A stretch of DNA of 64,000 nucleotides from an uncultured bacterium (GTDB lineage: Bacteria > Verrucomicrobiota > Lentisphaeria > Victivallales > UBA1829), in the NCBI GenBank assembly GCA_902780135.1, contig CACZEK010000012.1, positions 62,001 through 126,000 of the forward strand, read 5' to 3'. Every line of letters starts with the position of its first letter. Position 1 is the stretch's first letter. Below are positions 1 through 64,000 of the stretch, one piece after another. The position numbers and the translations under genes were made by a program. The notes under the pieces are model-generated. The model was not told the DNA's origin. It saw only the letters and a program-made list of their open reading frames with translations, and did not search any database.

Positions 1-785
1 CCGATCCGCTCCTCGGAAACAATCCGCACCTCCGGCGCGCCATCACGCTCGCGTTCGACAGAGAACGCCGCATCGAACACTCCGGGAGCCGGTTCTCCGC
101 CGCCTACGGACCGGTCCCCCCGGGCGTCCCGGGCGCGGTCACGGAACCGAATCCCGAGCTCGGACACCGCGACGTCGAGGCCGCGAAACGCGAGCTCGAA
201 CTGGCGGGCTACAAGGACGGCATCGACCCGAAGACCGGGCGCGCGCTCGTGATCACGTTCGACCAGACCGGCAGCGACACGTTCTACCGCCAGACCGCCG
301 AGCTCATGGCAAATGACATGGCGGAGATCGGGATCGAGATCCAGCCGGAGTTCAACACCTGGCCGCGTTTCGTGCAGAAACTCCGCGCCGGCAGCATCCA
401 GCTCTTCCGCTACTCCTGGACCGCCGACTACCCCGACGCCGAAAACTTCCTCCAGCTCTTCTACGGCGAGAACGCCGGCGGCTGCAACCGTGTGAACTAC
501 CGTTCGGCGGAATACGACGCCATGTACCGCGAATTCCTCGCGGTCTCCGATCCCGCCGAGTACGCCGCGCGCTCGCAGAAGATGATCCGGTTCCTGCAGG
601 GGGAATGCCCCTGGATCTTCGAGACGCACACCATGTGCTTCGTGATGGCGCACGAATGGCTCTCCGGCTACATGCCGCACGATTTCGCGTTCAACCGCTG
701 GAAATACCTCTCCGTCGATCCCGCCGCTCGCGAACGGAAGATCAAGTCGTTCAAGCCGTTCTCCATGAACGAGCTGACGTACTGA
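1..785 (+). CDS. Peptide/oligopeptide ABC transporter substrate-binding protein, C-terminal part
   Basis: The frame is open from base 3 to the stop at 783-785, so this is the 3' part of a gene beginning outside the window. The visible ~260 residues look like the C-terminal lobe of family 5 extracellular solute-binding proteins (DppA/OppA type). They include an early LRRAITLAFDRE segment, then AKRELELAGY, and a later YSWTADYPDAENFLQLFYG segment; the last is a hallmark of this family. The protein would bind peptides or similar solutes in the periplasm and deliver them to an ABC permease. No permease genes lie downstream, so partners must be upstream or elsewhere. The family call is strong; the substrate cannot be read. 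Confidence 0.88.
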   Translation, partial: DPLLGNNPHLRRAITLAFDRERRIEHSGSRFSAAYGPVPPGVPGAVTEPNPELGHRDVEAAKRELELAGYKDGIDPKTGRALVITFDQTGSDTFYRQTAELMANDMAEIGIEIQPEFNTWPRFVQKLRAGSIQLFRYSWTADYPDAENFLQLFYGENAGGCNRVNYRSAEYDAMYREFLAVSDPAEYAARSQKMIRFLQGECPWIFETHTMCFVMAHEWLSGYMPHDFAFNRWKYLSVDPAARERKIKSFKPFSMNELTY

Positions 786-823
786 TTTTTCCGCTCATCC
801 CGAACATAATAACACATTTCCGC

Positions 824-863
824 TTGCATTTTCGCAAAAGAAGTGTATAGTACAAGTATACAC
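824..863 (+). promoter_or_regulatory. Promoter and palindromic operator of the toxin-antitoxin pair
   Basis: A TTGCAT -35 (824-829) and TATAGT -10 (846-851) are 16 bp apart. A perfect inverted repeat, GTGTATA (843-849) and TATACAC (857-863) with a 7-bp spacer, overlaps the -10. A palindrome there, just before the antitoxin gene, fits autorepression by the antitoxin or the toxin-antitoxin complex, as is usual for such modules (inference). The antitoxin's AGGAGG follows at 870-875. Confidence 0.6.
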
Positions 864-881
864 TTTCAAAGGAGGCGAACC

Positions 882-1127
882 ATGGAAGCAAGTGTCCTGG
901 ATCTCAGAAAAAGAATGCGCGAGGTCATGACGGCCATCGACCGCCACGAAACGGTCACGCTCACGCATCGCGGGAAACGCCGCGCCGTCATCGTTCCCCT
1001 CGCCCAAACGAAGAAGGCGAAGGTCAGAACCGCCGATCTTGCCGCGTTCGGCATGTGGAGCGACCGCCCCGAAATGGCCGATCCCGCCGCCTACGTGGAA
1101 ACGATCCGCAAACCGAGGTTCCGCTGA
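882..1127 (+). CDS. Phd/YefM-family antitoxin
   Basis: An 81-residue protein whose N-terminal half resembles Phd/YefM antitoxins: a short helix, then HRGKRRAVIVPL, which matches the family beta-strand segment (HRGKPVAVLVP in typical members). The start is set by AGGAGG 7 bases upstream of ATG 882; an earlier in-frame ATG at 843 lies inside the operator and is rejected. The basic N-terminal domain should bind the operator at 843-863, and the C-terminal tail should wrap the toxin. The stop overlaps the toxin start (TGATG), so the two are translationally coupled. Confidence 0.85.
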   Translation: MEASVLDLRKRMREVMTAIDRHETVTLTHRGKRRAVIVPLAQTKKAKVRTADLAAFGMWSDRPEMADPAAYVETIRKPRFR

Positions 1128-1507
1128 TGCTGTTCGATACGGATGTCCTGATCTGGGCGCTTCGCGGCTCGAAGAAGGCGGCGAAGGAGATTGACAACGA
1201 CGAAAACCGTTTCATCTCCGCGGTCAACTACATGGAGCTGATGCAGGGCGCGCGGAGCAGGCAGGAACAGAGCCTGATCAAGCAGTTCCTGAACGCGCTG
1301 GATTTCACCGTCCTGCCGATCACGGAGGCGATCTCGCACCGTGCTGTGATCTTCATCGAGGAACACGCGCTGCGCTCCGGCATCCAGCTCGCCGACGCTC
1401 TCGTCTTTGCGACAGCCTGCGAGCATTCCCTCACGCTGTGCAGCGCCAATCAGAAGCATTTCCGGAGCATCCGGTCGCTCGATTCCAAGGTCTTCAAGCC
1501 GGAATAA
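1127..1507 (+). CDS. vapC: VapC-like PIN-domain toxin (ribonuclease)
   Basis: A 126-residue PIN-domain protein. It begins MLFDTDVLIW, giving the first acidic metal ligand, then has NYMELMQGAR (conserved Glu) and IQLADALVFATA (conserved Asp) near residue 90. These are the carboxylates that bind Mg2+ or Mn2+ in VapC ribonucleases. The start ATG overlaps the antitoxin stop by one base, the normal antitoxin-first order. VapC toxins usually cleave tRNA or rRNA; this protein's target cannot be deduced. The longer open frame reaching back to 1055 lies within the antitoxin and has no ribosome binding site. Confidence 0.9.
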   Translation: MLFDTDVLIWALRGSKKAAKEIDNDENRFISAVNYMELMQGARSRQEQSLIKQFLNALDFTVLPITEAISHRAVIFIEEHALRSGIQLADALVFATACEHSLTLCSANQKHFRSIRSLDSKVFKPE

Positions 1508-1514
1508 GACGGGG

Positions 1515-1919
1515 TCATGTCTCCGGTTTGGACGGGGACGGTTCGGACGGGCGTTTCTTCTTCCGGATGATTCCAACCGCGCCCAGGAGGGCTCCGATGA
1601 TCACTCCGGCCGGAACGAACAGAAGCGTCCAGCCGATTATAAGAGCCCCCGCGATTGTCACATATTCCCAAAAAGTCATCATCTCGTAATCGAGGTCATC
1701 CTGAGCAGTCAGGTAATTCACGGTCAGGATAATCACATACAGAAAGGCAAGCCCCCACGCCGTGAAGAGTCCGCAGATCAGTCCGCGACATGCGCCATAG
1801 CCGACCCTGTCGGTCCATGTTTCCATTTTGTCCTGAAACGCCGCCACGCGACCGGACGCATTTTTTGCGCTTTCCGGCCCGTTTTCAGGAGTGTCCGATG
1901 AGTTTTTATCTTCTTTCAT
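1515..1919 (-). CDS. Small membrane protein of unknown function
   Basis: A 134-residue protein from ATG 1919; an in-frame TTG at 1964 would add 15 residues, and neither start has a strong ribosome binding site. The first ~45 residues are charged and hydrophilic. Two or three hydrophobic segments follow (GLFTAWGLAFLYVIILTV, then a long hydrophobic stretch from ITIAGALII-like residues through GALLGAVGII), ending in a Lys/Arg/Pro-rich tail. I recognise no family. It converges on the toxin gene with a 7-bp gap. Its reality is supported by the consistent membrane topology. Confidence 0.6.
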   Translation of the reverse strand: MKEDKNSSDTPENGPESAKNASGRVAAFQDKMETWTDRVGYGACRGLICGLFTAWGLAFLYVIILTVNYLTAQDDLDYEMMTFWEYVTIAGALIIGWTLLFVPAGVIIGALLGAVGIIRKKKRPSEPSPSKPET

Positions 1920-2132
1920 GTTCCATTTCGATCGGTTCGGGGGATTCCTTCGGCAGGAGATCAAAACGGAAATAATATATCATAACAAAACATGAATTGC
2001 AAATCGCTTTCCCCCCTGTGTTTTTGTCAACACGAAGACGGGCAGGGATCGAATCCTTTCATCCGTCCTGCCGTTCAGTTTCAGGCGAGGCTGCGAACGG
2101 GTAAAAAAAGCGAAAAAAGCCTGCCGGACCGG

Positions 2133-2160
2133 TTGCATTTGAACCTTCGGACTGTATATT
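2133..2160 (+). promoter_or_regulatory. Promoter of the ydbH-ynbE-ydbL operon
   Basis: TTGCAT (2133-2138) and TATATT (2155-2160) are separated by 16 bp. The predicted start of transcription near 2167 is followed at once by AGGAAGG (2172-2178), 5 bases before ATG 2184. This supports 2184, rather than the internal ATG 2247, as the start of the first gene. Confidence 0.6.
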
Positions 2161-2183
2161 ATTAGAGAATCAGGAAGGTCAAT

Positions 2184-5100
2184 ATGGGAGTATTGTGCCC
2201 ATATTTCTACAGCAACCCGCCCGAACATCAAAATACAAAACGCATCATGCCGGACTCCGAACCTGAAAAAACGAACGTCCCCGCCGGGATGCCGGACTCT
2301 TCCGGGACCGACAAGCGGAAATCCGAACCGGACAAGAAAACGTCCGGGGCGTCCGCCGCGCCCGCGAAGAAGCAGCCGGTCCCGCGCCGCGCGAAGTGGG
2401 CGATCGCCCTGCTGTCGGTCCTGTGCGTGATCCTGCTGGGCGCGCTGGTCGAGCTGGCGTGCCTGCCGCGTTTTCTGGAGGAGGACATCAACAAACTCCT
2501 TCAGCCGCTGGCGGAAGGCGGCGGCGTGGAGTTCCGCATCAAAACGATCAGCCTGACCTCGGCGGAGATCGCCTGCAAGCTCACCGATACCTCCGGCGGC
2601 GCGGCGCGCAACGTCGGCGGCATCGGCGCGTTTTCCGTCCGCTACTCCCCGCTCTCGCTCCTGCGCGACAAGACCATCGAAGCCGTCGAGATCGAAAACT
2701 GCGACGTCACGGCGGATTATTCCGGCGGCTCCGTCCGGATCCCCGCCTACGACCTCTTCGCAAAGGCGTTCCGGCCCGGCGAACCGAAGGAGAAGAGCGA
2801 CGCCCCCGCCCCGGACGACCTCAACGCCGTGATCCCGGTGAAGATCGGGCGAATCTCCCTCTCCGGCAGCCTGTCGGCGGAGTCCCGCAGCGAGGACGCC
2901 GTGGACATCCTGCACGTCCCGTACGCGGTCACGGTCAAGCCCGACCCGGAACTGGGCTGGAACAAGCTCGACTGTTCGCTGTCGGTGCATTTCGCGACCA
3001 ACGCCGTCGAGTGCCGCGCCGCGTATCTGCACACGGAAAAGAAGGTGATTCTGGACCTCGAAAACTTCACGCTCGCCACGTCCGCCATGCCCGGCACGGT
3101 CCGCAGCGCTCTCCCGCGCGGACTCCGCGCCGGACTCTCGTTCCGCTCGAAGGCGGAGCTCGATTTGAACACGCTCAAGGTCAAGGAGGATTCGTCCGTC
3201 GAGGGCGCGTTCACGGTCGCCTACCGTACCCCGCAGGGGCTCCGCATCAACTCCGAAACGCCGTTCTCCGTGAAGATGCTCCCGGACGAGGTCGTTTCGC
3301 TCGCGGTCGGCGCGCTGAAGGGCGAATACGACGCGATCCCGTTCGAACTCGGCGAGATCAAGGCGTCCGTCTCGCTCCCCGAACGCACCGTCCGGGGCGG
3401 ATTCCAGGTCAAACTCGCCGAGTCCGAGCCCGCAAAGTTCAGCGTCTCCGGCTGCATGAACGCCGAACGGACCGGCATTGAACTCTCGCTCGACAACACA
3501 CCCCTCCTCAAAGCCGCCTACAAAGGCGCGGACGTCGCGTTCCGTCCCGGCAAGCTCGCCGCCGAGGTCGGTTTCATCGACGACGAGCTTGTGGCATCAG
3601 CCGATTTTTCATGCGGCGAGATCCGGGCCGGATTCGAGGGCGCGCTCCTCAATCCCGAGCTCAAAGGACTGACCGCGTTTCTCCGCCCCGCCTCCATCAC
3701 GGCACACGTCGGAATAGACACCAGCACGAAGGAGGCTTCCGTCGAGCTTACGGGCGGCGAACTCGGCGCCGGATTCAAGGGAACAAACGTCGTCTACAGG
3801 CCGGAACGCATTCATGCGGGACTCGACTCGGCTGGCGAAGAAACGGTCCTTTCCGCCGGGCTCACGGGCGGCGAGCTCACCGCGGACACCGGCGGCATCC
3901 GTGCATCCTTCCGCCCGGAAACGTTCGCCGCCGAGCTCAAATCGTGCGAGGGCGCATGGGAGCTTACCGTCGGACTTCTCGGAAAACAGCTCCTCGCCGA
4001 GCTTGAGGGCATGAGCTGTTCGGCGGATGCGCTCGCGTTCAACGCCGAATCGCAGAACGGACAGACGTACAAAGCCGACGCGAAGATCACCGCGTTCAAG
4101 TTCAAGCAGGACGCCGCCAACCTCACCTACGCCGCGCCGGAACTCAAACTGAACGCCGCGTTCGACATCGGCGGGGGCGTCCTCTCCGGCGATGCCGTCT
4201 GCCCCGATTCCGCGCTTGCCATGCCCGAGCTGAAGCTCCTCGCGAAGAACCTGCAATGGGAATTCCCGTTCGACATGGCGCTGGCTTCGGCGGATGAGGA
4301 GTCCGCGGAAGCAGAACCGGAGACGGATGAAAAGCTGCTCCGGCCGCGCACGGGCAGGGTCGCGCTCGGCGACTTCGAATTCAACGGCATTCAGGCGGCT
4401 TCGCTCGACGGGACGGTCCAATGGGACGACGCCGCAAAGGCGTTTCACCTGAAGACCGACGCGAAGCTTCTCTCCATCAGCGGGCAAATCTATGCGGACG
4501 TCGTGCTCGGCGCCGCCGGGGTGGAGACCGAGTGCGGCATCACCATCCCCGAACAGGACGCCGACCTGTCGAAGGACCTCGCGGCGTTCCTCCCGCAGTT
4601 CGAGGAGATTTTCTGCATCGGCAAGCTCGGCGGCAGCGCGGTCTACAGGATCCTGCCGAAGACCACCACCGGCAACGCGAAGTTCCGCATCTCCGGCGCA
4701 GACGTCCTCATCCCGGAACAGAAACTCGAGGTGCGCGGCATCGACCTCGGATTCGAGGTCCCGGAGATCGCCATCCTCAAATCCGCGCCCGGCCAGACGC
4801 TCTCCTTCCGGTCCGTGAAGTACGACAAGATCGAGACCGGCTCCGGCCGCGCCACGTTCCGCATGGAGGCCCCGGACACCTGGCAGATCGAAAACGCCCA
4901 CCTCAACTGGTGCAACGGCAACATCCGCCTCGGCGGCATCACGTACCGGCCAGGACAGGAGACCACCGAGGCGGTGCTCTACTGCGACCGCCTGGAGCTC
5001 CCGCTCTTCCTCACGCAGATCGGGCTCGGCGAGATCAACGGCAGCGGCTCCATCAACGGCACCATCCCCGTCGTGCTCAAGCAGAAGACCGACGCCTTCG

Positions 5101-5507
5101 GCAAATCGAAGATCGACAACATCTATTTCGAGGACGCGTTCCTCTTCTCCACTCCCGGCGAGGAGGGCATGATCAAGGGCGACATCGACGAAGCCCTGAT
5201 GGACTCCTCCGGCGGCATCGAAATGGAGCTCGCGAAAGACGCCCTGAAGGACTTCTCCTACTCCTGGGTCCGCATGCGCATGGAGTCCGCCGGCCCCGAC
5301 AAGGACGCCATGAAGCTCTCGCTTTCGCTCGACGGACGCCCGAACCGCGCGTTGTACTATGCGTTCGACGAGAACACCGCCTCGTTCATGAAGTCCAACA
5401 CCCCGTGCGTCTTCCAGGGCATCCGCCTGGACACGAACGTGAACATGTACGGGAAGGCGATGGAGCTCGTCGACTATTTCCAGAAGATCTTCTCCAAAGC
5501 GGAGTGA
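2184..5507 (+). CDS. ydbH: YdbH-like AsmA-family intermembrane lipid transport protein
   Basis: A 1107-residue protein with a Lys/Pro/Ala-rich cytoplasmic N-terminus, one membrane anchor at about residues 72-92, and a very long periplasmic part of beta-rich repeats. The C-terminal ~250 residues (INGSGSINGTIPVVL, later DFSYSWVRMRM and a final NVNMYGKAMELVDYFQKIF) match the C-terminal region of E. coli YdbH. YdbH-type proteins are thought to form a hydrophobic groove that bridges the inner and outer membranes and moves phospholipids. The assignment is greatly strengthened by ynbE-like and ydbL-like genes directly downstream in the E. coli order. The N-terminal 21 residues before the second Met look unconstrained and the true start could be 2247, but only 2184 has a ribosome binding site. 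Confidence 0.85.
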   Translation: MGVLCPYFYSNPPEHQNTKRIMPDSEPEKTNVPAGMPDSSGTDKRKSEPDKKTSGASAAPAKKQPVPRRAKWAIALLSVLCVILLGALVELACLPRFLEEDINKLLQPLAEGGGVEFRIKTISLTSAEIACKLTDTSGGAARNVGGIGAFSVRYSPLSLLRDKTIEAVEIENCDVTADYSGGSVRIPAYDLFAKAFRPGEPKEKSDAPAPDDLNAVIPVKIGRISLSGSLSAESRSEDAVDILHVPYAVTVKPDPELGWNKLDCSLSVHFATNAVECRAAYLHTEKKVILDLENFTLATSAMPGTVRSALPRGLRAGLSFRSKAELDLNTLKVKEDSSVEGAFTVAYRTPQGLRINSETPFSVKMLPDEVVSLAVGALKGEYDAIPFELGEIKASVSLPERTVRGGFQVKLAESEPAKFSVSGCMNAERTGIELSLDNTPLLKAAYKGADVAFRPGKLAAEVGFIDDELVASADFSCGEIRAGFEGALLNPELKGLTAFLRPASITAHVGIDTSTKEASVELTGGELGAGFKGTNVVYRPERIHAGLDSAGEETVLSAGLTGGELTADTGGIRASFRPETFAAELKSCEGAWELTVGLLGKQLLAELEGMSCSADALAFNAESQNGQTYKADAKITAFKFKQDAANLTYAAPELKLNAAFDIGGGVLSGDAVCPDSALAMPELKLLAKNLQWEFPFDMALASADEESAEAEPETDEKLLRPRTGRVALGDFEFNGIQAASLDGTVQWDDAAKAFHLKTDAKLLSISGQIYADVVLGAAGVETECGITIPEQDADLSKDLAAFLPQFEEIFCIGKLGGSAVYRILPKTTTGNAKFRISGADVLIPEQKLEVRGIDLGFEVPEIAILKSAPGQTLSFRSVKYDKIETGSGRATFRMEAPDTWQIENAHLNWCNGNIRLGGITYRPGQETTEAVLYCDRLELPLFLTQIGLGEINGSGSINGTIPVVLKQKTDAFGKSKIDNIYFEDAFLFSTPGEEGMIKGDIDEALMDSSGGIEMELAKDALKDFSYSWVRMRMESAGPDKDAMKLSLSLDGRPNRALYYAFDENTASFMKSNTPCVFQGIRLDTNVNMYGKAMELVDYFQKIFSKAE

Positions 5508-5599
5508 CCATACCCCACGAACCCTTAACCAGTCAATACAAACTGCAACACATAACGCAACCAGCAAAAAAAACCAACAACCGGAAAGGAATCCACACC

Positions 5600-5791
5600 A
5601 TGAAAAAATTCCTGCCAGTCCTCGCCGCCGCGGTCGTCCTGCTCGGCCTCGGCACTTCGTCCTGCATCCGGACGCAGAACGAGGTCGACGTCAAGCCGAT
5701 CGAGATCAAGCCCGTCCACATCACGCTCGACATCAACATCCGCATCGAAAAAGCCCTCGACGACTTCTTCGGCGACATCGACGCTCTTTAA
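5600..5791 (+). CDS. ynbE: YnbE-like small outer-membrane lipoprotein
   Basis: A 63-residue lipoprotein. A hydrophobic signal (MKKFLPVLAAAVVLLGL) ends at a lipobox-like TSSC with Cys22 as the lipidated residue. The mature part, PVHITLDINIRIEKALDDFF, aligns with E. coli YnbE, which has PITINMNVKIEHEI in the same place. In E. coli YnbE is an outer-membrane lipoprotein that pairs with the C-terminus of YdbH to complete an intermembrane bridge. AAAGGA lies upstream of ATG 5600. The gene sits between the ydbH-like and ydbL-like genes. Confidence 0.85.
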   Translation: MKKFLPVLAAAVVLLGLGTSSCIRTQNEVDVKPIEIKPVHITLDINIRIEKALDDFFGDIDAL

Positions 5792-5820
5792 TCCGAACCT
5801 TTCTTTCAGGAGACTTTACC

Positions 5821-6258
5821 ATGAAAAAACTGCTCGCTCTCTCCGTCGCGGTCTTCGCGCTTTCCTTCGCCGTCCCGATGGCGCTTTCCGCCGCCGATGA
5901 CGCCGCCACCATCAAGAAGCACATGGTCGAACGCAAGCCCAAGATCGACGCCATGAAAAAGGCCGGCACCGTCGGCGAAGCCAATACCGGATACCTCGAA
6001 GCCATGAAGAAGGACAAAGACGGCAAGGACGTCAAGCTCGCCGAAGACGACACCAAGCTCATCGACGCCGAAAACGCCGACCGCAAGGCCGTTTATGCCG
6101 CCATCGCCAAGAAGGAAGGCTCCACCGTCGAGAAGGTCGGCGAACTCCGCGCCAAGCAGATCCGCGCCAAAGCCCCCGAAGGCGAATTCATCCAGGGCGA
6201 AGACGGCAAGTGGGTCAAGGCGCCCAAGCCCGCCGAAAAGCCCGCCGAAAAGAAGTAA
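5821..6258 (+). CDS. ydbL: YdbL-like periplasmic protein (DUF1318)
   Basis: A 145-residue secreted protein with a signal peptide cut near residue 24 (ALSAADDAA). The middle and end contain family landmarks: GTVGEANTGYLEAM, NADRKAVYAAIAKKEG, and EGEFIQGEDGKWVKA. E. coli YdbL carries GRVGETFYGYLVAL, NAERKASYQQLAKQ and PGEYVQGINGKWV at the same positions. In E. coli YdbL modulates the YdbH-YnbE bridge. The Lys/Pro/Ala-rich tail is extra relative to E. coli. AGGAGA lies 7 bases upstream of the start. It is the third gene of the operon. Confidence 0.88.
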   Translation: MKKLLALSVAVFALSFAVPMALSAADDAATIKKHMVERKPKIDAMKKAGTVGEANTGYLEAMKKDKDGKDVKLAEDDTKLIDAENADRKAVYAAIAKKEGSTVEKVGELRAKQIRAKAPEGEFIQGEDGKWVKAPKPAEKPAEKK

Positions 6259-6303
6259 GGCGAAAAGCAACACATAATAATCGGACAACCAAACGGATTA
6301 ACA

Positions 6304-6332
6304 GCTACTGCTGCATCTTCAGCAGCAGTAGC
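6304..6332. promoter_or_regulatory. Perfect 11-bp inverted repeat upstream of the restriction-modification genes
   Basis: GCTACTGCTGC (6304-6314) is repeated inverted as GCAGCAGTAGC (6322-6332) around a 7-base loop, 33 bases before the methyltransferase GTG. No T-run follows, so it is not a standard terminator for ydbL. It could be an operator or an RNA hairpin controlling the methyltransferase (inference). Confidence 0.5.
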
Positions 6333-6365
6333 GTCTATGCTTGATATTGTTACAGGAGAAAGAAA

Positions 6366-8069
6366 GTGATTATATCTTCTGATATACACACTGATTCCGA
6401 ATCTTCCAATGATTCCCCAAACAGCAAACGACCCAAAAAAGGCAAGGATTTCGTGACCTTAACCAAGCTGGGACGCACCGCTGTTTCCAACAAACATGAT
6501 TCGGATTTGAAACAACTCTCGTTTGATGATCTATTTGATTGGATCCACAAAGAGACACAGACACAAAATACACAGCAAAACCCTCGTCCCATGAGACTTG
6601 CAACTGTTTTCAGTGGAATCGGGGCTATTGAACATGCGTTAATCCGCTCTCATCTGCAACATGAAATAGTTTTTGCCTGTGATAATGGAGAGCAAACTCC
6701 TTTTCCATGTAAAGCTGTTAAATGGGATGCATGCATAGAGACATTTAAGGACCTATCCTCCTTTATAGATTCGATAGAACCGAAAACAAACAGTCAGAAA
6801 GTCGCTGCTGAAATTATATACAACCAAAGAAACACTATTCAGCGTCTGCTCGATGGTGCCCCAGCTACAAGTAAACGTCCTGAACGAGAATTAAAAGACA
6901 GAGTTCAGATGCTTTTTGAAGCAGTTGGTTTTTATAAATTCCGTGTCAAATGGGAACAGGAACAGGACTGGACAAAGAGAAAACAATTAGTGGATGAATT
7001 ATATCGTCCATTGTTGTCCCGAAACAAAGTACGACAATCTTACATGGCGAATTATCCTGTTGATAATGATCGCTTTCACTGGAATGTATCTTTCCTCGAG
7101 GGTGAACCATACCGTGATCAGGTTGACCTGTTTGTTGGCGGAAGCCCTTGTCAGTCGTTCAGTTTAGTTGGGAAACAAATGGGCTTGTCTGATACTCGCG
7201 GCACATTGTTTTATGAATTCGCCCGTCTCGTTTCTGAGATTAGGCCCAAATGTTTTATTTATGAAAATGTCAGAGCCGTTTTAAGCAATGATAATGGGCG
7301 AACATGGGAAGTAATGTCAAAAGTGTTTTCGGAAATCGGCTATAGGTGGAGCTGTAAGATACTAAATGCAAAAGACTATGGAGTTCCTCAAAATCGCGAA
7401 CGTTTATTTGTGGTTGGGTTTAGAAAGGATTTGCGCCTTGACAATTCTTTTGAATTTCCAAAACCGATAAAGCTTTCTCGAACGATGCAAGATTTTTTAT
7501 TAGACATTGTTCCCGGAAAGTATTATCTTCCTGAAAAAGGAGTAGATTTTGTAATAGATCAAGGAAATTTAACCAAAAGATATACTCAAGTCAATGGGAC
7601 AGTGCAACTTTGCCAAAAGAAAAACCAGCAGTTTAATTGGCATGGAGATTTCGTTTTCGTTGACGAAAAAACTGCGGCAAAACTTGGAATGCCGGACCTG
7701 GAAAAATACTATCTTTCTGAAAAGGTTCGTCAATATGTACTTGCATCGGGAACAAAAACATTTTATTCAAAACCCCAAACGGACTTGTCTATTGCTCGTC
7801 CGCTTTTAACAACAATGCACAAAATGCATCGAGCCGGAATCGACAATTATATAACAAGAGATGGTCGTATTCGCAAATTGGCCCCTAGAGAGTGTTTGCG
7901 ACTAATGGGATTCAGTGACACATTTAAAATCGTTGTTCCGGATACCTCGATGTATCAACAGGCCGGGAATGCAATAGTTGTCGATGTTCTCATTTCTATT
8001 CTTAACTCCATACAAAAAGTAATCCCTGAAATCTTCCTAAAGGAGGTCCATCATGAAAATTCTAAGTGA
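6366..8069 (+). CDS. DNA (cytosine-5) methyltransferase of a type II restriction-modification system
   Basis: A 567-residue C5 methyltransferase with the ordered motifs: ATVFSGIGAIEHAL (motif I, SAM binding), GGSPCQSFSLVG (motif IV, catalytic Cys), FIYENVRAV (motif VI), DYGVPQNRERLFVVGF (motif VIII), APRECLRLMGF (motif IX) and QQAGNAIVVDVL (motif X). It uses a GTG start with AGGAG 7 bases upstream. It is longer than the usual 330-430 residues: an N-terminal extension of ~75 residues precedes motif I, and a long insertion lies between motifs I and IV. Codon use (many TTA, ATA, AAT) differs sharply from the GC-rich neighbours, suggesting transfer. The recognition sequence cannot be read. Its 3' end overlaps the nuclease gene by 17 bases. 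Confidence 0.95.
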   Translation: MIISSDIHTDSESSNDSPNSKRPKKGKDFVTLTKLGRTAVSNKHDSDLKQLSFDDLFDWIHKETQTQNTQQNPRPMRLATVFSGIGAIEHALIRSHLQHEIVFACDNGEQTPFPCKAVKWDACIETFKDLSSFIDSIEPKTNSQKVAAEIIYNQRNTIQRLLDGAPATSKRPERELKDRVQMLFEAVGFYKFRVKWEQEQDWTKRKQLVDELYRPLLSRNKVRQSYMANYPVDNDRFHWNVSFLEGEPYRDQVDLFVGGSPCQSFSLVGKQMGLSDTRGTLFYEFARLVSEIRPKCFIYENVRAVLSNDNGRTWEVMSKVFSEIGYRWSCKILNAKDYGVPQNRERLFVVGFRKDLRLDNSFEFPKPIKLSRTMQDFLLDIVPGKYYLPEKGVDFVIDQGNLTKRYTQVNGTVQLCQKKNQQFNWHGDFVFVDEKTAAKLGMPDLEKYYLSEKVRQYVLASGTKTFYSKPQTDLSIARPLLTTMHKMHRAGIDNYITRDGRIRKLAPRECLRLMGFSDTFKIVVPDTSMYQQAGNAIVVDVLISILNSIQKVIPEIFLKEVHHENSK

Positions 8070-9042
8070 AAAGTTTGATATTCAGGAAGTATCACGTGTG
8101 CTGACCGTACCGGATTGCAACGTTATCGGCCCCAATAAACTCGGACGAGGAAATGGTGAAGCAAAGTTCTACTTTGGTTCCAAAACAGAATTAGAAGCTT
8201 TCACATTGGGACTTCCCTCCATCAACTGTTTCTTTTTGAAAAATGATTTGATGACTTATTTGCTTTCAGCTCAACCGGAGTATATGAATCCATCACAGAA
8301 TTATGCCGGGAAAGATAACATGAAGCATCTTTGGAAAGAACGTTTTGCGGAAGTATCTAAATTATCCGACTTTATTGAGTTTACGGTTGAAATTCAAAAC
8401 CAAATTACGGGACCGCGTGGTTATTTCAACTCTAAAGATGCTGGATACAAGCTGTTTCGAGAGCTTTCTCTTCCTCTTATCAGTTATATTTCTATTATGC
8501 GCCTCAAAGATGCGAACAACAATCCTGTTTTTTACTGGAAATTGTTTGTTGATTATGATGCCATTCAGCATAAAGAGGTAGGACCTCTAGTCTTCAATTA
8601 TGGAAAAGGATCTTACCAAAAAAAGAAGACCAAGGGTAAACAACTACCAGTTCTTACTCAGGATAGTTCTGCCCGCGATGCTGCTGCACAGGCAAAATAC
8701 CGAGAAAAGCTTTTGGAAGAATGTCCTTTCTGCCCGATCACTAAGATTTCAGACGAAAGACTTCTCATAGCCAGCCATATAAAGCCATATGCTGTGTCCA
8801 ATAAAAATGAAGCGTTTGATCCGAAAAATGGTTTTATGCTTTCCCCTTTGTACGACAGATTGTTTGATCATGGATTCATTTCGTTTGATAAAAACAAATG
8901 TTTGATGGTATCCAATTGGCTTTCTCCATCTAACCAAAAGAATTGTCAAATCAAACCTGGAACATTTATTCAACTTCTACCTTTAGATGAAAAAAGAGAA
9001 ATCTATCTTCAGTATCATCGTCAATTCGTTTTCAAGGGATAG
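8053..9042 (+). CDS. HNH-type restriction endonuclease
   Basis: A 329-residue protein. The N-terminal ~210 residues are of unknown fold and presumably recognise DNA. The C-terminal third carries an HNH_2-type nuclease: CPFCPI, RLLIASHIKPYA (catalytic His), and NGFMLSPLYDRLFDHGFISF (the conserved Asn/Asp/His stretch). The AGGAGGT ribosome binding site at 8041-8047 lies inside the methyltransferase gene, and the 17-base overlap suggests coupled expression after the methyltransferase. Pairing with the methyltransferase makes it the likely cutting partner (inference from context and domain). Base composition is AT-rich, like the rest of the island. Confidence 0.88.
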   Translation: MKILSEKFDIQEVSRVLTVPDCNVIGPNKLGRGNGEAKFYFGSKTELEAFTLGLPSINCFFLKNDLMTYLLSAQPEYMNPSQNYAGKDNMKHLWKERFAEVSKLSDFIEFTVEIQNQITGPRGYFNSKDAGYKLFRELSLPLISYISIMRLKDANNNPVFYWKLFVDYDAIQHKEVGPLVFNYGKGSYQKKKTKGKQLPVLTQDSSARDAAAQAKYREKLLEECPFCPITKISDERLLIASHIKPYAVSNKNEAFDPKNGFMLSPLYDRLFDHGFISFDKNKCLMVSNWLSPSNQKNCQIKPGTFIQLLPLDEKREIYLQYHRQFVFKG

Positions 9043-9051
9043 TTTCTCCAT

Positions 9052-9510
9052 ATGGATGTAAAAACTCCCGCACAACGTAGCTGGAATATGAGCAGAATCC
9101 GGTCTCAGGATACGAAACCGGAACTGCTCATACGCTCTTTTCTCTATCTGCGGGGATTTCGTTTCCGGTTGCATGAAAAGAGTCTGCCGGGGTCTCCGGA
9201 TATCGTGTTACCAAAATACAGGACTGCAATAGAGATTCGAGGCTGTTTTTGGCATCGGCATCCGGGGTGCAAGGTTTCAACGACACCTTCGTCCAATGTT
9301 GACTTTTGGAACACGAAATTTGAGCGGAATGTCGCACGGGACAAGAGAAACGAAGTTGCGATTGACAATCTCGGATGGAATTTAATTGTTGTTTGGGGGT
9401 GTCAAGTTCGGGACAAAGCAATTTTGAATCGGCTGCCCGCCAAAATCAAGGCCGGCATCTTTAAAGCTCCGAAGCAGTTTCTTGATGTGAGAATATCGGG
9501 GATGGCGTAG
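9052..9510 (+). CDS. vsr: Very short patch repair endonuclease (Vsr)
   Basis: A 152-residue Vsr family protein. Landmarks in order are RSWNMSRIRSQDTKPELLIR, GFRFRLHEKSLPGSPDIVLPKY (with the catalytic Asp), IRGCFWHRHPGCK, FWNTKFERNVARDKRN and LGWNLIVVWGC. Vsr nicks T:G mismatches created when 5-methylcytosine deaminates at methyltransferase sites, so it limits the mutational cost of the adjacent C5 methyltransferase. It follows the nuclease by 9 bases in the same direction. It completes a three-gene M-R-V module. Confidence 0.95.
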   Translation: MDVKTPAQRSWNMSRIRSQDTKPELLIRSFLYLRGFRFRLHEKSLPGSPDIVLPKYRTAIEIRGCFWHRHPGCKVSTTPSSNVDFWNTKFERNVARDKRNEVAIDNLGWNLIVVWGCQVRDKAILNRLPAKIKAGIFKAPKQFLDVRISGMA

Positions 9511-9551
9511 AATAGAGGTAATACCGCTATAAAGAGGTAAAAATAGAGGTA
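9510..9551. repeat. Short AGAGGTA repeats at the right edge of the island
   Basis: AGAGGTA occurs three times, at 9514-9520, 9533-9539 and 9545-9551. The first and third share the 10-mer AATAGAGGTA, 31 bp apart. They start at the Vsr stop codon, where composition returns to host-like values, and may mark an insertion junction. GAATAGAGGT (9510-9519) also occurs in the terminal repeat of the long hairpin element at 53363-53372. Confidence 0.45.
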
Positions 9552-9612
9552 TTTCATAGGCAATTCCAAGATTATTTTGCATTTTTACATCACTTTTTCA
9601 CAGGAACCGGAT

Positions 9613-10566
9613 ATGCGTTACCAGCCGCCATTTCATCTTTCCGCGGATGCAGTCAACATGATTGCAGAGATCGCCGCGCTCGTGGAACGCAGTACGGTCC
9701 GTCCGGGGGGCGCGTTTGAACTGAAACTCCGCCGCGCGAATCAGATCAGGACGATTCAGGCGTCCCTGGCGATCGAGGGCAACACGCTGTCCGAGGAACA
9801 GGTCTCGGAGATCCTGGACGGGAAACGCGTTGCCGCGCCTCTGCGGCAGATCCAGGAGGTCAGAAACGCGATCGCGGTCTACGACATCGCGGAGAAACTT
9901 GATCCGTACTCCGAGGACGACCTGCTCCGGGCGCACGGGATGATGATGGCGGCCCTGATGGACCATCCCGGCGAATTCCGCCGGGGCGGTGTGGGCGTCG
10001 TGAAGAAAAACGAAGTCGTTCACCTGGCGCCGCCCGCCCGCCTGGTGCCGCGGCAGATGAAGGACCTTTTCGCCTGGCTCAAAAAATCGGCCGACCATCC
10101 GCTGGTCCGGAGCTGCGTGTTTCATTACGAATTCGAATTCATCCATCCTTTCGGAGACGGCAACGGGCGCATCGGGCGGCTGTGGCAGTCCCTGATCCTT
10201 GCGCAATGGGATCCCATTTTCCTGCAGCTCCCCGTGGAAACGATGATCTACAGCAATCAGGACCTGTATTATCAGGCTATCAACGCCAGCTCGGCAGCAA
10301 ATGATTCCGGGGCATTTATTGATTTCATGCTCCGCGAGATTCTGAACGCCCTGCGCGGATATATGTCGCTTCAGGAGAATCCGGACGATCCGGCGGAAGC
10401 GATTTTCCGGTATATTCAAAACAACCCCGGAGTACGAACCGGAATGCTCGCCGAAAAGCTGTCCGTCAGCCGCCGGACGGCGGAACGCCACCTGCAAACG
10501 CTGAAACGGGCGGGAAAAATCGAATTCCGCGGTGCGCCGCGAAACGGCGGATATTATCCGAAATGA
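9613..10566 (+). CDS. Fic/DOC family protein with C-terminal winged helix
   Basis: A 317-residue Fic protein. SLAIEGNTLSEEQV in the N-terminal third is the (S/T)xxxE(G/N)-type autoinhibitory motif. The active site HPFGDGNGRIGRLW lies near residue 180. The C-terminal ~60 residues form a winged helix (VRTGMLAEKLSVSRRTAERH, then KIEFRGAPRNGGYY). Fic enzymes usually transfer AMP from ATP to hydroxyl side chains of a protein; the winged helix suggests DNA binding or self-regulation. ATG 9613 with AGGA 7 bases upstream is preferred to an upstream in-frame ATG at 9577. Composition is host-like, unlike the preceding island. The stop is followed at once by an out-of-frame repeat tract. Confidence 0.92.
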   Translation: MRYQPPFHLSADAVNMIAEIAALVERSTVRPGGAFELKLRRANQIRTIQASLAIEGNTLSEEQVSEILDGKRVAAPLRQIQEVRNAIAVYDIAEKLDPYSEDDLLRAHGMMMAALMDHPGEFRRGGVGVVKKNEVVHLAPPARLVPRQMKDLFAWLKKSADHPLVRSCVFHYEFEFIHPFGDGNGRIGRLWQSLILAQWDPIFLQLPVETMIYSNQDLYYQAINASSAANDSGAFIDFMLREILNALRGYMSLQENPDDPAEAIFRYIQNNPGVRTGMLAEKLSVSRRTAERHLQTLKRAGKIEFRGAPRNGGYYPK

Positions 10567-10573
10567 GCCGTTT

Positions 10574-10657
10574 GGCGGAGTAAATGGCGGAGTAAATGGC
10601 GGAGTAAATGGCGGTGTAATTGGCGGTGTAATTGGCGGTGTAATTGGCGGTGTAAAC
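10574..10657 (+). repeat. 12-bp minisatellite, seven units
   Basis: Seven head-to-tail 12-bp units: three GGCGGAGTAAAT, three GGCGGTGTAATT and one GGCGGTGTAAAC. In the frame one base off the Fic frame the tract reads GGVN/GGVI repeats and ends at TAA 10673-10675. GGVN repeats are familiar as linkers in Fic-type and related winged-helix proteins, so this may be the remnant of a longer Fic tail separated by a frameshift (inference). Confidence 0.9.
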
Positions 10658-10688
10658 GATGGAAACGGGGCTTAACACGACAATCGGC

Positions 10689-10823
10689 GGGGCGGCGCAG
10701 GCACCTTGCACAGTCAACGCGATCCAGCAGGGCGGGGCGGCGCAGGCGTCCTGCACTGTCGACGCGATCCAGCAGGGCGAGGCGGCGCAGGCACCTTGCA
10801 CAGTCAACGCGATCCAGCAGGGC
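10689..10823 (+). repeat. 45-bp tandem repeat, three units
   Basis: Three imperfect 45-bp units at 10689-10733, 10734-10778 and 10779-10823. In the frame of the downstream gene they encode three copies of a 15-residue unit (GAAQAPCTVNAIQQG and variants) without stops. They lie just upstream of the likely start of the TraX-like gene and may be either a variable leader or a translated N-terminal extension starting at ATG 10659. Confidence 0.85.
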
Positions 10824-10832
10824 GAATCGCGC

Positions 10833-11654
10833 ATGAAACGGTACAAGATACTGGATGCGAATGCGATCAAGCTGATCGCGATCATCGCCATGACGGTCGA
10901 CCACATCGCGTGGACGATCTACCCCGGGTGTCCGCTGAACTGGAAGCCGGAGCTGATGCACATCATCGGGCGCATCACGATGCCGACGATGTGCTTCTTC
11001 GTGGCGGAGGGGTTCTTCCACACGCGGAACGTCAGCAAATACACGTTCCGCATGTTCCTCTTCGCGCTGATCTCGCATTTCGCGTACGTGTCGGAGTGGA
11101 ACGGATTCGGCGACTGGCGTCCGTTCGTGCCGCTCTACTACAGCGGGATCTGGGATGCGATCCGGTTCCGCGACATGACGTTCCTGAACCCCGCCGCATG
11201 GCACAGCCAGACGAGCGTGATCTGGACGCTGGCGTGGGGGCTGGCGATGCTCCGCGTGGAGTATTCGGAGCGCATCCGAAGCGCCGCGCTGAAAACGCTC
11301 CTGATCTGCCTGATCTGCGTAGCGAGTTTCCCCGGCGACTGGAGCTGTACGGCGTCCGTGCTGGTGCTGAGCTTCGGGACGAACCGCGGACACTGGCTGA
11401 AGCAGACGCTGTGGCTGGTCTTCTACGTGGGCGTCTTCGGATTCACGTTCATGCCGAACAACCTGACGTACGCCGCGCTGCAGCTCTCCGTGGTGCTGTC
11501 GATCCCGGTCCTGGCGCTGTACAACGGCAAACGCGGCCCGAACCCGGCGTTCAACGCGTTCATGAAGTGGTTCTTCTACGTCTACTACCCGCTGCACCTG
11601 CTGATCCTCGGCCTCCTCAGATCGCACGGCATGCTCCCGGCATATTACTTCTAA
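10833..11654 (+). CDS. TraX-family integral membrane protein
   Basis: A 273-residue multi-pass membrane protein beginning MKRYKILDANAIKLIAIIAM, followed by TVDHIAW, RITMPTMCFFVAEGFFHT and a C-terminal YYPLHLLILGLL. These match TraX-family proteins, named after the F-pilin acetyltransferase; chromosomal members have unknown substrates and resemble membrane acyltransferases. The family begins at the Met encoded at 10833. The frame stays open through the 45-bp repeats back to ATG 10659, which would add 58 residues of repeat. Neither start has a strong ribosome binding site. No conjugation genes are nearby, so a transfer role is unlikely. Confidence 0.85.
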   Translation: MKRYKILDANAIKLIAIIAMTVDHIAWTIYPGCPLNWKPELMHIIGRITMPTMCFFVAEGFFHTRNVSKYTFRMFLFALISHFAYVSEWNGFGDWRPFVPLYYSGIWDAIRFRDMTFLNPAAWHSQTSVIWTLAWGLAMLRVEYSERIRSAALKTLLICLICVASFPGDWSCTASVLVLSFGTNRGHWLKQTLWLVFYVGVFGFTFMPNNLTYAALQLSVVLSIPVLALYNGKRGPNPAFNAFMKWFFYVYYPLHLLILGLLRSHGMLPAYYF

Positions 11655-11752
11655 GGAGGACAGGTCCTCCACTTGGGTTGTGCGCTCAGCTTCGCTTGCG
11701 CACGGGAGTGGCGAAGCCTCCACTGCGGCAGTGCTTGGCTTCGCTCAAGCAC
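11655..11752. repeat. Hairpin-rich intergenic element, copy 1
   Basis: Three inverted repeats lie directly after the TraX-like stop: GGAGGAC/GTCCTCC (11655-11661, 11664-11670), GTGCGC/GCGCAC (11680-11685, 11698-11703) and GTGCTTG/CAAGCAC (11731-11737, 11746-11752). The first block plus the following CCACT closely resembles 13754-13772, so this looks like a dispersed REP-like element. It may also end transcription between the converging TraX-like and apbE genes. Confidence 0.55.
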
Positions 11753-11770
11753 AAGAGAGAGAAAACGGCA

Positions 11771-12841
11771 TCACTGCGGGGGGAGCTGCGAGGGGATGTC
11801 TCCCCAGCCTTTGCCGAATTTCAGGACTTCCGGCTTGTCGGCGGGACCGCGCACGATGAGCACGCGCAGGCCGGGGAATCTCTTCGTCCAGCCCGCCACG
11901 GCGTCCGGCCCGGCGATGAAGATCGAGGTGGACAGCGCGTCGCTGGCGACGCCGGAATCCGCGATCACGGTCACGGAATCCATGCCGGACACGGGCAGCC
12001 CGGCCGCCGGGTCGATGATGTGCGTGTACTGCTTTCCGTCGATGACCACGTAGCGTTCGTAATTGCCGCTGGTGCTGATCGCGGCGTCGCTGAGCGCGGT
12101 CCTGCCGAGCAGGTCGTCCTTGCGGAACGGATTGCGGATACCCGCAGCGTACTTGCCGCCGCCGGACTTCTTCGGCAGCGCGAGGATGTTGCCGCCGATC
12201 TCGATCCAGCCGGTCTTCACGCCGAGCTTGCGGACGGCGTCGGCGGCGCGGTCGAGCGCGTAGCCCTTCGCGATGCCGCCGAGGTTGATGGACATGCCCG
12301 GCACGGTGAACTTCACGGTGCGCGTTTCGTCGTCGAACACGACCTTGTCCAGCCCGGTGAGGCGTTTCGCCTCGGCGATCTCCGCTTCGGACGGGAGCGT
12401 CTCGCGTTTGCTGTGGAATCCCCAGAGCTTCATCAGCGGGTCGATGGTCACGTCGAACACGCCGCCGGAATCGCGCCAGAACGCCCGCGCCTGCGCGAGC
12501 ACGTCCCACAGCAGTTCGCCGCACGCGAAGGGTTCGTCCGCGGCGGTCGCGTTGAGCTTGGAAAGCTCGCTCTCCGGGTCGAAGACGTTGCAGGTCTTCT
12601 CCACCTCGCGGATCGCCTCGTGCGCCGCCGCCAGGGCGTTTTTCACCACGATCTTCTCCTTGTGGCTCAGCGTGACCGAGCCGACCGTGCTCATGGTGGA
12701 GAACATGACGGTCTCGCTATGCGGCCGGCGGGAGTCGCGGAGCATCACGAAGAGCAGGCAGACGCCGACGACAAGCGCGAGCGCGATGTTGCGCGCGACC
12801 ATGCGGCGGATGGGGGTGTTGAGGTATTCTTTCAGGTTCAT
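11771..12841 (-). CDS. apbE: ApbE-family FAD:protein FMN transferase
   Basis: A 356-residue ApbE protein with an N-terminal membrane anchor or signal (IALALVVGVCLLFVML, residues ~18-34). Landmarks are MSTVGSVTL, FDVTIDPLMKLWGF, SINLGGIAKGYALDRA, ISTSGNYER, YTHIIDPAAGLPV and a SGVASDALSTSIF segment that includes Mg-binding positions. ApbE covalently attaches FMN to a Thr of target proteins such as RnfG/NqrC and related electron-transfer subunits outside the cytoplasmic membrane. It starts 6 bases after the stop of the recombinase gene and is probably co-transcribed with it. No target gene is visible in the window. Confidence 0.93.
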   Translation of the reverse strand: MNLKEYLNTPIRRMVARNIALALVVGVCLLFVMLRDSRRPHSETVMFSTMSTVGSVTLSHKEKIVVKNALAAAHEAIREVEKTCNVFDPESELSKLNATAADEPFACGELLWDVLAQARAFWRDSGGVFDVTIDPLMKLWGFHSKRETLPSEAEIAEAKRLTGLDKVVFDDETRTVKFTVPGMSINLGGIAKGYALDRAADAVRKLGVKTGWIEIGGNILALPKKSGGGKYAAGIRNPFRKDDLLGRTALSDAAISTSGNYERYVVIDGKQYTHIIDPAAGLPVSGMDSVTVIADSGVASDALSTSIFIAGPDAVAGWTKRFPGLRVLIVRGPADKPEVLKFGKGWGDIPSQLPPQ

Positions 12842-12847
12842 GGGCGG

Positions 12848-13744
12848 TCAGGCTCTCGGGTGGAATTTGTTGAACACGCCGAGCAGGCGGTTCTCGTCGA
12901 CGTGCGTGTAGATCTGCGTGGTGCTGATGTCGGCGTGCCCGAGCATCTCCTGGATCACGCGCAGGTCCGCGCCGTTTTCGAGCAGATGGCTGGCGAAGGA
13001 ATGGCGCAGCGTGTGAGGGTGGATGTTCTTCGTGATGCCGGCGATGCGCGCGGCGTCCTTCACGATCATCCAGACGCGTTCGCGGTCGAGCTTCTTTCCG
13101 TGGTTGGACAGGAAAAGCTGGGGCGCGGCGCCGTCTCCGGCGAGTTCGGGACGCGCTTTTTCGAGGTAGCGTTTCAGCTGGCGGACCGCCGCGTCGCCCA
13201 TCGGCACGATGCGTTCCTTGGAGCCTTTGCCGAGCACGCGGATGGTGCGTTCGTCGAAGCGGACCGCACCGAACCGGAGGTTCACGCATTCGCTGACGCG
13301 CAGGCCGCAGGAATACAGCAGCTCCAGGATGCAGCGGTTGCGGATCGCGAGCGGTTCCTGCGCCTTCACGGGGAAGGCATTGAGCAGGGCGTCGACCTCC
13401 GCCACGCTCAGAAAATCGGGCAGGATGCGCCAGAATTTCGGCGAATCCATCACGTCCGTCACGTCCGCCGCGATCAGGCGTTCGCGGAAAAGATAGCGGT
13501 ACAGGATCTTGATCGCGACCAGACGGCGCGCGATGCTGACCGTCTCCAGCGCGCGTTCGTCGCGGCAGTATTCGAGGTAGTCCAGGATGGCGTCGCGTCC
13601 GGCGTCGTCGAACGACTTGATGCCGCGCGAATGGAGCCACTGGACGTAGTCTTCGAGGTCGGAGGAATAGGCGGACGTGGAATTCCGGCTGAGTCCGCGT
13701 TCGGCGGTCAGATAGCCGATGAAATGTTGAAGGATCTTTTCCAT
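12848..13744 (-). CDS. XerC/XerD-type tyrosine recombinase
   Basis: A 298-residue tyrosine recombinase. The SAM-like N-terminal domain begins MEKILQHFIGYLTAERGLS. The catalytic residues are visible in order: Arg in CGLRVSECVNL, Lys in GKGSKER, then HTLRHSFASHLL (His-x-x-Arg), GHADIS and the nucleophile Tyr in TTQIYTHV. Length and motifs match XerC/XerD, which resolve chromosome dimers at dif. ATG 13744 with a GGGGGG stretch upstream is the start; the frame continues upstream only through the tRNA region. No integron or phage genes accompany it, so a housekeeping role is more likely than an integrase. C versus D cannot be settled. Confidence 0.92.
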   Translation of the reverse strand: MEKILQHFIGYLTAERGLSRNSTSAYSSDLEDYVQWLHSRGIKSFDDAGRDAILDYLEYCRDERALETVSIARRLVAIKILYRYLFRERLIAADVTDVMDSPKFWRILPDFLSVAEVDALLNAFPVKAQEPLAIRNRCILELLYSCGLRVSECVNLRFGAVRFDERTIRVLGKGSKERIVPMGDAAVRQLKRYLEKARPELAGDGAAPQLFLSNHGKKLDRERVWMIVKDAARIAGITKNIHPHTLRHSFASHLLENGADLRVIQEMLGHADISTTQIYTHVDENRLLGVFNKFHPRA

Positions 13745-13753
13745 TCGCCCCCC

Positions 13754-13800
13754 GGAGGACAAGTCCGCCACTGCTGTTGCGCCGTGCTTCGCGGGCACGG
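13754..13800. repeat. Hairpin-rich intergenic element, copy 2
   Basis: GGAGGAC (13754-13760) and GTCCGCC (13763-13769) form an imperfect inverted repeat nearly identical to that at 11655-11670, followed by CACT and GTTG as in copy 1. A second hairpin, CCGTGC/GCACGG, closes the element. It lies just upstream of the recombinase start on the minus strand. Confidence 0.5.
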
Positions 13801-13811
13801 ATTCAAGACAT

Positions 13812-13852
13812 AAAAAAACGCCATTTCGTATCGTGCGGATACAAAAATGGCG
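13812..13852 (-). terminator. Rho-independent terminator of tRNA-Asp, overlapping its 3' end
   Basis: On the minus strand CGCCATTT and GTATC pair with GATAC and AAATGGCG, followed by seven T (13818 down to 13812). The first stem bases are the last bases of the tRNA, CGCCA, so the terminator reuses the acceptor end. Confidence 0.75.
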
Positions 13853-13924
13853 AGAGCGACGGGATTCGAACCCGCAACATCCACCGTGACAGGGTGGCAC
13901 TCTAACCAGTTGAGCTACGCCCCC
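13848..13924 (-). tRNA. tRNA-Asp (GTC)
   Basis: A 77-base cloverleaf. The acceptor arm GGGGGCG pairs with CGCTCTC (two G-U pairs), with discriminator G and an encoded CCA. The anticodon stem CCACC/GGTGG encloses the loop CTGTCAC, giving anticodon GTC. The T arm is GCGGGTTCGAATCCCGT. The D arm is AGCTCAACTGGTTAGAGT. Confidence 0.97.
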
Positions 13925-13945
13925 GCAATTTCTTGCATGAGATTT

Positions 13946-13974
13946 AATATACACCCCGGATTCGGAAAATGCAA
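13946..13974 (-). promoter_or_regulatory. Promoter of tRNA-Asp
   Basis: On the minus strand TTGCAT (13974-13969) and TATATT (13951-13946) are exactly 17 bp apart, with the -10 ending 21 bases before the tRNA. This is the clearest example of the promoter pattern that recurs across the window. Confidence 0.75.
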
Positions 13975-14029
13975 ACAGAAAAGCGAAAAAAACGGGCAAA
14001 AATCAGGCAAAAACGCGCGAACGGCTCAA

Positions 14030-14785
14030 TTACGGCGCCGCATCACGCTTCATTCCGCCGCGGGAAGCGGCATTTTGCGAACCGAGGGCGAGCCGTGCTT
14101 CGGCGGGGGTGAGCTTGCGCCACTGTCCCATCGGGAGGCCGCCGAGACGGAGCCCGCCGACCGCGATGCGCTTGAGCCTGCGCGTGCGGTTGTCCAGCGA
14201 TTCGAGCATGCGGCGTATCTCGCGGTTTTTGCCCTCGCCGAGGATGAAGATGTACCGTCCGGGCGCCTGGGCGCGGATGGAGAGCGCGCGGAGCGTTTCG
14301 CCGTCGTTCTGCACGCCGGACGTGGTGAGGAGGCGGATGTCGGCGGGCGTGAGCGGACGGTCGGTCGTCACCTGGTAGGTCTTGCGCGTGCCGTGGCGCG
14401 GATGCGTGAGCTTTTCGATCCACGCGCCATCGTTGGAGAAAAGGATCAGGCCCTCGCTGTTCTTGTCGAGGCGGCCCGCGGAAACGAGGCGCACGCCGGG
14501 GATATGGATCAGGTCAAGCGCCTTTTTCGGGGCGTGGGGGTCTTCGGAGGTGCACACGTAGCCGCGCGGCTTGTGGAGCATGACATAGACGAATTCGCCG
14601 ACGGCTTTGATGTCCTTGCCGTCCAGCGACACGCGGTCGCCGGGGCCGATGCGGACGGAGGGATCGGTGCAGATCTCGCCGTTGACGGAGACATGCCCCG
14701 CCTTGATGAGTTCGGCGGAATGCCGCCGGGAAGCCGCGCCGGAAGCCGCCAGGAACTTCGTGAGGTTGGGATCCGACTCCGGCAT
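14030..14785 (-). CDS. RsuA/RluB-family pseudouridine synthase
   Basis: A 251-residue enzyme with an N-terminal S4 RNA-binding domain (LTKFLAASGAASRRHSAELI, then GHVSVNG) and a pseudouridine synthase domain. The catalytic motif is AGRLDKNSEGLILFSNDG with the nucleophilic Asp, and EGKNREIRRML is the conserved C-terminal motif. Family members isomerise uridine in 16S or 23S rRNA; RluB-like is more likely from the S4 region, but the target is not certain. It is the last gene of the leftward operon that begins at 23095, 7 bases after the HTH gene. Confidence 0.92.
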   Translation of the reverse strand: MPESDPNLTKFLAASGAASRRHSAELIKAGHVSVNGEICTDPSVRIGPGDRVSLDGKDIKAVGEFVYVMLHKPRGYVCTSEDPHAPKKALDLIHIPGVRLVSAGRLDKNSEGLILFSNDGAWIEKLTHPRHGTRKTYQVTTDRPLTPADIRLLTTSGVQNDGETLRALSIRAQAPGRYIFILGEGKNREIRRMLESLDNRTRRLKRIAVGGLRLGGLPMGQWRKLTPAEARLALGSQNAASRGGMKRDAAP

Positions 14786-14792
14786 CGGGGGA

Positions 14793-15158
14793 TCAGTCGG
14801 CGTCGTTTTTCGCGGCCTCGACGGCGGCCAGATGCTTTTTGGCGAGCTGGATGATCTCCATGAGCTTCTGGCTCTGGACGTCCGGCGGCAGGCTGTCGAA
14901 CGCGTCCAGCAGGATCTTCTGGTCGGCGGTCATTTCGATCTCGTACTTGACCTTGTCGCCGTCCTTCGGCAGATAGGCGGTGAGGAGCGGCTGGAGCTTC
15001 AGCCAGGTATCCTTCTGCATGACCTCGGTCTCGCGGCGCATGTACTTGGAAATGGTGTTCGCGCTGACGTTGGCGCAGTTCGCGAAATCGGTGACGGAAT
15101 CGTATCCGTCCGCGATGCAGGCGTGCAGGGCTTTGACAATGTCTTCTGTGATCTTCAT
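14793..15158 (-). CDS. Small helix-turn-helix protein
   Basis: A 121-residue protein. The N-terminal SVTDFANCANVSANTISKYM is a recognisable helix-turn-helix of the Cro/C1 or Xre type. The C-terminal half is helical and charged, ending in a run of Lys/Ala. I recognise no characterised family. It lies between the kinase gene (23-base gap) and the pseudouridine synthase (7-base gap), so it may be a regulator of the pseudopilin-kinase operon (inference). Confidence 0.75.
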   Translation of the reverse strand: MKITEDIVKALHACIADGYDSVTDFANCANVSANTISKYMRRETEVMQKDTWLKLQPLLTAYLPKDGDKVKYEIEMTADQKILLDAFDSLPPDVQSQKLMEIIQLAKKHLAAVEAAKNDAD

Positions 15159-15181
15159 GCTATCGTTGCCCCCAAGTTGAT

Positions 15182-17479
15182 TCAGGGATTGGTTGACTTG
15201 TTCCGCGCGGACATGGCGTTCCGGAATTCGCGCATCGTGCCGTATCTTGCCTTGAGGTCGTCAAGCGCCTTTTCGTCGGCGTTTTCGATCGCGTGCTTGA
15301 AATAGCTGGCGATGACGTAGTCGGTGATCGCCTTCGCGTTGTCGTCGTCCGCGGCGATCTCCTTCGCGCCGGCGAAATCGCCGTAGAGCAGCAGGTAGAA
15401 ATACAGCGCGTCGGTGTGCCCGGCCTCGCCCGCGCCCTTCTTCAGGAGCACGAGCCTCTGCTTGAGCGGGAGTTCGTCGAAATCGAACTGGAACGGCTTG
15501 TTGTCGACCGTGACCGCCTTCACGACGCCGTTGTTGATGGACTTCACGCGGCAGATGCCGGACGGCCCGAAACCGATCTGCGTGTCGGCGAGGATGGTGT
15601 TGCCGTTGTAGGTGTTCTCGCGGATGGCCTTCGCCCCGGCGATGCTGTCCAGCACGACCCTTGCCCAGTCGCGGTACGGACGCGCGATTTCGGCGACGGC
15701 CTCGTCGGAATCCTGCGTGTGGCGTTCGAGGGTCTGGCACCAGTCGGCATAATCCTTCTCGGCGCGGTCCAGATGGTCGTGGCGGGTCTGCTCGATCATG
15801 CGCCCGGCGAAATACTCCTTTTCCTGGACCAGGCGTTCGGAGAGCGCCAGGGCGTTGCGGGCGCTCTGCTCCTTGCGGAGCTGTGCGGCCTGCTGGGCGT
15901 ATTCCTCCGCCTTCTGCTTGTCCGCGGCGGCCTGTTCGGCGCGGCGGCGCGCCTCTTCGGCGGCCTCTGCGTCGTCCTTGCGCTGGGCGATGAGCTTGCG
16001 GAGCTTGCGCGCCTCCAGATCGCGCGTGGAGGACATCATGCCTTCGTCGACTTCCTGGAAGACCGCGCGGAACGTCATCAGCGCCTCGTCCTCCTTGGGT
16101 TTCGTCGGACGGAAGTTCTTGGCGATGAAGGCTTCGCACTTGTCCAGCAGCCCGCGTTTGTCCGTGGGGTTCGTGCGGGAGAACGCCACGATCTCGTCGA
16201 CGGCGAGCGTCATCGGGGTGTCGCGCTGGAGTTCGCGCTCCGCGGCCTCGGCGGCCTCCCTGCGGGCGCGTTCCTCGCGCGCCTTGGCGTTGTTGAAATA
16301 GAAGAGGATGCCCGCGGCGACGAGGGAGACGAGCAGCACGAGGCAGGCGATCAGGATCACGACGCGCGTCCTGCGCGCCTCGTCCTGCTGGCGTTTTTTC
16401 AGGTTGTAGATGTTGCGGGCGCGGTCGTTCTGGCGGTCCACGGCCCCGTCGAGGACGGTTCCGCCGCCCACGGGGCGCGCCACGCGCGTGGCGGTCTTGG
16501 AGCCGGCGGCGAGGATCTCGGATTCGGTGGAAGGCCCGGCGAGCTTGCCGCGGCGCGCGTTGCGGAGGTCGTCGATCAGCTCGGAGGCGTCCTGGTAACG
16601 CATGGACGGGTTCTTCGCCATCATCTTGATGATGATGCGGGAAACGCTCTCGGGGATGTCCTTGTTCACGGAACGCGGCGGGATGAGCGGCTCGGTGAGG
16701 TGCTTTTTTGCGATTTCGGCGGCGGAGTTGCCGTCGAAGGCGAGGCGCCCGGTGACGAACTGGTAGAAGGTTGCGCCGAGGCTGTAGATGTCGCTGCGGG
16801 TGTCCATCGGGGCGCCGGTGAGCGCCTCGGGGCTGATGTACTGCGGCGTTCCCATGACCTCGTCGTCGTCGGCGTCGCTCATGTCTCCGGTGACGCGGGC
16901 GAGACCGAGGTCCGCCAGCTTGGCGCGTCCGGTGGAGGTGAGCATGATGTTGTCGGGCTTGATGTCGCAGTGGATGAGTTTCTGTTCGACCCAGGCGTAG
17001 TTCAGCGCCTCGGCGATCTGCTGGATCACGTTCAGCGCCTGGTCCACGGGGATCGCGCCCTCGCGTTCCAGCACGTCCTTCATGGTCTCGCCGTCGATGT
17101 TCTCCATGGCGAAATACAGCAGACCGTCGTCCTCGCCCACGGCGTACGCCTGGACGATGTGCGGATGGTTCAGCTTGGCGGCGGCGCGCGCCTCCTTGAT
17201 GAAGAGCGCCACGAATTCGGCGTTGTTCGCGTAGGATTCGGCGAGGATCTTCAGCGCGGCGGGCCGGTCGAGCGTGATCTGATGGGACAGGTACACCGTG
17301 CCCATGCCGCCCTGCCCGATGGCGCGCCGTATGATGAAGTCGGCGATCACGGAGCCGCGGGAAAGGCGGGTCGGGGGCACCTGCACCACGCTGCCGCAGT
17401 GGCCGCACTGCACCATGATGCCGGCGTCGATGTCGTCAACGGCTACGATCCTGCCGCAGGATGAACATTGGAAACGCAT
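15182..17479 (-). CDS. Membrane Ser/Thr protein kinase with N-terminal zinc ribbon
   Basis: A 765-residue protein. Residues 5-28 form a CxxC...CxxC zinc ribbon. A PknB-like kinase domain follows at about 45-310: glycine loop GQGGMG (55-60), ATP-binding Lys77 in AALKIL, catalytic loop HCDIKPDN, and the metal motif LADLGLAR in place of DFG. A membrane segment (VVILIACLVLLVSLVAAGILF, ~370-390) leads to a long Arg/Glu/Ala-rich coiled coil and an outer C-terminal region of unknown fold. The catalytic loop has HCD rather than HRD. The gene follows the pseudopilin-like D gene by 28 bases. It could phosphorylate components of that apparatus or sense an outside signal (inference). Confidence 0.9.
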   Translation of the reverse strand: MRFQCSSCGRIVAVDDIDAGIMVQCGHCGSVVQVPPTRLSRGSVIADFIIRRAIGQGGMGTVYLSHQITLDRPAALKILAESYANNAEFVALFIKEARAAAKLNHPHIVQAYAVGEDDGLLYFAMENIDGETMKDVLEREGAIPVDQALNVIQQIAEALNYAWVEQKLIHCDIKPDNIMLTSTGRAKLADLGLARVTGDMSDADDDEVMGTPQYISPEALTGAPMDTRSDIYSLGATFYQFVTGRLAFDGNSAAEIAKKHLTEPLIPPRSVNKDIPESVSRIIIKMMAKNPSMRYQDASELIDDLRNARRGKLAGPSTESEILAAGSKTATRVARPVGGGTVLDGAVDRQNDRARNIYNLKKRQQDEARRTRVVILIACLVLLVSLVAAGILFYFNNAKAREERARREAAEAAERELQRDTPMTLAVDEIVAFSRTNPTDKRGLLDKCEAFIAKNFRPTKPKEDEALMTFRAVFQEVDEGMMSSTRDLEARKLRKLIAQRKDDAEAAEEARRRAEQAAADKQKAEEYAQQAAQLRKEQSARNALALSERLVQEKEYFAGRMIEQTRHDHLDRAEKDYADWCQTLERHTQDSDEAVAEIARPYRDWARVVLDSIAGAKAIRENTYNGNTILADTQIGFGPSGICRVKSINNGVVKAVTVDNKPFQFDFDELPLKQRLVLLKKGAGEAGHTDALYFYLLLYGDFAGAKEIAADDDNAKAITDYVIASYFKHAIENADEKALDDLKARYGTMREFRNAMSARNKSTNP

Positions 17480-17507
17480 ACTGTGTCATTCTCCCGGAAT
17501 AGAAATT

Positions 17508-18158
17508 TTACTGCACGGGGTCCAGGTATTTGGTCTTGCAGGTCAGCCAGTTGATGTTCAGCGGGAGTTTTGGCGCCTGGCTCCGGTTCGCCTCGTACCG
17601 GTTGGCCTCCACGAACCGCACCACCACGTTCCTGTCGCCCGTCCCGGCAAGCTGGCCGTTCGGCTTGAAGACGATGGCGGGGGCGTCCCCGCCCGCGGCG
17701 CCGTTTTCGGAACTCAGGTTGGAAACCTTGGGAACGTTGCCCGATCCCGTCTGCCCCTCCGAACCGCCGGACGTGGTGCCGAGGTTGGCGTCCCCTTCGG
17801 GGACCATGGTGTTTTCGGGGAGAAGCACGAAGGAGGAACCGGGGACCCAGCGGCGCCAGCTGTAGGAGGTGTTGTCCGTGTCGGGGTTGTGATACACCTC
17901 CGCCATGCGGAAGCTCCTGTAGCCGCTGTCGGACGGGTTGTCCTTCACGAAGACCAGCGCGGTATAGACTTTGGCGGAGACGGCGTGCGCACGGGCCTCC
18001 ATGACGGCGCTGTTCACCTGGTTCGCGGCGAGCGTGGTCTTGCGTCCCGAGAAAAGCGAGCTGTAGGCGGGGATCGCGACGGCGGCGAGGAGGATCATGA
18101 CCCCCATGACCGCGATCAGTTCGATCAGCGTGAACGGTCTGGCTGCATGTTGTCTCAT
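17508..18158 (-). CDS. Pseudopilin-like protein, Verru_Chthon cassette D / GspH type
   Basis: A 216-residue protein with a type IV prepilin N-terminus, FTLIELIAVMGVMILLAAVA, including the conserved Glu at +5. A GspH/FimT-like body follows (TLAANQVNSAVMEARAHAVS). The residue before the mature Phe is Pro, not the usual Gly. Order and size fit the D member of the four-protein Verru_Chthon cassette known from Verrucomicrobia. Such proteins are processed by a prepilin peptidase and assembled in type II secretion- or type IV pilus-like structures. It precedes the kinase gene by 28 bases. Confidence 0.8.
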   Translation of the reverse strand: MRQHAARPFTLIELIAVMGVMILLAAVAIPAYSSLFSGRKTTLAANQVNSAVMEARAHAVSAKVYTALVFVKDNPSDSGYRSFRMAEVYHNPDTDNTSYSWRRWVPGSSFVLLPENTMVPEGDANLGTTSGGSEGQTGSGNVPKVSNLSSENGAAGGDAPAIVFKPNGQLAGTGDRNVVVRFVEANRYEANRSQAPKLPLNINWLTCKTKYLDPVQ

Positions 18159-18186
18159 ATCGTGTCTCCCGGTGGGATGGGTTGGG

Positions 18187-18927
18187 TTATTTCTTTTTGG
18201 AGGAAGACGACTTCGCCTTCTTCATCTCTTCCTCAAGTGCGGCCGCCGCGGCGGCCTCCTGCTCCAGGATCTGCTGCTTGCGCTGCTCGATGAAATCGGC
18301 CTTGCGTTTCGCCCTGTTGGCGTCCGTGATCTTTTTGAGCGTGGAGGCGTCGATGCGCGCCGGCTTCTTGGAGAGCTTGGTCAGCTCGTCGTATTTTTCG
18401 GCGTAGGCCTTCGTCGCCTGCGTGTACATCGACGCGTTCTTCAGGCGGATCGCCTTGTCCATCAGCTCCGCGGGCTCTTTCAGCTCGAGCGCCTTGTTGT
18501 AGAGGGACCGGAACCACGCCTCGGAAGCCTCGGTCACCTCCATGAGCTCGGGGTTGACCGGCACGGTGTCGGAGCCGCTCTTCCTGAGGCTGGAGTCAAA
18601 GATGTAGTTGTAGAGGTTGACGAGAGACGCCTTGAGCTGGGAGGACCCGATGCGCTTGTATTTGTCGGGGTCCTTCGCGAAAACCTCGTAGGAACGCGGC
18701 ATGTCGGAATCTCCGAACGCGCCGATGCACTCCTTCAGAAGCTCCTTGGCGTCGTTTTTGGTCAGGGAGGGCTCCAGGACCTTCTCCGGGACATAGATGT
18801 CGCTGTCCTTGATGGTCGCGGTCCGGGCGGCGGGCTTCTGCTGGGTGAACGCGCTGATCGGGGCGATCACTGCCGCGGCCAGGGCGGCCAGCAGGATCTG
18901 GGTTTTGAAAAAATGATTATTCCGCAT
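18187..18927 (-). CDS. Secreted helical protein of unknown function in the pseudopilin cassette
   Basis: A 246-residue protein from ATG 18927, chosen for the GAGGAAAG upstream; an in-frame ATG at 18954 would overlap the previous gene further. A signal peptide (TQILLAALAAAVIAPISAFT) is followed by a helical, charged body and a C-terminal Gln/Glu/Ala coiled coil ending in Ser/Lys runs. I recognise no family. It overlaps the end of the cassette A gene by 11 bases and sits 28 bases before the D gene, so it probably works with the pseudopilins. Confidence 0.75.
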   Translation of the reverse strand: MRNNHFFKTQILLAALAAAVIAPISAFTQQKPAARTATIKDSDIYVPEKVLEPSLTKNDAKELLKECIGAFGDSDMPRSYEVFAKDPDKYKRIGSSQLKASLVNLYNYIFDSSLRKSGSDTVPVNPELMEVTEASEAWFRSLYNKALELKEPAELMDKAIRLKNASMYTQATKAYAEKYDELTKLSKKPARIDASTLKKITDANRAKRKADFIEQRKQQILEQEAAAAAALEEEMKKAKSSSSKKK

Positions 18928-21766
18928 ATTCTTTCCTCGTAACTTTCCACGCACCGTTGTTATCGTTGGCGGACTCGTCCCACTCGAGACGGACGATGAT
19001 CTTCGCCTCGCCCGTGATCTCGTCGTAGAAATCGTCGTACTGCCTGAATTTGACGTTGCGTTTTTTGAAGGTCGAACGGATCTTGGCGGCCGTCATGGAC
19101 GACGCGGTGTTCTTGTTCGTGGACTCGAACGACTGGAACCCGGAGTCGCGCAGGACGTCCGCATCCTTGTCGGACATGACTTTTTCGAGCGAAATGTCGC
19201 CGCCGACGTCCTTGATGGTCTGCGCCAGCACGAGGACGGTCGCGCGCTTGGTCTGCTGCTTGTTCCATTTCAGCAGATTGACGACGCGGCTGTAGATCTC
19301 TTCGGCCTGCGCGTCCGGAACGTTGGCGGGGATGATCTTTTCCATCTGGTTTTCGGCCGGATAGGAGGCGGGGAAGACCGCGGTGCGGCGGAAATAGCTC
19401 CCCTGCGAGATCGCGTAGGTGACGGCCTCGGAGAGGTCCTTGGCATACGCGTCGGCGTCGGCATTGTCCGAGTCGACGGAGCCGCCGCCGATGACGCCGC
19501 CCTCCGCCCTGCCGTTGTTCATGGCGGCGAAGGAACGGTAGACCGGGAAGTTGGTGAAGAGGGACTTGAAGGCGAACGGCGCGCTGCTGCCGCCGAACGT
19601 CGCCACGCAGTTCAGGTTGATCATGCCGATGACGTAGTCATTGGCGTTTTCGGTGCTGCGGGCGAGCGCGATCTGGTCCAGCAGGTGCCCGTCGCCTCTC
19701 TCATAGTTTTCCATGGAGGTGCCTTTGGGGGAGGCGCACTTCAGGTTGATTGTCTGCCACGGGGCGCCGCGGTGAACGGCGCCGAGCTCCCACAGGGACT
19801 GCATCTGGCCGTGCCGGATGTACGCGGTGGAAATGGAGTCGTCTCCGGCGTATGCGGGATCGTTCCGCTTCTCGTAGTCATGGTAGGTGCCGAGGCTGAT
19901 GACGCTGTTCGTGCTCCCGATCGTCGCATTGACCTCGTTTTCCTTTTCCGAGAAGAGCGGGCCGCTCCACTGCGCGCGCGCCAGATTGAACCGCGGATCG
20001 TTGACCTGCGTGTCGAAGTAGAAATGCCTGCTGGAATCGCCGGATCCGGCGACCTGTTCGCCGGTGACGCGCATCAGGAACGTGCGTCCGTTTCTGAGCT
20101 GGTTCGGCATCAGGGCGAGGTCGGCGTTCCGTCCGGCGGCGTCCCGCAGGACGATGCGGTCGAGGCTGAGCTTGACGTTGCGGACCTTGACGGATCCGTA
20201 GAAGTCGGCTTCATGCCCCATGGGCCTGTCGTAATTGTCCCGTCTCTGCGTGGTCATGCTGCCGACCGATCCTCTGTCGAGCATATAGGTATAGACTTTG
20301 TAGCCCGCGTCGCTGCCGGACGGGATGATTTCCCACTGGGTCCCGGCGTCGATCCGGACGGTCTCCGTGGACCAGAAGCCGGGGTTGTCCCCGTTTTCGT
20401 TCCAGTAATCGTAGCTGATCTCGCCGATCAGGATGGGGTTGGCGACCGCAAGCGCGCCGTCGCTGCCGCCGGTCGTCGGGTACATGTTCACGGTCTCGAC
20501 ATTGACCGTGATCTCATGCGAATAGGTGCAGTTGGTGTACCACACGCGCCATTTCCAGCTCGACGGGTTGTTGGGGTCCGCCAGGTAACGCTCCTGCATG
20601 CGGGTGCCGAGGTGGCCGCCGATCGCGACGTCCGCATGCACCTCGTTGATGTACGGGGTGCGCTTGTTGCCGGTGTAGGTGGGTTCTCCGCTGATCCAGT
20701 TGTCGTTGTCGGTCACGGGCGGGCGGTTGAAGGATGCGTTGTAATTGATGAGGTTGGCGACGGTCTGGTTCGCGACGACCCGGTTCGAGGCGTTTCTGAA
20801 CCACGGGATGGCGTTCCGCAGGGCGTCGACGCCGATGCTGTCCCAGTCGTTGCGGATCAGGGGGAACCGGTAGGATTCGCCGTTGGCGAGCTCATACTTC
20901 GAAAGGTCGCCCGTTGCCTTCCCGTCGGTGCGGAACTTGTTGTATTCGCCCTGGCTGGAGACGTCGAAATACTGGTCCGCCATCATCTTGAGCTGCTTGT
21001 CCGTGCCGGAATTGCCGCCGGTGAGGTCGTTGATGAAGACGTCTTCGTCGACCCAGCCGTCCGGCATGACGTACTTTTCCCGGATGGTGTCCGGGGAGAT
21101 GATCCTGGAATAGTCCCAGTTGTTGCGCGTGCTCTTGAACACGAACTGCGGCTCGCAGGTCCAGCGGCCGAGGCGCTTCTGGTAGGTCGTGAGGTCGAAA
21201 TCGGCGTAGTTGCGCTTCCCGATGGCGTTCGGGTTCAGCTGGTCGTTCTGTCCGATGGCGACGTAGGCGAAACGCCCGAAGATGCGGTCCTCGCTGCTGC
21301 CGTAGCCTTTGCTGCAGACGTACTCCCAGGAGGGGCAGCGGGAATCGTCGCGGTTGTAGTAGACGGTCCTGTTGAAGCGGAGCGGGCCGTCGTTGAACGA
21401 GAACAGGTCCTTCTTCTCCAGTTTCCAGATCCAGTCGGACGCATACTCGTCGGCGTTGGCGCCCGGCGCGGTCCCGGTAAACGTCTTGTAGTTCGAGCAG
21501 ACGTAGGACGCGTTGTCGGACTGCATCAGGGCGAGGATGGCGCGGTTGACGACGCCGTCGGCGAGGATCCTGGCTGCGGAGGAGTCGACGTACGCGCTGG
21601 CGACCTTGCGTCCGGTCGACGCGTTCGAGGAGAAGATCATGGCGGTGATCAGCGCCATGGAAAGGATGCAGAGCGTGAAGAGAAGCGCGATGCCGTGTTC
21701 GCGGCGGGCGCGGACGGCGCGCTTCAGCATCCGTATCATCGGATTATGTTTATGCGGTATCATCAT
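18917..21766 (-). CDS. Large Verru_Chthon cassette A-like protein
   Basis: A 949-residue protein. A basic N-terminus leads to the single hydrophobic segment IALLFTLCILSMALITAMIF at about residues 25-45, followed by SSNASTGRKVASAYVDSSAARILAD. This layout resembles GspK/PilX-like minor pseudopilins and the ~1000-residue A member of the Verru_Chthon cassette. The rest is a large outside domain without motifs I recognise, rich in Asn, Tyr and Asp. It follows the C gene by 18 bases and overlaps the downstream secreted-protein gene. The cassette label rests on neighbours and architecture. Confidence 0.75.
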   Translation of the reverse strand: MMIPHKHNPMIRMLKRAVRARREHGIALLFTLCILSMALITAMIFSSNASTGRKVASAYVDSSAARILADGVVNRAILALMQSDNASYVCSNYKTFTGTAPGANADEYASDWIWKLEKKDLFSFNDGPLRFNRTVYYNRDDSRCPSWEYVCSKGYGSSEDRIFGRFAYVAIGQNDQLNPNAIGKRNYADFDLTTYQKRLGRWTCEPQFVFKSTRNNWDYSRIISPDTIREKYVMPDGWVDEDVFINDLTGGNSGTDKQLKMMADQYFDVSSQGEYNKFRTDGKATGDLSKYELANGESYRFPLIRNDWDSIGVDALRNAIPWFRNASNRVVANQTVANLINYNASFNRPPVTDNDNWISGEPTYTGNKRTPYINEVHADVAIGGHLGTRMQERYLADPNNPSSWKWRVWYTNCTYSHEITVNVETVNMYPTTGGSDGALAVANPILIGEISYDYWNENGDNPGFWSTETVRIDAGTQWEIIPSGSDAGYKVYTYMLDRGSVGSMTTQRRDNYDRPMGHEADFYGSVKVRNVKLSLDRIVLRDAAGRNADLALMPNQLRNGRTFLMRVTGEQVAGSGDSSRHFYFDTQVNDPRFNLARAQWSGPLFSEKENEVNATIGSTNSVISLGTYHDYEKRNDPAYAGDDSISTAYIRHGQMQSLWELGAVHRGAPWQTINLKCASPKGTSMENYERGDGHLLDQIALARSTENANDYVIGMINLNCVATFGGSSAPFAFKSLFTNFPVYRSFAAMNNGRAEGGVIGGGSVDSDNADADAYAKDLSEAVTYAISQGSYFRRTAVFPASYPAENQMEKIIPANVPDAQAEEIYSRVVNLLKWNKQQTKRATVLVLAQTIKDVGGDISLEKVMSDKDADVLRDSGFQSFESTNKNTASSMTAAKIRSTFKKRNVKFRQYDDFYDEITGEAKIIVRLEWDESANDNNGAWKVTRKEYAE

Positions 21767-21784
21767 GCACTTGCTCCTTCCCGG

Positions 21785-22426
21785 TCAGAGTTTCGGTTTC
21801 GGCTGGCCGCGGTCGATGACGACCATGCGGCGGAACTCGCGCTTGTTTGCGTTTTTGAGGATTTTGTCCTTCGCGGCGGAATTTGCTTTGATGCGCTTCA
21901 GCGTCTTGCCGTCGACCAGCTCCATGCGGACGACGACGAGCGCGGGGAGCAGCTTGAAGCCGTCGCCGCCGAAGTACGGCTTGACTTCAAATTTGGTCAC
22001 TCCGTCGACGAGCTCGGTCTTGTTGCCGAAGCTGGCGCCGTCGAGACCGAAATTGTCGCCGTTGGCGTCGCTGGAATAAACCAGCGTCATTTTCGAATCG
22101 CCGGTCCACTCGTATTTCACCGCCACGATATTCGTCTTGGCGTTCCTGTTCAGCTTCTCCGGGCGGACCGTGGCGACGGAGAAGAAGCTGTTCTCGCTGC
22201 AGTCGAACGGCTTCAGGTCGTCGTCGGTCTGCGAATAGTACACGCACGCCAAGTCGTTCGCCATCATGTCCATGGCGATGCGGGCGCGCTCGAACATCTC
22301 GGTGCGTTCGACGCCGGAGCTCAGCACGGTCTCGGTCGAGGAGTAGAACTGCATCAGGCCGAGCAGGAAGACGGAGAGAACGCTCATCGCGATCAGGACT
22401 TCAACCAGAGTGAAAGGCTTTTTCAT
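21785..22426 (-). CDS. Pseudopilin-like protein, Verru_Chthon cassette C / GspJ type
   Basis: A 213-residue protein with prepilin N-terminus FTLVEVLIAMSVLSVFLLGL preceded by MKKP, so the position before cleavage is Pro. The segment RTEMFERARIAMDMMANDLA resembles minor pseudopilins of the GspJ group and the C member of the cassette. It starts 12 bases after the stop of the B gene and ends 18 bases before the A gene. Confidence 0.8.
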   Translation of the reverse strand: MKKPFTLVEVLIAMSVLSVFLLGLMQFYSSTETVLSSGVERTEMFERARIAMDMMANDLACVYYSQTDDDLKPFDCSENSFFSVATVRPEKLNRNAKTNIVAVKYEWTGDSKMTLVYSSDANGDNFGLDGASFGNKTELVDGVTKFEVKPYFGGDGFKLLPALVVVRMELVDGKTLKRIKANSAAKDKILKNANKREFRRMVVIDRGQPKPKL

Positions 22427-22438
22427 CGGGAATCCTCC

Positions 22439-23095
22439 TCAGTTCGCCACCGGCTTGTAATAGGCGGGGTCAAGGTACTCGCGCACGAACGTACGGGACT
22501 GGCGCGGGAATTTGTCGTTTTTCGTGTACGGCTTGTTGATCGGCCAGGTGATCTCGATGTACACGCGGATAAACGGCGCCTTGCTCGTCGAGCCCGAGCC
22601 TCCGGCGGCTCCCGCCGGATACTTGATGTTGGAAACGGTGATCTGCGTCGGGGCGCCGGTTTTTGCATTCAGGGAAGAAATCTTAAGCGAGCTGTCCTGG
22701 TCCCGCCAGCAGATGACCTCGGCCGCGAAATCGCTCTTTTTGTTCGGCGGCCCGAAGAGGAACGCGAAATGTCCGTTCTGAAGGCCGGTGGCAGGCTCGA
22801 TCTTGTAGGAATTCTCGTCCAGATCCCTGCCGGCGTAATCCTGACAGGCTTTTTCGGAAAAGTTTTGCGGCTTCGTCGTCTTCAGATTCTGGATCCAGTC
22901 GAAATGTTCCCAGGCGGCCCGGTCAAGCTGGGCGATCACGGTATTGGCGGCATCGGCGGCGAGCGTGTCGCCGACGGAATCGGAGGTGGACTTGACGGCA
23001 ATCGGCAAAAGAGCCATGATGGCGGCCACGCCGATCGCCGCGACGGCCATCGCCACCGCGATTTCAATCAGACTGAAAAGTTTTTTTCTGCCCAT
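22439..23095 (-). CDS. Pseudopilin-like protein, Verru_Chthon cassette B / GspI type
   Basis: A 218-residue protein with prepilin N-terminus FSLIEIAVAMAVAAIGVAAI preceded by MGRKKL. The cleavage-site residue is Leu rather than Gly, with Glu at +5. The next segment is LLPIAVKSTSDSVGDTLAADAANTVI. It is the first gene of the leftward operon. No consensus promoter was clear in the 189 bp upstream, which carries GC-rich hairpins. Confidence 0.8.
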   Translation of the reverse strand: MGRKKLFSLIEIAVAMAVAAIGVAAIMALLPIAVKSTSDSVGDTLAADAANTVIAQLDRAAWEHFDWIQNLKTTKPQNFSEKACQDYAGRDLDENSYKIEPATGLQNGHFAFLFGPPNKKSDFAAEVICWRDQDSSLKISSLNAKTGAPTQITVSNIKYPAGAAGGSGSTSKAPFIRVYIEITWPINKPYTKNDKFPRQSRTFVREYLDPAYYKPVAN

Positions 23096-23284
23096 GGAGA
23101 CCTGCTTTCCTGCTTGCCGGAACGAACACCGTTCACCCCGCGGCCGGAAGGCCGGAACGTTCCGCCGGGCATGTCGGGAAACGCCCGGCGACGGACCGGA
23201 GCAAACGCCCCGGGATATGGCAAAGAGCCTGAAAAGGATCCGCCGGAACAGCCGTCTTCGAACCAGAAACCCGGTTCGCAGCGG

Positions 23285-23740
23285 TCATTCCGCGGCGAGG
23301 ATGTCGAAGATTTTCGCGCGGTCGTCGCCGGCGGCGCGGATGTTGGCGATGACGTTGTCCTCTTTGAGGCGGGAGGAGATGCTGCCCAGGAGCTTCAGGT
23401 AGGCTTCGGGGTCGCGTTCGTCCGCGGCGAAGAAGACGGCGAGCGTCACGGGTTCTTCATCGAGGGTCTTGTAGTCGGTGACGGGATTCTTGCAGACCGC
23501 CACAATCACGAGCGGGGACGGGAAGCCGCTGATGCGGATATGAGGCAGGGCGAGTCCTTTTCCGACGCCGGTGGTCATCATGCGTTCGCGTTTCCAGATC
23601 GCTTCGCGGATCTGGTCCTCGTCCATGGTGCAACGGGTGCAGGCGTGGGCGATAATGGCGTCAAGCACTTTCTTTTTCGTCTCGCCGTCCACGATCAGGA
23701 TGGAGTCCTGCTGGAGGTACTTTACGAATTCCGGTTTCAT
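23285..23740 (-). CDS. PTS EIIA component, fructose/PtsN type
   Basis: A 151-residue PTS_EIIA_2 domain. The phosphorylated His lies in GLALPHIRI near residue 67, within the expected TTGVGKGLALPH block. EIIA-Fru domains carry phosphate to a sugar-specific EIIB, whereas PtsN-type relatives act only as regulators. No EIIB/EIIC gene is nearby, which favours a regulatory role (inference). It has its own promoter (23791-23819), and a terminator separates it from mrp. Confidence 0.9.
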   Translation of the reverse strand: MKPEFVKYLQQDSILIVDGETKKKVLDAIIAHACTRCTMDEDQIREAIWKRERMMTTGVGKGLALPHIRISGFPSPLVIVAVCKNPVTDYKTLDEEPVTLAVFFAADERDPEAYLKLLGSISSRLKEDNVIANIRAAGDDRAKIFDILAAE

Positions 23741-23790
23741 AGTTTTTGCCTTTCTATAGAAGATTGGTGTGTATACCGATTTAACGGGAT

Positions 23791-23819
23791 AAAATATCCT
23801 CGATTCCGCGAAAATGCAA
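23791..23819 (-). promoter_or_regulatory. Promoter of the EIIA gene
   Basis: On the minus strand TTGCAT (23819-23814) and TATTTT (23796-23791) are 17 bp apart, about 50 bases before the start codon. Confidence 0.6.
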
Positions 23820-23927
23820 GCGTATAGTTAGAAAAAACCGCATTTTTTTGCCTTTTGCCGTTTTTTCCCCGCTTTTTCCGGCTTTCCGGCGGACCGGATG
23901 CTGTTTCCGGGGTTCGCCGGACAAACG

Positions 23928-23964
23928 AAAAAAAGTCCGGCGGTTCCGGTGGGAACGTCGGACC
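23928..23964 (-). terminator. Rho-independent terminator of mrp
   Basis: On the minus strand, just after the mrp stop, GTCCG and GTTCC pair with GGAAC and CGGAC around a short loop. Seven T follow (23934-23928). Confidence 0.7.
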
Positions 23965-23971
23965 ATGATCG

Positions 23972-24811
23972 TCAGGAATTCATCGCCAGCGCGGCTTTCG
24001 TGATGCCGGCGACTTCGGCGGAGACCGCGTCGGAGTCCAGGAAGCCCTGCGGGAGCTTTCCGGCGTCGCACGCGGCGAGGAATTTCGGATCGAGCGGGAT
24101 CTGCGCCAGCAGGGCGAGGCCCTCCCGGTCCGCGAGCTTTTCGCCGCCGCCGGAGGAGAAGAGCGCGTGCTTCGCGGAGCAGTCCGGGCAGACGTACGCG
24201 CTCATGTTCTCCACGACGCCGAGGATGCGGACGTCCAGGCGGTTGCAGAAGCTGATGCACTTGCGGCAGTCCGCGAGCGAGACTTCCTGCGGGGTCGTGA
24301 CCACGATCGCCGCCTTGTCGCCCTGGATCATCTGGCAGGCGGAAAGGGATTCGTCGCCGGTCCCGGGCGGGAAGTCGAGGATGAGGTAGTCGAGGTCGTC
24401 GCCCCAGTCCACTTCCTCGAAGAGCTGGCCGAGCAGGCCGATCTTCGCCGGGCCGCGCAAAATGACCGCGTCGTCCGGATTCTCCAGCAGGAATCCGATG
24501 GAAACGAGCTTCACGCCCGCGACGGACAGCGGCTGGAGCCCGGCTTCCGTGCCGTCGAGTCTCCGGTCCGCCGCGCCGAACAGGGTCGGCTGGCTCGGCC
24601 CGTGGAAGTCCACGTCCAGCAGGGCGACCTTCATGCCTTCGCGCGCCAGGGCGACCGCGAGACATGCCGCGACCGTGCTTTTTCCGACGCCGCCCTTGCC
24701 GGACAGCACCATGATCTTGTGTTTGATCTTGTCGAGACGGGAGGGTTTGCGTTCGTTGCAGGAACCCGCGGATGCGCAGGAGGAGCAGGAACCGGAGCAG
24801 TTTTCGGACAT
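23972..24811 (-). CDS. mrp: Mrp/NBP35-family P-loop ATPase (Fe-S cluster carrier)
   Basis: A 279-residue ATPase. An N-terminal Cys cluster (CSGSCSSCASAGSC) is followed by the deviant Walker A GKGGVGKST, LLDVDFHGPSQPTLFG, LILDFPPGTGDESL, and a CPDC pair near residue 205 (NMSAYVCPDC). The CxxC pair at the dimer interface holds a transferable [4Fe-4S] cluster in this family. The extra N-terminal Cys cluster is typical of NBP35-like bacterial forms. It likely supplies clusters to Fe-S enzymes such as PFOR and MutY in this window (inference). Confidence 0.92.
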   Translation of the reverse strand: MSENCSGSCSSCASAGSCNERKPSRLDKIKHKIMVLSGKGGVGKSTVAACLAVALAREGMKVALLDVDFHGPSQPTLFGAADRRLDGTEAGLQPLSVAGVKLVSIGFLLENPDDAVILRGPAKIGLLGQLFEEVDWGDDLDYLILDFPPGTGDESLSACQMIQGDKAAIVVTTPQEVSLADCRKCISFCNRLDVRILGVVENMSAYVCPDCSAKHALFSSGGGEKLADREGLALLAQIPLDPKFLAACDAGKLPQGFLDSDAVSAEVAGITKAALAMNS

Positions 24812-24895
24812 GGGTCAGATCCTTCAGGGGTTTGAACGTGTTTTATGTGCAGGAAAGAATGGGACGCAGGAACGGGAAACGGGAAGCGCGGCCGC

Positions 24896-26272
24896 TCAGC
24901 AGCCGCGCAGTTTCCGCTGGAGCTGGTTCAGGACGCGCTTGAGCTCTTCGTCCTTCAGCGAATTCGCCTCGACCTGCTTCACTGCGTGGATCACGGTGCC
25001 GTGGGAGCGTCCGCCGAACGCGCGGCCGATCTCCTGATGCGGCCGGGTCGTGAGCTTGCGGGCGAGGTACATGGCGATCATGCGCGGCTCGGCGATGTTC
25101 TTCGGCTTCTTCGGGCCGGTGAGGTCGTAGACCTGAAGCCCGAAGAATTCGGCGACCGCCTTCTGGATCTCCTCGATGGAGATCGTGCGGGATTCCGCCT
25201 CCTTTTCGAGCTGGTCGGACAGGATGGTCTTCGCGACATCCAGGTCGATCTCGCGCTTCATCGCGGTGGCGTACATGGAGAGGCACATCAGCGCGCCTTT
25301 CAGCGGGCGGATGTTCGAGGAGATGCGTTCGGCGATGAAGGTCAGGACCTCGTCGCTGAGCTTCAGGCGCAGGCACTGCTGCTCCTGCTTCAGGATGGCG
25401 AGGCGCGTCTCGAACGACGACTGCGTGATCTGCGTGGTCACGCCGGAAACGAACCGGGAGACGAGGCGCGCCTCCAGGCCGGGGATCTCGGAGGGCTGCT
25501 TGTCGGAGGTGAGGATGATCTGCTTGCCGAGGCCGTACAGGGTGTTGAACGTGTTGAAGAACTCCTCCTGCAGGCTGGTCTTGTTGCCGAGCGTGTGGAC
25601 GTCGTCGACGAGCAGGTAGTCCACCTTGCGGAAGGTCTCGCGGAATTCGTACATGGTCTTGGTGCGGAGGGAATCCAGGAACGCGTTGAGGAAGTTTTCG
25701 CAGGACGTGTAGCGGACGCGCGCCTTCGGATTGTGCGCCTGCACCTCGTGCGCCACGGCGAGCAGCAGATGCGTCTTGCCCATGCCGGACCCGCCGTAGA
25801 TGTACAGGGGGTTGATCGTGCCGGGCTTCTGCGCGGCGGCGAGCGCGGCGGAATACGCATAGCGGTTTTCCTCGCCGACCACGAAGTTGTCGAACGAGTG
25901 CTTGCGGATCAGGTCCGCCAGCTCGGGGGAGACCGGCTCGGCGTCGGCTTCCGCGGCTTCCGCGGAGTTCCGTTCGAACTCGGGGTCCTCCAGTCCGGTG
26001 TCCTCGGAGTCGTAGCCGTAGCCGTATTCGAACACCACCTTCAGCCCGGCGTATCCCGCGGAAGCGAGGGCTTCGTTGAGGAGGTCGCCGCAGTTGTTCA
26101 GCACCCAGCTGGCGAAAAAGCTGTCGGACGTGCCGAGCACGATCTGCTTCTCATCGACTGAAATCGGGACCATCTTCTTGAACCACTGTTTGTACGCGTC
26201 TTCGGACTTGGTTCTGATATATCCTGCGACGGACTGCCATACTTCGGAGGCACTGCTTTCTCCGTTCGACAT
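24896..26272 (-). CDS. dnaA: Chromosomal replication initiator protein DnaA
   Basis: A 458-residue DnaA. An N-terminal domain (VAGYIRTKSEDAYKQWFKKM) and an acidic linker precede the AAA+ domain, with Walker A GGSGMGKTHLLLA, Walker B LLVDDVHTL, and RLVSRFVSGV sensor-type residues. The C-terminal DNA-binding domain carries the signature GRAFGGRSHGTVIHAVKQVE. It opens DNA at oriC. The 664-bp non-coding region upstream is a good candidate for that origin. The start at ATG 26272 gives the usual family length. Confidence 0.97.
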   Translation of the reverse strand: MSNGESSASEVWQSVAGYIRTKSEDAYKQWFKKMVPISVDEKQIVLGTSDSFFASWVLNNCGDLLNEALASAGYAGLKVVFEYGYGYDSEDTGLEDPEFERNSAEAAEADAEPVSPELADLIRKHSFDNFVVGEENRYAYSAALAAAQKPGTINPLYIYGGSGMGKTHLLLAVAHEVQAHNPKARVRYTSCENFLNAFLDSLRTKTMYEFRETFRKVDYLLVDDVHTLGNKTSLQEEFFNTFNTLYGLGKQIILTSDKQPSEIPGLEARLVSRFVSGVTTQITQSSFETRLAILKQEQQCLRLKLSDEVLTFIAERISSNIRPLKGALMCLSMYATAMKREIDLDVAKTILSDQLEKEAESRTISIEEIQKAVAEFFGLQVYDLTGPKKPKNIAEPRMIAMYLARKLTTRPHQEIGRAFGGRSHGTVIHAVKQVEANSLKDEELKRVLNQLQRKLRGC

Positions 26273-26936
26273 TTTCTTCCTCTGCTCGTTCTAACCGTAT
26301 CGTTTATGATTGTTTTGCCGCAACTTGTTGACAATCCCCGCGGAGGCCCTTGCGGGAGCCGTCCGAAGGCATGTCCGGACCAAAGGGCCGGCAACCCGCA
26401 AATCACGGGCGCAAAAGGCTTTCCGCGGGAAGACCGCGGTTCCTTTTTCCGCTTCGTTTTGAGCTTGCGCGCTGTATCGTTCCGATGATCCGGAGCACGT
26501 GCACGACTTTTGAAAAAGTCAAGCCGTTTTTCCGAATTTTCCGCACTTTTTTTGAAGCCCTGACAACCTTGCGAAAATCAACGACATACAGCTCTCTTGA
26601 CAGGTTGTTAACAAGTTGTTGACAATCGTTGCTGCCAGTCTGCGCCAAAACGCGGTGCGGACATCCTTCCCGTGTCCGTCGTCCTGGCTGCCGCCCCCCC
26701 TGCCGGACCGCTGGCGGCATCGCGCGGATGCGCCGGTCTGGACGATGGTGAGGGAACGGCTGTTCGAAAGCCGGAAACGCGAAGAACGCTATCTATAATT
26801 TGCATCATTTTTCCGATTTAGCAAGTCGAAAATGAAGGATTTTTCGGACTTTTGCCGTATCCTGTTGATTTCATGTTGAAAAAAATTATTTCGGGTGCAT
26901 ATTATGGTATCACTTTTTTTTACGGAGCGTATTATT
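26273..26936. other. Candidate replication origin / dnaA upstream region (non-coding)
   Basis: A 664-bp stretch with no supported gene between divergent dnaA and the nagA-like gene. It carries TTGTTGACAA at 26325-26334 and 26616-26625 and the palindrome TTGTTAACAA at 26605-26614, the last two almost adjacent. It also has an inverted repeat GACTTTT/AAAAGTC (26505-26520) and AT-rich stretches. All genes from 11771 to 26272 run left and those from 26937 to 32470 run right, as expected around an origin. I saw no standard TTATCCACA box, so the repeats would have to be divergent DnaA boxes. A TTGAAA-18 bp-TATTAT promoter for the rightward gene lies at 26876-26905. Confidence 0.55.
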
Positions 26937-28106
26937 ATGGAGAAAAAACGTCGCATTCTGTTCCTGCTGGACCACTGCCTGACCCCGTACGAGCGGATCG
27001 AAAGCTGCGGCATCCTGTGCGAGAAGGACGCCATCATCGCCATCGGCGGCGAAACGGCGTTCTCGCTGGACGAGCCCGGGCTGCAGGTGGTGAAGCTGAA
27101 GGACGCCTACGGGCTGCCCGGATTCATCGACACGCACATCCACGGCCTGGGGGCGAACGTGATGCCCGACTTCAGCGGCGAACGGGACCCCGTCCACGAG
27201 ATGAGCAGGATCCTCGCCCGCCACGGCGTCACCACGTTCTTCCCCACGATCGTGTCGCTCCCCCGCGACACCATGATCGAATACGTCGACGCCATGTGCG
27301 CCTCGATCCAGAGCGGCTACCAGTACGCCGAACCGCAGGCAATGCACCTCGAAGGGCCGTTCATCAACCCGCAGAAGCGCGGCGACCAGATCGCCGCGAA
27401 CATCTCGCCCGTCGACCTCGGCTTCGCGCGCGAGCTTTTCGAGGCGGGACGCGGCCGCATCAAGGTCATGACGTTCGCCCCGGAGATGCCGAACGCGATC
27501 AAGCTGGTCGAGCTCATGCTGGAGCACGGCGTGATCCCGTCCATGGGGCACAGCCTCGCGACCGAATCCGAGACGCTGAAGGCGATCGACGCCGGCGCGC
27601 ACCGCTGCACCTACATCTTCAACGCCATGCCCGCCATCTACCACAGGTCCTCCTCCCTCACCGCCATCGCGCTCACCGACGACCGCGTCACCATCGAGAT
27701 CATCGTTGACGGGCTCCACCTCCACCCGACCATCGTGAACATGATCGTCCGCTGCAAGCCCGCCGACAAGATCGTCGTCATCAGCAACGCCGTCATCCTG
27801 GAGCACGGACGCGAAACCGACGACCGGCCGGAGATCATCCGCACGGGCGACGGCGTGATCTCGGGCTCCACCATGACGCTCGAAAACTCCTGGCTCCACC
27901 TCCTCAGCTACGGCAACATGGACGAATCCCTCGCCGCCGCCTGCATCTCCACCAACCCCGCCAAGGACCTCGGCCTCATCACCCGCGGCGAACTCCGCCC
28001 CGGCAAGCGCGCGGACATCACCATCCTCGACACAAAGACCAACCGCGTCCGCATGACCGTCTCCCGCGGCAACATCATCTACGACTCCGAAAACCCAGAC
28101 CTCTGA
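26937..28106 (+). CDS. NagA-like amidohydrolase with altered active-site residues
   Basis: A 389-residue member of the N-acetylglucosamine-6-phosphate deacetylase family. Family landmarks are present: LPGFIDTHIHGLG, MHLEGPFINP, FAPEM, SMGHS and IIVDGLHLHP. Two positions differ. The HLYNAM motif that supplies a metal-binding His reads TYIFNAM, and the catalytic Asp of the VTDA motif reads ISNA (codon AAC). NagA normally turns GlcNAc-6-phosphate into glucosamine-6-phosphate for NagB, which is encoded in this window (38115-38960). Whether this protein deacetylates is uncertain; it may have another substrate or a regulatory role. ATG 26937 has GGAG 9 bases upstream. Confidence 0.85.
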   Translation: MEKKRRILFLLDHCLTPYERIESCGILCEKDAIIAIGGETAFSLDEPGLQVVKLKDAYGLPGFIDTHIHGLGANVMPDFSGERDPVHEMSRILARHGVTTFFPTIVSLPRDTMIEYVDAMCASIQSGYQYAEPQAMHLEGPFINPQKRGDQIAANISPVDLGFARELFEAGRGRIKVMTFAPEMPNAIKLVELMLEHGVIPSMGHSLATESETLKAIDAGAHRCTYIFNAMPAIYHRSSSLTAIALTDDRVTIEIIVDGLHLHPTIVNMIVRCKPADKIVVISNAVILEHGRETDDRPEIIRTGDGVISGSTMTLENSWLHLLSYGNMDESLAAACISTNPAKDLGLITRGELRPGKRADITILDTKTNRVRMTVSRGNIIYDSENPDL

Positions 28107-28119
28107 TCCGCACCCGCCC

Positions 28120-28995
28120 ATGAACAAAACGAACATCCTCCCCTATCTCCTCCTCGACACGGGCTCCTGCCGCAAACTCGAACAGGTCGGCCCGTACCGG
28201 ATCATACGCCCCGCGCTCAACGCATTCTGGCGGCCCACGCTCCCGGACAGGGAATGGAACGCCGCGGACGCCGTGTTCGAACGCCAGAGCACGGGCGGCG
28301 GCGTGTGGACGTGGAAACGCGGCATGCGGCAGCCCGACGAGGGAAAGTGGATCGTGCGCTGGGGCGAGGTCAACTTCCTGGTCAAACCGACCCACTTCGG
28401 ACACCTCGGGTTCTTCGCCGAGCAGACCGGAAACTGGGCGTGGCTCCGCGAATCCGCCGCGCTCCTGCCCCCGGAGTCCGACACGCTCAACCTCTTCGCC
28501 TACTCCGGCGGCGCCACGTTCGCCATGGCGCAGGGCGGCGCGAACGCCTGCCACCTCGACGCCTCGCGCGGCATCATCGACTGGGCGAACAGGAACCAGG
28601 CGCTCAACAACGACCTGAAGGGAAAGATACGCTGGATCTGCGACGACGCCATGAAGTTCGTCGCGCGCGAACAGCGCCGCGGGCACAAATACCGCGGCAT
28701 CGTGCTCGATCCGCCGTCGTTCGGACGCGGCGCGCAGGGCCAGGTGTGGAAGATCGAGTCCGACATCGCCGACCTGCTGGCGTCCGTCCGCGCCATCCTC
28801 GACACCTCGGGACGCTTCTTCATCCTCCTCACCTGCCATTCCCCCGGATTCTCCGCGTTCTCCCTCGGGCGCATGCTGAAACAGGCGTTCCCCGATTTCG
28901 CCGCGCAGGTCGAATCCGGCGAAATGCTCATCCCGGAGACCTCCGCGCCGGACCGCGCGCTCCCCGCCGGACTGTACGCGCGCCTCCGCAACTGA
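28120..28995 (+). CDS. Class I SAM-dependent methyltransferase, RlmI/RlmK-like
   Basis: A 291-residue methyltransferase without a PUA domain. NLFAYSGGATFAMAQGGA is the SAM-binding motif, DASRGIIDWANRN the acidic loop, and IVLDPPSFGRGAQG the DPPSF catalytic block shared with RlmI/RlmK-type rRNA methyltransferases. A true RlmI-like gene lies 30 bases downstream, so the two may be functionally related RNA methyltransferases. It follows the nagA-like stop by 13 bases in the same operon. The target base is unknown. Confidence 0.82.
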   Translation: MNKTNILPYLLLDTGSCRKLEQVGPYRIIRPALNAFWRPTLPDREWNAADAVFERQSTGGGVWTWKRGMRQPDEGKWIVRWGEVNFLVKPTHFGHLGFFAEQTGNWAWLRESAALLPPESDTLNLFAYSGGATFAMAQGGANACHLDASRGIIDWANRNQALNNDLKGKIRWICDDAMKFVAREQRRGHKYRGIVLDPPSFGRGAQGQVWKIESDIADLLASVRAILDTSGRFFILLTCHSPGFSAFSLGRMLKQAFPDFAAQVESGEMLIPETSAPDRALPAGLYARLRN

Positions 28996-29025
28996 ACACG
29001 TTTCCCTTTTCCGCCGCCGCACGCC

Positions 29026-30279
29026 ATGCTCATCCGTCCCACAGAATCCCTCCCGCGCCAGGCCGCGCCGCGCCGCATCGCCGTCCGCGTCAAACAGAAG
29101 GCAATGCCCGCGGTCCGTTCGGGGCATCCGTGGCTCTTCGAGGATTCCGTGAAGAAGGCGCCGCCCGACGCCGCACCCGGCGACGTGGCGGTCCTGTACG
29201 ATCCCGACGGAAAGAAGATACTCGGCGCGGGATTGTACGATCCGCACTCCCCGCTCCGCGTCCGAATCCTGCAGAAGGACCCCTCGCAGCCTCCGGTCGG
29301 GCCCGCGCTCTTCGCGAAGCTCGCCGCCGACGCCGCCGCAGTCCGCGCGGACGCCATCCCCGCCGAAACCACGGCGTTCCGCCTCGCCAACGGCGAAAGC
29401 GACGGATTCCCTGGGCTCGTCGCGGACCGATATGCCGGCACGCTTGTCGTGAAGCTCTACAGCGAGGCGTTCGCGCCCTGGGCGGGCGACGTCGCCGACG
29501 CCTTTTTCGCGGCGAATCCCGGGCTCGTCCATTGCGTGATCCGGCTCTCCCGCGCGCTGGAGGACAGCCCGTCCGTCCGCCGCTTCTTCCCGAAACCCGC
29601 GGTCGTCTTCACCGCAACCCCGGACGCCTTCGCAAATCCGGTGCGCTTTCAGGAGAACGGCATCATCTTCGAGGCGGACGTGATCCGGGGGCAGAAGACC
29701 GGGTTCTTCCTCGACCAGCGGGACAACCGCGCCCGCGTCGGCACGATGTCCGCCGGACGCGACGTGCTGAACGTCTTTTCGTTCTCCGGCGGGTTCTCCC
29801 TGTACGCCGCGAGGGGCGGCGCGGCAAGCGTGTGCAGCGTCGACGCGGACAAACACGCCATCGCCGCCTGCGCCCGCCATTTCGAGCTGAACGCCGCGCA
29901 TCCGAACGTCCGCCGCTGCGCGCACGAAGGCATCGTCGGCGACGCGTTCGAGGTCATGCGCGGCCTCGCGAAGGCGAAACGCCGGTTCGGGCTCGTGATC
30001 GTCGATCCGCCGTCCTTCGCGAAATCCGCCGCGGAACACGACCGCGCGCTGCATTCCTACGCCCGGCTCGCCGCCCTCGCCGATTCCCTGCTCAAGCCCG
30101 GCGGCACGCTCGTCTTCGCGTCGTGTTCCAGTCGCGTCTCCGCCGGCGATTTCTTCCCGGCCGTCCTCGCGCACACGCACGCCCGCGAACTCGCCCGCAC
30201 CGGGCACGCCGCCGACCATCCGGCGCGGTTCCCGGAGTCGAACTACCTGAAATGCCTTTACGCGGAGAAGCTGCCATGA
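29026..30279 (+). CDS. rlmI: 23S rRNA (cytosine-C5) methyltransferase, RlmI-like
   Basis: A 417-residue enzyme. The N-terminal ~90 residues are PUA-like (RSGHPWLFEDSV, GAGLYDPHSPLRVRIL). A RlmI-type middle domain contains GQKTGFFLDQRDNR. The Rossmann methyltransferase domain has NVFSFSGGFSLYAARGGA and IVDPPSFAKS, with FASCSS near the end. RlmI methylates C1962 of 23S rRNA in E. coli. Its stop overlaps the mutY start (ATGA), so it is translationally coupled. Confidence 0.9.
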   Translation: MLIRPTESLPRQAAPRRIAVRVKQKAMPAVRSGHPWLFEDSVKKAPPDAAPGDVAVLYDPDGKKILGAGLYDPHSPLRVRILQKDPSQPPVGPALFAKLAADAAAVRADAIPAETTAFRLANGESDGFPGLVADRYAGTLVVKLYSEAFAPWAGDVADAFFAANPGLVHCVIRLSRALEDSPSVRRFFPKPAVVFTATPDAFANPVRFQENGIIFEADVIRGQKTGFFLDQRDNRARVGTMSAGRDVLNVFSFSGGFSLYAARGGAASVCSVDADKHAIAACARHFELNAAHPNVRRCAHEGIVGDAFEVMRGLAKAKRRFGLVIVDPPSFAKSAAEHDRALHSYARLAALADSLLKPGGTLVFASCSSRVSAGDFFPAVLAHTHARELARTGHAADHPARFPESNYLKCLYAEKLP

Positions 30280-31349
30280 GCGAACACTTCCCCGCAGAAC
30301 TCCTCGCGCAGCTGCCCGGCCTCCTCGTGCCGTGGTTCCTGCGCGCGAAACGCGACCTGGAATGGCGCAACGACCCGACGCCCTACCGCGTGTGGATCTC
30401 CGAGATCATGCTCCAGCAGACGCGCGTCGAGGCGGTCAAGCCGTATTACGACAGGTTCCTCGCCGAACTCCCGGACGTCGCCGCGCTGGCGGCCGCCGAC
30501 GAAACACGCCTGCTCAAGCTCTGGGAGGGCCTCGGCTACTACCGGCGCGCCCGCAACCTTCAGGCGGCGGCAAAGAAGATCGTGCGCGACCACGGCGGCG
30601 TCTTCCCGTCCGACTATGACGGCGTGCGCGGCCTGCCCGGCATCGGCGACTACACCGCCGGAGCGATCCTCTCCATCGCGTTCGGGAAGCCGTTCCCCGC
30701 GGTCGACGGCAACGTCCTGCGCGTGGTATCGCGCCTCGCCGCCAGCCGCGCGGACACCGATTCGCCGAAAGTCCGCAGGGAGCTGACCGACGCGCTCGCC
30801 GCCGTGTACCCGGCGGGACACTGCAGCGAGTTCACGCAGAGTTTGATGGAACTCGGCGCGACGATCTGCCTGCCGAACGGTGCGCCGCTCTGCACGACGT
30901 GTCCGCTCGCGGGCATTTGCCTCACCTCGAAAAACGGCCTCACGGACGAGATCCCGGTCCGCAAGGCGAAGGCGGCGCGCCCCGTGAAGGAATTCGCGGT
31001 GGTCGTCCTGCGGGATGCGGACGGACGCTTCGCGGTGCGGCGGCGGCCGGAAACGGGTCTTCTGGCGGGGCTTTACGAGTTTCCCAACCTGGAGGGGCGT
31101 CCCGGCGAAACCGCGCTGAAAAAGGCGTTCCATGCCGTCAGGATCGCGAAATCCGGCACGGCGCGGCACGTCTTCACCCACGTGGAATGGGACATGACGC
31201 TGTATCTCGCCGAAACCGGCGATCCGCCCGGCGGCTTCGAATGGGTCCCGCGCGATTCCCTGCGCTCGGAAACCGCCATCCCCAGCGCGTTCAGGGCCGC
31301 GCTCAAACTCGCCCTCGATCCCGATTCCTTCCCCGGAGGCAAACCATGA
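30276..31349 (+). CDS. mutY: A/G-specific adenine DNA glycosylase MutY
   Basis: A 357-residue MutY. LEWRNDPTPYRVWISEIMLQ and GLPGIGDYTAGAILSIAFG (helix-hairpin-helix) lead to the catalytic Asp in AVDGNVLRV. A [4Fe-4S] cluster is held by CLPNGAPLCTTCPLAGIC, with seven residues between the first two Cys, as in some bacterial MutY. The C-terminal NUDIX-like domain has HVFTHVEW, matching the FxH loop that reads 8-oxoguanine. It removes adenine mispaired with 8-oxoG. ATG overlaps the previous stop, and its own stop overlaps the next start. Confidence 0.95.
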   Translation: MSEHFPAELLAQLPGLLVPWFLRAKRDLEWRNDPTPYRVWISEIMLQQTRVEAVKPYYDRFLAELPDVAALAAADETRLLKLWEGLGYYRRARNLQAAAKKIVRDHGGVFPSDYDGVRGLPGIGDYTAGAILSIAFGKPFPAVDGNVLRVVSRLAASRADTDSPKVRRELTDALAAVYPAGHCSEFTQSLMELGATICLPNGAPLCTTCPLAGICLTSKNGLTDEIPVRKAKAARPVKEFAVVVLRDADGRFAVRRRPETGLLAGLYEFPNLEGRPGETALKKAFHAVRIAKSGTARHVFTHVEWDMTLYLAETGDPPGGFEWVPRDSLRSETAIPSAFRAALKLALDPDSFPGGKP

Positions 31350-32470
31350 AATTCCTGCTCGCGATCTACAGATACAACCCGTTCGGCGGCCTCCAGCGCG
31401 ACACGCTCCGCCTGATCCGGGAGCTCACCGGACGCGGACACGAAGCCGTCGTCTTCACGACCGCATGGGACGGCCCGCAGCCGCCCGCCGGGACAAAGCT
31501 CGAACTCGTCCCCGCCTCGAAACTGCGGTCCAACCACGCCAACATGCTGAAGTTCGCCGAGGCGTTCCGCAGCCGCCTCGGACGGCGCGATTTCGACGTT
31601 TCCGTGGCGATGAGCCGCATCCCCGGCGCGGATTTCTATTTCGCCGCCGACGTCTGCATGAAAGTCTACTGGTCGAACCTTCATTCGGCGTTCGCCCTGC
31701 GCTTCAATCCGCGCTACGCCGCCTATCTCCGGCTGGAACACGCCGTCGCCGCGCCGCCGTCCCGCACGCGCATCGCCTGCATCGCGCAGGCGCAGATGCG
31801 CGACTACGCAGCCGCGTACGGCACGGAGCCGGAACGGATGTTCCTGCTGCCGCCGGGCATGGACCCGGCGTGCCGCCGTCCGCCGGAACCGGAAGCCGAA
31901 ACCGTCCGCGCCGGGATCCGCGGCTCGAATCATGCGAACGCCGGCGACACGGTCATCCTCCTCGTCTCGAACAGCGTCTACAACAAGGGGACCGACCGCG
32001 CCATTTCCGCCGTCGGCGCGCTGCCGGACGGGGTGAAGAAGAACATCCGGCTGTGGTTCGCGGGCAAACTCCCGGAAAAGGAGATCCTGAACAGGCTCGA
32101 CAGTGCGGGGCTCTCCGGGCAGGCGGTCCTGTTCGGGCAGACCGACGGCGTGCGCGATCTCATGCTCGGCGCGGACCTCTTCCTGCATCCCGCGCGCAAC
32201 GAATCCGCCGGGTCGGCATTGGTCGAAGCGCTCGCCGCAGGATTGCCCGTGCTCACGACGGACATCTGCGGATTCGCGCCGTTTGTGCGGAACGCGACGG
32301 GGACCGTGCTGGACGGCCCGTTCCGGCAGGATGACCTGGTGAAGATGCTGGCGGGCATGCTCCCGCGACTGGACGCGCTGAAGGAACAGACGCTCGCTTA
32401 TGCGGCGAAAGAGGATTTCTGTTCGCGCGCCCGCGTGTTCGCGGATATTCTGGAAAGAGGAAAACGCTGA
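31346..32470 (+). CDS. Family 4 glycosyltransferase, WaaG-like
   Basis: A 374-residue GT4 enzyme. The N-terminus FLLAIYRYNPFGGLQRDTLR matches the characteristic FPFGGLQRD of WaaG (RfaG), the LPS core glucosyltransferase I. The nucleotide-sugar domain contains LLVSNSVYNKGTDRAI and LFLHPARNESAGSALVEALA, with the EX7E-type Glu residues. It would add a sugar to LPS inner core or a related envelope glycan. It is the last gene of the rightward operon and converges on the ABC transporter gene. Confidence 0.87.
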   Translation: MKFLLAIYRYNPFGGLQRDTLRLIRELTGRGHEAVVFTTAWDGPQPPAGTKLELVPASKLRSNHANMLKFAEAFRSRLGRRDFDVSVAMSRIPGADFYFAADVCMKVYWSNLHSAFALRFNPRYAAYLRLEHAVAAPPSRTRIACIAQAQMRDYAAAYGTEPERMFLLPPGMDPACRRPPEPEAETVRAGIRGSNHANAGDTVILLVSNSVYNKGTDRAISAVGALPDGVKKNIRLWFAGKLPEKEILNRLDSAGLSGQAVLFGQTDGVRDLMLGADLFLHPARNESAGSALVEALAAGLPVLTTDICGFAPFVRNATGTVLDGPFRQDDLVKMLAGMLPRLDALKEQTLAYAAKEDFCSRARVFADILERGKR

Positions 32471-32489
32471 CCGCCCGGTTCGGCGCGGC

Positions 32490-34193
32490 TCAGTTCAGCT
32501 CGATGCGGCGGTCGCAGTGCCGGATGCTTCCGGCGCGGTGCGCGATCATCAGGATCGTGAGCTTGCCCTTCAGGGAATTGAGGGCGTCGATCAGCGCGGC
32601 TTCCGTGTCGTCGTCGAGCGCGCTCGTCGCCTCGTCGAGGATCAGGAGTTCCGGCTCGGAGTACAGCGCGCGGGCGATCGCGATGCGCTGCTTCTGCCCG
32701 CCGGAGATCCGTGCGCCGAATTCGCCCAGCCGCGTGTTCAGTTTATCAGGGAGGGACTCGACGAAATCCGCGACCTGGGCAAGTTCAAGCGCCTTCATCA
32801 CGCGGGCGTCGTCGATCCGCTCCGGTTCCACCCCGAACGCGACGTTCGCGCGGATCGTGTCGTCGAAGAGGCAGACCGACTGCGGCACGTAGCCGATGCG
32901 GCTCCGCCACGAACGCAGATTGCCGCGGATGTCCTCGCCGTCGACCGCCACGCGGCCGGATTCGGGCTTCAGGAACCCCATCACGAGGTCGATCAGGGTC
33001 GACTTGCCGCCGCCCGTGGGGCCGACGACCGCCACGCACTCCAGGCGTTTCACGGACATGCTGAAATCCTCGAACACAGCCGGGCGGTCCGGCGCGTAGC
33101 GGAACGTAACGTGCTCCACCGCCAGTTCGCGTTCGAAGTGCAGCTCCGGGGCGTCCGGCGCGGGCAGCACATTCTCCGCCGGGATCGTGTTCAGGTCGGC
33201 GCCGAGGCGTTCGAACACGTACAGCATCCCGCGCACCAGGATCAGGTTGTACTGCATGCGGGAGACCGACGGGATCAGGCGGAACATCGCCGCCAGGAAG
33301 AACGCGGCGTACAGGATCAGGCGGGACGACGGCATGCCCATCCAGGTCAGCACGGCGATCAGGCCGCCCGCGGCCGCGACGACGAAGACTTCCAGGGAGA
33401 AACGCGGGAGCTGGCCCAGGTCGTGGCGTATCTTGACCGCGTTCACGATGTTGAACTGCGCGTGCTCCAGGCGGCGGCTGAAATACGATTCGCTTCCGGT
33501 CAGCTTCACCTCGCGGATCGCGGCGAAGCTCTGGTTCATGGTCCGCGTCGACTCCCCGTTCGCCGCGAAGAGTTTTTTCGACGCCGCGTCCAGGACGCGC
33601 TTGAAAAGCTTGTGGAAGACGAGCGCGACCGTGCCGCAGACGAGGAACGCCGCCAGCGCGACCTTCGGCACGAGCATGAAGATCACCGCCAGGACCGCCA
33701 GGAAGACGACCGCCTCCGAGAGCGCCACCAGCGCCGGCATCAGCAACACTTCCGCCACCTCGCGCATCTGCATGATGCGTCCGATCAGCTCCGATGCGCC
33801 GTGCTCCAGGTGAAACGTGTAGTCCGCGCGCATGTACGTGCGGTAAAGCCGCCCCGCCAAGTTGACGGAAAGATCGCGGCAGAAGCGGTTCTGGCATTTC
33901 GTCAGGATGAACGCGAAAACGTTCTTGACGATGAAGAAAAGGGTGAGGGCCGCGACGGACTCCAGGATGAACGCTTCCCGGGACGGCGGCGCGGCGAATT
34001 CATAAAAGGCGTGGAGCCAGCGGTTGGACTCCAGCAGATCCGGGGCCGCCAGCGCGGACGCCACGGGCATCACCAGGGCGAGCGCGGCGAGTTCCAGCAG
34101 CGCCGACACGACCATCATCGCCGCCAGGCCGGCCGCCGCATACCGGAAGGCGGCGGGCAGGCTTCGCCGTATCTCGCGCAGGAACTTCAGCAT
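32490..34193 (-). CDS. ABC exporter with fused permease and ATPase (MsbA/PglK-like)
   Basis: A 567-residue half-transporter. About six membrane segments in the first ~330 residues are followed by an ATPase: Walker A GPTGGGKSTLIDL, Q-loop YVPQSVCLFDDTI, signature ISGGQKQRIAIARAL, Walker B LLILDEATSALDD, and switch IAHR. Exporters of this type flip lipids or lipid-linked oligosaccharides (MsbA, PglK). The WaaG-like gene encoded convergently next door supports an envelope glycolipid substrate (inference). It overlaps the AmaP-like gene by 7 bases at the end of a long operon. Confidence 0.9.
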   Translation of the reverse strand: MLKFLREIRRSLPAAFRYAAAGLAAMMVVSALLELAALALVMPVASALAAPDLLESNRWLHAFYEFAAPPSREAFILESVAALTLFFIVKNVFAFILTKCQNRFCRDLSVNLAGRLYRTYMRADYTFHLEHGASELIGRIMQMREVAEVLLMPALVALSEAVVFLAVLAVIFMLVPKVALAAFLVCGTVALVFHKLFKRVLDAASKKLFAANGESTRTMNQSFAAIREVKLTGSESYFSRRLEHAQFNIVNAVKIRHDLGQLPRFSLEVFVVAAAGGLIAVLTWMGMPSSRLILYAAFFLAAMFRLIPSVSRMQYNLILVRGMLYVFERLGADLNTIPAENVLPAPDAPELHFERELAVEHVTFRYAPDRPAVFEDFSMSVKRLECVAVVGPTGGGKSTLIDLVMGFLKPESGRVAVDGEDIRGNLRSWRSRIGYVPQSVCLFDDTIRANVAFGVEPERIDDARVMKALELAQVADFVESLPDKLNTRLGEFGARISGGQKQRIAIARALYSEPELLILDEATSALDDDTEAALIDALNSLKGKLTILMIAHRAGSIRHCDRRIELN

Positions 34194-34729
34194 GACCGCC
34201 CGAGTTCGGATTCGGACGAGATCTCGGCGGCGACCATTTCGGTCACATCCGTATCCGCGCCGTCCGCCGGGATGTCCGCGCCGGAACGCAGGATCTCAAT
34301 TCCGATCCGGGCCGGCTTCTCCATGCCGAACGTCTCCGTCATCATCCGGGCGACCGCCGCGCGGAACTGCGCGGACAGATCCGCGACGGAGACATTGCCG
34401 TCGCCGCCGTTGAAGTCCATCGCGACTTCCAGCTCGACCGCGCTCTGTTTCCCGTACAGGCCGACGCGCCGGACGCAGAACGCGGGGAACTTCTCCGCGA
34501 CCGACCGGACCGCGCCCTGCACCGCCTTCGCGTCGATGCGGAGGTCGCCGCCCCCGGACGGGATCACGATGCAGCGGAGCTTGCGGGAACGGAAGAGGAA
34601 CGCGAGAAAAAGGAACAATAAAATGAGGGAAAGCGCAGCGGCAAGTCCGGTCAGGACTCCGCAGGAGAAAGGTCTTTCCGCGATGAGGGAACTGATCCGT
34701 TCCGCCAGTTTCTGAATCGACTGGAACAT
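34187..34729 (-). CDS. AmaP-like membrane anchor for Asp23 proteins
   Basis: A 180-residue protein with one strong membrane segment (GVLTGLAAALSLILLFLFLAFLF, ~residues 24-46) followed by a soluble domain. That domain (LRIDAKAVQGAVRSVAEKF, later SAVELEVAMDF) resembles the Asp23/DUF322 fold. AmaP anchors Asp23 to the membrane in Staphylococcus. Two Asp23/Gls24 genes lie directly upstream, which supports the call. AmaP has two membrane segments in Firmicutes; here only one is clear. Confidence 0.65.
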   Translation of the reverse strand: MFQSIQKLAERISSLIAERPFSCGVLTGLAAALSLILLFLFLAFLFRSRKLRCIVIPSGGGDLRIDAKAVQGAVRSVAEKFPAFCVRRVGLYGKQSAVELEVAMDFNGGDGNVSVADLSAQFRAAVARMMTETFGMEKPARIGIEILRSGADIPADGADTDVTEMVAAEISSESELGRSC

Positions 34730-34780
34730 GCCGCAACCGCCTTTCCGGGAGGGTTCGACCTCCCAAATACCGTTTTGCTG

Positions 34781-35212
34781 TTACTGGACGACTTCGCCTT
34801 CGACGACGTCATCTTCGTCCGGCTTGCCCTCTTCGGGGGCGTCCTCGGTGTCGGTGATCACCACGTCGATGTTCTTCACGTTCATGCCGGTGAAGTCGAC
34901 GATCTGGTGATAGACCGCCTTCTGGATGGCGGCCGCGACTTCTCCGAGCTTGGAGCCGTAGGCGGCGACGATGAGGATCTCCAGGCTGACGTCGCTGCCG
35001 GACTCGGTCACGACGATGGACTTGTCGAAACGGCGCTTGCTGCCGACGAGGTCCGCCAGGTCGGAAACGATAGAGGAACCGGAGAAACGGATGAACCCGG
35101 GAATGCCTGTCACGGCCTTCCGGGCGAGGGAGATGATGACGCTTTCGTGGACCGTGAAGGTCGCGGGCCCAGCCGCCGCGGTCTGTTTGCCGGTGTCTTT
35201 GTCTTTTGCCAT
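34781..35212 (-). CDS. Asp23/Gls24-family protein (second copy)
   Basis: A 143-residue Asp23/Gls24 family protein: TVHESVIISLARKAVTGIPG, SDLADLVGS, and VAAYGSKLGEVAAAIQKAVYHQI are family landmarks. An acidic tail follows. Family members are small alpha/beta proteins linked to envelope stress and lipid metabolism in Gram-positives; their biochemical role is unsettled. It is paralogous to the upstream gene, 12 bases away. Confidence 0.85.
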   Translation of the reverse strand: MAKDKDTGKQTAAAGPATFTVHESVIISLARKAVTGIPGFIRFSGSSIVSDLADLVGSKRRFDKSIVVTESGSDVSLEILIVAAYGSKLGEVAAAIQKAVYHQIVDFTGMNVKNIDVVITDTEDAPEEGKPDEDDVVEGEVVQ

Positions 35213-35224
35213 GATGCTTCTCCT

Positions 35225-35680
35225 TTATTCCGTTTCTTTCCCGGAGTCCGCGGCTTTCTCTTCCGCCGGACGCTCCTCGATGCCCTTGATGTCCACGCTG
35301 ACGGAAACGACCTTGATGCCGGTCATTTCGAGGACGGCGGCGGAGACTTTCCGCTGGATCTCGGCGATCAGGGCGGGGAATTTATAGCCGAAATAGGGAT
35401 TAACCGCGACCGTGACCGCGATCGCCTGGTCCTTGTGCTCGATCTGGATGGAGCGGTCCTGCATGCGTTTGCTGCGGACGAGGTCGGCGAAGTCGTCGAT
35501 GATCGAACTGCCGGAAAGACGCGCCACGCCCTCGATCCCGAGCACGGTGCGCTTGACGATGGTGGAAATGGCTCCGTCGAGGATCCGGATCGTGCCGACT
35601 GCGGCGCCGTTGACCTCGTAGGCGCCGGGGACAGTGGAAACGGACTCGGCCGCGGCGTGCGCCTGTTGCGAATTGCTCAT
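35225..35680 (-). CDS. Asp23/Gls24-family protein (first copy)
   Basis: A 151-residue paralogue of the next gene: GTIRILDGAISTIVKRTVLG, LSGSSIIDDFADLVRSK, and VNPYFGYKFPALIAEIQRKV. ATG 35680 has AAGGAGG 8 bases upstream; a nearby ATG at 35687 is out of frame. It follows accC by 26 bases. The accC-Asp23 neighbourhood is also seen in Firmicutes, where Asp23-like genes adjoin accBC (my recollection of gene order, not checked). Confidence 0.85.
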   Translation of the reverse strand: MSNSQQAHAAAESVSTVPGAYEVNGAAVGTIRILDGAISTIVKRTVLGIEGVARLSGSSIIDDFADLVRSKRMQDRSIQIEHKDQAIAVTVAVNPYFGYKFPALIAEIQRKVSAAVLEMTGIKVVSVSVDIKGIEERPAEEKAADSGKETE

Positions 35681-35706
35681 TGTCCATGCCTCCTTGGGTT
35701 GAATGG

Positions 35707-37092
35707 TTATTTCGCGATCTCTTTGCGGATCGCGCTTTGCTGCTCGAAATAGCCGCCCTTCATCAGGCGTTCGATCAGGGTTGTATCGTAATTGCCCGAA
35801 ATGAACTCGGGCGTCTCGATCAGGAAATGCTCGAACGGGATCGTGGTCGGAACGCCCTCGATCAGGTATTCGTCGAGCGCGCGCTTGCACCGGGCGACCG
35901 CCTCCTCGCGGGTGGCGGCGTGCACGATCAGCTTCGAGATCATGCTGTCGTAGTGCGGCGGGATGCGGTATCCGGCGTAGACGTGCGAGTCCACGCGGAC
36001 GCCGGGCCCGCCCGGCGCGGAGTAGAACGTGAGTGTGCCCGGGGACGGCGCGAAGTTGCTGTACGGATTTTCCGCGTTGATGCGGCATTCGATGGCGCAT
36101 CCGCGGAGCGCGATCTGCTTCTGCTGGACGCTGAGGCGTTCGCCCGCCGCGATCCGGATCTGCTCCCGGATGATGTCGAGGCCGCTGACCATCTCGGTCA
36201 CGGTGTGCTCGACCTGGACGCGGGTGTTCATCTCCATGAAGTAGAAATTGTTGCCGGAGACGAGGAACTCGATGGTGCCCGCGCTGGTGTAGCCGACCGC
36301 CTTGGCGGCCTTGATCGCGGCGTCGTAGAGCTTCTTGCGGAGCGCGGGGGAGATCGACGGGGAGGGAGACTCCTCGATGAGCTTCTGGTGGCGGCGCTGG
36401 AGCGAGCAGTCGCGTTCGCCGAGGCAGATCACGTTGCCGAACTTGTCGGCGAGGATCTGGACCTCGATGTGCTTCGGGTTCTCGATGAACTTCTCGATGT
36501 AGACGTCGCCGTTGCCGAAGGCGCGTTCCGCCTCGGTCATGGCGGCGTGGAACCCCTGGATCAGGCTGGCGTCGTTGTGCGCCACGCGCATGCCGCGTCC
36601 GCCGCCGCCCGCCGTCGCCTTGATGATGACCGGGTATCCGAGCTTGTGCGCCTCTTCGAGCGCGGCGTCCTCGGAAAGCACGACGTTGTTGCTGCCGGGG
36701 GTGACGGGCACGCCCGCCTTGCGCATGGTCTCGCGCGCGGACGCCTTGTCGCCCATGGCGCTCATCTGTTCGGCGGTCGGGCCGATGAACTCGATCTTGC
36801 AGTCCTTGCAGATCTGCGCGAACTGCGGGTTTTCGGAGAGGAAGCCGTAGCCGGGGTGGATCGCGTCGACGTCGCCGATCTCCGCCACGCTGATGATGCG
36901 TTCGATCATGAGGTAGCTCTGCGTGGCGGGCGCGGGCCCGATGCAGACGGCCTCGTCGGCGAGGCGGACAGGCAGGCTGTCCTCGTCGGCCTGGGAATAG
37001 ACGACCACGGTTTTGATGCCCATTTCGCGGCAGGTGCGGATGATTCGCACTGCAATCTCGCCGCGGTTGGCAATCAGGATTTTATTGAACAT
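35707..37092 (-). CDS. accC: Acetyl-CoA carboxylase biotin carboxylase subunit
   Basis: A 461-residue biotin carboxylase. Landmarks are [16 protein letters not shown], the ATP-grasp glycine loop [65 protein letters not shown] and RINAENP. It carboxylates biotin on AccB using bicarbonate and ATP, the first step of fatty-acid synthesis. It lies 23 bases after accB in the usual order. AccA/AccD are not in the window. Confidence 0.97.
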
Positions 37093-37115
37093 GGGGGACC
37101 TGTATCTGACAGTGA

Positions 37116-37604
37116 TTACTCAAGCACGAAAAGCGGCTGGCCGAATTCCACGGGCTGGCCGTTCTCCAGGAGGATCTCCTTGATCACGCCGCTCTTTTCG
37201 GCCTTGATCTCGTTCATGACCTTCATCGCCTCCACCACGGCAACGGTCGTGTCGGCCTCGACATGGCTGCCGACCTTCACGAACGGCTCCGCGCCCGGCG
37301 CGCTGGAACGGTAGAACGTGCCGACCGTGGGGGACTCGATGATCTTGGCGGGGTCGAGCGCGGCGCGGCCCGCGTCCGCGGGAGCGGCCTTGACCGGTTC
37401 CGGAACAGCGGCCGGAACGGGGACGGGAACGGCGGGAGCGGCCGCCGCGGGAACGGCAGCCGGGACGAATACAGGTGCGGGCGCAGTCTGCTGACGCGCG
37501 GCTCTGCGGAGACAGAGCGTCATTTCTTCCGATTCGATTTTGAACTCGGTCAGATCGTTGTCCGACATGAGTTTGACAATCGTTTTGATTTCATCAATTT
37601 TCAT
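37116..37604 (-). CDS. accB: Biotin carboxyl carrier protein of acetyl-CoA carboxylase
   Basis: A 162-residue BCCP. A short N-terminal helical region ([19 protein letters not shown]), a Pro/Ala/Val-rich flexible linker, and a C-terminal biotinyl domain with the target Lys in [13 protein letters not shown]. Biotin is attached there by BirA and carboxylated by AccC. It is transcribed with accC, 33 bases after aroQ. Confidence 0.96.
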
Positions 37605-37637
37605 AAAGCACCCGGGGTTTGCGTTGAATGGGGTTGG

Positions 37638-38093
37638 TTAGCGGGTTTGAGCGGAAGCGGCGGAGAGGCGGCGGACGAGCGCCCGGAGGGCGAACTCGTA
37701 TCCGTCGGCGCCGAGTCCGGCGATCTGCGCGATGCAGGCGGGGGCGGTGAGCGACGTCCGGCGGAAATCGTCGCGCGCCTGGATGTTGCTCATGTGCACC
37801 TCGACCGCGGGGATCGCGGCGGCTTCCAGCGCGTCATGGATGGCGATGCTGGTGTGCGTGTAGGCGGCGGGGTTGATGACGATGCCGTCGACCCCGTCCG
37901 CGATCGCGCCGGCGATCCTGTCGCAGATCGCGCCTTCATGATTGCTTTGGAAAAAATCGACCGTCACGCCGAGCGAATCGGCGGCCGCGCGGAGGTCCGC
38001 CTCGATCTCCGGGAGCGTTTTCGTCCCGTAGAACTCGGCTTTGCGCCGTCCGAGCAGCTGCATGTTCGGCCCGTTGATGACGAGGATCTTCAT
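37638..38093 (-). CDS. aroQ: Type II 3-dehydroquinate dehydratase
   Basis: A 151-residue AroQ. ILVINGPNMQLLGRRKAEFYG carries the catalytic Tyr and Arg loop, VDFFQSNHEGAICDRI and VINPAAYTHTSIAIHDAL the substrate-binding blocks, and VEVHMSNI the conserved His. It dehydrates 3-dehydroquinate in the shikimate pathway. It lies between nagB (21-base gap) and accB; this grouping with accBC occurs in other bacteria too. Confidence 0.95.
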   Translation of the reverse strand: MKILVINGPNMQLLGRRKAEFYGTKTLPEIEADLRAAADSLGVTVDFFQSNHEGAICDRIAGAIADGVDGIVINPAAYTHTSIAIHDALEAAAIPAVEVHMSNIQARDDFRRTSLTAPACIAQIAGLGADGYEFALRALVRRLSAASAQTR

Positions 38094-38114
38094 AATCGTT
38101 TTCTTCCCTGTGGC

Positions 38115-38960
38115 TTACTTCTTCGCCTTGGCTTTGGCGCGGGAGACTTTGCGCTTCGCGGGCTGGTAGGCGGCCCACTTCGGGTCGTTGGCGAACTGGA
38201 ACGCGTATTCGTCCTTGTATTTGAGCTTGGAAGCGGCGTCGGCGTCCAGGACCACGACGGCGTTGTCGTGGAGCTGCAGGGCGGTGGCGGAGATCATGCC
38301 GGTGACGGGGCCTTCGAGCGCGGCCGCCACGATATTGGCTTTTTCCTTGTGGGTGGCGAGGAGCAGGAGGCGCTTCGCGTCGAGGCAGGTGCCCACGCCC
38401 ATGGTCATGGCGCGCATCGGCATGTCTTCCGGCTTCTTGAAGAGCGGGGAGTTCTGCTCGTAGGTGGTCTTGGTCAGCGTCACCACGCGGGTGCGGCTGG
38501 AGAAGGGGGACATCGGCTCGTTGAACCCGATGTGTCCGCTGCGGCCGATGCCGAGGAGCTGCATGTCCACGCCGCCGGCGTCTTCCATTTCCTCTTCGTA
38601 CGCGGCGGCCGCGGCCTCAAGCTCGTCCTCGGGCGCGAAGCCGTTCGGCACGTGCGTGTTGCGCTTGTCGATGTTCACGTGGTTGAAGAGGTGGTAGTTC
38701 ATGAAGTAGCGGTAGGAATCCTTGTTCGTCTCGGCTTTGCCCTTCAGGCCGACGTATTCGTCCAGGTTGAACGAGATCACGCGGGAGAAATCGACTTTCC
38801 CCGCCTTGTACATCTTCACCAGATTGGCATACACATTTTCCATGGTGCGTCCGGTGGCAAGACCCAGCTTGTAGAACGGTTTGGCGTTGATGGCGTCGGC
38901 AATGATGCGGGCGGTGAGGAGTTCCGCTTCCGCGGCGGTCGGCATGACGATGATATCCAT
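38115..38960 (-). CDS. nagB: Glucosamine-6-phosphate deaminase
   Basis: A 281-residue NagB. LGLATGRTMENVY is the phosphate-binding loop, FNLDEYVGL carries the catalytic Asp, GIGRSGHIGFNEP the His/Glu pair, and a TMGVGTCLDAKRLLLLATH segment follows. It turns glucosamine-6-phosphate into fructose-6-phosphate and ammonia. The C-terminus ends in a Lys/Arg/Ala tail. The start ATG 38960 (GGAAGAG upstream) is preferred to an in-frame upstream codon at 39011. It heads the leftward operon and is driven by the promoter at 39050-39077. Its usual partner NagA is encoded separately at 26937. Confidence 0.95.
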   Translation of the reverse strand: MDIIVMPTAAEAELLTARIIADAINAKPFYKLGLATGRTMENVYANLVKMYKAGKVDFSRVISFNLDEYVGLKGKAETNKDSYRYFMNYHLFNHVNIDKRNTHVPNGFAPEDELEAAAAAYEEEMEDAGGVDMQLLGIGRSGHIGFNEPMSPFSSRTRVVTLTKTTYEQNSPLFKKPEDMPMRAMTMGVGTCLDAKRLLLLATHKEKANIVAAALEGPVTGMISATALQLHDNAVVVLDADAASKLKYKDEYAFQFANDPKWAAYQPAKRKVSRAKAKAKK

Positions 38961-39049
38961 ACTCTTCCGTTTCCTAACGTGTTTTGTTGTGTTTTTTCCG
39001 CCGCGGGGCATATCGGAAAAACCGGCCTCGCAGGCATGTTAATCTATTT

Positions 39050-39077
39050 ACTATAGCATCCTTTTAAAAAAATGCAA
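39050..39077 (-). promoter_or_regulatory. Promoter of the nagB-accBC-asp23 operon
   Basis: On the minus strand TTGCAT (39077-39072) and TATAGT (39055-39050) are 16 bp apart, about 90 bases upstream of the nagB start. Confidence 0.65.
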
Positions 39078-39216
39078 ACCGCAAGCCGGAAAAACATAAA
39101 AGACCGGCACGCGGGAAGACCGGCAACGCGGAACCGGCGCCGTCCGGCAACGTCCCTTTTCCGGAGCCGGAAACCCGAAAAAAAAGCTTCCGCGCAAATG
39201 TGTTTTCCCGTCCGCC

Positions 39217-39245
39217 TTGCAATCTTTCCCGGCAGGGAGTATATT
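39217..39245 (+). promoter_or_regulatory. Promoter of cysS
   Basis: TTGCAA (39217-39222) and TATATT (39240-39245) are 17 bp apart, about 48 bases upstream of the cysS start. Confidence 0.65.
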
Positions 39246-39292
39246 AAAAGATAAAACTGTTTTTGAACTTTATGAATCAGGAGAAGGCAACC

Positions 39293-40714
39293 ATGATCCG
39301 CTTTTTCAATACGCTCGGACGCCGCATGACCGAATTCACCCCGATCCGCGAGGGATACGCCGGGATGTACACCTGCGGCCCCACGGTCTACAACTACGCC
39401 CACATCGGCAATTTCCGCGCCTACCTCTTCGAAGACCTCCTCCGCCGCACGCTCGAATACCACGGCATCAAGGTCACGCAGGTCATGAACCTGACCGACG
39501 TCGACGACAAGACCATCCGCGACTCGCGCGCCGCCGGGCTCCCGCTTCAGACCTTCACGCGCAAGTACAAGGACGCATTCTTCGAGGACCTCCGCACGCT
39601 CCGCGTCGAGCCCGCCGAGCACTACCCGGAAGCCACGGCGCACATCCCGGAAATGCTCAATATGATCCAACAGCTGATGGACAAGGGATTCGCGTACCAG
39701 TCCGACGACGGCTCCATTTATTTCTCCATCGAGAAATGCAAAAACTACGGGCAGCTGGTCAAGCTCGACTTCGAAAACCAGCGCATCGGCGACCGCGTCC
39801 GCAGCGACGAATACGCCAAGGACTCCGTCGCCGACTTCGCCCTCTGGAAAGCCTGGGACGAGAACGACGGCGATGTGAAGTGGGACAGCCCGTGGGGCCC
39901 CGGCCGCCCCGGCTGGCACCTCGAATGCTCCGCCATGAGCCGCAAATACCTCGGCCTCACGTTCGACATCCACACCGGCGGCGTCGACAACATGTTCCCG
40001 CACCATGAGGACGAGATCGCGCAGAGCGAATCCGCCAACGGGTGCAAGTTCGTGAACTGCTGGCTCCACTGCGAACACCTCACGATCAAGGGGCAGAAGA
40101 TGTCGAAGTCGCTCGGCAATTTCTACACGCTGCGCGACCTCACGGCGAAAGGCTGGTCCGGCGCGGAGATCCGCTATCTCCTGCTCGGCACGCACTACCG
40201 TTCCAAGCTCAATTTCGACCCGGACGCCCTCGGGACCGCACGGTCCGCGCTGAAGAAATTCCACACGCTCTTCGCGCGCCTGAACGCGGTTCCCGCCGGA
40301 AACGCGCTTCTCGCCGAGGCGAAGGCCGCCGCGGATGCCGCGCACGCCAAATTCGCCGACGGGCTCGCCGACGATCTGAACATCGCGGAGGCGCTCGCCA
40401 CGGTCCATAAGTTCACGAAGGAAGTCAACAGCCTGCTCGCGAAGGGCGCGGGCCATGATGCCGCAGCCGTCCTGCTCGACCAGTACCGCGATTTCGACCG
40501 CGTGCTGGCGTTCCTGGACGTCGATTCCGCGCTGAAGGCCGCCGACGCCCCGAAACAGGACGTCCCGGCGGAGATCCTGGAGCTCGCGCGGAAACGCGCC
40601 GAAGCGAAGAAGGCGAAGGATTTCGCCGCCGCCGACGCCCTCCGCGCGCAGATCAACGACGCCGGCTGGGCCGTGAAGGACACTCCGGCGGGCCCGGAAC
40701 TCTCCAAGTTATGA
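39293..40714 (+). CDS. cysS: Cysteine--tRNA ligase
   Basis: A 473-residue CysRS. MYTCGPTVYNYAHIGNFRAY has the zinc-binding Cys and HIGH motif, HLECSAMS and HHEDEIAQSE supply further zinc ligands, and KMSKSLGN is the KMSKS loop. The C-terminal helical domain ends in KAKDFAAADALRAQINDAGW. ATG 39293 has AGGAG with 9 bases spacing; an in-frame ATG at 39263 would add ten unconserved residues. The stop overlaps the next start (ATGA). Confidence 0.97.
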   Translation: MIRFFNTLGRRMTEFTPIREGYAGMYTCGPTVYNYAHIGNFRAYLFEDLLRRTLEYHGIKVTQVMNLTDVDDKTIRDSRAAGLPLQTFTRKYKDAFFEDLRTLRVEPAEHYPEATAHIPEMLNMIQQLMDKGFAYQSDDGSIYFSIEKCKNYGQLVKLDFENQRIGDRVRSDEYAKDSVADFALWKAWDENDGDVKWDSPWGPGRPGWHLECSAMSRKYLGLTFDIHTGGVDNMFPHHEDEIAQSESANGCKFVNCWLHCEHLTIKGQKMSKSLGNFYTLRDLTAKGWSGAEIRYLLLGTHYRSKLNFDPDALGTARSALKKFHTLFARLNAVPAGNALLAEAKAAADAAHAKFADGLADDLNIAEALATVHKFTKEVNSLLAKGAGHDAAAVLLDQYRDFDRVLAFLDVDSALKAADAPKQDVPAEILELARKRAEAKKAKDFAAADALRAQINDAGWAVKDTPAGPELSKL

Positions 40715-41748
40715 CCCCGGACCGCGCCGCACAGATCCAGGCGATCGCCGCGACGCTCGCGCCCGAGCTCGATCCGGCGCGCGACTACCCCGCGCTCGCG
40801 GCGCAGGCGGAACGCTGGCGCAAAACGCGCCCGCTGGCAGGTTTCCGCGTCCTCTGCGGCACGCCGCTCTTCCTGAACACCCTGGCGCAGTTCGCCGCGC
40901 TGCTCGCGGGCGGGGCCGACCTCGCGGCCGTGTACTCCGACGAGCTCGGATACGACCCGGCTGTCCCCGGTTTCCTCGCGGGGATCGGACTCCCGGCATA
41001 TCACGGCGCGGAGGAAGCCGCCGCAAGCGGTCCGTTCGACGCCGTGCTCGACTGCGGCGCACTGAACAAAAACATCCCGTCCCGTTTCGGCTACTGCGAG
41101 CTCACCCGGTCCGGCGTGCACGTCTACGAAGCGAATCCGCCTGAAAGACCCGTTTTCGCGGCGGATTCCGGGCGCATCAAATCCATCGAGACCGTGCTCG
41201 GCACCGGCGACGGCTGTCTGCGCGGGCTCCGGCACATCGGGTTCGAGCCCGCCGGAAGGACCGTCCTGCTCTTCGGACACGGGCGCGTCGGACGCGGCAT
41301 CGAATACGCCCTGATCCATGCGGGCGCGACCGTCCGCATCGTCGATCCGGCGCAGGGCCGCGTCTTCACGCCCGCGCTGCTGAACGGAGCGGATGCCGTG
41401 ATCACCGCCACGGGCATCCGCGACGCGCTCGCGCCGTTCGCCCGGCTCCTGCTCGACAGCGGCGCGCTGCTGGTCAACATGGGCGCGGACGACGAATTCG
41501 GGCCGGGCATCCCGCCCGACCGCGCAGCCAACCGCAAACTCCCGGTCAACTTCATGCTCCGGGAACCCACGTCCACGCGCTACATCGACCCGACGCTCGC
41601 GCTTCACAACGCCGGGATCCTCGAACTCGCGCACACCGAAGCCCGATCCGGCATCCTGACGCCATCCGCGCCGATCGAAGACTCCATCCTCGCCGACGTT
41701 CGCGCCGCGGGCGTCATCAACGCCGAGATCGACGCATTGAACCTTTGA
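40711..41748 (+). CDS. S-adenosylhomocysteine hydrolase-like NAD-binding protein
   Basis: A 345-residue protein resembling a short adenosylhomocysteinase. A dinucleotide-binding motif LLFGHGRVGRGIEYALIHAG lies near residue 190, followed by ADAVITATGIRDAL and LLVNMGADDEFG, all SAHH-like. The N-terminal part corresponds to the substrate domain, including ELTRSGVHVYE and VLGTGDGCLRGL. It is about 80-120 residues shorter than true SAHH, and the Lys/Asp catalytic block is not well conserved. The next gene encodes an MTA/SAH deaminase. Some archaea route SAH through S-inosylhomocysteine, so this protein could cleave that product (inference). It is coupled to cysS by ATGA. Confidence 0.7.
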   Translation: MTPDRAAQIQAIAATLAPELDPARDYPALAAQAERWRKTRPLAGFRVLCGTPLFLNTLAQFAALLAGGADLAAVYSDELGYDPAVPGFLAGIGLPAYHGAEEAAASGPFDAVLDCGALNKNIPSRFGYCELTRSGVHVYEANPPERPVFAADSGRIKSIETVLGTGDGCLRGLRHIGFEPAGRTVLLFGHGRVGRGIEYALIHAGATVRIVDPAQGRVFTPALLNGADAVITATGIRDALAPFARLLLDSGALLVNMGADDEFGPGIPPDRAANRKLPVNFMLREPTSTRYIDPTLALHNAGILELAHTEARSGILTPSAPIEDSILADVRAAGVINAEIDALNL

Positions 41749-41810
41749 ACGGGAAAAACGCATTTATCCGCCTCAAAACAGAATCAAATACAACCAGCAG
41801 GTCACAGATC

Positions 41811-43076
41811 ATGTCAAGCATCCTCCTCCGCAATGTCGTCCTCAACGGTTCCACGGTCAACGTCCGCATCGAGGAAAACCGTTTTCAGAGCATCTCCCAG
41901 TCCGTCCCCGCCGAACCCGCCGACGAAACGCTCGACGCACACGGACAGATGGCGGTCCTCCCCGCGTTCTACAACGCCCACACCCACGCCGCCATGTCCC
42001 TCCTGCGCGGATACGCCGACGACCTCGACCTCTTCGACTGGCTCAGCAACCACATCTGGCCCGTCGAGGCGCGCCTCACCAACGAGGACGTCTACGCCGG
42101 GACCCGCCTCGCCATCCTCGAAATGATCAAGTCCGGCACCGTCTTCTTCAACGACATGTACTGGCGGGGCCGCCAGGCCGTGCGCGCCGCCGAGGAGATG
42201 GGCGTGCGCGCCTGCATCGGCATCCTGCGGCAGACCATGGGCAATCCGGCGTTCCTCCCCATGCTGGACAACGACTGGCTGCTGGAGAACCGCGACAAGC
42301 TTTCGCCGCGCATCCAGATCTCCGTCGCGCCCCACGCGATCTACACGACCACCGAGGAGATCCTGCGCGACGTGGCGGACACGGCGAAGAAGCACGGTCT
42401 CGCGATCCACACGCACCTCGCCGAGACGAAGAAGGAGTTCGACGACTGCATGGAGCAGCACGGCATGAGCCCCGCCGCCTACGTCGACCGCTGCGGCATC
42501 CTCACGGACAGGACCGTCCTCGCGCACTCCGTGTTCCTCACCGACAAGGACATCGAGCTCCTCGCCGAACGCCGCTCCGTGCTCGTCCACATGCCCGTTT
42601 CGAACATGAAGCTCGTCTCCGGCCAGTTCCGCTACGACAGCGCCGCGCTCTTCAGCAAGTGCCGCTGGGCAATCGGCACCGACGGCGCGTCCTCCAACAA
42701 TTCCCTCTCCATGCTCGGCGAGATGAAGACCGCCGCCCTCCGCGGGAAGGACGTTACCGGCGACCCGAAGGCGATGAAGGCCGCGGACGTCTTCCGCGCC
42801 GCCACGCGGTCCGGAGCCGAGGCGTTCGGCATCGACGCGGGCGTCATCGAGGAAGGCCGCCTCGCCGACTGCATCCTCGTCGACCTGAACAACCACAACC
42901 TCGTCCCCGGGTTCAACCTCATTTCCGACATGGTGTACGCGGCGGACAGCTCCTGCATCGACATGGTCGTCTGCGACGGACGCATCCTGATGCGCGGCGG
43001 ACACGTCGACGGCGAGGAGGAGATCGTCGCCGGGGCGCGCGAGGCCGCGAAACGCCTGACGGCACAGAAGAAATGA
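41811..43076 (+). CDS. mtaD: MTA/SAH deaminase (amidohydrolase)
   Basis: A 421-residue amidohydrolase with canonical metal sites: FYNAHTHAAMSLLRGYADD, AIHTHLAETKKEF, and IGTDGASSNNSLSM, plus LFDWLSNHIWPVE. These are characteristic of the MtaD/SsnA branch that deaminates 5'-methylthioadenosine and S-adenosylhomocysteine. ATG 41811 is used; an upstream TTG at 41745 gives an unconserved extension. It lies 62 bases after the SAHH-like gene, suggesting a shared pathway for removing SAH. Related members act on guanine or chlorinated triazines, but the context favours SAH. Confidence 0.88.
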   Translation: MSSILLRNVVLNGSTVNVRIEENRFQSISQSVPAEPADETLDAHGQMAVLPAFYNAHTHAAMSLLRGYADDLDLFDWLSNHIWPVEARLTNEDVYAGTRLAILEMIKSGTVFFNDMYWRGRQAVRAAEEMGVRACIGILRQTMGNPAFLPMLDNDWLLENRDKLSPRIQISVAPHAIYTTTEEILRDVADTAKKHGLAIHTHLAETKKEFDDCMEQHGMSPAAYVDRCGILTDRTVLAHSVFLTDKDIELLAERRSVLVHMPVSNMKLVSGQFRYDSAALFSKCRWAIGTDGASSNNSLSMLGEMKTAALRGKDVTGDPKAMKAADVFRAATRSGAEAFGIDAGVIEEGRLADCILVDLNNHNLVPGFNLISDMVYAADSSCIDMVVCDGRILMRGGHVDGEEEIVAGAREAAKRLTAQKK

Positions 43077-43085
43077 CATCCCGTC

Positions 43086-43128
43086 CGGCGGCGGATCGGG
43101 TATGCGAGGGAACGCCCTTCCGCCGCCG
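43086..43128 (+). terminator. Candidate terminator after mtaD
   Basis: A 10-bp GC stem, CGGCGGCGGA (43086-43095) with TCCGCCGCCG (43119-43128), lies 9 bases after the stop. It is followed by CAAATTTTCCTTTATTT, which is T-rich but not a clean T-run. Confidence 0.45.
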
Positions 43129-43240
43129 CAAATTTTCCTTTATTTCGCCTGATCCGTCGCCGCAACCCGTTGCCGACCACAAGATTCAGGGGAAGCGCAT
43201 TTTTGTCCGATATTTTTTTATCGAATTTATCCCTTTCAAC

Positions 43241-43275
43241 TTGTAAAAATCTGAAAGCGTGCTATATTTATAGCA
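43241..43275 (+). promoter_or_regulatory. gap promoter with palindromic operator on the -10
   Basis: TTGTAA (43241-43246) and TATATT (43263-43268) are 16 bp apart. A perfect inverted repeat, TGCTATA (43260-43266) and TATAGCA (43269-43275), covers the -10 and start region, as expected for a repressor site. AAGGAG precedes ATG 43340. Confidence 0.6.
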
Positions 43276-43327
43276 TTTGAAATTTTTGAAAACCATTCCC
43301 AGCCTAAACAACCTTCAAACCTCTTAA

Positions 43328-44341
<1,014 letters not shown>

Positions 44342-44397
44342 GCTGTTTCAAGGCAACTTTGCACGGGGAACTCTTTTAGAGACACCCTGAAATTCCC

Positions 44398-44436
44398 GCG
44401 GGGCGGGCGGCATTCCGCCCGTCCCGCTTTGCTTTC
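44398..44436 (+). terminator. Rho-independent terminator after gap
   Basis: A 13-bp stem with one G-U pair (44398-44410 with 44415-44427) and a 4-base loop CATT, followed by TTTGCTTTC. Confidence 0.7.
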
Positions 44437-44487
44437 TGTTCAAACCGAACTTATTTCTCTTCACTTTCACACAAACGGAGTTTTTCC

Positions 44488-45732
44488 ATGAATAAGAAAA
44501 CCCTTCGCGACGTCGACCTCAAAGGCAAACGCGTCGTCATGCGCGTCGACTTCAACGTGCCCATCAAGGAAGGCGTCATCAAAGACGACACCCGCATCAA
44601 GGGCGCCCTGCCCTCCATCCAGTACGTCCTCGAACAGGGCGGCAGCCTCGTCCTCATGAGCCACCTCGGCCGTCCCGCCGAAAAGGGCTACGAGGCCGAT
44701 TTCAGCCTCAAGCCGGTCGCCGAATACCTCTCCAAGATGCTCGGCAAGCCCGTCACCTTCGCCCCCGACTGCGCCAACGCCGACGACATCGTCAAGGCGA
44801 TGAAGCCCGGCGACGTCGTGATGCTTGAGAACACCCGCTTCTACAAGGAAGAGCAGGGCAAGCTCAAACAGAAGGAAGGCCAGAGCGACGAAGAGTTCAA
44901 GGCGAAGAAGGCCGAGCTCAAGGAAAAGCAGAAAGTCCTCGCCCAGAAGCTCGCTTCCTACGGCGACATCTACTGCAACGACGCGTTCGGCACCGCCCAC
45001 CGCGCCCACGCCTCCACCGCCGTCATCACCAAGTACATCGGCACCTCCGTCGCCGGCTTCCTCATGGAAAAGGAAATCACGTTCCTCGGCAACGCCGTCA
45101 ACAACCCGGTCCGTCCGTTCGTCGCCATCCTCGGCGGCGCGAAGGTCTCCGACAAGCTCGCGGTCGTGAACAACCTCCTGACCAAGGTCAACACGCTCAT
45201 CATCGGCGGCGGCATGGCATACACCTTCCTGAAGGCGCAGGGCCACAACATCGGCAAGTCCCTCTGCGAGGACGACCAGCTCCAGTACGCCCGCGACATG
45301 ATCGCCAAGGCGAAAGAGCTCAACGTCCAGTTCCTCCTCCCCGTCGACAACATCGCCGCGGACGCCTTCTCCAACGACGCGAACATCCAGACCGTCTCCG
45401 ACGACATCCCGGAAGGCTGGATGGCGCTCGACATCGGCCCCAAGACCATCGAACTCTACGCCAACGCCATCAAGGGCGCGAAGACCGTCGTCTGGAACGG
45501 CCCGATGGGCTGCTTTGAAATGTCCAACTTCGCCAACGGCACCATGGGCGTCTGCCAGGCCGTCGCCGACTCCGGCGCCACCACCATCATCGGCGGCGGC
45601 GACTCCGTCGCGGCTGTCAACAAGAGCGGCCTCGCCTCCAAGATGACCCACATCTCCACCGGCGGCGGCGCTTCCCTCGAATTCCTCGAAGGCAAGGACC
45701 TCCCCGGCGTCGTGGCGCTCTCCGACAAGTAA
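44488..45732 (+). CDS. pgk: Phosphoglycerate kinase
   Basis: A 414-residue [74 protein letters not shown] and [18 protein letters not shown] are present, with the nucleotide loop [15 protein letters not shown]. The stretch between [12 protein letters not shown] and [13 protein letters not shown] holds an extra charged helix (~16 residues) compared with E. coli, as seen in some other phyla. It makes ATP from 1,3-bisphosphoglycerate. Confidence 0.98.
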
Positions 45733-45807
45733 TCAACCCGCGGACGCGTCCGGCGGTTCCCCTTTACCTCGCCGGACGCCCCGCACACCTCAGGAAAAGA
45801 TACCATT

Positions 45808-46572
45808 ATGGCACGCAAAATCTTTATCGCGGGCAACTGGAAGATGAACAAGACCGCGGCCGAGACCGCCGAGCTCGCTTCCGCCCTGAAAGCCTCCCTC
45901 GCCCAGTTCGCCGGCAAGTGCGAAATCGCCGTCTGCCCCACCTTCACCAGCCTCGCCACCGCCGTCGAGATCCTCAAGGGATCCAACGTCAAGGTCGGCG
46001 CCCAGAACATCCACTGGGCCGACAACGGCGCGTACACCGGCGAAATCTCCGGCGCGATGCTGAAGGAGATCGGCGTCGAATACGTCATCATCGGCCACAG
46101 CGAACGCCGCCAGTATTTCGGCGAGACCGACGAGACCGTCAACCAGCGGATCAAGGCCGCTCTCAAGTACGGCCTGAAGCCCATCGTCTGCATCGGCGAG
46201 ACCCTCGCCGAACGTGAAGGCGGCGTCACCAACACCGTCCTCGAAAAGCAGATCCGCGGCGCCTTCGCCGACATCTCCGCCGCCGACATGGACGCGATCA
46301 CCGTCGCCTACGAGCCCGTCTGGGCGATCGGCACCGGCAAGACCGCCACGCCCGACGTCGCGCAGGAGACCCACGCCTTCATCCGCTCCGTCCTGACCGC
46401 CCTCTACGGCGACAAGGCGCAGGACATCGTCGTCCAGTACGGCGGCAGCATGAAGCCCGAAAACTCCGGCGCTCTCGTCTCCAAGCAGGACATCGACGGC
46501 GGCCTCATCGGCGGCGCGGCCCTCAAGGCCGACTCCTTCACCGCGCTCATCCAGAACGCCCTGAACGCCTGA
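45808..46572 (+). CDS. tpiA: Triosephosphate isomerase
   Basis: A 254-residue TIM: IAGNWKMNKTAAETAEL (Lys12), VIIGHSERRQYFGE (His95), and AYEPVWAIGTGKTATPDVAQ (Glu167 and the mobile loop), then VQYGGSMKPENS and GGLIGGAALKADSF. It interconverts dihydroxyacetone phosphate and glyceraldehyde-3-phosphate. It follows pgk by 75 bases and is closed by a strong terminator. Confidence 0.98.
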   Translation: MARKIFIAGNWKMNKTAAETAELASALKASLAQFAGKCEIAVCPTFTSLATAVEILKGSNVKVGAQNIHWADNGAYTGEISGAMLKEIGVEYVIIGHSERRQYFGETDETVNQRIKAALKYGLKPIVCIGETLAEREGGVTNTVLEKQIRGAFADISAADMDAITVAYEPVWAIGTGKTATPDVAQETHAFIRSVLTALYGDKAQDIVVQYGGSMKPENSGALVSKQDIDGGLIGGAALKADSFTALIQNALNA

Positions 46573-46601
46573 CGATCCTTTCCTGTTTTCAGGATCCTTC
46601 T

Positions 46602-46640
46602 CCCTCCCCGCGGCATCCCCGCCGGGAGGGTTCTTTTTTT
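46602..46640 (+). terminator. Rho-independent terminator after tpiA
   Basis: CCCTCCC (46602-46608) pairs with GGGAGGG (46624-46630), with an inner GCGG/CCGC, followed by TTCTTTTTTT. Confidence 0.85.
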
Positions 46641-46692
46641 GTTCGGATCGCCTGTTTTAAACTTGTTTTCGTTTCTTTTTTCGCCCTGCGGC

Positions 46693-46720
46693 TTGATTTT
46701 TCCGTTTCGCGTGCTAAAAT
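46693..46720 (+). promoter_or_regulatory. Promoter of the chagasin-domain gene
   Basis: TTGATT (46693-46698) and TAAAAT (46715-46720) are 16 bp apart. The predicted leader to ATG 46802 is about 75 bases. Confidence 0.5.
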
Positions 46721-46801
46721 TTCAGACGGATGATGCGTCTAATTCCCGAACACAGCCCGAAAAAAACGATCACTCATACAGCAAAAAGAAAGGCTCACAA
46801 T

Positions 46802-47998
46802 ATGAAACACACCATGCTCCTGGCCGCCGCCGCGCTGTTCGCGGGGCTTCAGCTCGCCGCCGCCGACACGAAGGCGGACCTTCAGCCCAACCTGCCCGAT
46901 CCGGACGCCCCCGTGGAAATCCGCGTGACCACCGGCGACGCGAACAAGGAGATCAAGGCGAAGGTCGGCGAAATCCTCGTGGTCGAACTGGAGAGCTACG
47001 CCGCGGACGGCTACTACGCGTGGAGCGAACGGCCCGGCCGCTCGGACTCCGTGCTGGAACTCGAAGAAAAAGACCAGAAGGTGAGGGATAATCCGGTCGG
47101 CATGGTCCGGGTCGGCGACAAGTCGGTCTTCCGCTACCTCGTGAAAGCCCCCGGCAAGACCGAACTCACGTTCGGCTGCGGCCGTCCGTGGGAACAGGAC
47201 AAGCCGCCCCTCAGCACCTTCAACGTGAAGATCGTCGCGGAAGCTGCGGCGGAAACCGCGCCCGCGGCCGGCGCGCCCGCGGCGGGCAAGACCTACAACA
47301 TGACGAAAGACGACAGCGGCAAGACGCTCAAGGTGAAGGTCGGCGACGTCATCCGGGTCAAGCTCAAATCCAACCGCACCACGGGGTATTCCTGGGCGAT
47401 CGTCTCCGGCAAGACCGACGCGAAGGTCCTCAAAGCCGGCGAAATCGAATACGCGGTCGACGAGCATCCGGCGGGCATGGTCGGCGTCGGCGGCAATGAT
47501 CTCTGCACGTTCACCGCGCTCGCCCCCGGCAAGACCGACATCTCGCTCGGCTATGCGCGTCCGTGGGAAAAGGACAAGGAACCCGCCCAGACGTTCAAGC
47601 TGACCGTCGAGGTCGAAGGCTCCGTCGCGAAGGCCGCCGATACGGCGAAGGCCGCCGCCCCGGCGAAGGCGGAGATCCGGCTCACCGACGCGGACAACGG
47701 AAAGACCGTCAAGGTCGCCGTCGACGGGACCGTCATCCTCTCGCTCGAATCCAACGCCACCACCGGATTCAGCTGGACGAAGGCCGACAAGGTCGACAAG
47801 GACATCCTCAAGCTCGAAAAGGACGACTACATGCAGAGCCCGAATCCGAACGGCCTGCTCGGCGTCGGCGGCACGACCGTCATCGTCTACCGCGCGCTGA
47901 AAAAGGGCACGGCGAAGATCGACCTCACCTACATGCAGCCGTGGAACCTCGATTCCGAGTTCAACACGGACTACAGCGTCACGGTCGAAGTCGAATAA
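46802..47998 (+). CDS. Secreted protein with three chagasin-like (I42) inhibitor domains
   Basis: A 398-residue protein with a signal peptide (MLLAAAALFAGLQLAAA) and three tandem Ig-like chagasin domains. Each should have three inhibitory loops: NxTTGxxW, GxGG and RPW. Domain 2 (~165-280) has NRTTGYSW, GMVGVGGND and ARPWEKD. Domain 3 (~290-398) has NATTGFSW, GLLGVGGTT and MQPWN. Domain 1 (~35-150) is degenerate, with ADGYYAW, GMVRVGD and GRPWEQD. Chagasin-type proteins inhibit papain-like cysteine proteases. The domains are joined by Ala/Pro/Lys linkers. It is a single-gene unit between its own promoter and terminator. ATG 46802 rather than upstream 46730 fits the signal peptide. Confidence 0.85.
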   Translation: MKHTMLLAAAALFAGLQLAAADTKADLQPNLPDPDAPVEIRVTTGDANKEIKAKVGEILVVELESYAADGYYAWSERPGRSDSVLELEEKDQKVRDNPVGMVRVGDKSVFRYLVKAPGKTELTFGCGRPWEQDKPPLSTFNVKIVAEAAAETAPAAGAPAAGKTYNMTKDDSGKTLKVKVGDVIRVKLKSNRTTGYSWAIVSGKTDAKVLKAGEIEYAVDEHPAGMVGVGGNDLCTFTALAPGKTDISLGYARPWEKDKEPAQTFKLTVEVEGSVAKAADTAKAAAPAKAEIRLTDADNGKTVKVAVDGTVILSLESNATTGFSWTKADKVDKDILKLEKDDYMQSPNPNGLLGVGGTTVIVYRALKKGTAKIDLTYMQPWNLDSEFNTDYSVTVEVE

Positions 47999-48030
47999 GC
48001 AATACCCCGGCACAAAACAAGTTCAGATTC

Positions 48031-48059
48031 ACGGGACGGTCCACGCCGTCCCGTTTTTT
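48031..48059 (+). terminator. Rho-independent terminator after the chagasin-domain gene
   Basis: A perfect 9-bp stem, ACGGGACGG (48031-48039) and CCGTCCCGT (48046-48054), with a 6-base loop and six T. Confidence 0.88.
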
Positions 48060-48120
48060 GCACACCGGGGGCGTTATCGCTGAAAAATGCCGTTTCGATT
48101 CGTATTTTTCAGAATAAGGT

Positions 48121-48134
48121 GTATATTAATATAC
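48121..48134 (+). promoter_or_regulatory. 14-bp palindrome covering the probable panD -10
   Basis: GTATATTAATATAC is a perfect palindrome and contains TATATT (48122-48127), a likely -10 for panD. The -35 region is weak (TTCGTA, 17 bp upstream), which would suit an activated or repressed promoter (inference). Confidence 0.45.
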
Positions 48135-48166
48135 TTCAACTCTTTCTCACGGAGACGACCGAAACC

Positions 48167-48547
48167 ATGACACTGGAACTTCTCAAAGGCAAAATCCACC
48201 GTGCGCGCCTCACCGCGTGCGACCTCAATTACGAGGGGAGTCTCGCCATCGACCCGGATTATCTGGACCTGGCGAACATCCTGCCCTACGAACGCATCCT
48301 CGTCGTGAACGCCACGAATGGCAGCCGCCTGGAGACCTACGCGATCCCCGGCGAACGCGGCAGCGGCGTCTTCTGCCTCAACGGCGCGGCGGCGCACCTC
48401 GGACGCGTCGGCGACGTCGTGACGATCATGTGTTTCGGCTACTACACGCCGGAAGAAGCCGCCACGCACGCGCCGAAGATCGTCGTCCTCGGCGAACACA
48501 ACGAGGTCCTCGTGCAGCGTCTCGGCAAGAAGGTCATCGAATCGTAA
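48167..48547 (+). CDS. panD: Aspartate 1-decarboxylase proenzyme
   Basis: A 126-residue PanD, the same length as the E. coli enzyme. Lys9, Tyr22 and the self-cleavage site Gly24-Ser25 are present in DLNYEGSLAID; cleavage makes the pyruvoyl group on Ser25. NATNGSRLETYAIPGERGSG carries the conserved Arg and Tyr, and CLNGAAAHLGRVGDVVTIM follows. It makes beta-alanine for pantothenate and CoA. ATG 48167 is chosen by homology over an in-frame ATG at 48119. Confidence 0.96.
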   Translation: MTLELLKGKIHRARLTACDLNYEGSLAIDPDYLDLANILPYERILVVNATNGSRLETYAIPGERGSGVFCLNGAAAHLGRVGDVVTIMCFGYYTPEEAATHAPKIVVLGEHNEVLVQRLGKKVIES

Positions 48548-48585
48548 TCCTCGCTTTTCTCCGATTCCCCTTTCCCGTCCATGAA

Positions 48586-48617
48586 AAAACCCCATGCAGT
48601 CGCCTGCACGGGGTTTT
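48586..48617. terminator. Bidirectional terminator between panD and the GH127 gene
   Basis: AAAACCCC (48586-48593) and TGCAG pair with CTGCA and GGGGTTTT (48610-48617), one mismatch, 4-base loop. A-runs on one side and T-runs on the other let it work for both converging genes. Confidence 0.8.
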
Positions 48618-48645
48618 CTGTTTTCAGGGGATGTCCCGGCCGGGA

Positions 48646-50547
48646 TCACTTGTCCAGCGGGAGATACGCGGAGTAGTGTTCGTGGTAGATGTTGAAGAGC
48701 GGCATCAGCGTGAATTCGCCGTTCTTGCCCTGCGCGACGAACTCGCCGAAGTTCTTGCCCGGCTTGAACGCCTTGATCGCGGTCTCGGCGTCGGCGGCCG
48801 CCACGGTCGGGATCGGTTCGTGCGTCTCGGGGCCCCACTGGTCTCTGTAACGGCGGACGGCGGGGTCGGCCTTGCCTTCGGCGGGCGGGATCACGGCGGC
48901 GAGGAGCAGCGGGCCGTAGAAGAAGGCGACGTGCTTGCCGTCGGGGAGGGATTCGCTGTAGAGCGGGAAGTCGAATTCGACTTCGACCTTGTCGCCGTCC
49001 TTCCACTTGCGGCTGATGGCGACGTAGCCGCGTTCGTCGGCGTCCGCCTTGACCTCGGAGCCGTTGACCTTCACGGTCATCCGCTTCGCCCAGACGGGCC
49101 TGCGGAGGTCGAGCGTGAAGGTCTTCGCCTTCTTGAGCTCAAGCTCGATCTTCGCGGTCTTCGAGAGCGGGAACGCGGATTCGATCTTGAGTTCGAGGCC
49201 GAGCTTGTCGTCCTTCAGCTCGGCGGCCCAGTACTGGTTCACCGCCACGGTGGACGCGCCGTCGGTGGCGAAGCTGATCTCGGTGTAGCGCTCCGGGTTT
49301 TCCATGCCGGACCCGACGCAGCACCACCAGGAGTCGAACTCGGTGGAGAAGACTTTGTAGTGAGGCGAGCCGAGGGAGAGGAAGTAGCCGTATTCGCCGG
49401 GCTCTTTGCCAATGTTGGACGCGATGTGGTTCAGCGTCACGCGTTCGGCGAAGTCCATGGGCTTCGTGTTCTGGTTCCACTCGAAGACGTGCATGGCGAT
49501 CTTCACCATGTTGAACGAGTTGCAGGTCTCGGCGGTGTTCGGCTTCAGCGTGCGGTTCACGTCGTTCATGTCGTAGAAGTGTTCGCTTTCGCTGTGGCCG
49601 CCGTTCGCGTAGGAGCGCTTCGTGGAGACTTCGTTGAAGAAGTATTCGGCGCCGGTGCGCGCCTTTTCGTCGCCCTCGACCTCATAGAGGCGCGCCAGGC
49701 CGGCGATCTTCGGGATCTGCGTGTTCGCGTGGATGCCGTTGAAGATGTCGCGCTGGTCCTCCATCGCGCCGAGGATGCGGTTGTCGAAGAAGAAACGGCG
49801 TCCGGCCTCGGAATACTTCTTGTCGCCAGTGTCCGTGGTGAGGTCGACCATGACTTCGAGCATGCCGCCGTGCTCGGCGCGGAGCATGTTCTGCACCTGG
49901 TCGGCGTTGAGGTTGCTCAATGCGGCGATCACGCGGTCCGCGAGCTTCTTCTCGACGTCGAGCGCCTTCTTGTTTCCGGTCAGGCGGTACGCGTCGCGGA
50001 GTCCGGCGAAGACTTTGTGGATGGAGTAGAACGGCACCCAGACGCCGTTCAGGTTGAACGGCTGCGGGCGCACCGTGCCGCGTTCGAGCTGGTTCAGCCA
50101 GCGTTCGTCCTCGGCGTGGACGTACCCGGTGCCGAGCTTGTCCTGGCACTTCGCCAGCTCGTCGACGATATAATCGGAGCGTTCCTTCGCCTTCTTGTTG
50201 CCGCCGTGCGCGTACGCCATGCCGAGCGCGGAGAGGTAGTGGCCCAGCGAATGGCCCGCGATGTCGCGCGCTTCCCAGCCGCCGTAGGGTTTCGCCTTCG
50301 GTTCGAGGCCCGCCACAGTCAGGAATTTCGACAGCAGGGCGTCCGGGTTCAGCGTTTCCAGCAGGAACGTCTCGTTCACTTTTTTGCGGTCGGCGAGCGG
50401 ACCGGCTTCAAGCTCCGTCGCGCTGGACGGGTAGAAGGTCAGTTTTCCGGGGACGGGCGCGGGCTCTTCGTCGGCGGAGGCGCAGCTCGCGACGGCTGCG
50501 GTGGCCGCGCAGATCGCGGCGGCGGCAAGGATTGCTGCATGTTTCAT
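48646..50547 (-). CDS. GH127 family glycoside hydrolase, predicted lipoprotein (beta-L-arabinofuranosidase-like)
   Basis: A 633-residue GH127 protein. The N-terminus is a lipoprotein signal with Cys22 in VASCASAD. GHSLGHYLSALGMAYA and VWVPFYSIHKVFAGL belong to the (alpha/alpha)6 barrel. The zinc and nucleophile residues known from HypBA1 are visible as AETCNSFNM (Glu and Cys) and WWCCVGSGMENP (paired Cys). HypBA1 cleaves beta-L-arabinofuranosides; other members vary. ATG 50547 has AGGAGA upstream; a longer frame upstream lacks a signal peptide. It is expressed alone from the promoter at 50669-50696. Confidence 0.9.
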   Translation of the reverse strand: MKHAAILAAAAICAATAAVASCASADEEPAPVPGKLTFYPSSATELEAGPLADRKKVNETFLLETLNPDALLSKFLTVAGLEPKAKPYGGWEARDIAGHSLGHYLSALGMAYAHGGNKKAKERSDYIVDELAKCQDKLGTGYVHAEDERWLNQLERGTVRPQPFNLNGVWVPFYSIHKVFAGLRDAYRLTGNKKALDVEKKLADRVIAALSNLNADQVQNMLRAEHGGMLEVMVDLTTDTGDKKYSEAGRRFFFDNRILGAMEDQRDIFNGIHANTQIPKIAGLARLYEVEGDEKARTGAEYFFNEVSTKRSYANGGHSESEHFYDMNDVNRTLKPNTAETCNSFNMVKIAMHVFEWNQNTKPMDFAERVTLNHIASNIGKEPGEYGYFLSLGSPHYKVFSTEFDSWWCCVGSGMENPERYTEISFATDGASTVAVNQYWAAELKDDKLGLELKIESAFPLSKTAKIELELKKAKTFTLDLRRPVWAKRMTVKVNGSEVKADADERGYVAISRKWKDGDKVEVEFDFPLYSESLPDGKHVAFFYGPLLLAAVIPPAEGKADPAVRRYRDQWGPETHEPIPTVAAADAETAIKAFKPGKNFGEFVAQGKNGEFTLMPLFNIYHEHYSAYLPLDK

Positions 50548-50865
50548 GTCTTGGTTCTCCTGATTCATGCGGTGGGGGATTATAGGTTGGAAAGTATCTG
50601 TTTTACGTTCGAATCGGGCGCGGGACGATGCCCCGCACGGACATGCGGACATCCTTCCCGTTCAGACATAATATACTATAAAACCTGAATTATGCTATTC
50701 CCATTTCAGGAAAAAACATACATTTTTTGATCATTTTACCGGATCGGGAAAACAGACGCCGATACCTAACGCAAAGTCACCGGAGCCTCAAACCGGACTC
50801 CGGCCTTTCACCGTTTAATCAACCTCGGACGCAGTTTTCGTTTTCGCGGAGGTTTCCTCGTCCGG
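50548..50865. other. Intergenic region upstream of the GH127 gene
   Basis: 318 bp with no supported gene. It holds the leftward GH127 promoter (50669-50696) with its ~120-base leader, and a CCGGAG/CTCCGG hairpin (50780-50803) shortly after the stop of the next gene on the same strand. The hairpin has no T-run. Confidence 0.6.
50669..50696 (-). promoter_or_regulatory. Promoter of the GH127 gene
   Basis: On the minus strand TAGCAT (50696-50691) and TATATT (50674-50669) are 16 bp apart. Confidence 0.5.
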
Positions 50866-52083
50866 TCAGTACGATTCCGACAGATGTCTGTCACCCGCCT
50901 CCGCGTTTACGTACATTTCCAAATCGATCAGGAAGGAGAAATCCTCGTTATTGAGTGCCATCTCGTCCACAGGATGGAAAGCGTCTTCCGGAAAACCCAA
51001 ATCCCATGACCTCCCGGGAAAACTGAACCTGGCCTTCGCATAATGCCCCGCGACTCTGACAAACGCCAGTCTGTATCCGCTGCACCATACCGTCTTGAGC
51101 CCTTCATCCCCATAGTTCCAGATGCGGAGCACCTCTTCCACGGGGAAAGAGACTTCCCTGCGTGTGTAGCCGTCTTCCGGAGCCATTTTCCGTTCCTCCA
51201 AAAAACGTCTCGGCGCTTCTCCCAACTCCGTGCCGATCTGCGTGTACTTTTCCCTGTATTCCACGCCATCGCCGTATTCCCTGATCCTGCCGTCGAATGG
51301 GTTTTGTTCCAGCACGGATTTCCCCTCGTCGACCGGAATGATCCCGTCGGCGGGGTCATCAGAATGGAGCCGGAGGATGAAGACCGCGGGGTATTTCACC
51401 GGCACGCCTTTGTCGTCGACGACGCCGGGAAACTCCCGCGTGACGATCTCTCCTTTGTCATCGCGTTCGAAATCGACTTCAAAATACTTCTGTCCCTTCA
51501 ACTCCTCCCCGAGGGGAAGAAACCTGGACTCAGAGACACCATCCGGACCGAACAATACGGTGACATGCTGATAGTCCATGCAATATGACGGATCATAGCC
51601 CACATCGTACAGTTGAACTCTTTTCGGCGGTGGAGGCTCTTTCCTCATCACAACACGCATCCCGTTCCACTGAAACACCTTTGTCCCGTCCGGCGCGATT
51701 GCGTATTTCTGATCGGCCCCGTAAGACTCGATCTCGTACCCTTCCTTGGTGAAATACAAAGAATCGATTTCTCCCATCCGGGACAATTCTTTGTCCGAAA
51801 CTTCGAATTCTCCGTTGACGGTCATGCTTCGGAGAACGTGCTTATATGTCGGCGCGTTCGGCCAGGCGCCCTTTCTCTGAAAAAACGGAATCGGCTCCCG
51901 ATACTCGAGCATGACTTTGACGCCGTCAAGCGGCGCACCGCTTTCGTCCACGATGGTCCCGCAAATAGTCGGCCCGGATACGGTCGTATTGACTTTTTGG
52001 ACTTCATGAAAGACATACACGCAGGCAAAAGCCAGCAGAAAGAGGAGAGGGAATAACCAGATATAACGTTTTAATTCCGACAT
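50866..52083 (-). CDS. Membrane-anchored protein of unknown function with carboxypeptidase-regulatory-like domain
   Basis: A 405-residue protein from ATG 52083 (an in-frame TTG at 52110 is possible). One N-terminal membrane segment (WLFPLLFLLAFACVYVFHEV) is followed by an Ig-like domain, TICGTIVDESGAPLDGVKVM, and later GEFEVSDKEL and FTKEGYEIE. This pattern is typical of carboxypeptidase regulatory-like domains. The remaining ~250 residues are unfamiliar. It is less GC-rich than neighbouring genes. It has its own promoter at 52139-52167. No function can be assigned. Confidence 0.72.
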   Translation of the reverse strand: MSELKRYIWLFPLLFLLAFACVYVFHEVQKVNTTVSGPTICGTIVDESGAPLDGVKVMLEYREPIPFFQRKGAWPNAPTYKHVLRSMTVNGEFEVSDKELSRMGEIDSLYFTKEGYEIESYGADQKYAIAPDGTKVFQWNGMRVVMRKEPPPPKRVQLYDVGYDPSYCMDYQHVTVLFGPDGVSESRFLPLGEELKGQKYFEVDFERDDKGEIVTREFPGVVDDKGVPVKYPAVFILRLHSDDPADGIIPVDEGKSVLEQNPFDGRIREYGDGVEYREKYTQIGTELGEAPRRFLEERKMAPEDGYTRREVSFPVEEVLRIWNYGDEGLKTVWCSGYRLAFVRVAGHYAKARFSFPGRSWDLGFPEDAFHPVDEMALNNEDFSFLIDLEMYVNAEAGDRHLSESY

Positions 52084-52138
52084 GACGGGGAGCCTTCTTT
52101 GGTATTTCAAAATTGCAAAAGGGTGCAGTCATACGGAT

Positions 52139-52167
52139 ACTATACCGCATGTTCATGAAAAAGTCAA
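52139..52167 (-). promoter_or_regulatory. Promoter of the membrane-anchored unknown
   Basis: On the minus strand TTGACT (52167-52162) and TATAGT (52144-52139) are 17 bp apart, about 55 bases before ATG 52083. Confidence 0.6.
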
Positions 52168-52211
52168 ATGATATGACGATCCTCCCGCCTCATCTCCGGT
52201 TTCGGCTGAGG

Positions 52212-53180
52212 TCAGAACAGGTCGGGCTGGGCGTCAGTGGAGGCGTCGGCTTTTTTCCGGGCGGAGGGGGATGCGAGGAAGGATTTCCGCACGCCGGGGG
52301 TGACGGTGTCGCCGGGCTTGAGGCGGCCGAGCAGGAGCGGGGACTTCGGGTCGTGGTACTTGAAGTTCTCGAACGCCTTGCGCGGATTCTGGTTGGCGTA
52401 GCAGTATTTGCAGCCGTTGAGGCAGGTGTCGTACGCGCCGATATCGTGCGTTTCGATGCAGTGGCAGCCCGCGCGGATGCCCTTGTGCTTGAGCTTGCGG
52501 AACTGCACGCCGTTGGCGCGGCCGAGGATGTCGAGCGTCATGCAGCCGGAGGAACGGATGCCGTAGCGCGTGTAATCGCCGTCGGTGCCGCAGGTCTGGA
52601 TCGGGATGCCGAAGCGCGCGGCGGTCGCGCCGAGGGATTCCGCGAGCTCGTTCCGGTAGGCGTCGTTCAGCGGGACCAGCTCCGGCATGTTCGCCTCGAC
52701 TTTTTTGTACATCTCCACGAAACTGAAGATGCAGCGGTCGACGTGCGGGGCGAGGCGTTCCGCCATGCGCGCGAACGTGTCCTTGTGGCGTTCGATGGTA
52801 TACGTCTTCGTGAGCAGGACGGGGTCGTAGCGCCACGCGACGCGCTCCCGCCCGACGATGGAGGCGAGTTCGGCGAGCGTCTCCATGCTTTCCTCGATCG
52901 GCGGCACGCCCGGCTCCACGTCGCGCCCGTACGCCGTGATCGTGTAGAAACAATACGTGCGGAACCGGTCCGTGATCTCGCGGATGCGCGGCAGGATCGG
53001 GCGGTAGTTCTTCGAGCAGAACACCACGCAGTCGACGACCTCGGGGTCCAGCTCCCAGCGCGTGACCTTGTCCGGGAAGAGCGGATTCCGGGACAGGACA
53101 TAGCCCTCCGCGAACCGGTTCAGCAGCCAGTCCGTGAAATACTGGACCGTGTCGGTCCTGCCTCCGGTGTTGATAATCAT
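52212..53180 (-). CDS. DUF1848 family protein
   Basis: A 322-residue protein matching DUF1848: N-terminal MIINTGGRTDTVQYFTDWL, VVFCSKNYRPIL, and a C-terminal Cys-rich block GCHCIETHDIGAYDTC followed by NGCKYCYANQNP. The CKYCYA group resembles the CxxxCxxC of radical SAM enzymes but is at the C-terminus. The family is uncharacterised; metal or Fe-S binding is plausible. It is the last gene before a 200-bp gap holding the long inverted repeat at 53215-53374. Confidence 0.85.
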   Translation of the reverse strand: MIINTGGRTDTVQYFTDWLLNRFAEGYVLSRNPLFPDKVTRWELDPEVVDCVVFCSKNYRPILPRIREITDRFRTYCFYTITAYGRDVEPGVPPIEESMETLAELASIVGRERVAWRYDPVLLTKTYTIERHKDTFARMAERLAPHVDRCIFSFVEMYKKVEANMPELVPLNDAYRNELAESLGATAARFGIPIQTCGTDGDYTRYGIRSSGCMTLDILGRANGVQFRKLKHKGIRAGCHCIETHDIGAYDTCLNGCKYCYANQNPRKAFENFKYHDPKSPLLLGRLKPGDTVTPGVRKSFLASPSARKKADASTDAQPDLF

Positions 53181-53214
53181 ACTCCGCTTCCTCCGAACAT
53201 ACGGGGTTCAGGGG

Positions 53215-53374
53215 CGCCTCTATTCATTCGAGCGGATGGATTTTCAGCAGACAGGCAAACAGGACGATGCAGGAAGATTTGATGGCGGCTACCTGAAAAC
53301 GTAACCGCCGAGAATCTTCCCAGTCGGGATTTGCCCGGATGCGAAAAGCCGCCGCCAACCAATGAATAGAGGTG
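53215..53374. repeat. 160-bp near-continuous imperfect palindrome (MITE-like element or structured RNA)
   Basis: The ends are perfect 12-bp inverted repeats, CCTCTATTCATT (53217-53228) and AATGAATAGAGG (53361-53372), extendable to 14 with one G-T pair. Inside, nested arms continue the pairing: GCGG/CCGC, TTTTC/GAAAA, GCA/TGC, GGCAAA/TTTGCC, GAC/GTC, GGAAGATT/AATCTTCC and GGCGG-TAC/GTA-CCGCC, with a terminal loop CTGAAAAC. The whole folds as one long hairpin with small internal loops. It contains no gene and no T-run. Confidence 0.75.
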
Positions 53375-53382
53375 ACCTCAAA

Positions 53383-54420
53383 TTACTGGTTGTCTTCGAG
53401 CTTCTTGTACTCGGCGTACTTCTTCGCGGCGAGGCGGCTGCCGGTCTCGAAGAGCGAGGCGGCGTTCTCGGGGAAGGTGCGTTCGAGCGCGGCGAAGCGG
53501 ACTTCGCCCTTGAGGAAGGCGCGGTAGTCCTTCGTGGGTGCGGGGGAATCGAGCGTGAAGGGCTTCTCCTTCGACGGGTTGTAGCGGTAGAGGAACCAGT
53601 ATCCGGCGTCGACGGCGGCCTTCATCTCCTGCTGGACGTTGCACATGCCGCACTTCAGGCCGTGGGTCATGCAGGGGGCGTAGGCGATCACGACGGACGG
53701 ACCGGGGAAGGCTTCCGCCTCTTGGAGCGCCTTCATGAGCTGGTTCGGGTCGGCGCCCATCGCGACGGACGCGACGTAGACGTTGCCGTAGGTCATGAAG
53801 ATGCGTCCGAGGTCCTTCTTCGGGCTGCGCTTGCCGGAGCTGGCGAACTGCGCCACCGCGCCGATCTGCGTCGCCTTGGAGGACTGGCCGCCGGTGTTCG
53901 AGTAGACCTCGGTGTCCACGATCAGCGCGTTGATGTTCTCGCCGCTGGCGATCACGTGGTCGAGGCCGCCGAATCCGATGTCGTACGCCCAGCCGTCGCC
54001 GCCGTACATCCAGAACGTCTTCTTGGCGAGCTGGTCGCGGTGCAGGAGGATGCCTTCGGCAAGTTCGGAAACATCACGGTCGGAGGCGAGTTCGGCGCGG
54101 GCGGATTCGAGCGCGTCGCAGAGGGCGTCGGACGCCGTGCGCGAGGCGTCGAAATCGTCGAACGCGTCAAGCCACGCCCGAAGCGCGGATTTGAGGGTTT
54201 CCGGGACCGCCTTTTCGAGCAGGGACTTCACGCGGATGACCTGCATCTCGCGCTGTTTCTTCGAGGAAAGCAGCATGCCGAGCGCGAACTCGGCGTTGTT
54301 CTCAAACAGCGAATTGGTCCATGCCGGGCCGAATCCGCGCTGGTTGACCGTGTACGGGATGCCGGGCATGGGCGAGCCCCACGCCTGCGAACACCCGGTG
54401 GCGTTCGCCCAGTACACGCG
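53383..54420 (-). CDS. Pyruvate:ferredoxin oxidoreductase, C-terminal fragment
   Basis: About 345 residues homologous to the C-terminal part of PFOR, in a different frame from the N-terminal part. It begins at VYWANATGCSQAWG and includes NSLFENNAEFALG, MYGGDGWAYDIGFGGLDHV (TPP and Mg binding), NINALIVDTEVYSNTGGQ, and CMTHGLKCGMCNVQQEMKAA. The first in-frame ATG is at 54369. About 20 residues that normally join the halves, including the CxxC-type Cys pair before the TPP domain, are missing at the junction near 54421. Either the gene is inactivated or the sequence has a local error. Confidence 0.85.
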   Translation of the reverse strand, partial: RVYWANATGCSQAWGSPMPGIPYTVNQRGFGPAWTNSLFENNAEFALGMLLSSKKQREMQVIRVKSLLEKAVPETLKSALRAWLDAFDDFDASRTASDALCDALESARAELASDRDVSELAEGILLHRDQLAKKTFWMYGGDGWAYDIGFGGLDHVIASGENINALIVDTEVYSNTGGQSSKATQIGAVAQFASSGKRSPKKDLGRIFMTYGNVYVASVAMGADPNQLMKALQEAEAFPGPSVVIAYAPCMTHGLKCGMCNVQQEMKAAVDAGYWFLYRYNPSKEKPFTLDSPAPTKDYRAFLKGEVRFAALERTFPENAASLFETGSRLAAKKYAEYKKLEDNQ

Positions 54421-56864
54421 GAGGCGGCGGAGAACTCGAGGAGCGGGCGGCGGAACTGGCTGCCCTTGACCGTATAGGGGTTGAAGACGTCGGACTTGGC
54501 GGGGAGCGACAGCAGGTAGTTCCAGTTCGCGAGGTCGTGGTCGGTCTCGGCGTTCGGGGTCATGACGAGCGCCTTTTCCTTCGCCGGGCAGACGGACGCG
54601 CAGACGCCGCATCCGGTGCAGTCGGCGGCGCTGATCTGGAGCGTGAAGACATAGCCGGGCTTGCCGCCCTTCGCGGGCTCGGTGCGGAGCGGGGCGGGCG
54701 CGGCGGCGGCTTCCGCCTCGGTCAGCAGGTACGGACGGACCACGGCGTGCGGACAGGCGAACGCGCATTTGTTGCACTGGATGCACTTGGCGGAATCCCA
54801 GACGGGCACGTGGATCGCGATGTCGCGTTTTTCGTAGGCGGTCAGGCCCATGTCGATCACGCCGTCCTCGTAGCCCTTGAACGCGCTCACGGGCAGGTCG
54901 TCGCCCTTCTGGGCGTTGATCGGCTCGAGCAGGTTCGTGACGACGGCGGGGAGGCCGGGACGCGCGGCGGGCGCGGGATCGGCGGCGTTCCGCCAGGATT
55001 CCGGCACGGGCGCTTCCACGAGGCTCTTCACGCCCTCGTCGATGGCGGCGAGGTTGCGGTTCACCACGTCGTCGCCCTTGGCGAAATAGGTCTTCTTCGC
55101 GGCTGTCTTCATGAAGGCGACGGCGTCCTCCACGGGGATGACGTTCGCGAGGCGGAAGAAGGCGGCCTGCAGGACCATGTTGATGTGGCTGCCGAGGCCG
55201 AGGCGTTCCGCGATGGCGACGGCGTCGATGAGGTAGAGCTTCGCGTGGCGTTCGGCGAGCGTGCGCTTCACGTGCGCCGGGAGCTTTTCGTCGAGCTCGG
55301 CGGGCGTCCACGGGCAGTTCAGCAGCAGGGTGCCGTTCGGCTTCAGCTCGCCCGCGACGTCGTACTTGGAGATGTACGTGGCGTTGTGGCAGCCGATGAA
55401 GTCGGCGGCCTTCACGTAGTAGGAGGACCGGATCGGGCTGTCGCCGAACCGGAGATGCGACTTGGTCACGCCGAACGACTTCTTGGCGTCGTACTCGAAA
55501 TACGCCTGGGCGTATTTGGAGGTGTGGGCATTGATGATGTTGACCGTATTCTTGTTCGCGCCGACCGTGCCGTCGGAGCCGAGGCCCCAGAACTTGCAGC
55601 AGACGATGTGCTCGTCGTCGGGATAGAGGGGGGCTTCGACCGGGAGCGAACGGTGCGTCACGTCGTCCACGATGCCGATCGTGAAGCCGTTCATCGGCTT
55701 TTCGGCGGCGAGGTTGCGGAAGACGGCTTCGATCTGTGCCGGGTCGGTGTCCTTCGAGGAGAGGCCGTAGCGGCCGCCGTACACGGAGAGCGCGGCGGGA
55801 TGGTTCGCCGCCGCCAGCACGGACCGCACGTCCAGATACAGCGGATCGCCCGCCGCGCCCATTTCCTTGCAGCGGTCGAGCACGGCGATGCGCTTGACCG
55901 AGACGGGCAGCGCGGCGAGGAAGTGTTCGGCGGAGAACGGGCGGTACAGGCGGACCTGGAGGAACCCGGTCTTTCCGCCGCGGGCGTTCAGCCAGTCGAC
56001 GGTCTCGCGGATGGTGCCGGAGACGGAGCCCATGGCGATCACGACGTATTCGGCGTCGGGCGCGCCGTAGTAGTCGAAGAGGCGGTATTGGCGGCCCGTC
56101 ACGGACGCGATCTTGTCCATGCAGGACTGCACGATGCCGGGCAGAGCGTCGTAGAACGGGTTGTTCGCCTCGCGCACCTGGAAGAAGATGTCCGGGTTCT
56201 GCACGGTCGCGCGGAGCATCGGGTGCTCCGGGTTCAGCGCGTGGGCGCGGAACGCCTCGAGCTTCTTCATGTCGACGAGCGGCTTCAGGTCGGCGTAGTC
56301 GATGGGCTCGACCTTGCTGAGTTCGTGCGAGGTGCGGAAACCGTCGAAGAAATGCAGGAACGGGATCAGCCCCTCGATCGCGGCGAGGTGCGCCACGGGC
56401 GCGAGGTCCATCACTTCCTGCGCGTTCGCGCTGGACAGCATCGCGAATCCGGTCTGGCGGCAGTTCATCACGTCCGAATGGTCGCCGAAGATCGACAGCG
56501 CGTGCGTGCCGACCGTGCGGGACGCCACGTGCAGGACGCCGGGGAGGCGTTCGCCGGAGATGCGGTGCATGACCGGGATCATGAGCATGAGGCCCTGGGA
56601 CGAGGTGAAGGACGTGGAGAGCGCGCCCGCCTCGAGCGAGCCGTGGATCGCGCCGATCGCGCCCGCCTCGGACTGCATTTCCACCAGCGTCACGGTCTGG
56701 CCGAACACGTTTTTGCGGCCTTTCGCCGCCCATTCGTCGGTTTTGCCCGCCATCGGGGAGGACGGGGTGATCGGGTAAATGGCGGCGACTTCGGAAAACG
56801 CGTATGCGGCGTAGGCGCACGCCTCGTTGCCGTCCATCGTGACAAACTGTTTCGCGGAACTCAT
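54228..56864 (-). CDS. Pyruvate:ferredoxin oxidoreductase, N-terminal part, frameshifted
   Basis: Residues 1 to ~814 are a normal PFOR: VTMDGNEACAYAAYAFSE and AIYPITPSSPMAGKTDEWA, then STSFTSSQGLMLMIPVMHRI, SDGTVGANKNTVNII, and two [4Fe-4S] motifs, CIQCNKCAFACP and CTGCGVCASVCP. After KGSQFRRPLLEFSAA the frame runs off into unrelated residues to a stop at 54228. The homologous continuation lies in another frame from 54420. PFOR decarboxylates pyruvate to acetyl-CoA and reduces ferredoxin in anaerobes. The loss of about 58 or 61 bases (3n+1) explains both the frame change and the missing residues. Confidence 0.9.
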   Translation of the reverse strand: MSSAKQFVTMDGNEACAYAAYAFSEVAAIYPITPSSPMAGKTDEWAAKGRKNVFGQTVTLVEMQSEAGAIGAIHGSLEAGALSTSFTSSQGLMLMIPVMHRISGERLPGVLHVASRTVGTHALSIFGDHSDVMNCRQTGFAMLSSANAQEVMDLAPVAHLAAIEGLIPFLHFFDGFRTSHELSKVEPIDYADLKPLVDMKKLEAFRAHALNPEHPMLRATVQNPDIFFQVREANNPFYDALPGIVQSCMDKIASVTGRQYRLFDYYGAPDAEYVVIAMGSVSGTIRETVDWLNARGGKTGFLQVRLYRPFSAEHFLAALPVSVKRIAVLDRCKEMGAAGDPLYLDVRSVLAAANHPAALSVYGGRYGLSSKDTDPAQIEAVFRNLAAEKPMNGFTIGIVDDVTHRSLPVEAPLYPDDEHIVCCKFWGLGSDGTVGANKNTVNIINAHTSKYAQAYFEYDAKKSFGVTKSHLRFGDSPIRSSYYVKAADFIGCHNATYISKYDVAGELKPNGTLLLNCPWTPAELDEKLPAHVKRTLAERHAKLYLIDAVAIAERLGLGSHINMVLQAAFFRLANVIPVEDAVAFMKTAAKKTYFAKGDDVVNRNLAAIDEGVKSLVEAPVPESWRNAADPAPAARPGLPAVVTNLLEPINAQKGDDLPVSAFKGYEDGVIDMGLTAYEKRDIAIHVPVWDSAKCIQCNKCAFACPHAVVRPYLLTEAEAAAAPAPLRTEPAKGGKPGYVFTLQISAADCTGCGVCASVCPAKEKALVMTPNAETDHDLANWNYLLSLPAKSDVFNPYTVKGSQFRRPLLEFSAASACTGRTPPGVRRRGARPCPASRTRSTSADSARHGPIRCLRTTPSSRSACCFPRRNSARCRSSA

Positions 56865-56996
56865 CGGATCGGGTCTCCTTGTTCGGTATCAGTTCAAATT
56901 ATCAATCAAAAACGCAGGATGCCGCGCGGATGCGGAAACCCGGCGGAAGCGCTTTGTCCTCCGCCGGGAAACGCCGCCGTGCGCGGCGGGCAGGGG

Positions 56997-59489
56997 TCAC
57001 TCGGCGACGATGCCGTCGACCTTCTTGATCTTGAGGCGGTTCACGGCGTCCTCGCGCATCTTGTACTTGAGGATTTTTCCGGCGGCGTTCATGGGGAACT
57101 CCTTCACGAAGTCGACGTAGCGCGGAACCTTGTACTTCGCCATGTGGGAGCGCACGAAGTCCTTCATCTCCTCCTCGGTCATGGTCTCGCCTTCCTTCAG
57201 GATCACGCACGCCACGATCTCCTCGCCGTACTGCTCGTCCGGGATGCCGATCACCTGCACGTCGGAGACTTTCGGGTGCGTGTAGATGAACTCCTCGATC
57301 TCCTTCGGGTAGATGTTCTCGCCGCCTCGGATGATCATGTCCTTCAGGCGGCCGGTGATGCGGTAGTTGCCTTCCGGGGTGCGGAGCGCCAGGTCGCCGG
57401 TGTGGAGCCAGCCGTCCGCGTCGATGGCGGCGGCGGTCTCGAGCGGCATCTTGTAGTAGCCCTTCATGATGTTGTAGCCGCGGGCGAGGAACTCGCCGGG
57501 CACGTTGTCCGGGAGGTCCTTTCCGGTCGCGGGGTCCACGATGCGGCATTCGATCTCCGGCATGGCGCAGCCGACGGTCTCCACGCGGACCTCGAGCGGG
57601 TCGTCGGTGCGGCTCATGGTGCAGCCGGGCGACGCCTCGGTCTGGCCGTACACGATCACGATCTCGGTCATGTTCATCTTGTTCACGACGTCCTGCATGA
57701 CGGACACCGGGCAGGGCGAACCCGCCATGATGCCGGTGCGCATGTAGGAGAAGTTCGTCTTCGGGAAGTCGGGGTGCTCCAGCATGGCGATGAACATGGT
57801 GGGCACGCCGTGGAACGCGGTGATCTTCTCCTGGTTGATGCAGGCGAGCGCGGACTTCGGGGAAAAATAGGGCAGCGGGCAGAGGGTGGTGCCGTGCGTC
57901 ATGGACGCGGTCATGGCGAGCACCATGCCGAAGCAGTGGAACATCGGCACCTGGACCATCATGCGGTCCGCGGTGGAGAGGTCCATGCTGTCGCCGATGC
58001 ACTTGCCGTTGTTCACCACGTTGTAATGGGTCAGCATCACGCCCTTCGGGAATCCGGTGGTGCCGGAGGTGTACTGCATGTTGCACACGTCATGGATGTC
58101 CACGGCGTCGGCGCGGCGGCGGAGCTCCTCCATCGGCACCTTGTGGGCGTATTCGACGGCCTCTTCCCAGGTCAGGCTGCCGGGCTGGCGGAATCCGACC
58201 GAGATGATGTTGCGGAGGAACGGCAGGCGCTTCGCGTGGAGCGGTTCGCCCGTCTTCGTCTGCGCGAGTTCGGGGCAGAGCTCGTTCATGATGCCCGCGT
58301 AGTCGGAATCGCGGTAGCCTTCGATCATCACCAGCGTATGGGTGTCGGACTGGCGCAGCAGGTATTCCGCCTCCTGGATCTTGTACGCGGTGTTCACCGT
58401 GACGAGCGCCGCGCCGATCTTCGTGGTCGCCCAGAACGTGATGTACCACTGCGGCACGTTCGTCGCCCAGATCGCGACTTTCGCGCCGGGCTTCACGCCG
58501 AGGGCGATCAGCGCGCGCGCGAAGGTGTCCACGTCGTCGCGGAACTCGGAGTAGGTGCGCGTGTAGTCGAGCGTGGTGTATTTGAAGGCGTACTGGTCGG
58601 GGAATTCGCGGACCATGGCGTCGAGCACCTGGGAGAACGTCTTTTCGATCAGGATGTCCTTCTTCCAGATGAATTTCCCGGTATGGCGCTTGTTTTCGTA
58701 GAGGGTCGCCTTGGCGCGCGCCAGCTCGAACCGGCTCATGTAGCTCACGAACTGCGCGAAGATCACGTCGGGCGAGCTGATCTCCGCCTCCCACTTCGGA
58801 TCCCATTCGATGGAGATGAACCCGTCGTAGTTCACGGAGCGGAGGGCGTTCATCACGCGGTCGAGCGGGAGCGAGCCTTCGCCGACGATCGCGTGGACCT
58901 CGGCGCTCTCGGAGTCCTTCAGGTGGACGTGTTTGATGTACGCGCCCAGGTTCTTGACCGTGGCTTCGGGCGTTTCGCCGCAGACGCGGTAGGGATAGTG
59001 CAGGTCCCACAGCGCGGCGAGGTTGTCCGTCATGAAGCTCGCGAGCAGATCGCCGAGCTTCAGCGTGTCGGCGTAATACCCGACCGTCTCCACGAGCAGG
59101 ACCACGCGGGACTGTTCGGCGAGCGGCAGGGCGCAGTCGATGAAAGCGCGGGCCGCGACATCGTCCTCGGGCGTGGTTCCGCCGGTTTTCAGGCGGATGT
59201 AGGGCACGTGCAGGCGGCGCGCGGTCTCCAGGCAGCGTTTGAGCTCGTCGAGCGCGGCTTCCGGCTTCGCGGCGATGTCGTTCACGAGGTCGAGGCAGGA
59301 GATGCACAGGTCATGGTTGCGGAGTTTGTGCTGGACGCCCGCGAGGCGTTCCGGCCGGAAATCGTTCCTGAGCTTCGGCGTGTCGACATTGTGGACCTCG
59401 ATCCCGTTGAACCTGTATTCCCGGGCGATCCGGACGAAATCGTCGAAACTGTAGGATTCCCAACGATTGGTCGAGAACGACAGCTTCAT
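56997..59489 (-). CDS. Fusion of a sugar-phosphate-isomerase-like TIM barrel and an acyl-CoA synthetase
   Basis: An 830-residue two-domain protein. Residues 1-~285 form an AP endonuclease/xylose isomerase-type barrel: FNGIEVHNVDTPK, VVLLVETVGYYADTL, LAALWDLHYPY, IKHVHLKDS and FISIEWDPKW, with metal-ligand-type Glu/Asp/His/Glu. Residues ~300-830 form an AMP-forming acyl-CoA ligase: YTSGTTGFPKGVMLTHYN (P-loop), IVYGQTEASPG, DGWLHTGDLALR, GRLKDMIIRGGENIYP, and the A10 Lys in NAAGKILKYK. Joining these two in one chain is unusual. It starts inside the stop of the LeuA-like gene (ATGA) and precedes the PFOR gene by 132 bases. The substrate is unknown. Confidence 0.88.
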   Translation of the reverse strand: MKLSFSTNRWESYSFDDFVRIAREYRFNGIEVHNVDTPKLRNDFRPERLAGVQHKLRNHDLCISCLDLVNDIAAKPEAALDELKRCLETARRLHVPYIRLKTGGTTPEDDVAARAFIDCALPLAEQSRVVLLVETVGYYADTLKLGDLLASFMTDNLAALWDLHYPYRVCGETPEATVKNLGAYIKHVHLKDSESAEVHAIVGEGSLPLDRVMNALRSVNYDGFISIEWDPKWEAEISSPDVIFAQFVSYMSRFELARAKATLYENKRHTGKFIWKKDILIEKTFSQVLDAMVREFPDQYAFKYTTLDYTRTYSEFRDDVDTFARALIALGVKPGAKVAIWATNVPQWYITFWATTKIGAALVTVNTAYKIQEAEYLLRQSDTHTLVMIEGYRDSDYAGIMNELCPELAQTKTGEPLHAKRLPFLRNIISVGFRQPGSLTWEEAVEYAHKVPMEELRRRADAVDIHDVCNMQYTSGTTGFPKGVMLTHYNVVNNGKCIGDSMDLSTADRMMVQVPMFHCFGMVLAMTASMTHGTTLCPLPYFSPKSALACINQEKITAFHGVPTMFIAMLEHPDFPKTNFSYMRTGIMAGSPCPVSVMQDVVNKMNMTEIVIVYGQTEASPGCTMSRTDDPLEVRVETVGCAMPEIECRIVDPATGKDLPDNVPGEFLARGYNIMKGYYKMPLETAAAIDADGWLHTGDLALRTPEGNYRITGRLKDMIIRGGENIYPKEIEEFIYTHPKVSDVQVIGIPDEQYGEEIVACVILKEGETMTEEEMKDFVRSHMAKYKVPRYVDFVKEFPMNAAGKILKYKMREDAVNRLKIKKVDGIVAE

Positions 59490-60907
59490 TTGACACCTGC
59501 CTCGTAACAGATCTTGTTCACGGCGTCGATGTACGCGCGGATGCCCGCGCCGACCACGTCGGTGGAGACGCCCTTGCCCGCGTACACCTTGTTCTCATAG
59601 CGGAGCTTCACGATGGTCGTGCCCATGGCGGACGCGCCGCCGGTCACGGACTGGATCTGGAAGTCGTCCAGCTCGAAATGATGGTCGAGGATCTCCTCGA
59701 TGGCGAGGAAGGCGGCGTCGATCGGGCCGTCGCCCGTGCCGTAGCCCTTCACCTCGGCGCCGTTGCGTTCGAGGATGACATGGGCGTAGGACGTGATCTC
59801 GTTGCCGGAGGTGATGACAAAGGACTTGAGCTGGTAGGTGGGCGGCACCTGGAGGGACACCGTGCCGATGATGGCTTCCAGCTCCTTCGGCCCGACCGCG
59901 GCCTCCGATTTCTTCTGCACGATGCGCTGGACGGAGTCGTAAACGGAATCCAGTGCGGAATCGTCGAGGTCGTAGCCCATCTGGCGGACGGCGTCGGCGA
60001 CGGCTTCGCGGGAATCGGATTTGGACAGGCTGAAACTCGCCTCGCCGGAAACGGGCGCCTCGCCGCATTCGTCCTGCTCGGCGCGGCCGCTCAGGATGTG
60101 GCGGATCTGTTCGCAGGATTTCTCCAGCACGGTCATATTGAGGCCGCAGGACACGCCGAGGGCGTCGCCCTTCGCGCGGAAAACGTGCGCGACACTGCGG
60201 AGGCTGGGCTCGTTCATGCCGGCGCAGGCGGTCTTGATCTGGGCGAATCCGGTGTCCACGCTCGCGAAGATGCACGCCGCCGCCATGTGCAGGGCGTTGG
60301 AATACTCGAACGAAAGCGCCACGTTCGCGAGCTCCGGCACGGCTTCGTTCAGCGCGGAGACGAACTTGTTGAACTCGTCGGGCAGCATGACGCCCGCCGT
60401 GTCGCACACCGTGATGACGCCCGCGCCGCATTCGATGCCGGCGCGGATGACCTGCGCCAGAAACTCGGTCTCGGCGCGCGTGGCGTCGTGGAGCGTCAGC
60501 TCGACGTCCTCGCAGAGTTCGCGGCAGGCTTTCACCTGAGCCTTGATCATTTCCAGCACGACCGGCGGCTTCTTGTGGAACTGGTACTCCATCTGCACCG
60601 TCGAAACCGGCGCGACCACGTTCAGGCGCGGGTGTTTCGCGGCACGAAGCGCCTCCCAGGTATCCGGAAGAAGTTCCGGATCAAGGCCGACCGGGCAGGC
60701 AAGAATGCAGCGAGTCATAAGGGGAGCAAGCGTGTGAAGGAAAATGATGTCATTTTTCCCGTTCACGATGGGAGCCGTTTCAATGGCATCCACGTTCAGC
60801 TTGTCAAGCTGACGCGCCACCTCGATCTTTTCCTTAAAACTCAAGGAACTGCCGTTGCACGCGGCTTGTTCGCGCAGCGACACATCGACGATCTGTATCT
60901 TTCTCAT
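59486..60907 (-). CDS. LeuA-like protein with isopropylmalate-synthase regulatory domain, divergent active site
   Basis: A 473-residue protein. An HMGL-like barrel (IQIVDVSLREQAACNG, DAIETAPIVNG, VITVCDTAGVMLPDEF) is followed by a C-terminal LeuA regulatory domain (SFVITSGNEITSYAHVI, GTGDGPIDAAFLAIEEIL). In true LeuA the barrel carries HxHND, which binds the divalent metal; here the equivalent segment reads FEYSNALHMAAAC. The LRDGEQ motif is also changed to LREQAA. It may use a different acceptor or chemistry. ATG 60907 has AAGGAG upstream and a strong promoter at 60987-61015. The downstream fusion gene overlaps by 4 bases. Confidence 0.8.
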   Translation of the reverse strand: MRKIQIVDVSLREQAACNGSSLSFKEKIEVARQLDKLNVDAIETAPIVNGKNDIIFLHTLAPLMTRCILACPVGLDPELLPDTWEALRAAKHPRLNVVAPVSTVQMEYQFHKKPPVVLEMIKAQVKACRELCEDVELTLHDATRAETEFLAQVIRAGIECGAGVITVCDTAGVMLPDEFNKFVSALNEAVPELANVALSFEYSNALHMAAACIFASVDTGFAQIKTACAGMNEPSLRSVAHVFRAKGDALGVSCGLNMTVLEKSCEQIRHILSGRAEQDECGEAPVSGEASFSLSKSDSREAVADAVRQMGYDLDDSALDSVYDSVQRIVQKKSEAAVGPKELEAIIGTVSLQVPPTYQLKSFVITSGNEITSYAHVILERNGAEVKGYGTGDGPIDAAFLAIEEILDHHFELDDFQIQSVTGGASAMGTTIVKLRYENKVYAGKGVSTDVVGAGIRAYIDAVNKICYEAGVK

Positions 60908-60986
60908 GGGGCGTCTCCTTACGACGTTCGCCGTCCCTGCCCGGCACCGCGCCGGACCATCGCGGCAGAAAAGATTATAAACAATT

Positions 60987-61015
60987 AATATACCACATCC
61001 ATATTGAAATATCAA
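60987..61015 (-). promoter_or_regulatory. Promoter of the LeuA-like/ligase-fusion/PFOR gene group
   Basis: On the minus strand TTGATA (61015-61010) and TATATT (60992-60987) are 17 bp apart, about 80 bases upstream of ATG 60907. Confidence 0.65.
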
Positions 61016-61160
61016 GGCGGAAAGATGACTTTCAGCCTCATGTTTGCGATTTTTCCGCGCTTTTTCGTCTTTTGCTTGATTTTTCTCTTTTCTGCTGTAA
61101 TTTTTATCTGTATTTTCTTTCGTATTTCTCTACCCGTCAAACGCTCCGAACATCCCGCCC

Positions 61161-62459
61161 ATGTCCCCGTCCCTTCCCCCGCTTTCCAACTTCGACTCCG
61201 CCCACATCATCGGCTGCTGCGGCGCAGGATGCGCCCCCCTCGCCCGGATCCTCCTCGAAAAAGGCTTCCGCGTCTCCGGGTCCGACCTGCTCGACAACGC
61301 CGCCGCGGCGGCGCTCCGCAGGCACGGCGCGCAGATCGCGCCCGCAGGGCACCGCGCCGGAAACATCCCGGCGGACGACGACAGGCTTCTGGTCATACGC
61401 ACCTCGGCGGCGGGGCCGGAGAACCCGGAAGTCGCGGAGGCGATGCGGCGCGGTTTGCCCGTGCTGAGGCGGGGCGAAGCGCTCGCGATCACGGCGGATT
61501 CGTACAAGAGGCCCGTGGCGGTCAGCGGCTCGCACGGCAAAACGAGCGTGAGCGCGATGCTGGCGTGGCTGCTCCGCGAACTCGGCGCGGATCCCGGATA
61601 CATGATCGGGGGATCCGTCACGGGCTGGGAAAGCGCGGGCGCGGCGGGCGACGGCGACCTGTTCGTCACCGAGGCGGACGAGAGCGACGGCACGCACGCG
61701 CTGCTGCACCCGCACCTCGGGATCGTCACGAACGTGGAGGACGACCATGCGTGGAGCCTCGGCGGATTCGAGGCGCTGGAACGCAATTTCAAGGCGTTCG
61801 CGGCGCAGTCCGAAACCCTGCTGTACTGCGCCTCGGAGGAGACCGACCGCCTGTTCAAAGACCATCCGCACGCGGTCCGGATCGACCTCGCGAACATCCC
61901 CGAAAACTTCCTGCCCGGATTCGGGCATTTCCAGCGGCTGGACGGCGCCATCGCGTTCGAGATCGCCGCGCTGCTCGGATTCGACCTGAACGAGGCGATG
62001 CGCAAGCTCCGGGAGTTCCCCGGGGTCGAACGCCGCCTCTCCGTCCGGTACAACGGCGCGGTCACGGTCATTGAGGACTACGCGCACCATCCCACCGAAC
62101 TCCGCGAAAGCATCCGGTCCCTGCGCGGACTCTACCCCGGACGCCGCCTCGTCGCCATCTTCCAGCCGCACCGCTACGCGCGCCTCGAACGCTATTTCGA
62201 CGAGTTCACCGTGGAGCTGAAAAAGGCGGACCTCGTGTTCGTCACGCCGGTCTTCGCCGCCTGGACGGGAAGCGGGAAACGCTCCTCGGAAGACCTCGCG
62301 GCGGCGGTCGGCGGGACCGCGCTTGAGGGGAGCTGGGACGACATGGGCGCGCAGGCAGGGCTTGAGCTCAAAAAAGGCGACGTCGCGGCGATCATAGGCG
62401 CGGGAGACCTGCCGAAGATCCTGCCCTCGCTGATCGCGGCGGCGAAAGCCGCCATCTGA
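61161..62459 (+). CDS. murC: UDP-N-acetylmuramate--L-alanine ligase
   Basis: A 432-residue Mur ligase. AHIIGCCGAGCAPLARILLE is the N-terminal UDP-binding motif, VAVSGSHGKTSVSAMLAWLL the ATP loop, VTEADESDGTHALL and VTNVEDDHAWSL the metal/ATP sites, and VIEDYAHHPTELRESI with IFQPHRYARLERYF are MurC markers. It adds L-Ala to UDP-MurNAc in peptidoglycan synthesis. The glycine loop GCCGAGCAP is Cys-rich compared with GIGGxGMS in typical MurC. No other mur genes are visible. Confidence 0.92.
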   Translation: MSPSLPPLSNFDSAHIIGCCGAGCAPLARILLEKGFRVSGSDLLDNAAAAALRRHGAQIAPAGHRAGNIPADDDRLLVIRTSAAGPENPEVAEAMRRGLPVLRRGEALAITADSYKRPVAVSGSHGKTSVSAMLAWLLRELGADPGYMIGGSVTGWESAGAAGDGDLFVTEADESDGTHALLHPHLGIVTNVEDDHAWSLGGFEALERNFKAFAAQSETLLYCASEETDRLFKDHPHAVRIDLANIPENFLPGFGHFQRLDGAIAFEIAALLGFDLNEAMRKLREFPGVERRLSVRYNGAVTVIEDYAHHPTELRESIRSLRGLYPGRRLVAIFQPHRYARLERYFDEFTVELKKADLVFVTPVFAAWTGSGKRSSEDLAAAVGGTALEGSWDDMGAQAGLELKKGDVAAIIGAGDLPKILPSLIAAAKAAI

Positions 62460-62477
62460 GCGGAGTTTGCCTCAGAA

Positions 62478-63623
62478 TCAATACTCGCGGACGGCGCGCG
62501 CCAGCAGACGCGCCAGCTCCGCCGCCTCGTCCGGCGTGTTATGGTCGAAGAACGACACGCGGACCGCCGAATACGCCTCGTCGCGGCTCAACCCCATCGC
62601 GGTCAGCACGCGCGAGGGCGTCCCGGTCTCCGCGTCGCACGCGCTGCCCGACGCGATGGACGCGCCGAATTTCGCCATGATACGCGTGAGGATCGCGCCC
62701 TGGTACGTCCGCGCGCCGCCGGAGAACAGCAGATGCACGATGTACGGGGAGGCGTTCGAGGCGGGGACCGTCTCGCGCCAGCAGCCGTCCGGCAGCGCTT
62801 CCCTCAGCTCGGCGAGGAACCGTTCGCGCAGTTCGCGGATGTAGTCCAGGTCGCCGCTCATCGTCGCGAGGCGTCCGCCGAGCGTCTCGGCGAGCAGCAG
62901 GCAGAACGGCGGCGGGACGCGCCCGACCGCGTGGCGTTCCGCGCGGAGCTTCTTCATGGCGGGACGGAACGCGTCGCCGTACAGCACGGCCGCGCCGGAC
63001 GGGACGCCGAATTTCTGCCCGGAAACGAGGAAGAATTCGGGCTGGACGGCGTCGAAATCGAACGGGAGCTTGCCCGCGCCCTGGATCGCATCGACGAGCA
63101 GGCTCGCCTGCGGCGCGATGGATTTGACCATGGCGCGCACGGCGGCGAGGTCCTGGACCACGCCGGTCTCGCTCTGCACCCAGTGGAACACCACGAGGCG
63201 TGTGCGTTCGCTGAGCTTCTGCGAGAGGTCGGTGAGGTCGATCCTGCCGTCGCGCAGGAGCTTCACGCGGTTGCGCGGGCACGACGCCGGAAGCATGTCG
63301 AGCGCGGGCGGGATGCTCGCGTGTTCGCCGTCGGTGAACAGGACTTCGCCGTGCTTCTCCGGGGTCAGCTGAAACGCCGCGACGGCGGCGCGGACGGCGT
63401 CGGTGCCGGTGTTCGTCCACAGCACGGAGCGTCCCTGCGCCTTCGAGCCGCAGACGGCGTTCAGCAGGCGGTGTTCCGCGGTCGAAAGAGCCGCGCGCAC
63501 GGCCTCGGCGGCGGCGCCGGACGCCTCCTGATTGGCGGAATAGTCCTGCGCGAGCGCGGCAAGGCGCGACATGGTGACCGGGCGGACGGGAACCGCGGCG
63601 GCGTTGTCGAAGTAGAGCTTCAT
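62478..63623 (-). CDS. Cysteine-desulfurase-like class V aminotransferase
   Basis: A 381-residue PLP enzyme of the NifS/IscS type. It begins KLYFDNAAAVPVRP and contains TNTGTDAVRAAV, VVFHWVQSETGVVQDL, LLVDAIQGAGKLPF, the PLP Lys in FLVSGQKFGVPSGAAVLY, and the active Cys in SIASGSACDAETGTPSRVL. It probably removes sulfur from cysteine for Fe-S clusters or thio-modification. No iscU-like partner is present. Its start overlaps the stop of the small upstream gene by 4 bases. Confidence 0.87.
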   Translation of the reverse strand: MKLYFDNAAAVPVRPVTMSRLAALAQDYSANQEASGAAAEAVRAALSTAEHRLLNAVCGSKAQGRSVLWTNTGTDAVRAAVAAFQLTPEKHGEVLFTDGEHASIPPALDMLPASCPRNRVKLLRDGRIDLTDLSQKLSERTRLVVFHWVQSETGVVQDLAAVRAMVKSIAPQASLLVDAIQGAGKLPFDFDAVQPEFFLVSGQKFGVPSGAAVLYGDAFRPAMKKLRAERHAVGRVPPPFCLLLAETLGGRLATMSGDLDYIRELRERFLAELREALPDGCWRETVPASNASPYIVHLLFSGGARTYQGAILTRIMAKFGASIASGSACDAETGTPSRVLTAMGLSRDEAYSAVRVSFFDHNTPDEAAELARLLARAVREY

Positions 63624-63880
63624 TCGGCGCGCACCGCCTCTTTTTTACGGGCGAGCGATTCCTCGATGGAACGGATCTCGTTGACGAGCCCTTCCTTCAG
63701 CTGGTCGATCTCGTCCGGGTCGGTCATCGAGGCGAGCTTGTGCTCCGCCGTGATCTTCGCGGCGGCGATCTTCGCCTGCGCGGCGCGTTCCAGCTCGGCG
63801 ATCTTTTCCTTCTTTTCGGGGGAGAGTTCCTGCAGCGCGCCGCCGCTGCGTTCGAGTGCGAGTTCCCAGGCGCTTTTCAT
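63620..63880 (-). CDS. Small helical protein of unknown function
   Basis: An 86-residue charged, mostly helical protein (LSPEKKEKIAELERAAQAKI, then IDQLKEGLVNEIRSIEESLA) likely to form a coiled coil. No family is recognised. It overlaps the genes on both sides by 4 bases (ATGA on each side), strongly supporting translation. It may assist the desulfurase-like enzyme (inference). Confidence 0.75.
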   Translation of the reverse strand: MKSAWELALERSGGALQELSPEKKEKIAELERAAQAKIAAAKITAEHKLASMTDPDEIDQLKEGLVNEIRSIEESLARKKEAVRAE

Positions 63881-64000
63881 GGTCGTGGTTCCTTCGGGGT
63901 AAAGGCCGCGCGGCAGATGTCCGCGTCGGGCCGGTCAAGTTCGGGGTTTTTCGGAGCGAGACGCCGCGCGGTCGCGAGGTCGCGCCGTTCGTCCGGGCTC
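63877..64000 (-). CDS. C-terminal end of an unidentified protein, cut by the window edge
   Basis: On the minus strand the frame is open from the window edge to TGA at 63879-63877, encoding a tail that includes LATARRLAPKNPELDRPDAD and ends TPKEPRP. GC-rich third positions and the ATGA overlap with the next start support a real gene. Too little is visible to name it. Confidence 0.55.
   Translation of the reverse strand, partial: SPDERRDLATARRLAPKNPELDRPDADICRAAFTPKEPRP

Follow-up and report, generated by a model that had tools for sequence, protein, structure and literature searches.

A 166-bp intergenic hairpin in a genus of rumen Lentisphaeria, very probably a type II MITE with a probable IS5-family partner

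The window that we analyzed (64,000 nucleotides, positions 62,001 to 126,000 of contig CACZEK010000012.1, from an uncultured bacterium of the Victivallales) contains a long hairpin between a DUF1848 gene and a PFOR gene. Taking all the evidence together, this hairpin is very probably a type II MITE, a non-autonomous DNA transposon that was mobilized by a DDE insertion sequence (IS) and has no function for its host. At the window site itself, a parasitic repeat without host function is most likely. A MITE-like mobile element had been suggested in a preliminary description of this DNA, and the suggestion is borne out by dispersed copies, empty sites, a target-site duplication, and an autonomous IS with matching ends. 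The features are listed in Table 1.

Alignment of the copies and comparison with the empty sites placed the true limits of the element at 53212 and 53377. The resulting 166-bp unit reads GGG...CCC in the family and GGG...ACC in the window copy. Of the earlier assignment to 53215-53374, the hairpin stands but the boundaries do not, the unit extending 3 bases further on each side. The structural description otherwise held well. The 12-bp inverted repeats, CCTCTATTCATT at 53217-53228 and AATGAATAGAGG at 53361-53372, are perfect; the sequence folded into a single long hairpin, imperfectly paired and closed by an 8-base loop; and the element lies, as described, between the DUF1848 and PFOR genes, both on the negative strand, with no transposase gene and no open reading frame (ORF) except short mechanical ones. 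Both strands fold far more stably than shuffled sequences. The positive strand has a folding energy of -87.4 kcal/mol, as opposed to a shuffled mean of -54.8 kcal/mol (z = -7.8; 0 of 200 shuffles), and the negative strand one of -81.7 kcal/mol (z = -6.3). The mean column identity in an alignment of 40 MITE copies was 86%.

Table 1. Coordinates of the element and its surroundings in the window
Feature	Coordinates	Strand	Remarks
MITE copy	53212..53377	+	Whole 166-bp unit folds as one hairpin; from copy alignment, empty sites, and fold
Left target-site duplication copy, TCAG	53208..53211		Single TCAG at the empty sites of six species
Right target-site duplication copy, TCAA	53378..53381		One change from TCAG
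Left terminal inverted repeat GGGCGCCTCTATTCATTCG	53212..53230	+	Similar to the IS5-family element's right end, GGGAACCTCTATCAATTCG
Right terminal inverted repeat, read inward, GGTCACCTCTATTCATTGG	53359..53377	-	Similar to the IS5-family element's left end, GGGCATCTCTATTAATTGC
Hairpin core	53231..53358	+	Conserved among copies; absent from the autonomous IS
PFOR	53383-56864	-	Stop at 53383
DUF1848 gene	start at 53180	-	

The preliminary description saw no clear target-site duplication. A 4-bp duplication, TCAG/TCAA, is nevertheless present in decayed form, and it was overlooked because the boundary had been set 3 bp too far inward. Among 88 copies, the tetramers immediately outside GGG/CCC were identical in 24 cases versus 3.5 expected, and this boundary ranked first of the 81 offsets tried for a length of 4. 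Copies in one species, G009, mostly have perfect 4-bp duplications. A 4-bp target-site duplication is expected of DDE enzymes and not of transposases of the IS200/IS605 type. Empty sites were found in six species of the same genus (G001, G002, G004, G005, G010, and G011), in which the same DUF1848/PFOR junction has TCAG once and lacks the element; in G004, the left and right flanks overlap in precisely these 4 bp. Thus, the element at the window site was genuinely inserted there. This insertion is common only to its own species and G008, with ~93% identity. Since G008 carries the element at the same place, the simplest reading is that the window copy entered before these two species split.

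Further copies were sought in the full genome and in relatives. The 2.84-Mb genome of origin gave eight BLAST matches, and 11 other species of the genus had 4 to 20 copies per genome among the matches listed. G009 has more than 30 copies once further paired ends are counted, the highest number in the genus, and its copies are the most recent. A thirteenth species, G007, contains diverged or shortened copies with the same ends. The ends were constant across the dispersed copies (GGGYAYCTCT...AGAGRTRCCC), and much shorter forms of 30 to 60 bp, consisting of the ends only, are also present. By BLAST, another 28 genomes, from the family and order, contained no copies except for one weak match outside the genus, in G022, which a profile search did not confirm as a member. 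A pattern scan of genome_contigs found nothing, although species of the genus are included there. The family has so far been found convincingly only in one genus of rumen Lentisphaeria. A search of the open-access literature did not turn up any such element described from Lentisphaerae; the class of element is ordinary, and the family itself looks new.

Several copies occupy recurrent positions. One lies just beyond rpsS, in an identical position in six species (L004:1501-1672, L071, L075, L087, L088, and L115), where it adjoins a terminator-like hairpin. Others immediately precede a ribosome-binding site and start codon, again in more than one species (L083:1499-1663/L089 and L026/L055). In G002 and G005, two opposed copies flank ~1.4 kb of DNA (L017:3-1668 and L034:1545-3106). 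This pair was considered as a transposase carrier and rejected: the interval contains ordinary genes, by eye a membrane methyltransferase-like and a hydrolase-like one, and no transposase.

The genus also contains an autonomous IS of 1,290 bp (L185:684-1973, in G003) with the ends GGGCATCTCTATTAATTG and GGGAACCTCTATCAATTC. Its 339-amino-acid protein has DUF772 (PF05598) and DDE_Tnp_1 (PF01609) domains and belongs to the IS5 family (NCBIfam NF033581, 284.5 bits; cutoff, 140). The terminal inverted repeats begin with GGG, in agreement with the GG start by which IS5 elements are recognized, and a copy in G002 with 95% identity has a 4-bp duplication on its flanks (ATTA, GGG...CCC, ATTA). The ends of the IS and the MITE match over ~18 bases, the right end of the IS resembling the left end of the MITE and its left end the right. 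A profile search of the IS loci found the two alike in their ends at most; it also revealed a separate MITE fragment beside the IS of G008. Because the core of the MITE is absent from the IS and the ends are common to both, the element qualifies as a type II MITE as that class is defined in PMC10969869. Judged by sequence, the IS5-family element is probably the partner of the MITE.

The ends of this IS were exposed through a PF05598 search for DUF772 transposases; searches with PF01609 and PF13701 alone did not reveal them. Full or nearly full copies occur in G003 (where the copy ends at the contig end), G002, and G008. None was found in the fragmented assembly of G009, where the MITE is most recent. 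The genome of origin has only IS relics, the longest being a piece of 398 bp at 80% identity, and gave no match to DUF772 or DDE_Tnp_1. Relatives of the IS with 81 to 85% protein identity and the ends GGGTAYCTCTATTTATTC occur in other Lentisphaeria, and the named relatives in which the partner IS occurs are Lentisphaeria of rumen and gut. The right end of the IS (its last ~50 to 400 bp) also occurs separately, in many cases with no left end, at ~40 places in the genus and at three in the genome of origin (G000:C12:191283-191445, G000:C19:20255-20652, and G000:C1:123726-123778). A second IS5-type element, found in G007 (L178) near GGGTATCTCT sites, was rejected as a partner, as it has no matching duplication.

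In the mechanism that we propose, the DDE transposase of this IS5-family element would have moved the MITE in trans by binding its ends, presumably cutting the target with a 4-bp stagger. The window copy is probably immobile now, because only fragments of the 1,290-bp IS survive in its own genome.

The stems of the hairpin covary strongly between copies. Double-changed cells numbered 123 versus 42 in shuffles, and double-changed pairs numbered 22 versus 13 (0 of 500 shuffles in either case). In 47 independent contrasts, each a pair of extant copies, we counted 61 compensated pairs where 11.8 were expected, of which 20 versus 4.0 fell in the outer stem and 41 versus 7.9 in the core. With a strand-symmetric structure, departures at paired positions comprised 105 G-U and 98 A-C, shared variant types 13 and 14, and changes between same-site copies 16 and 20, respectively; decay after insertion, which is common to all copies, dilutes this test, and a slight RNA effect, confined to few copies, could escape it. 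A fold of the positive strand by RNAalifold had given 282 G-U and 47 A-C cells, an apparent sign of RNA selection that we rejected as an artifact because the fold itself picks G-U on the strand that is folded. Selection on an RNA strand should favor G-U, whereas G-U and A-C were equally frequent. Complementarity maintained at the DNA level is therefore the better explanation.

The arms may accordingly be read as kept complementary by a process acting on DNA, for which the candidates would be selection for an extruded or folded-back form during movement and template-switch correction between the arms. That a DNA-level requirement of movement, or systematic correction of this kind, extends beyond the ends to the whole ~164-bp hairpin is a tentative proposal, which we regard as possible but doubtful. 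If true, the requirement would mean that a DDE transposase handles a folded-back or cruciform substrate; either process would account for the strong covariation without preference for G-U over A-C.

Three observations count against a MITE mobilized by this IS and without host function. The full or nearly full IS copies lie outside G009, the species with the most recent MITE copies, although its assembly is fragmented. The MITE core is not derived from the known IS. Finally, several species retain some old copies in one place, as in the six with a copy beyond rpsS; such retention might reflect local use. The element could thus be a MITE by origin that the host adopted at some sites, including the PFOR/DUF1848 junction, as a transcript-end, mRNA-stabilizing, or leader hairpin. 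The persistence of the window copy in G008 and the same-site copies beyond rpsS and upstream of start codons fit such adoption. However, the changes between same-site copies show no preference for G-U over A-C, and shared descent alone could account for the retention, so we consider adoption unlikely.

A structured noncoding RNA, either 6S-like or a cis-regulatory leader, with the hairpin selected as RNA, was the alternative offered in the preliminary description. The very stable fold of both strands and the real covariation are what such an RNA would show, but the RNA reading is highly improbable: no Rfam family matched at the gathering level, a lenient search gave only a chance match (best E value, 0.35; 16 bits versus 63), G-U is no commoner than A-C, and six sister species lack the element at this site. 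Still less credible is a REP/REPIN-like element that a tyrosine (Y1/RAYT) transposase moves in single-stranded form, with folding as part of the mechanism; compensatory changes are reported for REPINs as well (PMC3116915), but this reading is largely refuted by the 4-bp duplication, where IS200/IS605 elements should have none, and by the DDE IS of the IS5 family with the same ends.

Two observations on the neighboring genes stand apart from the element. At ~54422, PFOR lacks 55 bp that are present in four congeners, and its reading frame is broken; the gene is either genuinely a pseudogene or misassembled. At 56997-59489 of the window, a xylose-isomerase-like TIM barrel and an AMP-binding ligase are fused in one ORF.

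The type II MITE described here is a clean multispecies case in an uncultured lineage, with empty sites, copies of mixed age, and a probable partner in the IS5 family. Its symmetric G-U/A-C pattern offers a simple covariation test of RNA versus DNA for any hairpin repeat. It also cautions against defining a noncoding RNA from nothing more than a very strong fold with significant covariation.

Among known systems, the element is close to the type II MITEs of bacteria reviewed in PMC10969869, such as QMITE2 of Coxiella. Like QMITE2, it is short, noncoding, and intergenic, shares its terminal inverted repeats with an IS, is flanked by a target-site duplication, and would by prediction form a long stem-loop when transcribed. 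It differs in sequence and host and in the length of the duplication (4 bp here and 7 to 9 bp there), and covariation over the whole hairpin has been quantified for the window family. BrickBuilt and other MITEs of Porphyromonas gingivalis, which are linked to IS5-family ISPg elements (PMC4596501), likewise have ends matching IS5-family insertion sequences and long predicted stem-loops, but BrickBuilt has a minisatellite and irregular duplications in place of a single long hairpin and a regular 4-bp duplication. With IS5-family insertion sequences (NF033581), the window element has in common the terminal pattern and the 4-bp duplication seen in the 1,290-bp partner, but it has 166 bp and no transposase. 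ERIC, Correia, and REPIN sequences are also small dispersed palindromic repeats; they occur in other hosts, REPINs are linked to RAYT tyrosine transposases, and the likeness to ERIC and Correia is drawn from description.
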